Shown: positions 1 to 64,000 of the stretch, piece by piece
Position numbering within the stretch: the stretch's first letter is position 1
Layout of the letters: each line of letters opens with the position of its first letter
Assembly: GCF_023343835.1 (NCBI RefSeq)
Contig: NC_064439.1
Span: 30,543,933-30,607,932 of the forward strand
Source of the DNA: Lagopus muta
Taxonomy: Eukaryota; Chordata; Aves; Galliformes; Phasianidae
DNA: 64,000 bases
Direction of reading: 5' to 3'
Position numbers and translations under genes: made by a program
The notes under the pieces: model-generated
Database searches by the model: none
What the model was told of the DNA's origin: nothing
What the model saw: only the letters and a program-made list of their open reading frames with translations

Positions 1-3000
1 CTTTGGCAGTGGCTTTCCCACACCAATATCAACTCTCAACAGTTGTGGAACCACACGTAAAGCACCAGGCAAAAGGATTTCACTACATGGCATCTGGGCT
101 GAGTGGGAAACATGGATAGCATCTAGCTGAAAAGCACAAAACTGTCCAAGAAACATGGAATCTCCATGGAATCCTCTACCTAAATTTTAAAAATTCCTTT
201 TAAAAATTTAGTTGAAAATTGAGTTCTAGAATGTAGCAATTTTATAGTATGTATATAATATGAAACTTTGCACCAGAAATTTTGCATAGACAAACACATA
301 ACACGTAACAAAAATATTATTAAATGAAACACAATTAAGATACTGTTTCTTAAAAGCATCTGTAATTCTCAACAAAATCCTTCCTCTCTGTTCATGTTTG
401 CCAACTTTTGTTGAATTTACTGGAACAAAGAAAATACATTCCACTGTCAGACATCTCAAAAGTGTAGGCACTTCATCCTGATATGCCCAGACACGCAGCA
501 TCAGAAGACTGCCCGCAGAAATCCCAAAATCAGGGCATTTACAAATAGAAATGGAGATCAGAGAACGAGCAGCAGGGAGTGACGTTTGATGCTGCAGAGC
601 TAAGGCACAAAGATGACTAGGGAGGTACCCAACATGTTCCCTCTCCACACCAAATCTGTCACTGTCACATGCCACTTCAGGCACAGGGGAGAGATGGGGT
701 TTTTCAGATTCCAGTCGTTCGTCTGGAGTGCTTCTGTTTTTTTGTGTGGGTTTTTGTTTTTTTTCTTTTGGTTTCACATGTATTTTTGAAACCAGCAGGG
801 AAATCGCTGTGTTCAAGACAAGCGATACCCTGGGACTTTACGCTAAGCAGCACCTAACTGGGGCAGGAAGAGCTGTGGTGTTCCCATGAGAGAGGCTAAG
901 AGATAAACTGCTCAACAAACCATGAGGAACTCTTGCATCAACCAAAAAGAAACTCCAAGGAAATGAGCGTTTCCCCCTCAGAAAGCAGGCACCTCTCTCA
1001 GGTAGTCAAGATCCTTCTCTGGGGAAGATCCAGCACCCAACCTCTGCTAGGTTTGGGAGTACAGACCAGCTCCTCCCAAAATATATGAGAAGAAATACGA
1101 AGGAAGCAAAGACAATACTATGGGCTTCCACATCTGCCTAGGCTTATCCAAGAACTCTGAGGTCACAGCACTTCTTGGGATTCACTTTCTTTTCTTGCCC
1201 AAAGGCCAGAATTCTTCTGCTATGTGTTAGGGCAAACGTTGCCTGGAGTTCAGGCCAGCCCACCAGGGCAGCACAGCAGCACTCTTCCATCTTAAGAAAA
1301 ATTGCTCACTTGAAGAGGAGAGAATGGAAAATGTTTTGGCCAAGATTATTTTTAGGGGTTGGAGAACTTTCCTGTAAAGTAGTAAATCTGGGTTCACAAC
1401 CCCTTTACATATGGAATGATATGATTTACCTCTCCCACACATCCTGATTCAGCAATTTAAACAAAATACATCAGACTATCTAATTAGCTGATTGGTAGAA
1501 ATATCTGCTTGGGCCTAGACCACTTGAAACTTCTGGTGATTTGGACCAAAGTCCTTAGATCCAGTCTGACCCTCCGGGATGCTTCTGCTTCAATAGTAGC
1601 AGTGTGGGAAAAGTGAAGGTTCAGATTCAACACTACCTCTTAATCCTTGCTGTTATATCTTTTTGATGTGCAATTACGAAGGGCTCCCACTGTACTAAGT
1701 AGGTTCACTTTAACATTTTCAGTATAGAACAATGAAGGACTTTGCTAAAACGTGCACAGAAAAAGACAAAAAAAAAAAAAAAAAAAATCAGCACTTCAGG
1801 CAATTTCTGAGCAATGATTTTCAGATTTCTTGGCAGGACCGAGGCCAAATGTACACTTACAGCAGCAAATTCCCTAGTAGATCCCCAATATCACCACAAG
1901 ATCCTTGAGCTATAGAACGTTTATGAAAACCACACTGCCATTTCTGCAGGTGTGTAACGTGTTTTGTTTTTCTGTTTACTCATCTCCTAAGAAAAATTTC
2001 CAACACACATAAATTGTCATTGAAACACTGTCTCCAAAAAGAATGCCTTGCATGATCCTGGGAATGGAATTAGGATACTTTTGTCAGTGACCCTGTAAAG
2101 CATACCATCTTGTTGCATCACAGGTAATGCTCCAGGTAGACAGTCAGTGTGTCTCATTACCCTCAGATGGGATAAAAATTACATCAGTGTCCACTTCAGC
2201 CATCTTCCCATTCTTCCTGAACTGGACAAGATTTGGTATGCATTCACAAATGTGATTACTTCCTAGACAAACATTGATATTGCTTGGTTTTCCTTTGCTG
2301 TTGAGCAAGCTCCCTGGCGGGAGACCTTTTGAAGATTTTGTAAAATACGTTAAAACATGACATTTGTACCTCCCATATGCTGACTCCTCACTGCGTTCTC
2401 TTTCCAGCTTCGTCATCTTCCCCGATGACTGAAAAACCTCCCTCTTCTCCTTTGTCATACAACTTCTTTGAACTTCATCTTTCACGCTTAAAAGGGAACA
2501 AGGAAGTTCCTTAAACGCAAGTGGAACTTTCAGCCATTTTGGTTTTAAAAGGAGACAGAGGCTTTCTATTTTCGTGCTGCATGACAATAGAGGCATAGTA
2601 ACAGCTGCTTTCCACCCATAAGGAAGGGCTGTGGAATCGCACCCTGGTGGCATTTACTGGTACACCCACAGCAGTTAATTACTCCTGGCACAAGTCTACT
2701 TTCCCTGATGAGTGCTGTGTTAATCCCATTAAGGTGTACAAACGGATACTTGCTTGCAATATTTTTTATTTGACAGGGATGTGTCTACTTGGAGTGATAC
2801 ATGGCATTCAGATAGTCCCCAAGGATAGTTCCCTCCAGAGCCTGGTGTATCAGCCATCATGGTGGTTGACTAGAGAAGACCATGGCATGATTTCTCTTCT
2901 CAAGGCTAACCAGATAAGGCTGCAAATTGGAACATAAATTAAAACAAACTATGAATTTTTCCTCTAGACCTCTACTTTAGCCTAAGGCATGGAAATTCAC

Positions 3001-6000
3001 AGTATTTGCATATGATATGCTTGAGAAGAAAATTTAAGTCTGTTACTACATATCCTAGTCTTGTTTAAAAATGATGCAAGCTTGCCTGTAGGGAAAAAAA
3101 ATGAGCAATCCCCAGAGTTCTTCACAAAAAAAAAAATCCCCAGATATCTGTGTGGTTCCTTGCTGGCTAACAACCAACAGAGAACCAAAGAACTTGCAAC
3201 ATAGCAATAGTGAAGGGCTGATTGTTCAGGGTGCCAGTACTCCTGGGTGTCATGTGTAGGTCCATAAAGCAGCGCTTGGTTATGAGAAACATCGACACGG
3301 CATCTTAGCATCCTGCCCAATATGTTCAAGTACAGTGCAGGGACATTTGGTTGCACTCTCACCTATTGCTGGAGCTGGTAGTATCCTACTTGCAAACATT
3401 TGGGGCAAAAAAGCTTGTTTTCTGAAGCCTGGGATTTTTTATGCAGACTGATGAAGACGGTATTACTACTGTGAATGAGAGACACATAAGAACTCACAAA
3501 TACTGTAATTTCAGTGAATGCTGAATACAACAAACCTTAAAAAGAAAGGAGCTGTAAAATGGGTGATGTGTTTGTATCTTGGTGAACAACAGAAATCCCA
3601 TCTTGTACGGAGCTATAGGAACTTAAGATCTTATTAACAGTTTTAAGGATATCCACTGAAAGCATGCCGGAGGAGCTGAACATCAGCTTTATACCTCACT
3701 CATGACATCTAACATTATTTCATTTAATCGTTATGATTCCACTTACACAGTCCACCAGCAGCTGGCATTTTCTTCCACACATGAACTAAACTTGTACAGC
3801 AGTCCATTACATTTTAGTCATATTCCTTCTCCTGTTGCAAACACTACAGACTAAAGAAGCAATCTCTGATCAAGCATTAGTAGCTTGCATTTATACTGCA
3901 GAATATTGAAGACTATCAGAAAGGAAAAACACCACTAAATCAGAGTGAAACATACCACAAACCTAATAATCCTCTGCCTTTATTCAAAATCTTAATTTTT
4001 TCTATGCAGGACGGCCACATATATGCAGCCAGGTGGCTTGCAGCACCAAGCACTGGGCAGCACTGGGCCTTACCTCAGCCCACGGTTGACAGCCAACAAA
4101 AGAGGGGTGATGCACTTTGACCAAAAACAGCTCTGCAGTCTGCTAAGCTCTTCAGGGGCAAAGCATTTACCCCGATGTTCTCACCTATCTCACCTGAAAA
4201 CAGCCTCCTGCTTGCAAATCTCCCTGGAAGCAAAAGTGGCATGGGCTTGCTTGCGCCCAGAGCGATTTTTTGAGTCTAGGAGTTACCATACTAATGCTAG
4301 AAATTCAGCATTCAACAGTTGGCATTATCCTGATTGGCTCTCTGGCTATGAATTCATCCCTGACTGTAGCTAGGATTAGTTTTCATGTGCCGAGAGTCTG
4401 AGAGGTTTTTTACAGCATTCATAATTGGCCTCTCTGCTCCCACAGAGCTTTACAGTAGTAGTTTCCATTGCCCCGACAAAAGAAGGAGTTGAATGAACGC
4501 TGACAGTATTTGAGATCCCACCTGAGGAAAGTTTTGCACAGTGGGAGGCAGCCATCTGTTTTGTAATGTAAATGACAATAAGAGAGGACTAACCCACAGA
4601 GTGAAATGAAGAACAGTAGCAACAAAAGGGTAGAAGAATAGTAAACTGTAAGATACACCTGTACCTAGAAATTATGTCTTACAGTCTCAGTAATAGTGCT
4701 TGTACATATTAAAGTCCCAACAGCCCCATGCCTGATGCACAGTTAACTGATGACCCAGCACTGCTCGTCCAGGGCTTACTGCTTTCTGAACAAGGTGATG
4801 AAGCAGCTTAGCTCAGAGCAATACAGAGCAGGCTAATTAAGCCCTTTAAGTCCATCACAAACTTAAAAATTCCTATAGATAGATCACTGCAAATGACTTA
4901 TTTTAAATGCAGTACCAGAGAGAAAAGGGGGGAAAAATGGAGAGAGAGAGGAGAGAGAGAGATTTTCCCCAAGAAAATAAATGCAGTAGTAGCAGAAGTG
5001 TGAATTCAGGTTTCTCCTTCTCTTGAATGCCATGTAAGGCATTCACGAGCGTCTGCCATGGGAGCATGCAAGGATGCTCAGCACTTCTGAAGTGACGCAC
5101 ACAGCCAGACAGAAAGAGCAAACAAACCAAAAATAAAGTAAGGGACAGCAATGGCAGAAGGCTTGGGAGCTTTAAGATGAGAAACAACAATTGAAACTTC
5201 ATTTTATTTCACTTTGAAGGTTTAATCAAACACACTGGCAAGACTAGAGAAGCTGGGCTGTGTGCAGAAAGCGGAACATGAGCCATCCAGAACCGGAAAG
5301 AAAGAGCTCTCTGTGTGCTATCACACACAGAAAGTAGGAGGCAGGAACTCCCCTCCTGCTGCATTTGCTCCTGGTGGTATCAGAAGGCAAAACCTGGACT
5401 CACCTCATTGGGTTGCTCCTGCCCTTTGGCACCTTGCAGCTGGACCCATCAATTTGGTGTTGGCCAAACATGCTGCTGGCTGTGTGCTTTATTCTTGTGG
5501 TTCATACCACAGCTCTGGTTGGGGAGAACACAACAGAATATAATTGCTGTAGCTCAGGGAGGCAGGCACACGCTGACGGCAGCTACTGAAAGTCACTGTG
5601 TTGCTTGCAATTCAGTGCTAATATCTCCCAAGTGGGCAAAATTACTGCAGCTGCCTTTGCGCTGTGGGCAGAATGGGACATTAGATTATTGGTATTCTGC
5701 CTCTTTCCCAAGACGCTCTACCCAGGCTGTTCTGGAGCTGCCAACATCTGGCTTCTTTACAAAGCAGAGTCTGAGAGTCTGAGAGTCTCCTACCTCGATT
5801 CCTGTGTCAGCGTCTCCCCATTCCAAAACCGGGATCAGTTCTTTCTCTGTTTTTCTCTATTTGGCAAAAGCAGATGTTGACACTCCCAAAGCTGACCAGC
5901 AGCTTGCCCTGAGCAGCTTGCCCCAGCCCATGGTAGCACATGCCTGAGCTGAATGGCCACGCTCATTCTGGGCAAAGAATCCCTCAGCGAAATGCCAAAA

Positions 6001-6460
6001 TTCCCAGCACCCCTCCCTGTGTGGCGAAGGAGATAAGGCTGCAGATAGCAGGTAAATAACTGCGTGGCATTTCCTGCGCCTGCTGCCCCGGGGAGCCCTG
6101 GGTGCTGACCTTCCTCCACCGCTGTGTGCTGGAAACACTGGAGCGATGGGATGTGCCCAGATGTGGTTCACAGAAAGGTGCGCGTGTGACAACGTTTAAC
6201 GTGGGCATGTGCAGCAGCTGAACCCAGGGCATCCAGTTTCACGTTTACAAGTAATCAAAACAGAACGAACAAAAATAGAACACAAGTAGAAAGAATTTCT
6301 GAAATTCTTAAAAACGAGAATAGAGATGCATAATGAGTAAAAGTAGTGAAAACAGGTATCAATGTATAAAACGTATAAAACACAATAAAACATAAGACAG
6401 GCCACGCCTGCGTGCAGGTACGGGGCTCTGCGGGCGGCTGCCGGGCTCATCCCCCGCCCC
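1..6460. other. Gene-free upstream flank of IL6
   Basis: I see no supported gene, CR1 copy or RNA gene here. There is an A run near 1769-1790, a GA-rich microsatellite at about 4938-4962, and a short direct repeat of GAGTCTGA units at 5769-5789. Some reading frames are long by chance (for example 226-816 on the minus strand), but they show no recognisable domain. Distal IL6 enhancers may lie here, which sequence alone cannot show. Confidence 0.6.
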
Positions 6461-6664
6461 GACCCCCGGTCGAGGCCAGGTGAGCGGCGGCGCGGCCCGC
6501 AAGGAGTTACGGAAGGGGAGGAAAAATGACTTCATGCCTCTGCCTGGCCCGGCTCGCCTCCCCCCCCGGCCCCGTTTCACAATCCCAATGCTCTCGGACG
6601 GGGCGAGTGAGCGCTGTGTCAAACCCAGCGCAAGCACAGGGCACACACCCCCGTGTTCTCATGC

Positions 6665-6674
6665 CGGATTTTCC
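6665..6674 (+). promoter_or_regulatory. NF-kB-like site of IL6
   Basis: The site reads CGGATTTTCC, against GGGATTTTCC in the human IL6 promoter. It lies about 30 bases before the TATA-like box, as in mammals. This is the element through which TLR, IL-1 and TNF signals usually induce IL6. Confidence 0.65.
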
Positions 6675-6703
6675 CGGACCATGAATAATCTCGAAGCCCC
6701 CTC

Positions 6704-6711
6704 GATAAATA
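6704..6711 (+). promoter_or_regulatory. TATA-like box of IL6
   Basis: GATAAATA is preceded by a C-rich run and followed about 30 bases later by the expected transcription start. The human gene has AATAAATA in the same place. The short 5'UTR this implies (about 40 bases) suits the gene. Confidence 0.65.
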
Positions 6712-6777
6712 CACGTTCAGGGATGCCCGGAGCTCATTCGATCCGTCAGCCTCCCCGACGAGCAGAGAAGCCGCACC

Positions 6778-9052
6778 ATGAACTTCACCGAGGGCTGCGA
6801 GGCGACGGGACGGCAGCCGGGGAGCGCCGGGAGCCGCCGCCGGAGAGCGCCCCGTCCCGGCCCCGCCGCGCTGCTGCTTCTGCTGCTGTCGCTGCTACTG
6901 CCGCCCGCCGCCGCCGCCCCGCTGCCCGCCGCCGCCGACTCGTCCGGGGAGGCCGGGCTGGAGGAGGAGGCGGGGGCGCGACGGGCGCTGCCCGACTGCG
7001 AGTCGCTGGCCTGGCTGCTGCACAGCCGCGCCGCCCGGCTGCAGGACGAGGTGGGTACGGGGCCGCGGCGGGGGACCTGCGGGCTGCGCCCGGGGCTCGG
7101 ACGCGACGGCAGCTCTCGGTATCTCTCCGCAGATGTGCGAGAAGTTCTCCGTCTGCGAGAACAGCATGGAGATGCTCGTCCGGAACAACCTCAACCTGCC
7201 CAAGGTGACGGAGGAGGACGGCTGCCTGCTCGCCGGCTTCGACGAGGCAAGGAACCGCTCCGCTCCTTCCTTGGGCCGCCTTCGGCCCAATCCGAGCGCC
7301 GCTGAATTCAGCGCAACGTGCCAGGCACTCCGAACTGCTGCTGATGTTCTCACTTCTCTCTCCACAGGAGAAATGCCTGAGGAAGCTCTCTAGCGGCCTG
7401 TTCGCCTTCCAGACCTACCTGGAATTCATTCAAGAAACTTTTGCTAGCGAAAAGCAGAATGTCGAATCGCTGTGCTACGGCACAAAGCACCTGGCGGCCA
7501 CGATCCGGCAGATGGTGAGTCGGTGTGCGCCCCGCACACTGCCGCGGCCGCTGGGACGTGCAGTGATGTGCAGTCAGGACATGCCCGAGGCTGAGCATTT
7601 CCCGCTGTTACTTATCCCATCAGCAGCAGGTGCTGGCTGCCTGTGCTGCTTTCCCTTATGACTAACTTTCAAGTTTTACGAGCTCGTGTTCTGTACTCTT
7701 CTTCCAATTTTCTGTTTCCATTCCTACCTTCCAGACAACAATCAAACTCATCAGACTCCTTTAAAAACAATGTGCTCAGGCACTCTGCTCAGAGCTGCAG
7801 TTTGGTCCCAGCCCCTCAGTGCTGGGACCGCCGTGAAGTACAGTAACTTTGAAACCTCACAGAAATAACTGCAGATACAAACAGCTGATTTTCTTTCAGT
7901 TTGGTGAATGGAATGATATCCACTTCTGACTGCTGTTTTCTGTGCTTTGGAGTGCTTTAAAAGATCATACTTCAAAACTGGCTTCATTCCTGCAGCACTT
8001 AATCACGCCCATAACCCTTCCCTTCCTATAACCCTTCCTACTTTGTCAGCAGTGAAACTGTGGGTGAGTGAGGGCTGCCTAGGTGAGGGGGAACCAAGAA
8101 CTGCAAAGCTCTCTGGCTGTGATTTCCTGCCAGGTGTTTTCAGCACCTGAGAAGGACATTGTGTGCCTTTCCTACCACACTTTTTTGTGTTCCTCATTCT
8201 TTAAGTGAAAGGGAGCTGGACTTCTTTCTTTCACACTGTATTTGCTAAGAATAATAGTCCTGGCTTAAGGCAACTACCGGCTTCAAACTTGATATATTGT
8301 TTGTAGAAGGTTTGTTCAAGGGCTGGGTGAGACTGACCTTCTGTGGAATGACGAAGGCTGAGGCATCAGAGCAGGTGGCACAAAACAGAGCGGGTGCACG
8401 GAGCTCTGTGCTTGTAGGGACTGCTGAGATTTTGAGAAAGTCAGGAGCTATGGCTTGCAGGGTGGAAACTTCTTCATGAAAGCAGTCCGTGTAAGGCTGT
8501 TTGAGATGGGGATGGCAGGTGGAGGCAATCTGCTACTTGTGCTCCAGTCCATCCATTAGCAAGCTCCCTGTTTGGATACCTAACACACTTGTGAGCGAGG
8601 ATGCAGCAGCCAGTATGGTTTAGACCGAGCCACATCCCACGTCCCCATCCAGCACAGGGCAGCAGACACTGCAGGCACTTTAGGCCGGGCCACCCCAACC
8701 CCAGCAAGCGTTAATTGGAATTCTGGAAGAGCAGGGATAGGAGTACCTCAAAACCCAGCACAGAGGTGGGGATGCCAGCAGCTGTACGGAGGGGAGGGCT
8801 ACGAAGCCGGGTGGAACACATTTGTACCTACGGTCTGACTCAACATTCTGTTTCCCACAGGTGATAAATCCCGACGAAGTGATCATCCCAGACTCAGCCA
8901 CCCAGAAATCCCTCCTCGCCAAGCTGAAGTCGGATAAGGCCTGGATAGAGAAAATCACCACGCACCTCATCCTCCGAGACTTTACTTCGTTTATGGAGAA
9001 GACCGTGAGGGCCGTTCGCTATTTGAAAAACACCAGGAGTTTCAGTGCCTGA
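6778..9052 (+). CDS. IL6: Interleukin-6 (four coding exons)
   Basis: Secreted four-helix cytokine that signals through IL-6R and gp130 to JAK/STAT3 and drives acute-phase and B/T-cell responses. Coding exons are 6778-7050, 7133-7246, 7368-7514 and 8861-9052, which join in frame to 241 aa, the length of chicken IL-6. Residues 1-47 form a long Arg-rich then Leu/Ala-rich signal peptide, with cleavage probably near residue 46. Cys93-Cys99 (spacing 6) and Cys122-Cys132 (spacing 10) match the two disulphides of human IL-6; Cys7, Cys74 and Cys165 are extra. Exon 4 carries helix D (THLILRDFTSFMEKTVRAVR), the receptor-binding end. The start is the only ATG just after the TATA box that opens the signal peptide. 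Introns 1 and 3 are GT-AG; intron 2 begins with GC. There are four coding exons where mammals have five, as I recall for chicken too. The copy looks intact. Confidence 0.97.
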
Positions 9053-9450
9053 ATGTTTTAGTTCGGGCACAGTCCTCTGTTACCGATCTGTCACGTGGCA
9101 GATGGCAGTGTTGTTCCGTTTCAGGAACCAGATAGTAACAATGGTTTGCATTTATAGACATTCTCATTTCCTTCTAGGAACCTATTTATTGTATTTAAAA
9201 TATTTATTCTTTTCTAATGTTTTCTATTTATATGAAATATTTTCAATATTTAGAAATAACTTAAGCAAAACACCTGTTTCATTTCTTATGGTACTATTCA
9301 GAATATCAACTTATTTATTACGTATTCAATGCCAAGGAAAATGTCCAGAAGCCAGACTGTTGTATAACTTATGCTTTTAAAATATTTGAGAGATTGTATT
9401 TTTTATCTATTTATATTTTTTAAACAAATAAAAGCTCACTGGGGAAAAAA
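9053..9450 (+). promoter_or_regulatory. IL6: IL6 3'UTR with AU-rich elements
   Basis: This 0.4 kb A/T-rich stretch holds at least eight ATTTA pentamers, starting at 9150, 9184, 9193, 9202, 9226, 9248, 9313 and 9409. Several sit within wider TATTTA(T/A) words. Such clusters are the known target of TTP/ZFP36 and Regnase-type decay in cytokine mRNAs, so the mRNA is expected to be short-lived. The pentamers are seen directly; the decay is inferred from the family. Confidence 0.85.
9427..9432 (+). terminator. IL6 polyadenylation signal
   Basis: A canonical AATAAA lies 375 bases after the stop codon, at the end of the AU-rich region. An A-rich stretch near 9445-9460 marks the likely cleavage zone. 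Confidence 0.8.
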
Positions 9451-9573
9451 AAACAACAACCTGTCTGAACTTTAAATAGGACTGAAGAGCTACGCCGTAT
9501 CCAGCGTCTAATGCCCGGAATTATCAAAATAACCCCTTTAAATAATTAAATCTGTATAATTAAATCAGCTATC

Positions 9574-10121
9574 TATGAAGGCTGCTCCAAATGTAATGCC
9601 TCCTATTTCATTGTGTCAGTCCGCTACGTCAAAGGTGGATGTTGGTGGTATGGCAGCAGAGGTTGAACCTTCCCTCAGTATCCCATTACATGTTGCCATG
9701 TGACAGATGGCAGCAGAGGGACAGTCTGACAGAATGGCATCTGACATCGAAGTGAGGATGAAGCAAAGGTGTGCCATTGAATCCCTCCATGCAGACAGAA
9801 TGGCACCTACTGACATTCATCAACACTTGCTGAATGTTTGTGGAGACCAAAAGTGGACGTGAGCACAGTGAGGCAGTGGGTGGTGTGTGCAACAGCAGTG
9901 TGAAAGACAAGCCGTGTTTCAGACAGCCAACACACAGCTTTCACACTACAGAATGAGGAGTGTCCTGATCAGCTCATCCACATGCATTGGCTAATGATGG
10001 TGGCTATACGGAATTACAATGCTTTGTAGCTGAGAACTTGCTCTATGAAATAGTGTTATTGTGCTCTTTGTTGTAGTTTCCATGGAAATATATGTAAGAC
10101 ACTACTTTCAGAGTGACCTAC
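9574..10121 (+). mobile_element. Mariner (Galluhop-type), internally deleted
   Basis: DNA transposon remnant of about 0.55 kb. The left end (GCTGCTCCAAATGTAATGCC, from 9581) is an imperfect inverted match of the right end near 10098-10118, and both ends lie next to TA, the mariner target. From 9734 the plus strand encodes the start of the transposase (MASDIEVRMKQRCAIESLHA), the N-terminal helix-turn-helix region. The frame is lost near 9850, and most of the catalytic part is missing between about 9990 and 10010. It is therefore a non-autonomous, inactive deletion derivative, inserted about 120 bases past the IL6 poly(A) signal. The family name rests on memory of chicken Galluhop. Confidence 0.8.
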
Positions 10122-10454
10122 ACAGGGCATCCATACATACATACACAGCACAATCAACATACAGCTCTTAAAACGGTGCATGTAACGTACACAGATGTAT
10201 TGCACATCAATGTGTACTTCGCTGCATGCACAGCAGTACGAGCATGATAAAGCATCACTGCTCTCGAGAAACAAATGAATGAGTTCTTTCTATTGAATAT
10301 AGAACACTCCATAAACCTGTAAATGTATTTAAGTGTATGCTTAAAAGTCAATCTAATTAAAACAAACAATATGGTCAGATACCAAATTAACAAGTTTGAT
10401 TTTATCATCTGATTAGACACTGCTGTCTTCTAAGGGAATTCTCCAAATTGGATT

Positions 10455-10692
10455 AAACATCTGAGACAGAGGAGATTTAGGTTAGATATTAGGAGGAAAT
10501 TTTTCACTCAGAGGGTGGTGACACTGGAACAGGTTGCCCAAGGAGGCTGTGGACGCCCCATCCCCGGAGGCATTCAAGGCCAGGCTGGATGTGGCTCTGG
10601 GCAGCCTGGCCTGGTGGTTGGCAACACTGCACATAGCAGGGGGGTTGAAGCTAGATGATCCTTTTCAACCCAGGCCATTCTATGATCCTGTG
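10455..10692 (+). mobile_element. CR1 LINE 3' end
   Basis: This 5'-truncated CR1 begins near the GGAGATTTAGGTTAGATATT word and ends in the diagnostic ATTCTATGATCCTGTG tail. It includes the GGTTGCCCAAGGAGGCTGTG segment. It looks young and close in subfamily to the copy at 32843-33080. Confidence 0.93.
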
Positions 10693-12327
10693 TTCTTCTC
10701 CCTTTCCCTAAGAAGTGGAAAAAATCTTAAGTTCTTTCCCCAGGTGGAAAGAATTGACATATTGTTGCAGCAATGTCAGTGACTCTTGGGATCTAATCCA
10801 TCTGCCACAGAGCACGAATGCTAGTCACTGAGCAATGCAGAGGTAAAAATAGGTCCTTAGACTGAGTACCAAACCACTGAAATATTCCTTAGCTCTATCA
10901 CCTCCTTTGTTGTGGCTGTGAACATCCTCATATACCCAAACTTAGAGGAATTTCAGCTCATAGTACACACAAAGGATGGGCTCCCTTGAGCCTTGTTCTT
11001 CCAGTGTGAACAGCGGAACATTAATTACTCTCTCTGGAGCAGCACAATGAGGAGATGAAAGGTATGCTCTGGAATGTGGATAAGGATGTCAGTAAACTCT
11101 TCTCTTCCTCTGAGCGATCTTCTGATCCTCCACACAGACATTCCACTGCTGGGGATGCCAAAACAGTGAGCAGTCAGCTCACAGCCTGCATCTCAGAGGC
11201 TCAAAACAAAGCAAAATGCAACTGCTTTGCCCAATATGGTAAAACCATAGGCTCAAATTGTGCAACACCTCAGGAAAGAATGAAGAGACTTCAGAATGGT
11301 CATTTTCAAGAAGTCTGTGGTGAGTGAGATTTTCTTGCAAGACAGAAGATAGCGCTTTAGTTGTCCTGCATGTGGTCTAAGAGACATAGAATCATAGAAC
11401 AAAATACAGAAATCTGGTTGGTTTTTTCACAGCTTACCTTGGCAGAGATTTTCTTAGTGACTACTTGGTGAGAGAGCATTCTGGCACTTACCATGTCTGT
11501 GACAGCTATGGGAAAGCCATGAGAATGACTAAATCATTTTGCTCTTTGTGAGTAATATGCAACAATCTACCTTAAAGCTACTGGGCTGCAGTCTTGCATG
11601 CACGTGACTATGAGAAGGAAATAAGGTAATTGAATCTGTTCTGGTCTTGATGAAATTCTGGAGTATCTTCAGTATGAATTCAGTAAGTGTCTTTAAAAAT
11701 ATAAAGTTTCTGACTGAGGTAATGTATGAGGGGTCTCAATCTTGCTCCCTCTTAGCTACAGATAAGGGCTTAGATTGCAGCTACAAAAAGCACAGTCTAT
11801 TCACAAGTACAGTATGAATCACACTGCCTCTGATTCACAAAGGAGACCTCAGTGGGAATCCCGAGTTGGACCCTTTATGCACTGTATTACTGTGACAGTA
11901 GCAGGGAACAAAACAAACAAAAAAACAGAAACATTCTGTCTCACCTCTACCAGCAGCAGTTGACAGATTGCCTAAGATCATTCTTAGTTACTGTGTACAC
12001 TTCAGCTAAACAAACTCACTCTTTGGATTGAAATCCTTGAATTGCAGGAGGCATCTAAACTGCAGAGCAGTGAAATTTCACACAACATAGCTTAAATTGA
12101 ACCCACATTCCCCAAAGGCACCCTTCAGCTGGTGGCTGCTTAAACTGTCCAGCATTCCAGTAAAGGTGTAAATGTTACATTTTGGGATGTAAGAGACAGC
12201 AAAGATCGCTGCTTACTGGACAGGAAGGTCAACCTCAAGTTTTTCCTGGAGGGAAGAGGATCACTGATGCTGCTGATGCAGTTGCTGAGTTGCCACAGTT
12301 TATCTGCAGCTCCTCCACAGACAACTC

Positions 12328-12553
12328 CATAGAATCATGGAATCACATAGGTTGGAAAAAACCCTTAAGTCCAGCCATGAACCTGAGCTACCGAGTCCCA
12401 CCGCTAACCATGTCCTTCAGTGCTACGTCCACACGTCTCTCAAATACCTCCAGGGATAGGGACACCACCATTTCCCTGCTCAGCCTGTTCCAATGCCTGA
12501 TCAACCTCTTCATGAAAAGATTCTTCCTAACGTCCAATTTAAGCCTCCTCTAA
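12328..12553 (-). mobile_element. CR1 LINE 3' end, minus orientation
   Basis: The tail comes first on the plus strand (CATAGAATCATGGAATCA), followed by the reversed 3' region, including CCTCCAGGGATAGGGACACC and CTTCCTAACGTCCAATTTAA. It is 5'-truncated and moderately diverged. Confidence 0.92.
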
Positions 12554-15500
12554 AGCAGAAAGTACAACGGATTCTTGAAAAAGTCTGTCTCCATTTCTCG
12601 TACCTTTGCTGACATTAATAAAGGCTGATGGCTGCGAGGTTAGCAAGACAGAGCTGGTGCTACAGAGGTGGAGAAGCTACAGTACCAACGGATCTGATGA
12701 GTAATGAGCCATCAGATGAGCTCAGCAAACTTGTGAAACTTCCCCTGACTTTTGCACTGTTACCTGCAACTAATAATTTTTCAGCATTCAGTTCACATGA
12801 TGAAATGGCAGAAAGGTGAATATATAACAGTACCTATCAAGTCAAAACCTAAAGTTCCAGAACTGCTGCTGAATATACATACTATTACAAACCTTGGGTA
12901 TTTGATAGGAAACTTTCTTTAAACTTTTGTTTTTCGAGTTGAATTATTAAACAGAATTTCACTGAGAGATCTGAAATTGTTTTCCTCCTCCTGGTAAGAG
13001 GAAAAATAAAACGTGAAAATAAATTTTCTCACACAGAAAATATGATCTCTGTAGACTCCAACACCAAAATACCATTTCCTCCCTTCTTCACCATACAAAC
13101 TAATTTCTGCAATTTCAACACATTTACCCAAACCTCGGAATGCTTTCAAGGCAGACTTTGGGGGCTCTAAAATAACACAGTAGACAAATATCAATAGATA
13201 CCATTCTAAACTTGGCATCATAGAAATAGGGCCAAAATGATGCACACAAATTATATTAACAGTTTTATTACCTCAGAGAATCCCTGCTGCTGCATACACA
13301 CACAAAAGCACAATCACCTACGGAAAGTTCCAAGTCCATTCCTCAGCTTGGATGAACTGCCTGCTACAACACCACTGGTGCACAGCAACTGTCCTTGCCT
13401 CTCCTTACACTTATCCCTCCTGCTCACATGGCTCAGTGGCCTGGCACTGGGCTATAAGAGAAAACAGAATTTGTGAGAAGGGAGACCGTTTAGGATGAAG
13501 GCAGACGTACAGACGATCTTCCAGTCTTGCTGAGAAAGACCTGTTTTCCAGTTGCTGCACCTTGAATTGCACCATTTGGGAAGTTTCCACGAAAATAAAG
13601 TGGATCCAGAGAAATCACATAATGATGCAGTTGCAAATCCATGTTTACCTAATTTCCCAGGTCAGTAGCTGCTCACCGCTTTGCACTTACTTTTTCTAAT
13701 TTTTGACAGAAACTTGATTTCTTAATTGCAAGAAAATAGGAGTAAATCCTCTTTTCCACTTAGCAGATTTGCATCTCCTCTGCCTTACCCATTCCCTAAT
13801 CCTGAATTAATATAAACATAATCAAGAAACAATGCATGTAAGCCACAAACAGTTACTGCATCACATACCATCATGGAAAACTATTTAGAAATTGCAATTA
13901 AATAGTCTGTTTTAAAAAGTAAATTAGTCATACGACATTAAACCAGGATGTGGTTTTTACTTCTGTGGTGAGAACAGATGTAATGAGCTTTTATTTCCAA
14001 AAGTCATCACTGGTATCATCATAGCTTAAATTCCAACTCCATAATGAGGTGTTTCCAAAAATACCCAGATTGCTTTGGCAAATTTTCCTGTTAAAAATGT
14101 GTTAGATCCCTGTTTCATTAACACGATGCAGCAAAGCCATGGAAAGCACTGTCATCCAGAGCCATCTTGCTGCACAGACAAGAAGCAATGGTTTTAGACA
14201 TAGCCAACACGTGGGCCTGTTGTTACAAAATTATGAAAGTTGCTTTGGTTTGCAGTGTTTACATGTTTGAAAACCGTATGATAAAAACTTTAAGTTTTAC
14301 TGATGATTAATTAGGAGACCAAAATTACCACACACCAAGACCAAAACAGCCCCCAAACTCACAAACTCCCCAAGCACAACACATCAAGCACCACCAGGAC
14401 TCTGCTGCTCCCTGTCTGATGTGCATATTTGTCTTTTTCTCTCATCTGTTTTCCACTTCCAAAAATCTTGTCAGCATCTCCTTCTTTTATCCTCTTCTGA
14501 TCAATCCTTGTCTTCTTTTTTTCTCCCAGAACCTAAGCTTTTTTTCTTGTTTTTCTTTAGCCTAATGTCTCGATCCCCGTTCACTCTGTTAGTATGACAG
14601 AGAATGAAATATTCAGAAGGCAGGACATTACAGCACTCCCTGCCCACCATGCCTTCCCAATACTCCACTAGTGCTTCACATGCAGCCTGGCTACCAGAGG
14701 AGAAACAGCTCAGTTCTTCATCCCTGGCTTCTTCATAGCTGCTCTCCTCAGACACCAATCTGAGGTGACACCATTACCTCGTGTCACTCTTGCAGGAAGA
14801 GGCCACAGCCCCTGTGGCCAGCCCCTTCTGGCATGGAGCAATGTTATCTTCTTCATATATGAGGAGATGAAGTACAGCACATTCTTCTAATATTAATATC
14901 CCCGTATTCATATTTGGCAAGCAGAATAGTGAGCTACAGCAACTTTTGATCTTCCTACGAGTGGCTCAGGCAAAAACGTTCCCAAGCATAAACTTGAGTT
15001 CAGCTGTGGAATTCGGAGTATGCTTCTCTGTAAACTACCATCACTGACTTCATTTCAAATCTGAGTTCACAGTGGTCTCAAAGGAGCACACCATAAGCCT
15101 CATTACTGAAAAGAATCTGCTTGGCTACAGAAGCCACTGATTCACTCGACAGAGATTTACTGATCAATAGAGCGAAGCAGGAATTTGAACAGTGAGAGGT
15201 TCCATGTTAATGACTTTCCAGAACAGTATCTGACTTTTTAAAAGAACAATAACTGCAGCCAATTAGCAATAGAGAACGACCAGAAGTTTGCCATCTGGTG
15301 TGCTTAAAGTGAAATTCTGAACGTAAGGATTGTAACACTTATCCAATAATTCCAGATCTCAAAGTAAGCTGAACTGCAACTACTTAGACGGGAAATTTAC
15401 AGCAGTGAATCCAGTCTGTGCTCAATATATCCATGCTTACGTACATACTTTTCTTAAAAGAGACAAGAACAGTTCCCAATTCTCTGCCTATTGCCAAATA

Positions 15501-16588
15501 CTACAATTCTTGGCAAGCACAGAGCAACCATGTGGTGGTTAAGACCCACAAACCACATCCGCAAATGTCTGACACTGGATAGAACATGAGAAATACTTCT
15601 GCAGGTGTTTTGGAACATACACAGTTGCATTTTGAGTAGCCTTGTGGAATGCCAAAGTCGATTTTAAGAAATCCATGTTATTTTGCACCGAACAGCTTCT
15701 CTCTTAATATTGAGTATCTATGGTCATGCCACCAGATTCAGTGAAAGGAAATCGTTCCTGGCCATGATCAAAGCCACTCTCAGATTATTTCATCCTCATT
15801 GTAACAGGATCAGTCAAGAAAAAGGGCTCTGAATTTCAACGCTTCCATAATGAAAGACAGTTCAATTGCAGTTAAATTATTCTCAAGTTACCATTAGAAA
15901 AGCTGCAATATCAACAGGAAACAGGATCGCAACAGTATTCTGCACTCAGAACTTGCTCTTTGCCCATCCGCAATCGGTCATCATCTGCTATTCCACCATT
16001 CCGTGACATTTAATTATCGTGACCAATTGGACTTTAAGGAACATGCTGCTTTATGTTACCTTAGCTTCCCCATCTCCCACTTTTCTTTTTTTTTTAAATC
16101 CTTGTCTTTTAATTTATTTCTTCTCTTGGCTCATTTATCATTTTTTCTCCATTTCTCATAAGCATTTTACCACGACTTCCAACAGCAGATGAGAAACTGA
16201 GGCATCTCCTACTCACCACTCAATGTACAGTCAGAAAATCTGGGTTAAGCTGATCAAGAATATCTTTTTTCAGCATTAACTGGAGCAAACAAGATTTTAT
16301 TTTCTTAAATACAGTGATTTTGTCACATACTCCTACCATCACTCCCAAACTGTGGAAAATTTCAATGGCATTTGAAGGTAAATTCAGTAGAAAAGTGTAC
16401 ATCTTACTGTTTTTTTTCATTATCTGAATATGCTAGGAAAAGAATACATCACAATTCAAAGATATCCAGGGGTGAACAAATTTAGAAGAAAACAAATACC
16501 AGCTCTGCACTGAGCAACAAGCAGCACGGGCTTACTTGCACTCAGCAAAAATCTTTCAAGAACATCAAAATGTTTAAAACATCAACAC
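12554..16588. other. Intergenic, nothing recognised
   Basis: This is A/T-rich, mostly single-copy DNA between IL6 and TOMM7. I see no CR1, no RNA gene and no convincing exon. The longest frames lack splice support and recognisable domains. Confidence 0.5.
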
Positions 16589-17079
16589 CAGGCTGAGAGG
16601 TACAGTTAACACTCCAGAGAGAAGGGATGCCATCCAGACCTGGACGCACCTGAGGTGGGCCCACATCAACCTCATGAACCTCATGAAGAACAAGGGTAAC
16701 TGCATGGTCCTGCATCTGGGTCAGGGCAATCCCAAGCACAGATACAGGTTAGGTGGAGAATGGCTTGACAGCAGAAAAGCTGGGGAGGGACTTTTTATAA
16801 GGGCATGTAGTGAAAGGACAAGGGGCAATGGTTTTAAACTGGAAGAGGGTAGATTTAGACTAGATTTCAGGGAGAAATTCTTTACTGTGAGGGTGGTGAG
16901 ACACTGAAACAGGCTGCCCAGTCGGGCTGTGAATACCTCTTTCCTGGAGGCATTCAAGGTCAGGCCAGATGGGGCTGTGAACAACCTGGTCTACAGGGAG
17001 GTGTCCCTGCCTGTAGCAGGGGAGATAGAACTAGACGATCTTAAAGGTCCCTTCTAACCCAAAGCACTCTATGATTCTG
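16589..17079 (+). mobile_element. CR1 LINE, ORF2 end plus 3' UTR, with internal deletions
   Basis: The left part matches the last stretch of CR1 ORF2 (CATCAACCTCATGAACCTCA; reading frame ...[17 protein letters not shown]). The right part runs through GGGTGGTGAGACACTG to the ATTCTATG-type tail (CACTCTATGATTCTGG). The middle is shorter than a full element, so internal pieces are missing. It ends about 0.2 kb from the TOMM7 3' end and runs toward it. Confidence 0.92.
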
Positions 17080-17296
17080 GTTATTATGAAGAAAAACCTC
17101 TACCTGAAATTCATAATTGCTATGTAGATCCAAGAGGGTTGAACGTTGCCAAATTTACCAAAATCAATGGTCACTTATATTTATGATTATATATAGTTAC
17201 ATCCATATTTAAATGGTTAAATACATTTATGGTTAAAGGAACTGTCACTTTATGTAATAAAGACTTCAAAACAACACATATCCATTTCAAACTAGA

Positions 17297-17302
17297 TTTA
17301 AT
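17297..17302 (-). terminator. Probable TOMM7 polyadenylation signal
   Basis: TTTAAT on the plus strand reads ATTAAA on the minus strand, about 183 bases past the TOMM7 stop. It is the best signal in the expected short 3'UTR. The cleavage point was not seen. Confidence 0.5.
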
Positions 17303-17484
17303 TTTACTGTAATCCAAATAAGTTACATCCATATAAACTCCATTGTGTTGTATGTACAACCTATGTCATTAGCAAGTTGACAGAGTCAGCTGGTGAAAGC
17401 ATTCGCCTCATCCTCTGGAACGTATGAATCTTCAAACACTTTCTCTGTCCATCGGCTGGTTCTAGAGCAGGACAGCCACATCTT

Positions 17485-18957
17485 TCATCCCCAAAGCAGA
17501 CTGAAAGGGGAGGGGGGAGGAAATGAAAGTCAGATTTGCAGTACGTTCTTGTTTTTAAATAAGTTTCTCTAAAAAGCAAGTCAGAACAAACAGCCCTATA
17601 AAAATACAGCATAAATGCTACCAAAAAAACCCACGAAAACCAGCCAGAATACATTGCAACAAAGCTACCTACCCAGAAAAAGAACTTGTAAGCCTCAGAC
17701 TGGACCTAAATGCATTTCTGTTACCTGTACGCATACCCTGGTATCAAATGCATACTTTATGCTCTGCAGACACACTCAATACAAGAAAAAAAATCTCAAG
17801 CTGCTAGTGAAACTGAACACAGGAACACTGCCAGCAAACAAACAACTTGAGCAAATGACACCATAAGACAAAAGATTTTACTGAAACTGTAACATGACCT
17901 TGACATTTTTCTCATTCTTTCTACTGTTAGAAGTAGCTCCTTTATATGGTGTGAGGCAAAAATAATTAACATATAATTTTGCAAACAATGCAGACCATCA
18001 ATTATTTGTCTTAGCAGTACCTGGCTCTGTGCTGTTGTCAAATTTCAAGATCATTAAAAGAGCCACATTCCCTTCAAAATCTTAATTTTAAAAGTCTGAC
18101 CCATGGATACGCTTCAACAGAACTCAAACCCCACAAGAATTTATGGCCACTAATGCCAGGACATTGCAGCAGTGACAAGTTGTCCCATAACAAAGAGGCA
18201 ATATGAGCAAATGCATTTTGATCCACTGCAACGACAAATACTGAAGGATGTATCTCTGTATTTAATGCTGTTTTTAAGCAGCTTTACAACCATATTTACA
18301 AAGAGGGAAGGAGAATGGATTTTGGTTAAAACCCCTGTTAGAAGTATAAGTAATTACTTCTAGGTGTAAAAAGACACTTGCATAGAACACCTCTAAAACA
18401 GATTACAAGGGCAGCTGCCACTCAAAAAGGCACAGGAAGTCCTATATATTAAAAAAAAATGCACAGGATTCAGAACAAAACACCAAGGCTCTTACAAGAA
18501 CTTGTGTTTCGCTGTTTTTTCTAGTTTTGATTTTAAAAGAAAAAATAACCTGACCAGCTATACTATCACCCAAGACCAATTAAAACAGTGGATAAAACAC
18601 CTCTTGCTGTTTAGTGTGAACAACCAGAGGTAACACCTAAAACTGTGACCAAGAGAGCTCTGCTTTTGCATGTACATTTGGACACAACACGTACCTCCAG
18701 ATTGTGGGCTCAGGCATTCCTGGATCTGCACCCCTCCTAAAACCTGAACAGAAATAAACATTAGATAAACACACACATGTATGCGTAGACTCCTACACAG
18801 CTAACACAGTATCAGATTATTCCAGTACATTAAACTGAGATGCAAAAGGAGGGGGGAACTGTGATTCACGAAGTTGTAGACTCACCTCAACAGAAAAGTA
18901 ACATTAACCAGGGTTAGAAAGCAGGCAAAATAAATACAAGTGTACCATTTTTAATTT

Positions 18958-18997
<40 letters not shown>

Positions 18998-21136
18998 TTA
19001 CCTGCATCTCTATCTGATTTAAAATTCAGGAACAATTGAATTTGAAGCTGTGAGAGATGATGGTAATTATTTACCCTGAAGATCCCAGCACACACACATG
19101 CATGCACACATACATAACTACCAATGAGATTTTAAATGTTGCTGAGAATGCAACTGAATGAGACAGCACCAGCAGTCACACCTACACCCAGTATAAGCAA
19201 CCACTGTGAGCCTTAGCAGGCAGCATTCTGTAATGATCTTACATTTCTATTTCAGTAACTGTTTATTTAATTCAGGGTGAAAGAATTCTAAATGTTCAAT
19301 TGATTAAACTTAGAACGTTTTGTTCTAACTGCCTTGCAGGGCAAGTTAATTATAAAGAGTTCTAATGACTTAACTACTGATTCACTAAGGCAAACGAATG
19401 CTAGATAAGCAATTAAAGGTTCAGTTTATCAAACAGCTTTCTTGCTGGACTGTAAATTAAGTCTTGAAGCACAATTATACATGATGTATGCTGTTCAACA
19501 TGCTTTCCCACAAATGCTTGATAGAAATGGATGCTATATGGAAAATATATTATTCCTCTCCCTTACAGATTATAAGTAATGACAGCCCACCTAAAACACA
19601 GGCCATGAAGGTTAATGGAAAAACTTCCATTAACGTTGTGGGCACTAGGTTACCTCTTTGAAGATAACCTTGTCAGATTTAGACTATTAAATATTCTGGT
19701 CCGCTGCTTTTTGTGGCCACACTTTCCAATAAAATTGCTTTGAAATACATGAAGTTGTGTTAGCAGTCATACTATGTGTGTGTGTGACACAGATTTGGGA
19801 AACGGTACTAGGGAATAAGGGCCAGAAATATTACATAAGCAATCCAGTTTCACAGAACTGTACTGGCCTAATTTACCTACTTCACACAGGAGCAGTCACT
19901 TCAAAGCAAGCATAAAAACACCTACCAACGAGCTGCAATTGCACAGAGCACACTCCTTTGAATGTGTCCTGAATATCCCACCCCAACCTAGGTCTTTCAC
20001 TGAAACATTCCATTGGTTACAGTGCATTTCATACATATGGGCCAATACAAACTGGGATCAGCAGCACCAAGCACTGCAGAGCCGCTGTAACTGTAATAGA
20101 GGATTCAGTACTACAGACTTCCGAGTCTGTGCCACCTCCAGGGGTCAGGCAAGGATGGCACCTGTATTGGTGCCCCTTCATTAATCACAGCACGAAAATT
20201 GCTCAGGCGGCAATGCGGGCTGCTGGGGGAGCAGCACATTTATCTGTCGGAGGCATAAAACAAAGCTCCTACAACCCAGTTCCTTACAGTTACACAACAG
20301 AAGTACGCGGGCATCCAGGCAGAGGTACAACTGCCCACACAGCACACCAGCAGGTCGTAACACTCGCGTTACGTAAGTGCGCATGGTGCCACAGAGCAGC
20401 TCAGGCTGCCCAGAGAGGTTGTGGATGCCCTGTCCATCCCTGCAGGTGTTCAAGGCCAGGTTGGATGGGGTCCTGGGCAGCCTGGCCTAGCATTAAATGC
20501 GGAGGTTGGTGGCCCTGCCTGTGGTAGGCGGGTTGGAGATTCGTGATTCAGGAGGCTCGTTCCAACCCTGGCCATCCTGTGATCCCTCCCTAAAGGCGGA
20601 GCCCTCGCAAACCCCCGCCGGATCGAAGCAGGTCGCGAAACGCTGCGGGAATCCCCGCCCCCAAACCCATCAATTTTAAAATAATCAATAAACTAAGGAT
20701 GGGAACGCAATATCCTAACGTTGCCTAACGCGGCAGAGTTCAAAGCGACCTTCTGTACCAGTTAAAGCCCGCCGGCCATCCATCAGCCCGCCGGCCCCCC
20801 ACACCAACCACCCCCCCTTCCCCCCCGCTTCTCAGCGGCGCATGCGCGGACAGCACAGCGCGGGGGAGGTTCCCCCGCCCCCCCCCCGCGCCCTCACGCG
20901 TCCCCCCGCACCCCCTCCCTCCCCACGCCCGCTCGCCCCCGGCCGCCCCGACCTCGTTCCCCGCCCCGGGACCGGGGCCGGCCCGCAGCCTTGCAGTGCG
21001 GGCCGCTGCACGCCGGCGCCCGCCGTCACTGACCTAGGTAGAGCACGACCGGGATGAAGCCCCAGCGGATGGCGAACTGACCGCCCTTAAAGAGCTGCTG
21101 CAGCCGCTGCTTGGCCTCCTTGCTGAGCTTCGGCAT
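17485..21136 (-). CDS. TOMM7: TOM7, translocase of outer mitochondrial membrane (three coding exons)
   Basis: Small tail-anchored subunit of the TOM complex in the mitochondrial outer membrane; it tunes assembly of the Tom40 pore and supports PINK1 retention. Coding exons on the minus strand are 21136-21034 (103 bases), 18743-18695 (49) and 17500-17485 (16), giving 55 aa, the same length as human. Exon 1 encodes MPKLSKEAKQRLQQLFKGGQ and the hydrophobic FAIRWGFIPVVLYL membrane segment. Exon 2 gives FRRGADPGMPEPTIW and the tiny exon 3 SLLWG. All splice sites are GT-AG. Against human TOM7 as I recall it, residue 2 is Pro instead of Val, and IW replaces VL near the end. The start is the ATG inside a CpG island with no earlier in-frame alternative. 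Intron 1 holds a CR1 tail and a 32-base T run. Confidence 0.96.
18960..18991. repeat. Poly(T) run of 32 bases
   Basis: This pure T run lies in TOMM7 intron 1 (poly(A) in the sense of the gene). It has no attached SINE or LINE that I can see, so it is probably a simple length-variable repeat. Confidence 0.9.
20388..20583 (+). mobile_element. CR1 LINE 3' end in TOMM7 intron 1
   Basis: Typical CR1 words are CTGCCCAGAGAGGTTGTGGA and GTTCAAGGCCAGGTTGGATG, ending at CCATCCTGTGAT. It lies antisense to TOMM7, just outside the CpG island, and is 5'-truncated. Confidence 0.92.
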
Positions 21137-21600
21137 GCCGGCGGCGGGGAGAGAGAGGAGCGGCCCGCCCGCGGACGTCACTCGGCTGCGGTGGGCGGCG
21201 CTCCGGGGGCCCTTCCGGGGGCGGTGAGCAGGGGTTCGTTCGGGGGCGGAGGCCGTGGGCCGCCGGCCGCCCTCGTTTGTCCGCGGGCCGTTCTTGCGCC
21301 CCGACCTGCCTCTGCGCGCCGCTCTCTGCCGAGGCTGCGGGTAAGTGAAGGGCAGAGATGGAGCGCCGAGAGCAGCGCTTCCGGGTGACGCCGAAAATGG
21401 CATTCGCGTTGCGCTGTCCCAGCGTGCGCCGTGTCTCACGTGGCCCGCTGCCTCTGGCTGCCGCGGCGGACGCGGCGCTGCGGCTGTTCGGTGCTGCCTG
21501 GGGAGCAGCACGGTCGGGAGCGGCGGGCTGTGCCAGGGCTGCTCCCAAAGCTGGGAGGGGATCCAGTTGTGTGTGGAAACAGGGGGGGATGGGGGGAGAA
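20580..21600. promoter_or_regulatory. CpG island, TOMM7 promoter, probably bidirectional
   Basis: About 1 kb is very rich in G+C and CpG, against an A/T-rich background. TOMM7 exon 1 (minus) lies inside it. On the plus strand a strong splice donor, GCGG|GTAAGTG, lies at 21340/21341, about 200 bases from the TOMM7 start, as expected for a divergent transcript. No TATA box is evident, as is usual for housekeeping genes. Confidence 0.8.
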
Positions 21601-21654
21601 TATCCTAGAGGATAAATCACAGCTTGTGGCACTGCAGACATCCACATAGTTCCT

Positions 21655-21856
21655 GATAGAATCATTAGCGCTGGAAAAGACCACCGAGATCCTCCAGTCC
21701 AACCGCCAACCCATCCCCACTGCCCGTGTCCTTCAGTGCTACATCCACGCGCTTCCTGAACACCTCCAGGGCTGCTGGCTCCCCCACCTCCCTGGGCAGC
21801 CCATTCCAGGGCATCACCATTCCTTATGAAAATATTTTTGCCTAATTTCCAACCTG
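21655..21856 (-). mobile_element. CR1 LINE 3' end, minus orientation
   Basis: It starts with a degraded tail (GATAGAATCATTAGCG), then GGAAAAGACCACCGAGATCC and CCTCCAGGGCTGCTGGCTCC, and ends near AATTTCCAACCTG. It forms the outer edge of the CpG island and adds CpG sites of its own. Confidence 0.92.
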
Positions 21857-24094
21857 ATTCGTTTATAATCGCAGTTTACCAGCCAGATGCAGTTATAAAG
21901 TTCTGTATATGTTACATGTTGGTTTGCTTAAGGCAACAGATGGCTTGCAGTTCAGCAGCTCACTTGTCGCATTAACAAAAGGGCAGTGCTTTTCGATTAA
22001 AAAATAATTCAAATCCAGGATCATAATAAATATCACTTACATAGCTTTTTCTATATTTATTCTTCCAGTACACAGATGCATATGCTGCCTGTAAGAGATG
22101 ATGAAGATACAAGTTCATACTTTGCTCCTTGCTTCTCAGATATGGACGGGTGACAATCTACAAGCCACATGAGTGATCCTCAGCTGCCTTGCCACTCTCT
22201 ACTAGTAATCAAAGTGTGGGGGACACAGAAGTGTCTTGGTGATGGGATGACAAACCTGCTGTATGTCAGGGTATAGAATGCACAAACAGCCTTTGTTCAT
22301 GAAATCCAGTGCACGTGTACTCACCTATGCATTGAACAGGAGAGGAAAAGTCAGTATCACATGGTAATATATCTAATGATGTCTAACAGGTAAAGCTGAG
22401 GCTTGGAGTCCATGAGTAGCTTCATTGTCAGCTGAACAGCTTATCCCTGTTGGGGTTAGGCAGCATTGTCATGGTTCAGTAGGTGAACATCAGTATGAAG
22501 GGGACTGTGAGTCTACATGTTCTCCAAAAAAGAGTATGCCTTCATATGTTCTCAGACACTAGGAACCAACAAAACATTCTCTAAATAATGCCAGCCATGG
22601 AACTTGTTGTGTCGATTGACTCTGTTAGTTATGCTTGATGAGGATTGCCAACAACCAATTCTTTCTGCAGCAGGTGGGCTGCTGGTGTAGGTAGAAAAAT
22701 ACTGGTAATTCATACTTCACTGCACTTCAAAAAGACAAATTTTCTCAATATAATGTTCCTGTCAGAGCTTTATCCAGTTGTTAAGCAAACAGATTTTGTT
22801 ATTGTTAGCAGATTAATGAGGCGCTTTCAGTAACAAATCCAGAATTTATGGAACATATTAATGAAGATTTTTCTGTGGCAATCGTAGGCAGCTAATAACA
22901 CAGACACCATAGAAGGCGGAACTGCTTCTGAAATGTTCTGTCAGTTGTTTTTACTAGCTAGTATTAAAGGTTATTTTGTACTTACCAAAGTGGTCACGCA
23001 TTCCTGCTTTGTCACATCTAGCGCGGTAGTTCTGCATCAGCGTGTTGCTGTATTTCCATTCCTTAAATTCAGTACTTTATGCCTACTGTTACTTTTTTAT
23101 TATTATTATCTTTTATTAAAGCTGGAAATTTGAAGTCAGTAATGACTGCTCATGTTCAACTCAGAAGTGGCATCTTCCCTCCCAAGAACAGCTTTTATAA
23201 AATACTCTAAAAGATCGTGAATCCTGTTGTACCATGCCATGTGTCAGCTCCTTTGTGACTGCCATACCCATTGCATAGCACTAACAAATTCAGATCTTTC
23301 CACTTCTTGCCTCTAAGGAGATGTTTTCTTCAATTTTAGGTAATTGTAGTGCAAGTAGGATTCATAAGGTTGAGTGTACTAAATAATTGATCCAAATGAT
23401 TTAACAGCTCTGTCTTCTTCAGGTATAAACCTGTTTAACTGTCTCTAGTTACATCGGTATGGATGTTCTTGAGAAAGGGTATTCCTAAAAATGTGCCATC
23501 TGTGCTCCTTCTTCCATCCTTTCCTTCACATATCAAGTCAAGGAATTATTTTCAGAGAACGGGAACTTTCCTTGATAGCTCTCATTTCTTGCATCTGCAG
23601 TGTGTTATGACTGGACATCACATTTTACTTTATTATGATAATTAAGCTGTCTATTGTGCCCTTGTAAGGAAGGTCCTTTTCTTCCATTCCATTTTAATAT
23701 TCATTTAATACATCCCAGCTACTCTGCAGTACCATTGGTCTAGGAAATGCAGATTTTCAGTTTGCAGAGACCACGTTTTGCAGAGATAAATAGAAATGGA
23801 AAGCACTACTGCAGCCAAAAAGAACTAAGGCTATGCGATTGTGCTGCTTGGGAAATGCCAGAATTCTGTGACATCTCATTTTCTCTTGATAGTTGTAAAA
23901 GCAATAATACTTGGGCTTAAATATGTTTGGGTTTCTTAATTTAGCATATTTTCAAAACATATTTGAAATGCAGAGCAGAGATGCATATAAATTTTTTTTC
24001 TGTCTGGATTACTGTCTCTTTCATATGATTTTCTGTGTGATCCACCATTGGCTGTACTCTGGCCACTGTATGGTATTGGATAGCTGCCTTGCAC

Positions 24095-24227
24095 ACAGAT
24101 CTCAACAAATGAAGGGGCTGACAATAATCAACCTCATGAAGTTTAACAAGAGCAAGTGCTTCATTCTGTACCTGGGCTGGGGCAATCCTGGCTGTACATG
24201 CAGACTTGGGAACAAGAGGATTGAGGT
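24095..24227 (+). mobile_element. CR1 LINE internal fragment (ORF2 end)
   Basis: The match covers CAACCTCATGAAGTTTAACA through CTGGGCTGGGGCAATCCTGG to AACAAGAGGATTGAG, the last coding part of CR1 ORF2. Both ends are missing and it is more diverged than its neighbours. It ends about 50 bases before the candidate exon at 24279. Confidence 0.8.
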
Positions 24228-24278
24228 TTAATATGGAATTGAGAGCAAACACAATAATGATATTATTTTCCATTTCAG

Positions 24279-24501
24279 CTCCTGAAGCCAGTGAAGGAGA
24301 AACAGCAGTCTGAGATGAAACAACATTCAACAAAACCTCATCAAATGCTTTCAGAGGTCTCTGAAAAAAAAGTATTGTTGTGCTTAAAAATAGAATATTA
24401 TCTGCTACTCAACTTTATTTTCATTCAGAACCTGACTGTCCCATTCTCCTCATTTTCATTTAAGAATGAAAATGTTGCATTAAAGATACTGCTACCTTTC
24501 T
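24279..24501 (+). ncRNA. Candidate exon of a plus-strand snoRNA host transcript
   Basis: The stretch is bounded by a good acceptor (TATTTTCCATTTCAG, ending at 24278) and a near-perfect donor (GTAAGT at 24502-24507). The next acceptor is a T-rich tract ending in AG at 24718-24719. The intron so defined (24502-24719, 218 bases) contains the snoRNA. The exon has no conserved-looking protein. The first exon may lie in the CpG island ending at 21340. This is inferred from splice signals only. Confidence 0.35.
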
Positions 24502-24560
24502 GTAAGTGGTTACTCTAAAAACATCACAGTCCTTATATGCACATTGCTGTGATTGCAGTA

Positions 24561-24652
24561 TTTGGCCAGGGATGAAAACAATCATCTGATTACTTGCATA
24601 CTTACAGTGATATGCAGAAGTCTGATGGATTAAAGGATTTTCTGAGGCCAAA
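24561..24652 (+). ncRNA. SNORD93: Box C/D snoRNA, SNORD93-like
   Basis: The 92-base unit is closed by a 7-bp terminal stem, TTTGGCC (24561-24567) with GGCCAAA (24646-24652). Box C is GGGATGA at 24569-24575 (one base from RTGATGA) and box D is CTGA at 24642-24645. The inner boxes are D' CTGA at 24586-24589 and C' GTGATAT at 24607-24613. The guide before box D, TTAAAGGATTT, is complementary over 11 bases to AAATCCTTTAA of 18S rRNA, the region containing human A576, which SNORD93 is listed as guiding to 2'-O-methylation. The 3' half resembles human SNORD93 as I recall it, and human SNORD93 also lies between TOMM7 and FAM126A. The snoRNA ends 67 bases before an acceptor AG, the usual distance for intronic C/D snoRNAs. 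Confidence 0.85.
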
Positions 24653-24727
24653 ACTAATATCTGTATTCTCTCATTCTTTGTTTTTAAATTAACTTTTGGG
24701 TTTTTGTTTTGTTTTAAAGCATCTGAG

Positions 24728-26890
24728 GAGAGCAACTGTCAATGGCTTTAGAAAGATTTTCCTCAAAAAACATTTGAATGCATACTTTCTAATTGTCAAC
24801 CAATCTCATCTAGAGATAAAATCTGAAAAGATTTTATAGGATTTAAAAGGTCTGCCTGTTTTAGGCAGATTCTTACTATGATGGGAACAAATGAGGAAAA
24901 GAATGATGATATTTCTACAACAGTCTTTGCTCTTACTGTCTTTGTTTATACCAATTCCAACCTTAGTACATTGAATTAAGGTTAGGCAACCTTAAAACAG
25001 AGAATGTAAGGTCTTTATCATAGTTTACACAAAAATGGATATGAAAATGAGAACATGGATGTGGAGCATTTGAAAAATAAGAATTGTAATTAAAATTCAT
25101 ATACAACCTTTTTTTAGAGTATCCGCTCTCAGCATTGACATACTGACAGCCTGAGACACTTACCTGCAGTGTTCCTTTGGACTCTCTCCAGTAATGCATA
25201 GAGCACTGTCACCATGTGGGAAAATACTCATCGGTGTTTCAGTGTGGCATTGCTGTTGCTTTTCACTTGGGATTACTAAAAAGCTCCTATAGTTGATCTA
25301 CAAGGGCAAAATTGAGACGTTCTGGATACTGGGGTTATTTTTTCAAGGAGGGTGATTTGTAGCAGCAGTGCATATGGCACTAATCAATGAGAGTTGAGAA
25401 GACTTTGGCCTAGCATCCTGCCCAAAGAAGAAGAAAAGAGGTTACAAGAGATTTGCTATGTTCCTTATCATTGCTTCATATGAAACAATATACATACTCC
25501 TGAAGTTTTTATTTTGAATCATTTCTGCAATAATTTTATCAGGTGCATAGGATATTCAGGCAACTTTTGAAAATTCCTTATGTTCTGCGTTATAAAGTCT
25601 GTTGTCCATACTTGGCACAGGCTACAAATTTGACCCTCATTTTCAAGCATTTAAAGGCCCAAAATAAAATTATCGTTCTGTAACACTTTTTTTTTTCTTA
25701 CATTTATTCAAGTTTGCATTAACTATATATCCAGCAAAATTGCATTTTACTCCTTCATTTTAGGAGTAGCAGTCTTTAAGTAGCAGTCACAGGAGATTAA
25801 ATGCAGTTCAGCATAATGAAGCATGAAGATGACAAGAAAAATGAACCAGAGGTGCCTTATCTCCCAGTTCATAGCAGTACAAATTTTATATTCCAGACAC
25901 GAATTCCACCTTGGGATTGAAATCGTACTGTGTGAGTCTGTGTAAGTATTATTTTCCAATTACCTTCCTGCTTTAAATGTAGAAAAGAAAACGAGTCCTC
26001 CTGAATTAAGAGATGTGTTAATTGCATGTGGGATTTGTGATGGAAAGTTCTCTCTAAAATAAACAGTAATAGAAGTTGTTCTTTCACCTATCAGGAGGAA
26101 AACCTGCTTCTAGTGAGAGAATGCTAGACTGGACTGACATTGGTCTCTTTTATGACATTATTACTGGACTGACATATATAGCACAGTATATTAGAACTGT
26201 TAATTGTATCATAGCATAATATTTTTCTGTAGTTTTTCTGTTAAATCCCTTAAAAACCACGTGCAGAAAAGTACTTCTTATGTGTATGTTAGTTTTGGCA
26301 ACTGTCTGGTCTGAATGAAATGCTGGTGGGCTTTTAAAAGCCTGAAGAACAGGAATCAGGCAGTGAGCCTACATGAGCCTTAAAAAAAAAAAAAAAAAAA
26401 AAGATATTTACAAAGTATTTATCTATTATAAAAAATGAAAAAATAGAAGTTGTCTAAAGGTTTCAATTAATAAACTGTCAGCCTCTATGAATTTAGTTCC
26501 CCTTCTTCGTTACATAAATATTAATTCAAATATTATTAGCAGTGTTTCCTTAATACCAGTGGAGGGCAGACTTGAACTGGAAACTCTTTTTCTGCTTTGA
26601 TTTCCTGAAATTAAAATACAAGGTAGTTCCTCAGGCTCAGAGCTGATGGCAGTCTCATCACTTCTCCACGATTCTAATTACTCTTGCACTGGGTAAAAGC
26701 TTCCTTACAATTGCTGTTTGACAAAATGAGTGTTTTGCTATGTCACAGAAAAGAAATGGTGAATGTTTAGATAAAAACAATCATGTGAAAGTGGATGAGT
26801 CAGTTTATTAGCAGCTGCGTGATATTCCCCAGGGAGGATCCACACTGCTAAGCAATTAATCATGTATATCTTAAAATGGCTTTTAAAAGT
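24728..26890. other. Intergenic, nothing recognised
   Basis: A/T-rich DNA after the snoRNA locus. It holds a 21-base A run at 26382-26402. I see no supported exon or mobile element. Confidence 0.45.
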
Positions 26891-26897
26891 AAGTGAA

Positions 26898-27025
26898 TAT
26901 CATTATCCCCACTTTGCAGGTGAAGGAACTAAGGCGTAGGGAGGTAGCCTTGGAAGATGTCTGTCTAGGTGACCTGCAGATGCAAGAACAAAATCCAGAT
27001 TTCTGTGATTTAGTCCAGTGCTCAA
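26898..27025 (-). mobile_element. Ancient MIR-type SINE fragment
   Basis: Read on the plus strand, ATTATCCCCACTTTGCAGGT then GAAGGAACTAAGGCGTAGGG, AGGTGACCTGCAGATGC, ATCCAGATTTCTGTGAT and CCAGTGCTC follow the reversed MIR consensus (core and tRNA-related end) in order. Divergence is high, as expected for an element older than the bird-mammal split. The open frame across it (26893-27123) is therefore not a gene. The identification is by eye. Confidence 0.7.
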
Positions 27026-27029
27026 GCAC

Positions 27030-30000
27030 ATTTTTCTGCATAAATGACAGTAGGACAAGCTGTTGCAAACACAGTGGAAATGATGCAGTCGAAATTGCTG
27101 AGGAGCTCACACTGGTGAAATAGACAGGTAACCTGAGAGACAGAGCATAGGTGCTGAGAAGAACTTTGTCCTCAGGAAGTTAGGTGGAGGTCAGATCAGG
27201 TGGCCAAAGGTCTGCATTAAAAATAGCGTATTTTTACTAAAACAACTACTCTGTGTTTTTGTATATATTTGTCATTAAGTTAGATTGTACTCTCTCCAAG
27301 GAAGGAGCCTTTCTATGTAGGCCTTCAAAGCCATTCCAATCTCAGTAGTAGGAAATGTGTGCTTAAAATGTAGGTGAAGGATGAAGATGCTAAAAAATTG
27401 TTCCTCCTCTCCCATCATCTTAAATTGTGAGCAAAATGTGAGGCTTCCTATGAGTCACCAAGTCCACTGTATCTGCTGTACCCACGGTCAGTAGCATTTG
27501 TGAGGTTTATGTGACTCACCATTGAATGCTATCCTTCATTAAGGAGCTACGTTTAATAGCTAAATACAATCACTAATTTTATTTGATTAAATACATGTAT
27601 TCCACTTTGTCTGTGTGCTCTTATGAAGTCATTATCCGTTATAATAGCTTTTTAGAGCATAAAATGGCTCTGCTTTTTTTTTTTTTTTTTTTTTCCTCCT
27701 TAATCAGTCTCAGCACATAGATTGTTCTTTCCCTTTCTAGAAAGGGCTGGAGGCACACCATTACAAAGCCTCCCATTTCTAAGACTTGTGTAAGATATAC
27801 CGCAGAACATTTGGTGTTGCATATTAAAAGCTCTGTAGATGTAGAGTGAACAAGCTCTTTATACACTGTATTTTTCCCCTTTTTTCCTCTTACTGCCAGT
27901 TTGCAGTGGCAACGTGCTGATGGTGTGAATTAGTCATTAGTTTATGACTCCGAGGAAAAGGACTGGTGAAAATTGTAACTTAGAACGTAAGTAAGTGGAC
28001 ACTCACCATTCAGAATGAAATACTGCATAACCTGTGAGTGTGTTACTATAATTTCTGGTCTATTTCCAAACAAATGATGTTAAAACAGGAGTCGGAAATA
28101 TCTGGTAGGGATTTGAAGTACAATGTGGTAGTAACCCCAAAACCTATTACTTTACATTCAAGGTTTCTCCATTAGACCTCTTTAATTCATCCCTAATTAT
28201 AAATTGCTGTCTGTAAGTTTCCAAAAAATTGTTTAATACTCCCAGGCCTAATGCTATAATTTGGGGCAGAATACAATACCATAATGCCATATTTTCAGTG
28301 CAGAATTACACCTTATCTCCAATAAACCACCAATGTCTTCCAGTATTTTTTAGATTTAATGTATTTCAGTATGCAGAATCTTTAGCTTGTGTGGTTAATC
28401 TTTTTTCTTAGTCTTTAAGCAGAACTGAGTCTCTTCATTCTCAGTGCAGAAGTGCAGTACAACAGAAGAACAAATCCATTCTGCAGGTGGAAAGAAAAGC
28501 TGTGGGTTCATGGTGAGGACAGCACCCATCTGCCCCAGATAAATGTAAGTCCATCTTCCCAGCTTGTAGGTGCCTTTGTTTACCTTTTGCTCCATAACAA
28601 AACCAGAAGCTGCTTGATAAAATTCCCTTTGGATTACAACCATAAATAAACCCGTTCTGCATTCTTAAATACAGAATGCAGTTTTTGTGGCAGATAGCTT
28701 GTAAGCTGTAAACATAAAAATCACATACAAATAAATAAGCGTTGAGAAAGCAGTTATATGACATGAAGTGTGTATGAAGAAAATGCTCTGAATATGGGAA
28801 AAAATGAAAGGATAGCTCCACAGCAGTAGTAGCTGTACCTGTTCAATGCACTGAGTTAAGGGAGACTTCTACCTTGCTGTTGTTGTCTCTGTAACTATTT
28901 ACATCTTAAAATCTTAAAACCACTGACAGTTAAGGGAAAACAAACTTGTGCATTTGGGCATGGCAGGTCTTTTCTGCTGCGAGCTTCACACAAGCTTCTG
29001 CCTCCACACTGATCTTTTCTTACACTGCTCTTAGGTAATGTGTCTTCTCTCTTGTTTGTAATCATTTCTCCCTTTTATTTGTAATACACAAAATATTTAA
29101 GAAGCTCATGATTTAAGAGTAATTAAGATAGTGCTACCTCAAGAACATCAAATGTTACTCTTATGTACGCTCATATTTGTTCTGCTGAGCAGGCCCATCT
29201 CAGTGACAGAGGGAACTGCAAATAATACAGACTGACATCAAACTAGCTATTGCTGTAAGTGGGCAGAACAAAAGTTATTTCTGCATTTCTTGACACAGAA
29301 ACACATGGGTGGCTATATACTGTGTGAAAAAAACCACTACATTGTTGTGTGCTTATGATAAAAAAAACAGGAATCCTTTGCCAATAAAATACTGCTATTT
29401 TTGGATAAACAAAACCAAAATCAAATAAGAGCAAACAAGTGTATATATGCCGTGCATAACACACAGTCCCATATCATCAACATCAGTGATTTTAGCAGTG
29501 TACTTCCTGAAATGGGAGTTTTCACTAGAATGAAAATTGCTTCCACGTCACTTGGAAGTAAAGCTCACTGCTGTCAGGTTGCCAGAACCCTTAAATGAGT
29601 GCTCAAGCATCATTACCTCTTTCAGTGATTTCATATATTTATACTTACTGTCACAAGTAGGAGAGGATCAGCAAGGATTTGTTCCTTGTTCAGAAGATCA
29701 TGGAGTCTGCTACCTGCCAGCAGGCCCTGCTTCCAGCAGCTGAAGCTCTTATCACAAATCTTGTTCCTGACATACTTCAGCATCCAGTACTTCTTTTACA
29801 CCTTCCGGGGTCCTATATTTAGGTATTTCTTCTTCTCCCCAGTTGCTCCAAGCCAGAAACATATCCCTTTACATAGAAGATTCTTAAATTTGTTCACACT
29901 GCTTTTTTGGCATTTGTTTCCTTGGTAAGTTCCACTTCTGTAGACTGTTCGGTACTAAGCGTATTATGAAAGTCTAGGTGGTATTCTACATTATAAATCA

Positions 30001-30630
30001 CAGATACACACAAGATTGGCAGGATTCTTGAACACTGGCCTGCAGCATCCCAGATCCATAGTGCCGGAGAGAGGTGCGGACAGATCTTTGGTCTTGAAGG
30101 CCAGAATTCGGTCATATTCACAGACACATTTGGAAGCTTGCAAAAGGTGGCCAAGAGAAGGAACAGGGGATGTCACTGATGAGCTGTGCAGAAATGTCAC
30201 CTCCTGGAGAACCATCTAGTTAGATGGACTACATCTGAGTTCTGCTAATGCTCTTCATTAAGCAAACACGTTCAGCACTGCTGCAGTCACGACTGGAATA
30301 CACAGCACACCAGCATATGTTGAAATCCAGGACGCTCAGTTCAACAGAAAGAGTGAGTAATATAAATGGCATTAACTGAAATAAATTTCAGGATGTTTTT
30401 TGATGGAAAGCATGCTCATATCTCAAAATCAAGCCTTTCAGTAGACAAATAAATGGCTTCAACATTTTTCAGGGAAATCTCAGTAGCATTCCTTGGGCTC
30501 GTAGGTCAAGCTTACTACAGTCGAGCAGGCTTAAATGCAATATTACAATGTTTTTTGCTTCTTACATATTTTGAATGGAACATAACAATGAACACACACA
30601 TTCTTGTGTTTCTGATGCATTCTTTTCTTG
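27030..30630. other. Intergenic, nothing firmly recognised
   Basis: A/T-rich sequence with a T run at about 27668-27694. A short stretch near 27283-27312 (GATTGTACTCTCTCCAAGGA) recalls the tail of old amniote LINE/SINE families, but it is too short to call. A 75-codon minus-strand frame at 29991-30215 has no domain that I recognise. Confidence 0.4.
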
Positions 30631-30633
30631 CAG

Positions 30634-30701
30634 AAGCCCCAGTTGGTAGTAAAGCAGTTCACAGCACAGACATTTCTGTAGAGGAGAAGCTTGTGCAGCA
30701 G
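30634..30701 (+). ncRNA. Candidate 68-base spliced exon of unknown transcript
   Basis: A strong acceptor (ATTCTTTTCTTGCAG ending at 30633) and a strong donor (GCAG|GTGAGC at 30701/30702) frame 68 bases. The exon is open in one frame (EAPVGSKAVHSTDISVEEKL). It matches no gene that I know. It could belong to a long non-coding RNA on the plus strand, perhaps the same unit as the snoRNA host, or be a chance pair of splice signals. Confidence 0.25.
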
Positions 30702-32520
30702 GTGAGCCCTGTACTGACAGCAAGCAGTTCTTACACTGCAACATCGTGATTAGCTGTGTTAAGCAACATATAAATCATGAAGACAAAGTGCTGCTGAGCA
30801 GTGAGGCAGCTTTCCCTGTCCAGGTTGTAAGAAGCAGCCACAATTACCAAATCAGTGCCTTGGCACTGAAACTGCACAGCACAGTGGAGCAGGTTAGTGG
30901 GCTTGGGTCCCTTCCTCTCAAGGAAAGTTTGTGCTGCAGTTTGGCCTCACCCACCTTCGGGCAGCTGAGTTTCTGTTGACTCGAAAGGAAAGCAAAAAGT
31001 TTGAGAAATGCTGCTAAAAGGCCTCACATTGTCTGACATCCTGAGACAAGAAAAAAATGAACTTTGACTGCAAGCCGTAAAGACTCTGACCTGTGTGTAA
31101 ACTTTCAGTACTGCTGCGTCCTGCTTTTGGTTTTGCCCTGCTCACTTGGGTTATTCCGTGCATTGCACAAAGAGTTTCAAAGACAGCTCCTGTAAGCCAG
31201 TTACCTGTAATTGCTCCTGGGAATAGTTACACTGCCAGCACAGAAATAAAAATACTGGGCCCAAAAGTCAGCCTCGTCTTGTCTGTCACTGCAGTTTCCA
31301 TGTGCAGGAACAGCTACATGGGAGCTGCTGCCACCAACCAGGAGTAGCTCTCGGGAGAAGCATGTATCCATGTGGCTCTGTGACAGTGTTGCAAAAATAC
31401 CACATTTGATCTCTGGGTAAAATGGAAAAAAGCAGAAGGGTGCTTTTTTTTTTTACACCACAAATAGAGACAAGTGCAGGCAGTGCGGTGTATGAACACT
31501 TAGATTTTAAGCCAGCACTTCTGGGCACGCTGTTCAGAAGTGCAAATGCTTTCAAAAAGTGCCTTTCAGCTCAGCCTGGTAGAGCAGAGGACCCTAAGCA
31601 ACTGCCAGTGGGCTCACATCTCACCTCTTGGCTTCACACGTACCCAAGTCCACCTTCATTCCAGGTGTGTGGAAATGCCTGCACCTCTCCTTAGTGACAG
31701 AGTAAAACAAAACTGTATCTGAAGGATATTGCACTGATTTCAGAGGAAAAAAAAAGCATTTAATTATGGGGTAGCACATACAGTGAGATTGCTATCTACC
31801 AAAATCAGATTATTTCTGTGCTGACCTTCTGGAGCAAACTTTTCTGACTGAAGTTATTGTGAGGAGAATGTGGTAGCAAAATGGGCAAACCATTAATTAT
31901 CCTACTATTTTCCACCTATGCTTTTGAGTCCTCTGCATCAGGTGGAAATGATTTCTTCTTGTCCCCCAGGTACAGAAGATAAAAGTGTCAGTGATGCATT
32001 TTCACTTCTGGCTCAACGCATCGGGACATTTCCCCACCTTCTAACAGCTAAATGTTATCAGGTCTCCTCTCGCCTTTTCAACAGAATGCTTCAACACTAC
32101 TCATCAGTTTTTGTTCAAGACAGCAGGGAATGAAGCTCATCAAACACATTGCCTACAGCATGCAGTCTGACACACTGGACTAATAATAGCTTTCCTGTCA
32201 TCACAAAATATCACATTTATGTGTGGCATCCAGAATGGAGCCAACCAAAGCGAGCTGCATGGCCACACGTCTGTCTACACACACTTATTCACACTGGTGG
32301 GCACCAGGAAAGGACAGGCAGCAGAGCAGCCATCCACATACTGTAGACACGATGTGTTTTTCAGACAAGTTTCCTTCTCTTAAGCTCTGTAATTGCTGTC
32401 ATTAACACTGAGCAGTATGACAGCAAAAGAAGAATCCCACAAATGTAATGGATCAACTTAAAAAAAGTTAAAATTTGTCAATTTTAAGTAGCTAACCATC
32501 ATTTCCCTTTTGTCATATAT

Positions 32521-33080
32521 TAGGAGGGCCACCAAGATGATCAGAGGGATGGAGCTCCTCTCCTGTGAAGAGTGCTTAAGGGAACAGGCCTTTGTTTAGC
32601 TTGGAGAAGAGAAGGCTCTGGGCAGACCTCACTGTAATCCTCCAATATTTGAAGGGAGCTTATAAACAAGAGAGGGAATGACTTTTTACAATGATAGATA
32701 ATGATAGGACAAGGGGGAATGGTTTTAATTGGTTTTTTTTTTTTGGTCTAGCGGTTGGCAATCCTGTCCATGGCAGGGGGGTTGAAACTAGGATGATCAT
32801 TACGATCCTTTTCAACCCACGCCATTCTATGATTCTGTGATAAACTGAGACGGGGAGATTTAGGTTAGATATTAGGAGAAAGTTTTTCACTCAGAGAGTG
32901 GTGACACACTGGAACAGGTTGCCCAAGGAGGCTGTGGATGCCCCATCCGTGGAGGCGTTTAAGACCAGGCTGGATGTGGCTCTGGGCAGCCTGGTCTGGT
33001 GGTTGACGATGCTGCACATAGCAGGGGGGCTAAGCTAGATGAGCATTGTGGTCCTTTTCAACCCAGGCCATTCTATGATT
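32521..33080 (+). mobile_element. CR1 LINE, 3' half, interrupted by a second CR1
   Basis: The outer copy begins near AGGAGGGCCACCAAGATGAT (ORF2 end and start of the 3'UTR) and runs to GGAATGGTTTTAA at 32728. It resumes at AACTGAGACGGGGAGATTTA near 32842 and ends in CCATTCTATGATTT. The two parts are contiguous in the CR1 consensus, so the piece between them is an insertion. Confidence 0.88.
32729..32841 (+). mobile_element. Short CR1 tail nested in the copy at 32521-33080
   Basis: After a 12-base T run, this segment starts at GGTCTAGCGGTTGGCAATCC, goes through CATGGCAGGGGGGTTGAAAC and ends with its own ATTCTATGATTCTGTGAT tail. It is a strongly 5'-truncated CR1 lying in the same orientation inside an older CR1. 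A deletion combined with a tandem duplication is a less simple alternative. Confidence 0.75.
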
Positions 33081-33089
33081 TTATATAAT

Positions 33090-36000
33090 TCCATGCAGTT
33101 ATTGGGGTTTTTTGTTGTTGTTCTTTTTGAGATAATTCAGTCATGTACTATATAACATCTCACCTAAATCTCCCCACTTTAGCTTAAAGTCATTAATAAA
33201 CTAAGTGTCCAGCCCTGCTGTCCTGCTTCACAGTGCAGGCCCAGTAAGAAAAGCTGCAATTAATAAGTAAATGAAAGCTGCCTGCAAGCACGTCCTCACT
33301 GCACAGCAGATAGCATGGAGGCTTCTGTTACAGCTGAAAGGTCATAGAAATCTAATCCATTGTGATAATTAAAAGCTGACAGGAGATGAGCCCCTGACCT
33401 TGTGATTCATGGAGTTTTTCCTCAGTGGCACAAGGGTCGGCTGCAACCCGGCCACCCTCTGAAGCCCTGAGGTCCCCCTGAGGCACACATTGCAAAATGG
33501 GGCACACTTGGACATGCAGTGCCCAACCTCTCCGTACCCCTGAGTACAGCAGGTGCAGCACTGAGCGATGTACTGAGCGCCACGCTTCAGCCTTTGGACG
33601 TGCATCGCTGGACTGAGCGACCACTGGGTGGCAATGACAATCTCCTGGAAAACATTTTCCTGCATTTGCTGATCTCGGCTTCCTTTCCTGCTCCTCCCCT
33701 TCTGTTCTTTTTTTTTCCTAGGGATATTTTGTTCAACAACTTCCAGAAGAGATAAGGATCTACACTTATTGATAGAATTTGTCTTCCATCAAGAAAACCA
33801 TCAATGCTCAAACACACACAGAGCAGAACAGAGCCAGGGCACTGCCTGCAGCCACCCCACGCTGATTCCCTGTTGGTTCCCACAGCACTCCCCAGTGCCC
33901 AGGATGCCCCCAGCAAACAGACAGCACAAAGCACAACGGAAAGGGGCTGCCCGTACTGCAGTCGGCCGGGGCTCACGGTAGCAGAGTTCTCCTCTTTGTG
34001 TCTCGTTTTGCTCAGCTTCTTCATTCATTCAGAGCTGCCTGCAGAGACAGATATGGAGGAAACGAACCAGACAGAGTCGCTCTCACAGCTCCTGTTTTGT
34101 TCTCCAGTCACCTATTTCCCCACAGCTCAGCACATAGTGTGCTTTATGCAACGTCTTCTTTCTTTCAGGCATGAAACAAAACTGTCTCTCAGTGCTGAGC
34201 AGTACCATGCCAGCTTTTCATAGAGGAGGAGGGAGTAATTACAGGGATTACGAGTGTGGCGCTGAATGTCAACATATATTAAAGCTGTTTAATATCTTGA
34301 AATAGAATATCCTTCCACCTGAGGCACTGTCTTTCTGCCTAGAATTAAATTGTGGCATCAACTGCCTTGGATCTACCTAGTAACTCATTTTGTTGGCATA
34401 CTTAAGAAGTTATTCATCTCAGCATTACCAGAGCGCATCAAAACTATTTTGTGCTCGCAGGCAGCACGGCAGCTTCACCCAATGCTCCTTTGAAGGCATA
34501 AAAAACACTCTGTCACTCACTGAGAGCACGCTGCTGCCTGCATCCCCTATGCCAACCTCTGGAAAAAAGACAGGTGATAGCAGTGGATGCTACACAACGC
34601 CATCACCCAGTCCTTTCTTCAAGCTATTTATCTCTACACACCTTTGCTTTGGGGTGATGATGCCAACAAGCAGTGGAGTAATCACTGAGAGACCAAAGCG
34701 CAGAGGTTCAGGAGCACTGCTAGGGCTCAATGGTGGGTCCCATCCTGGACCTCTGAACTCACCCGTTCCAGCCCATGTTGCTGCCTGCAGCCTCCTGCCT
34801 TTCCTCCTTGCAGAGCTCTGCCCACCCCAAGGCACAGGAAGAAGCCAGGTTCATATTAGGGTCAGTGACAACGCTTCTGTAGTGAGGTTTCCTGAACTAG
34901 CATCACAAAAACAAGAGCTCACACAACTGAAGGCATTTCAAGTTACAAAGGCAGCCTGCAAGGCAGGTGAGAAGCTCCTTTGCAGACTGAACAGCAAATG
35001 AAAAAAAAACCTTTCATTTGTCAGAGGATTGAGCTAGAGCTGAATAGCTGTCACTCAGTTACAGAGATACACTCACATCCTTGATGCTATTCTACATTTA
35101 AACCTCAAAGCAGCTGAAGGTATTAGATGTTTTTAAGAGGGATTCTGACTAAAGAATGGCAGAAATAAGAATGCAGTAAAGAGGTCTGTGCTCCAGTTCT
35201 ACCCTCCATCCCTGCTTTAGGTGTTCAGGAGTGCTGCTATTTCACACTTAAAAAATCCAAACCGATTCAGTTGAACTGTGGGCCCCCAGTACCACCTCTG
35301 TTATTTCTAGTGAATCGCTGCCTCAAGGCCTGCTGCACCAGTGAGTCAGGTCTATTCTTCCTGGACTTCTACCTGTTAGTAAGGCCCGTAGTGAAAATAG
35401 GGCAACTGCTGGCATTATTCATGGCTATGCTAAAATGATTGATCCAAACACTTGTTTGAGTGTATTTTGGCCCTGTGCAGCGAGGTCCTGTCCAACAGGA
35501 ACATCCTCACACTACAGAAATCCACCATCACGCTTCAGCCTGAGAAGCTGCAGCCAGGAGCATTGGCCTTAGTCAGCACTACAGCACTAACAACCGCTGG
35601 GCTTGTCTGCGTGACTCAGCCCCGCTTCCACCAGACCTGCTGCACCATTACGTTCAGCAATGTCCCAGGAAATTCAGGGTAACAGCCAATTAAACTTGCC
35701 CTCATTTCAGAGTCAATGAAGCAACACCTGCAGCAGAGAGGCTCGTGCCGCAGTGGTTGCCCCAGTCACAGGGGCACGCTCCTGTCAGCCAGAACTGGCA
35801 GCTGTTGTTACCCGGCAGCCGCTGGGTGAGAGAACACAAGTGTGCTGAAGTTCCCTTTAATACAGAGCCAAATTAACACTGAATACAAAAAGCATCCAAA
35901 TTAAATGCAGGCGGCCAGCTGTAAAGTCTATACAAACAAATGCCATTCCAAATTCTCAATGCTTGCGCTACCTGCAGGTTCCCCTCCCACTCCACAGTGC

Positions 36001-37460
36001 CCTACAAAGAGGCTCTCTGTTCTATTTCCCCCCCAGCTAAGAGCTGTGCTTTGGAGTTACCACTATTTTCTTTTGTACTTCCTGCCACATTTTGGGAAAA
36101 GAAGATTCAAATTCTCTTCCACTAATCAGTAACTATTCCTACTTGAAACCACATTAAGAGCCCATCCTAAGCATTCCCTTTCACTCACTGTCACTGAGAT
36201 AGCAAATATTACACTCTCCTGGGACAGTCACAGACCCAAGTTCAACCCCTACACCTCAGAAACCAAAGTTCCTGGCTAGGAATCCCTGGCTAAACCCTTG
36301 CCATACCAAGCGAACTGTTAAGAATCTGAGATTTCCTTTCTCATCTACTCATACAAAGGTAATTTGTGTTTTGACCATTTGAATCAACAGGTTAAAGATT
36401 TGGGATTTTAAAAAAAAAAAAAAAAAAAAATGAACATTGTTCCCAAAACATAAGATTCTCACAGCTGCTATTTAGACAAGCTCTTCCATTCATGCAGGTT
36501 CCTCTACAGCATTGCACCGGAGACCACATTTGTAAGGGTAGGTTAAGGAACTTTGTACAAAATGCAACCCCTCACCTGCAAACACACCTTGTCTGTTGGG
36601 AGACAGGGAGGCCATCCTGAAGGGCAGTGGGACCCAGCAGAGCCAGGGGCTCCTCCAGGCTCACAAACTGGCCCATCCCAACACACTGGAAGTCAAGCAG
36701 AGCCAGCAGGCCTGTATGCACAGACATGGGGCTCTCAGTTCTACTTACCTAAGAAAAGGAAGCACACAAGAGGTGGAAGCAGGAGACCAAGGAGGATTAC
36801 AGAGAGACTCTTTGAGCACGCACAGGTAGGGCTAGGAAATCCAGTCTTCATGCAGTGCCCAGGGGCAGCGCAAGGGGCAGTGAGCACAGAACCAAACTGC
36901 ATGTGGCTTTAAGCTCGAGGCAAAGGAGGTGGATGAGATGATCTCCAGCCTCAGCCATGCTGTGGTTTTTCTGAAAAAGGAACCTAAGCACTACTCCTTG
37001 TACTGTCAAAGCTGGAGAAGTGATACACTTTCTGGCTGAGCAGCACAAAAAACACCACACCACTTCCAGAGTTTTACAAACATATCATTCCCAAGAGATT
37101 TGTTACAACTGACCTCTAGGATTGCTGGCGCTTCAAACACAGAAATAGTGAGAACTGCTGAACAGAAGATCTAATGAAGATACAGAGCAGTCGTGTATCA
37201 AAATGCTGCTATATTAAGGTTATCACAGAGCTGCCCAAACAGCACCGCATCAGTGACAAGGACGGCCACGTTTCTGGCTACAACTCACCTGCTTGCAGGC
37301 ACCTGAGGGGCAGCACTTCTCAGCCAGGTGGGTTGGGCTGGGTGACTTGCCTGCTTTCATAGAGCCCATGCTGTGTGCAGGACAGCTGTTTGGCATGTTG
37401 AAAGGAAGGAAGGCAACCTTACCAGGGCTTCTACACACATGTAACGAAAAAAGCTGAATA
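33090..37460. other. Intergenic, nothing recognised
   Basis: Mixed-composition sequence between the CR1 pair and the HYCC1 3' end. It includes a 21-base A run at 36410-36430 and a locally CpG-bearing patch at about 33420-33620. The 203-codon plus-strand frame at 34390-35001 shows no domain, codon pattern or splice support that I can trust. Confidence 0.45.
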
Positions 37461-37468
37461 TGGCACAG

Positions 37469-37860
37469 TGTACTTCAACAAAGCTTGTAGAAACAGAAAG
37501 GTGACTTTTCCTGCTGTATTAAGTACTTATGAAAGCACCAACTTCAAAATCCACCAGTTTATTTTACTGGCCAAAGTATTAAACACTAAACAAAACAAGT
37601 CTTTAGTTGATACAATAGGAATGTAAATTTTCTTGTACAATTTAGAAAACACTGCAAGGTTAAAACCTTCACTAAAAATTGCTAAAGCAAAACATCACTC
37701 AGCAAACCAAAAACTGAGGAAGTGTGGCACGTTCAGACTCAGACCCTCAGGTGAAGAAGCATCCAGCTGCAGTCATCCTGCTGGTTTCAGCAGACACTGT
37801 GAAGTGTGCACATCTAGTCTGCTGTTTTAGAATTACAGAATTAAACAGAATTATACACAC
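37469..37860. repeat. Diverged duplicate (distal copy) of the HYCC1 3' end
   Basis: This segment repeats 39540-39957 in the same orientation. Shared words include GTGTA(C/T)TTCAACAAAG, CCAGTTTATTTTACTGGCCA, AAGTATTAAACACTAAACAA, ACAATAGGAATGTAAATTTT and TGTGCAC. Small indels and many substitutions show that it is not recent. It carries TTTATT at 37558-37563, which is AATAAA on the HYCC1 strand, so it may act as a distal poly(A) site. Sequence beyond the two copies does not look alike to me. Confidence 0.85.
37558..37563 (-). terminator. Possible distal HYCC1 polyadenylation signal
   Basis: AATAAA on the minus strand, followed by a GT-rich stretch (GGTGCTTTC). It lies in the distal copy of the duplicated block and would give a 3'UTR of about 3.9 kb. 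Confidence 0.4.
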
Positions 37861-39539
37861 ATATATATGCAACGTGAGCCTCAAACACTGAGAAAAGTTG
37901 TCAAATAATTCACTTAGAAATTTCTAAAGACCTCATAGACCACAGACCTACTCAGAAGGGTGGCAAAAAGTGCTGTATTTTTGTACTCATCAAATCCGTC
38001 GGGTATTCAAGACCATTCAGTGGCATTTCACTCCCTTTAGAAAACCCACTGCAGTTCTAGATCAAGTGGTTGGAGGCCATACAGTTTTTGCACAAGTGCT
38101 ATAGATTTTCTAAACAAAAACAATTCTACTCAGCTTTTAAGAGTTTTGAAAATGTTGCTGTTCAAAGTTGTCATTGGCAACAGTTTCCTCCGATTCAAAA
38201 CAATGAGGTCAGTTGTAAATGTCAGCATTCAGCAACTTCTGTCATTATAATTGGAGATGATTCACTCCTACATAACATTTTTTCCCTGCAGAATGTTGCA
38301 ACTATGTGCGACATTTGGAGTGCATTCATCAGAACGACCTACTACCGGGTAGACTACAATATGTAATGATAAAATAGCCAGAAAATAGGAAAAAACTGCT
38401 TCTTTAGTACATATATATATATTTTAAAAAAAAAAAGATTGCTTGTTTAGTATACTTTTCTTTCAGTGTAAAATGATCAGATAATGCTAAAAAAAACTGA
38501 GGCTTTTAATATTTCAGAAGTAACAAGAAAGAATTAATAGCTTTGTTTCTGGCCCCACCTTCCCTTCGATTCTGCGTTGGAAGCAGTGCAGCACATCTTC
38601 TGGAACACACTGCAGACATTCAGACAACAAATAGTTCTGCCTTCCTTCCCCCACTGCATTTTTGCATACTTTTGAAGAAAGCAGCACAGCTGGAAGTTAT
38701 ATTATTTTCATTAGTAAAGAAATTGTTGAGACTCTGTCAGCATCAAGGAGTGATGACTATTCACTAAGACATGCTTATTGCCTGTGTCACCCCAGAGACT
38801 TAAGCATACGTACTTACAAGGACACACTCCTATGGAAGCAGCAGGCTCTGGTACCAAGAAAATTTCCCTTCACTTTCTAAAGGAAACATGAAGACTCAAT
38901 GTAATCCTGGTTGTACCAACATGAGTTTCTGTTTCAGGTTCAAGTGAGACCACAACTAGAATCATTATTTGTATAAAATAAAAGGATAAACTAACTTTAT
39001 TGACTTAACAGCATCCCAGTCATGTTTTGTATCTACACTCAAGGGCATTTTAGATGCTTCAGGACTGGCATGACTTGCAGCTGAGGTGGCTACATCTCCC
39101 AGATATAAGGGATGCCTTTGACATAAACACCTGGTTTGAAACACCATCTACTCTGACACAGTCATGAATTACATGAATCCAAACCAAGAGAATTACATGG
39201 TAGTTCTAGTTCCTCAGTGCTAACTCATAATCAGTGCAGTCACATTTGCCAATTGCAATTTTATCTACGTATTCTCATTTTTATTTCAATTTTAATTACT
39301 GTGTTTCCATGATATTGTTAAACACAACCCCACAAGAGGAAATCAGGTGGCAGCTGGGAGTTCTGCAGGTTATTTTTCATCATATCCAACACAAATGTCA
39401 AGGAAAGGAAGAACTCTACATTCAGTATGTGCTTGCAGTTCTCCAGCTGCCTGAAAAACCCTTCTATTGCCTCGCTCTATTGTTACTTATGTTAGTCCAG
39501 AAATGCTGGTCAATGCGAAACAAACACATTAGTATCAAA

Positions 39540-39957
39540 TGTGTATTTCAACAAAGTCTAATAATAATTAAAAAAAAAAAAAAGAGTAACAATACAGGCA
39601 AATTTTCTGCTGTATGAAGTACTTACAAAAGCACATAATTTCAAAAACTACCAGTTTATTTTACTGGCCAAAGTATTAAACACTAAACAAGTCAATAGTT
39701 TGTACAATAGGAATGTAAATTTTCATGTACAATTCAAAAGACATTTCACTGTGAGAAGGTGAAATACTACAATGCAAAAACAAAACAGTGTCATTCAACG
39801 AACTGAAGAACATGAGAAAGCATGGTACATTCATTTACACTCAGACTCAGCTGAAGACAAACACCTTGGACTGCTGCAGCTACTTCAACAAGTTGAAGGA
39901 ATATCATGAAATGTGCACGACTAGTTTGCTGTCTTAGAAGTAGAATCATACGACTAA
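39540..39957. repeat. Diverged duplicate (proximal copy) of the HYCC1 3' end
   Basis: Direct repeat partner of 37469-37860, about 2.1 kb away. It includes the AATAAA signal at 39660-39655 (minus) with TGTA motifs upstream, as usual around poly(A) sites. An A run (39570-39583) interrupts similarity near its left edge. Confidence 0.85.
39655..39660 (-). terminator. Likely proximal HYCC1 polyadenylation signal
   Basis: AATAAA on the minus strand lies about 1.8 kb past the HYCC1 stop, followed by TTATGTGCTTTTGTAAG, a GT-rich downstream element. A third AATAAA (plus 38996-39001) lies between the two duplicated copies. Confidence 0.55.
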
Positions 39958-41454
39958 CCGCCTATCAGTTACGTCTTCTCATCTCTTAATTAATCACCTA
40001 CAAACCTGAATAACATTAGCTGCTTAAATGTTACTTGTGCTTCAGTTTGAGTTAAAAAAAGGACACCGACATTCATCTCTAGGCAGATCAGAAAGTCTAC
40101 CAGAACATTCACGTTAGTGCTCGGGTCTGTTCCGAGGTCTTTCTACGTCCTTGACACAAAGGATCACTAGCTGCAGAAATCAGGACTGCTGGGAATTAGC
40201 AGCCATTAGATCCTCACCCCGATTCCACACCACGCACCAGGATTTGCTGTCTATCAGATCATCACTGCCACTGATTTTTTGCTTCTCCAAATTTCCACGT
40301 AAACCATTTTAATGTTTGTTTTTAATTAAAGCCTGAAGCTTATAAAAATTGGTATCAAACAAGGTCACCATACAGGTCAGGTAACTTAGAACATGTTACA
40401 CTTTGACAATTTCTAACTAGAAAAATAATAGATACAAAACACTAGCAATTACATTGCTAGTTATATTTACATTGTAATTTCCCTTTGTGCTTGCAAGTTT
40501 CAGAAAGTACACATCCTTTGGTACTATTAGTCTCAAGTAACAAGTTCATGGTAAATGCAGTTACACTCCTGAATTGTTTGATTCAGTGCAAAGGGTTCAT
40601 ACCTTATTTTCCACACAATACCTCTACATAAGCACATCTCTTCCTCCTCATAAATAATGCAAATACCAGTGACAGCAACTTTTCCATGAGAAGTTTTGTG
40701 CCCAACATTTAAGAAACTGAAAGGAATACAGAGTCAGTCACACTTGTCTGAAAAGTGACTATTAGAGTCGGTGATAAGAACTGCCATCCACAAGTACTGC
40801 TACCACGTGACATTTGGCCCAGTTTCAAAGATTCATATATAAAACAAAATGCATCTTTACCTCAGATACTTGTAGGCGTACAGAAACATGAACACTGCAG
40901 TGTATACTGACAAAAACCACCATTACATCAAACACTAACTGATGCTTCTAGTTTTAACCTCACATGTAAGTATACCTTCCTCATAACTCACAGAAGAGCA
41001 CTTGTATTCTTACAGTGCCATTCCAAAATATTATACTCATGCTGCAAGGCTCCTCTTAAAAGAGATACTTGCAGTTTTATGTATGCAACGTAGTAGTGAA
41101 TAGTAGAATCTGGGATAGAGGATCTCTCTGTCCCCATATAGTGCGTCTGTAAAAAGCCAGACATCTTGGTCAGTAGCTAAACAAACAATATTTGTTAATT
41201 TGGTAAAGATGCAAACTGCATGAAGTCATAAACAATTGGTTGATAAACGCAGGATGTCAGAGAGGAACTTTCCAACCTATCAGAAGCTGACGCAGAATAA
41301 TTAGAACTCTATTTACCACTACTGTCAAACGTGAGCAGAATAAGAATTTACAGGTTTGAGATTTAAGAAAGTAACACAGGACAAACTAGGAGCTTAAGGT
41401 ACAGTACCAATATCTGCATAAAACCCCATATTTCATTTTGCCAATGTAATGATA

Positions 41455-60136
<18,682 letters not shown>

Positions 60137-60165
60137 CTTCCAACATCCGTTACAAAACCTTCAGC

Positions 60166-63100
60166 CTGAAAGAATGTGCAAACAGTCTGTAAGAACTGTG
60201 CAATCACTGCATTAAATACATGATTAGATTAAGTTCCTGCAAATATTTAGGGAATCTCATCATGCTTTTACTCATTAACATTTCACATGCTGACACACTT
60301 TGAACTTTTATTCCACTTTGCTTTTGCGAGCTGCTGGAAGCATTAAGCATGAGTTGTCAGATACAGCAGTTTAATAAATCCCAAATACGTACTGCGTGGG
60401 AAGCTCAGCAAGTCAAAGATTTGCAGAAGGGGCATTTTGGAAACAGAAAATATTACCTTCTCAATTTCTATTTATTTTTCAGCTTACAGAAAGAGAGAAA
60501 ACTATAGGAATTCACTGAATAGGAATTACTGTCCAAGCTTTTTCTAAACAACTGTTTTCTTAACTTGGAGAAGGATGCTGAAAGTACGATGAAAACCCTT
60601 CAATCCACCTCTATCACTACAGCTGAAAGACAAGACAACGAGCCTGCAGCCTCAGCATGAAGCCCAAGGTAGAATTCCTTGCCTAATTCCTCAGTCAGAG
60701 CACGGGCAGCGGTACTCAGATGAATACAAAAGATGCAAAGTGGCTTTTGAAACTCATCCCTTATTTCCCTTAATTTAAAAAACATCTTACAACAAATGCT
60801 CTTTGGAACAGTTTATTCTGAAGCTAAGGGCAGCATTCCATTAAGATAAAAAACTACTAAAAGCATGCTGTGGAGGGTGCCCTAGGCATATCTTCGTTAT
60901 TCTACATTAACTTACCAAACTGAGATCAGGTATACCAAACAATGACAAATACTCATCTCAGGAGAAAATTAACAGTTACTTGAAGAAACATTCAGACATG
61001 GGTGAGATACCTTATCAGACTGTTCCAGTTTAAAATTAAGTTCTGATATCCGAGTATGGGCGTATATGAGAAATTACAAACAAGGAAAGAGGGGAAGAAT
61101 TGTCTCATAACATAAATAAATTTCAAGAATTGAAGAATTAAGAAAAGAACCAAGCATGATAATGGTGAGAGCTGTAAGGCCGTAAGGCCTCCAGTAAAGA
61201 GGAGGAAAAATTTGCTTAAGAGAGGTTTCACTTAAAAAAAGAAGTACTGGAATCTTGTAAGGTTTGTAAGAGAATAACTATCCAACATGTACTGCAAAAG
61301 CAGTACGACTGGACAGGCTATCTAGAAACTTCTTGCATCACATTCATACAAAACAACAGCACAGCACAGATAATGCCAAAGGAAAGGGAGAAGGCAAGGA
61401 GGGGAACAGACGACCAGCTTAGTCACTAGTTGAAGTCATGAGTCCTTAACAATCTAAAATTCAATAAAGAGGCACAATGAAAACGAGATCCATTTTAAAT
61501 GACCGTGAGGCGCAGCTATGATCTTTATGAACCCGCATCAGAAAGACCCAGTGCATACCACAAAACCCACTAAGAAGACAGTTCCTTCTTTCTCTCATTC
61601 AGAGAAGAAACTCTTCTGGAAGAAAGCATAAGAAAGGTTTGTTTCTGGTTTTGAAAATAGTCAGGTTTGGGTTTTGCTTTCTCTTTTAAGTGACGACTGA
61701 AAAACAGTTCACTGTAGTTAGAATACTGACACAGCTAGCACAAGCAAAAAATAAGAACTCACAGCATTACTGGGAAAGAATTTAGCCTAGTAAATCAACA
61801 GTCTGGTCAGGGAAAGAAACCTAAGCTCTTACTGAAAACAGCTAGTGCAGGTAGCTGCTCCAGAAAGACAAGAGAGGAAATCACAAAGGAAACTCACCTA
61901 GCTAAATATCAGCTCTTTCTGACCAGCTCTGATGATCTCCAAAGGTGTCATGAAGATATGGATTAGTAGCCTCTGAATCAAATCAGGTTTCTGCGCCAAA
62001 CCCTGATGCAAAAGTGTAGTTTTCATGATAACACCACTGTGTGCTAATGAACACAAAGGCTAGACCAACTGCAATTCCTGAACCAACAGCCTCATCGTTT
62101 CCTACAGTCACATCTGCCAGCCCTACTTTTATTCCTGTGAAGGCAGATAAAGGCTTCTGCAATGCCTTATGTTTCAGCAGGGCTGGCAATAGTAACCATT
62201 CTTTACTGAGCCTCATCTATAGCATAAATGCTTGTACATATTGACTTCTGCATCCAGGATTCCTGGATACTCCAGTTCATGGCTGACACCAAGTTTATGG
62301 TTTATTACATATTCAGTATATAATTTTTTCTTTTTTACCCATTTATGTTGATCTATCAAATGTTATTTTCAGACTAAAGACTTCCAGAGAACACAAAATG
62401 TATTTGACCAGTGAAAATAGTAAGAGCATCTTTGCCTGGCACTATCCACTGGGCTAAAAATGACACTTCAAGACTTAATGACATTGTATTTGAAGGTAAG
62501 TCTTCTTGTTGGTGTGTCAGGCACAAGCATAGGCTATAGAAAGCTGAACTAAAAGAAAAAGGAAGCATTTTTGCTGATTGTGTCACAGAAAATGCAGACT
62601 GTACTTATTTTATCTTGATGCATTAAAAAAAAAAGTCACACCCTTCTAAACAAATGTTTTAAACTTAAGCACACATGCATCTACAGCAATACACTTACAA
62701 GTGTCACAGATAAAACCTAATTGTCTACTTCTTTTCCTTGAAGACAAATATTATGATTACTTACTAGGCTGATGTCCCCAGAAGGAAGAAGCACCAATTT
62801 CATACAGCAAGTACGAAACTGGTGCAAGTATTTAAACAAGCAGACAACCTGCTGTTTTGCTGAGGATTGCCAAGTTTTGCACTAGCTAGATAGACCATGC
62901 TGGTGTTCAGCAATGGACAGATTTGGCAAACACGTACTGAGATTGTTCTAAAAGACTAACACATTTAACAATGCAAGTTTTTCTTAGCACTAGACACATA
63001 TTTTCTTAGTTTGTGCCACATACAAAGCAAAGCAACTTTAGAAGACTTATTCATTGCAAGTCTTACCACATTACTTCCCACTTGTCACATGATGAAAACA

Positions 63101-64000
63101 AGCATAAGCACAGCAGCCCAGATAACATATGGCAGATTTAACTGTTTATGTTAGACCTGCGAGTTGAAAGCATTTTGGAGTACCTTCCACAAGACTTACA
63201 CCTGCATTAGCAGCAAGAAATAGGATTCATACTAAATAATAAGTAACAAACAAGCTTGGCTAGTAGAACACTTATTTCAAACGAGCATACGTAAAACCAT
63301 ATAGACCTTACTAATCTCTAACATTAGAACCCTGTGCCACTTGAGCACTAATATCAACAAGACGACTCGAACTCACATTCCATTGAAAGTCTGCAATCCA
63401 TTTTGACATAGTTTGGTATGTTCCCAAGCAATAAGCTGAGTAAGAGCAACAAATTGATCTTATTCTGTTCTAATACTGTAAGAAAACTCTCCTTTGATAG
63501 GAGATGGCAATTTTTGCTTTGTTTCAGGATAAACAGTGCATCTAGAATAAGATATAAAATAAGCTTACCTGAGAAAAGCCAAGCCTTATTTGGAAAGGTC
63601 TCTACAAATGTCTACGAAGACCCTTTGGTGTCAGGAACTTACTGCTTCAGTAACAGAGGCAGGGAGAAGTTGCTATGCACCAAGCTGGTGGAGGGCAAGC
63701 CAAGATCAATGAAAATATATTCTCTGGCAAATCTACAGACAGATTCATCTACTCAAATGACTTCAATTTTCTGTATCAGTCACTCAAAAGTTTTTCTTCA
63801 TGTTTTAATATCAAATGATGGCCTTAAATGAAATCAGACAACAGACACGCAGGCTGTTCTTAACAAATAAAGAAGAAAATCTCACAATAGATGGCTTTCC
63901 TATTTTTTTAAAGCTGCCCAGCCTTTGGAGAATTTATCCACAGGATGTGTGTGCGTGTGTGAATGAACTCTGGATAAAGTACAAGGAGGCTGGACTTGGA
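60166..64000. other. HYCC1 5' intron, open at the window end
   Basis: After the acceptor of the first coding exon (AG at 60167-60166), no CpG island or promoter appears. The HYCC1 first exon and promoter should therefore lie beyond 64000. I recognise no exon, RNA gene or mobile element here. A short GT-rich microsatellite-like patch lies at 63947-63961. Confidence 0.55.

Follow-up and report, generated by a model that had tools for sequence, protein, structure and literature searches.

A very probable bird SNORD93 between TOMM7 and HYCC1, with a guide shifted by one base towards box D relative to the Rfam consensus

Gene order around the snoRNA unit

The window (the whole stretch of Lagopus muta DNA that was analyzed, 64 kb in length, with positions counted from its first letter) carries a 92-base box C/D snoRNA unit at 24561-24652 on the plus strand, flanked by TOMM7 and HYCC1 on the minus strand. 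TOMM7 was identified by a match to PF08038 at about 21032-21112. HYCC1 was called from stretches matching Hyccin (PF09790), the best of each frame lying within about 47657-53849. A further TOMM7-like exon is presumably located near 18720, as judged from a sequence motif. No Pfam match was obtained for two large minus-strand frames at 41455-42039 and 42875-43234; we take them to resemble hyccin C-terminal exons.

Elsewhere in the window, an IL6 exon was recognized by PF00489 near 8858-9022 (+). The frame at 6709-7305, which gave no Pfam match, presumably resembles an earlier IL6 exon. Similarly, an open frame at 47842-48153 (+) was without Pfam match and is assumed by us to resemble the reverse-transcriptase end of a CR1 element. 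This frame adjoins the opposite-strand Hyccin stretch 47657-47827, starting 15 bases beyond it.

Articles are cited by their PMC accession. In human and mouse, the SNHG26 locus holds SNORD93 and lies between TOMM7 and FAM126A, now HYCC1 (PMC11452505). As the unit described here occupies the same interval, the locus is regarded as orthologous. The initial annotation had placed the snoRNA between TOMM7 and HYCC1 as in human, which agrees with the PF08038 and PF09790 matches and with PMC11452505.

Architecture and family assignment

The unit has the features of a box C/D snoRNA, namely boxes C and D, a closing stem, and internal C' and D' boxes. Read directly, TTTGGCC (24561-24567) pairs with GGCCAAA (24646-24652) in a perfect closing stem of 7 bp, and box D (CTGA) is found at 24642-24645. 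Following alignment to RF00606, the SNORD93 family of Rfam, and direct reading, box C was assigned to 24569-24575 (GGGATGA, compared with AGGAUGA in the Rfam consensus), box D' to 24586-24589 (CTGA), and a C'-like box to 24622-24628 (CTGATGG), all on the plus strand. Four boxes, a 7-bp stem, an 11-base match to 18S rRNA and a unit length of 92 bases had been listed in the initial annotation, and each of these was recovered letter by letter.

Insertions in the RF00606 alignment fall in the spacer between D' and C' (24590-24621, +), where they may form a stem-loop (TGCATA/TATGCA). Folded alone, the segment 24587-24626 was not significant (z = −0.97, with 31 of 200 shuffles as good). The fold of 24560-24653, on the other hand, was better than that of shuffled sequences (z = −3.03, 1 of 200 shuffles as good).

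The 64-kb window was scanned against 4227 Rfam families using cmscan. RF00606 matched at 24563-24650 (+) with 62.9 bits (E = 1.6e-9) and at full length, 88 bases being placed on model positions 1-74 of 74. The curated gathering cut-off of this family is 60 bits, so that the margin amounts to just 2.9 bits; RF00606 was the sole family to reach its gathering score in the window. Six other Rfam matches, with E values from 0.72 to 4.7, all stayed under the gathering score and were taken as chance. The 5' part of human SNORD93, obtained as the reverse complement of an oligonucleotide printed in PMC5503938, was aligned with the unit from box C to box D', and 22 of 29 columns were identical.

A SNORD93-like box C/D snoRNA had been proposed earlier, together with a search of the Rfam covariance models; this search has now been run, and the proposal is borne out by a match above the gathering score (62.9 versus 60 bits). 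Judged from its sequence, the element very probably represents, in a bird, the known small RNA SNORD93, which guides the marking of a single rRNA base. It is ordinary apart from its guide register. As annotation the result is routine, since earlier work on bird genomes already reports SNORD93 (PMC4378963). That the motifs came together by chance, with no snoRNA at this position, is extremely improbable: the modest margin above the gathering score is the single point in its favor, and it is set against an E value of 1.6e-9 across the window and all 4227 families, obtained at the syntenic place.

According to both the Rfam scan and a self-match, the window holds one copy of SNORD93. Retrocopy origin was considered and rejected. 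A second copy was not present in the window, where the next best self-match comprised 12 bases (E = 0.26). The 40 bases preceding the unit and the 60 bases following it share no direct repeat of 6-14 bases with exact identity, and no run of more than three A residues occurred in the 40 bases following it. With flanking repeats, A-tail and second copy all lacking in the window, there is no sign of a retrocopy.

The segment from guide to box D was also searched for in two contig collections. In the viral contigs, neither the exact segment nor a version with variable spacer gave a single match. In the genome contigs, the variable-spacer search returned seven stretches, all titled bacterial. These were taken as chance, because about 7.5 matches are expected from the size of the collection if all bases are equally frequent, and the seven loci, when run through cmscan, yielded no snoRNA, the single match being a tRNA.

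Candidate host intron and exons

Direct reading and splice-site scores point to a putative host intron at 24502-24719 (+), GTAAGT...TTTTAAAG, in which GTAAGT begins at 24502, the AG ends at 24719, and 67 bases separate the unit from the acceptor. A possible branch point, ATTAAC (24688-24693, +), would have its branch A at 24692, 40 bases past the unit; the optimum distance between snoRNA and branch point is given as about 50 bases (PMC8162545). Both the 67-base spacing and this candidate branch point had been proposed before, and the letters concerned are found at the stated places.

Splice sites were scored with approximate position weights. On this scale the donor scored 5.72, a value equaled or exceeded by 157 of 3030 plus-strand GT sites, and the acceptor 6.20, equaled or exceeded by 306 of 4676 AG sites. 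At the donor, positions −1 and −2 are occupied by T and C, and at the acceptor, position −3 is A. The intron had been described as short and well-formed; its signals are indeed found where they had been placed, but "well-formed" is too strong for splice sites with middling scores.

For comparison, 20,000 random 92-base units were drawn. A comparable donor was found 10-150 bases upstream of 29% of these, a comparable acceptor 50-90 bases downstream of 18%, and a pair in range for 5.1%. Pairs this good around random units leave some room for a snoRNA transcribed from its own promoter, or released from unspliced intergenic transcription, instead of being processed from 24502-24719; moreover, human SNORD93 was once annotated as intergenic and later reannotated as intronic (PMC3349704). 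We consider such an origin unlikely. GTAAGT occurs just 18 times on the plus strand of the 64 kb, and the acceptor is preceded by an AG-free run of 72 bases; counting this site, 5 of 4676 AG sites combine a run at least as long with an equal or higher acceptor score. The snoRNA also lies close to the optimum distance from the branch point. Intron 24502-24719 is a plausible candidate host for the snoRNA.

Upstream of the donor, a candidate exon of 73 bases (24429-24501, +) would follow an acceptor ending at 24428 (score 9.5), and an alternative exon of 223 bases (24279-24501, +) would follow an acceptor ending at 24278 (score 9.1). In the longer of the two, one frame is open for 74 codons; the sequence is AT-rich and the frame probably meaningless. 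Among the eight donors listed for 20900-26500, the highest score (10.4) belonged to CGG/GTAAGT, with its GTAAGT at 21341-21346 (+). This donor lies in a CpG-rich stretch around TOMM7 exon 1, the CpG observed/expected ratio being 0.84-1.19 in five 200-base steps over 20601-21600. It is a speculative possibility that the donor at 21341 could end a first host exon transcribed from a promoter divergent from TOMM7.

Guide register and comparison with known systems

The antisense element TTAAAGGATTT (24630-24640, +) comprises 11 bases complementary to 18S rRNA 574-584, around A576. Pairing was computed on an assumed 18S fragment, the numbering of which was fixed on an assumed A590; the Rfam consensus lands exactly on A576, which serves as a check on both. 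A576 is the known human target of SNORD93 (PMC9941101, PMC9696202). According to the N+5 rule, modification falls on the base opposite the fifth guide nucleotide, counted upstream from box D (PMC8162545, PMC4053766), and on the assumed 18S fragment it is A576 that the Rfam consensus faces in this manner.

Here, box D (CTGA) is preceded by TTTT, versus UUUAC before CUGA in the consensus. One base has been lost relative to the consensus in the RF00606 alignment, and the guide lies one base nearer box D. Counted from box D, the N+5 position is A24637, opposite U577 of the assumed 18S fragment, and A576 is faced by T24638 at N+4 instead of by the fifth base. Uninterrupted pairing extends over 11 bases (574-584), compared with 13 (573-585) in the consensus. 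The register shift is a fact of the sequence for this window against the Rfam consensus; the initial annotation had left the distance from guide to box D unmeasured and the shift had been overlooked. Since facing A576 at N+5 belongs to the function of SNORD93 in human and is not an Rfam criterion, the N+4 position weakens the claim of A576 modification and does not weaken SNORD93 orthology. For the D' guide, pairing with the assumed 18S fragment, the target sequence covered, did not exceed a run of 4 bases, and no D' target is therefore proposed.

The preferred reading, to which we assign a probability of about 0.93, is an avian SNORD93 orthologue in syntenic position, with one copy in the window, likely derived from a host intron, and carrying a D-box guide on 18S 574-584. 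Boxes, closing stem, family match, synteny and guide complementarity are established at the level of sequence. Transcription, intron, RNP assembly and methylation are what we infer from these features. In short, the unit would most likely be transcribed on the plus strand within a non-coding host gene at the SNHG26 position, and intron 24502-24719 would be spliced from the transcript with the snoRNA inside. SNU13, NOP58, NOP56 and fibrillarin would assemble on the boxes, after which trimming of the debranched intron would release the snoRNA and the D-box guide would pair with 18S 574-584. With the guide shifted by one base towards box D, a strict N+5 rule would place the predicted methylation on U577 and not on A576. 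The register shift may thus move the mark to the neighboring base; it may be shared across a lineage, confined to this genome, or of no effect.

The shift would be without consequence if the guide still directed methylation of A576 from N+4. This is a serious possibility, somewhat short of even odds: pairing across A576 is intact, with T24638 opposite it, and against this stands the N+5 position, which is given as the rule in PMC8162545 and PMC4053766. Partial methylation of Am576 has been observed in human cell lines and differs between them, with scores of 0.57 in HEK293T and 0.19 in SH-SY5Y (PMC9941101). Alternatively, the lost base may have re-aimed SNORD93 in this species or, perhaps, across birds more broadly, so that U577 is methylated in place of Am576 or the A576 mark has been lost. 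We regard this as tentative and rather doubtful. If true, nature would here have retargeted an rRNA modification of a vertebrate by one base. A lineage with a one-base guide offset would provide a natural test of how strict the N+5 rule is and how much the exact base matters.

Position A551 of chicken 18S rRNA, the U62 site, is taken by us to correspond to human A590; with an offset of 39, U577 would be chicken U538. In the survey of chicken snoRNAs by Shao et al. (2009), which reported 83 guide C/D snoRNAs and 10 orphans, the 18S targets run from A473 to A551 with none between; its Table 1 names no guide for the A576 equivalent, and HBII-336 does not appear in the main text (PMC2653536). This gap fits a register outside the search rule, and fits a simple miss as well; retargeting, if real, could explain it. 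Four chicken orphans had no named mammalian homologue, two located in DKC1, one in MED24, and the fourth being GGoCD4 (108 nt, host mRNA BX932828; PMC2653536). GGoCD4 could be SNORD93.

The same gap in the survey table (PMC2653536), together with the register shift and an Rfam score near the cut-off, would agree with a SNORD93 decaying in place as a pseudogene, in which the lost base and the spacer insertion mark lost function and the RNA is either unmade or non-guiding. We judge this quite unlikely, given that no box has been lost, that the 7-bp stem is still perfect and the guide still pairs over 11 bases, and that the fold is better than that of shuffled sequences (z = −3.03).

Within the literature covered on SNORD93, Am576 and chicken snoRNAs, no description of the register shift was found. 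A review on the natural diversity of rRNA methylation (PMC8393311) makes no mention of chicken or bird, and SNORD93 is not named in the main text of PMC12309372.

Among known systems, the unit resembles SNORD93 (HBII-336, RF00606) in its boxes, closing stem, guide core TTAAAGGATTT and place between TOMM7 and HYCC1 (FAM126A). It differs from the SNORD93 Rfam consensus in having the guide one base closer to box D, with 11 instead of 13 paired bases, and in its longer D'-C' spacer. The SNHG26 host gene offers a likeness in occupying the same interval, the spliced non-coding host being a putative one here; even between human and mouse, the SNHG26 RNAs have little sequence similarity (PMC11452505). 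Finally, in contrast to the SNORD93 expansion of the tinamou, with 92 copies (PMC4378963), a single copy is found here within the 64-kb window.
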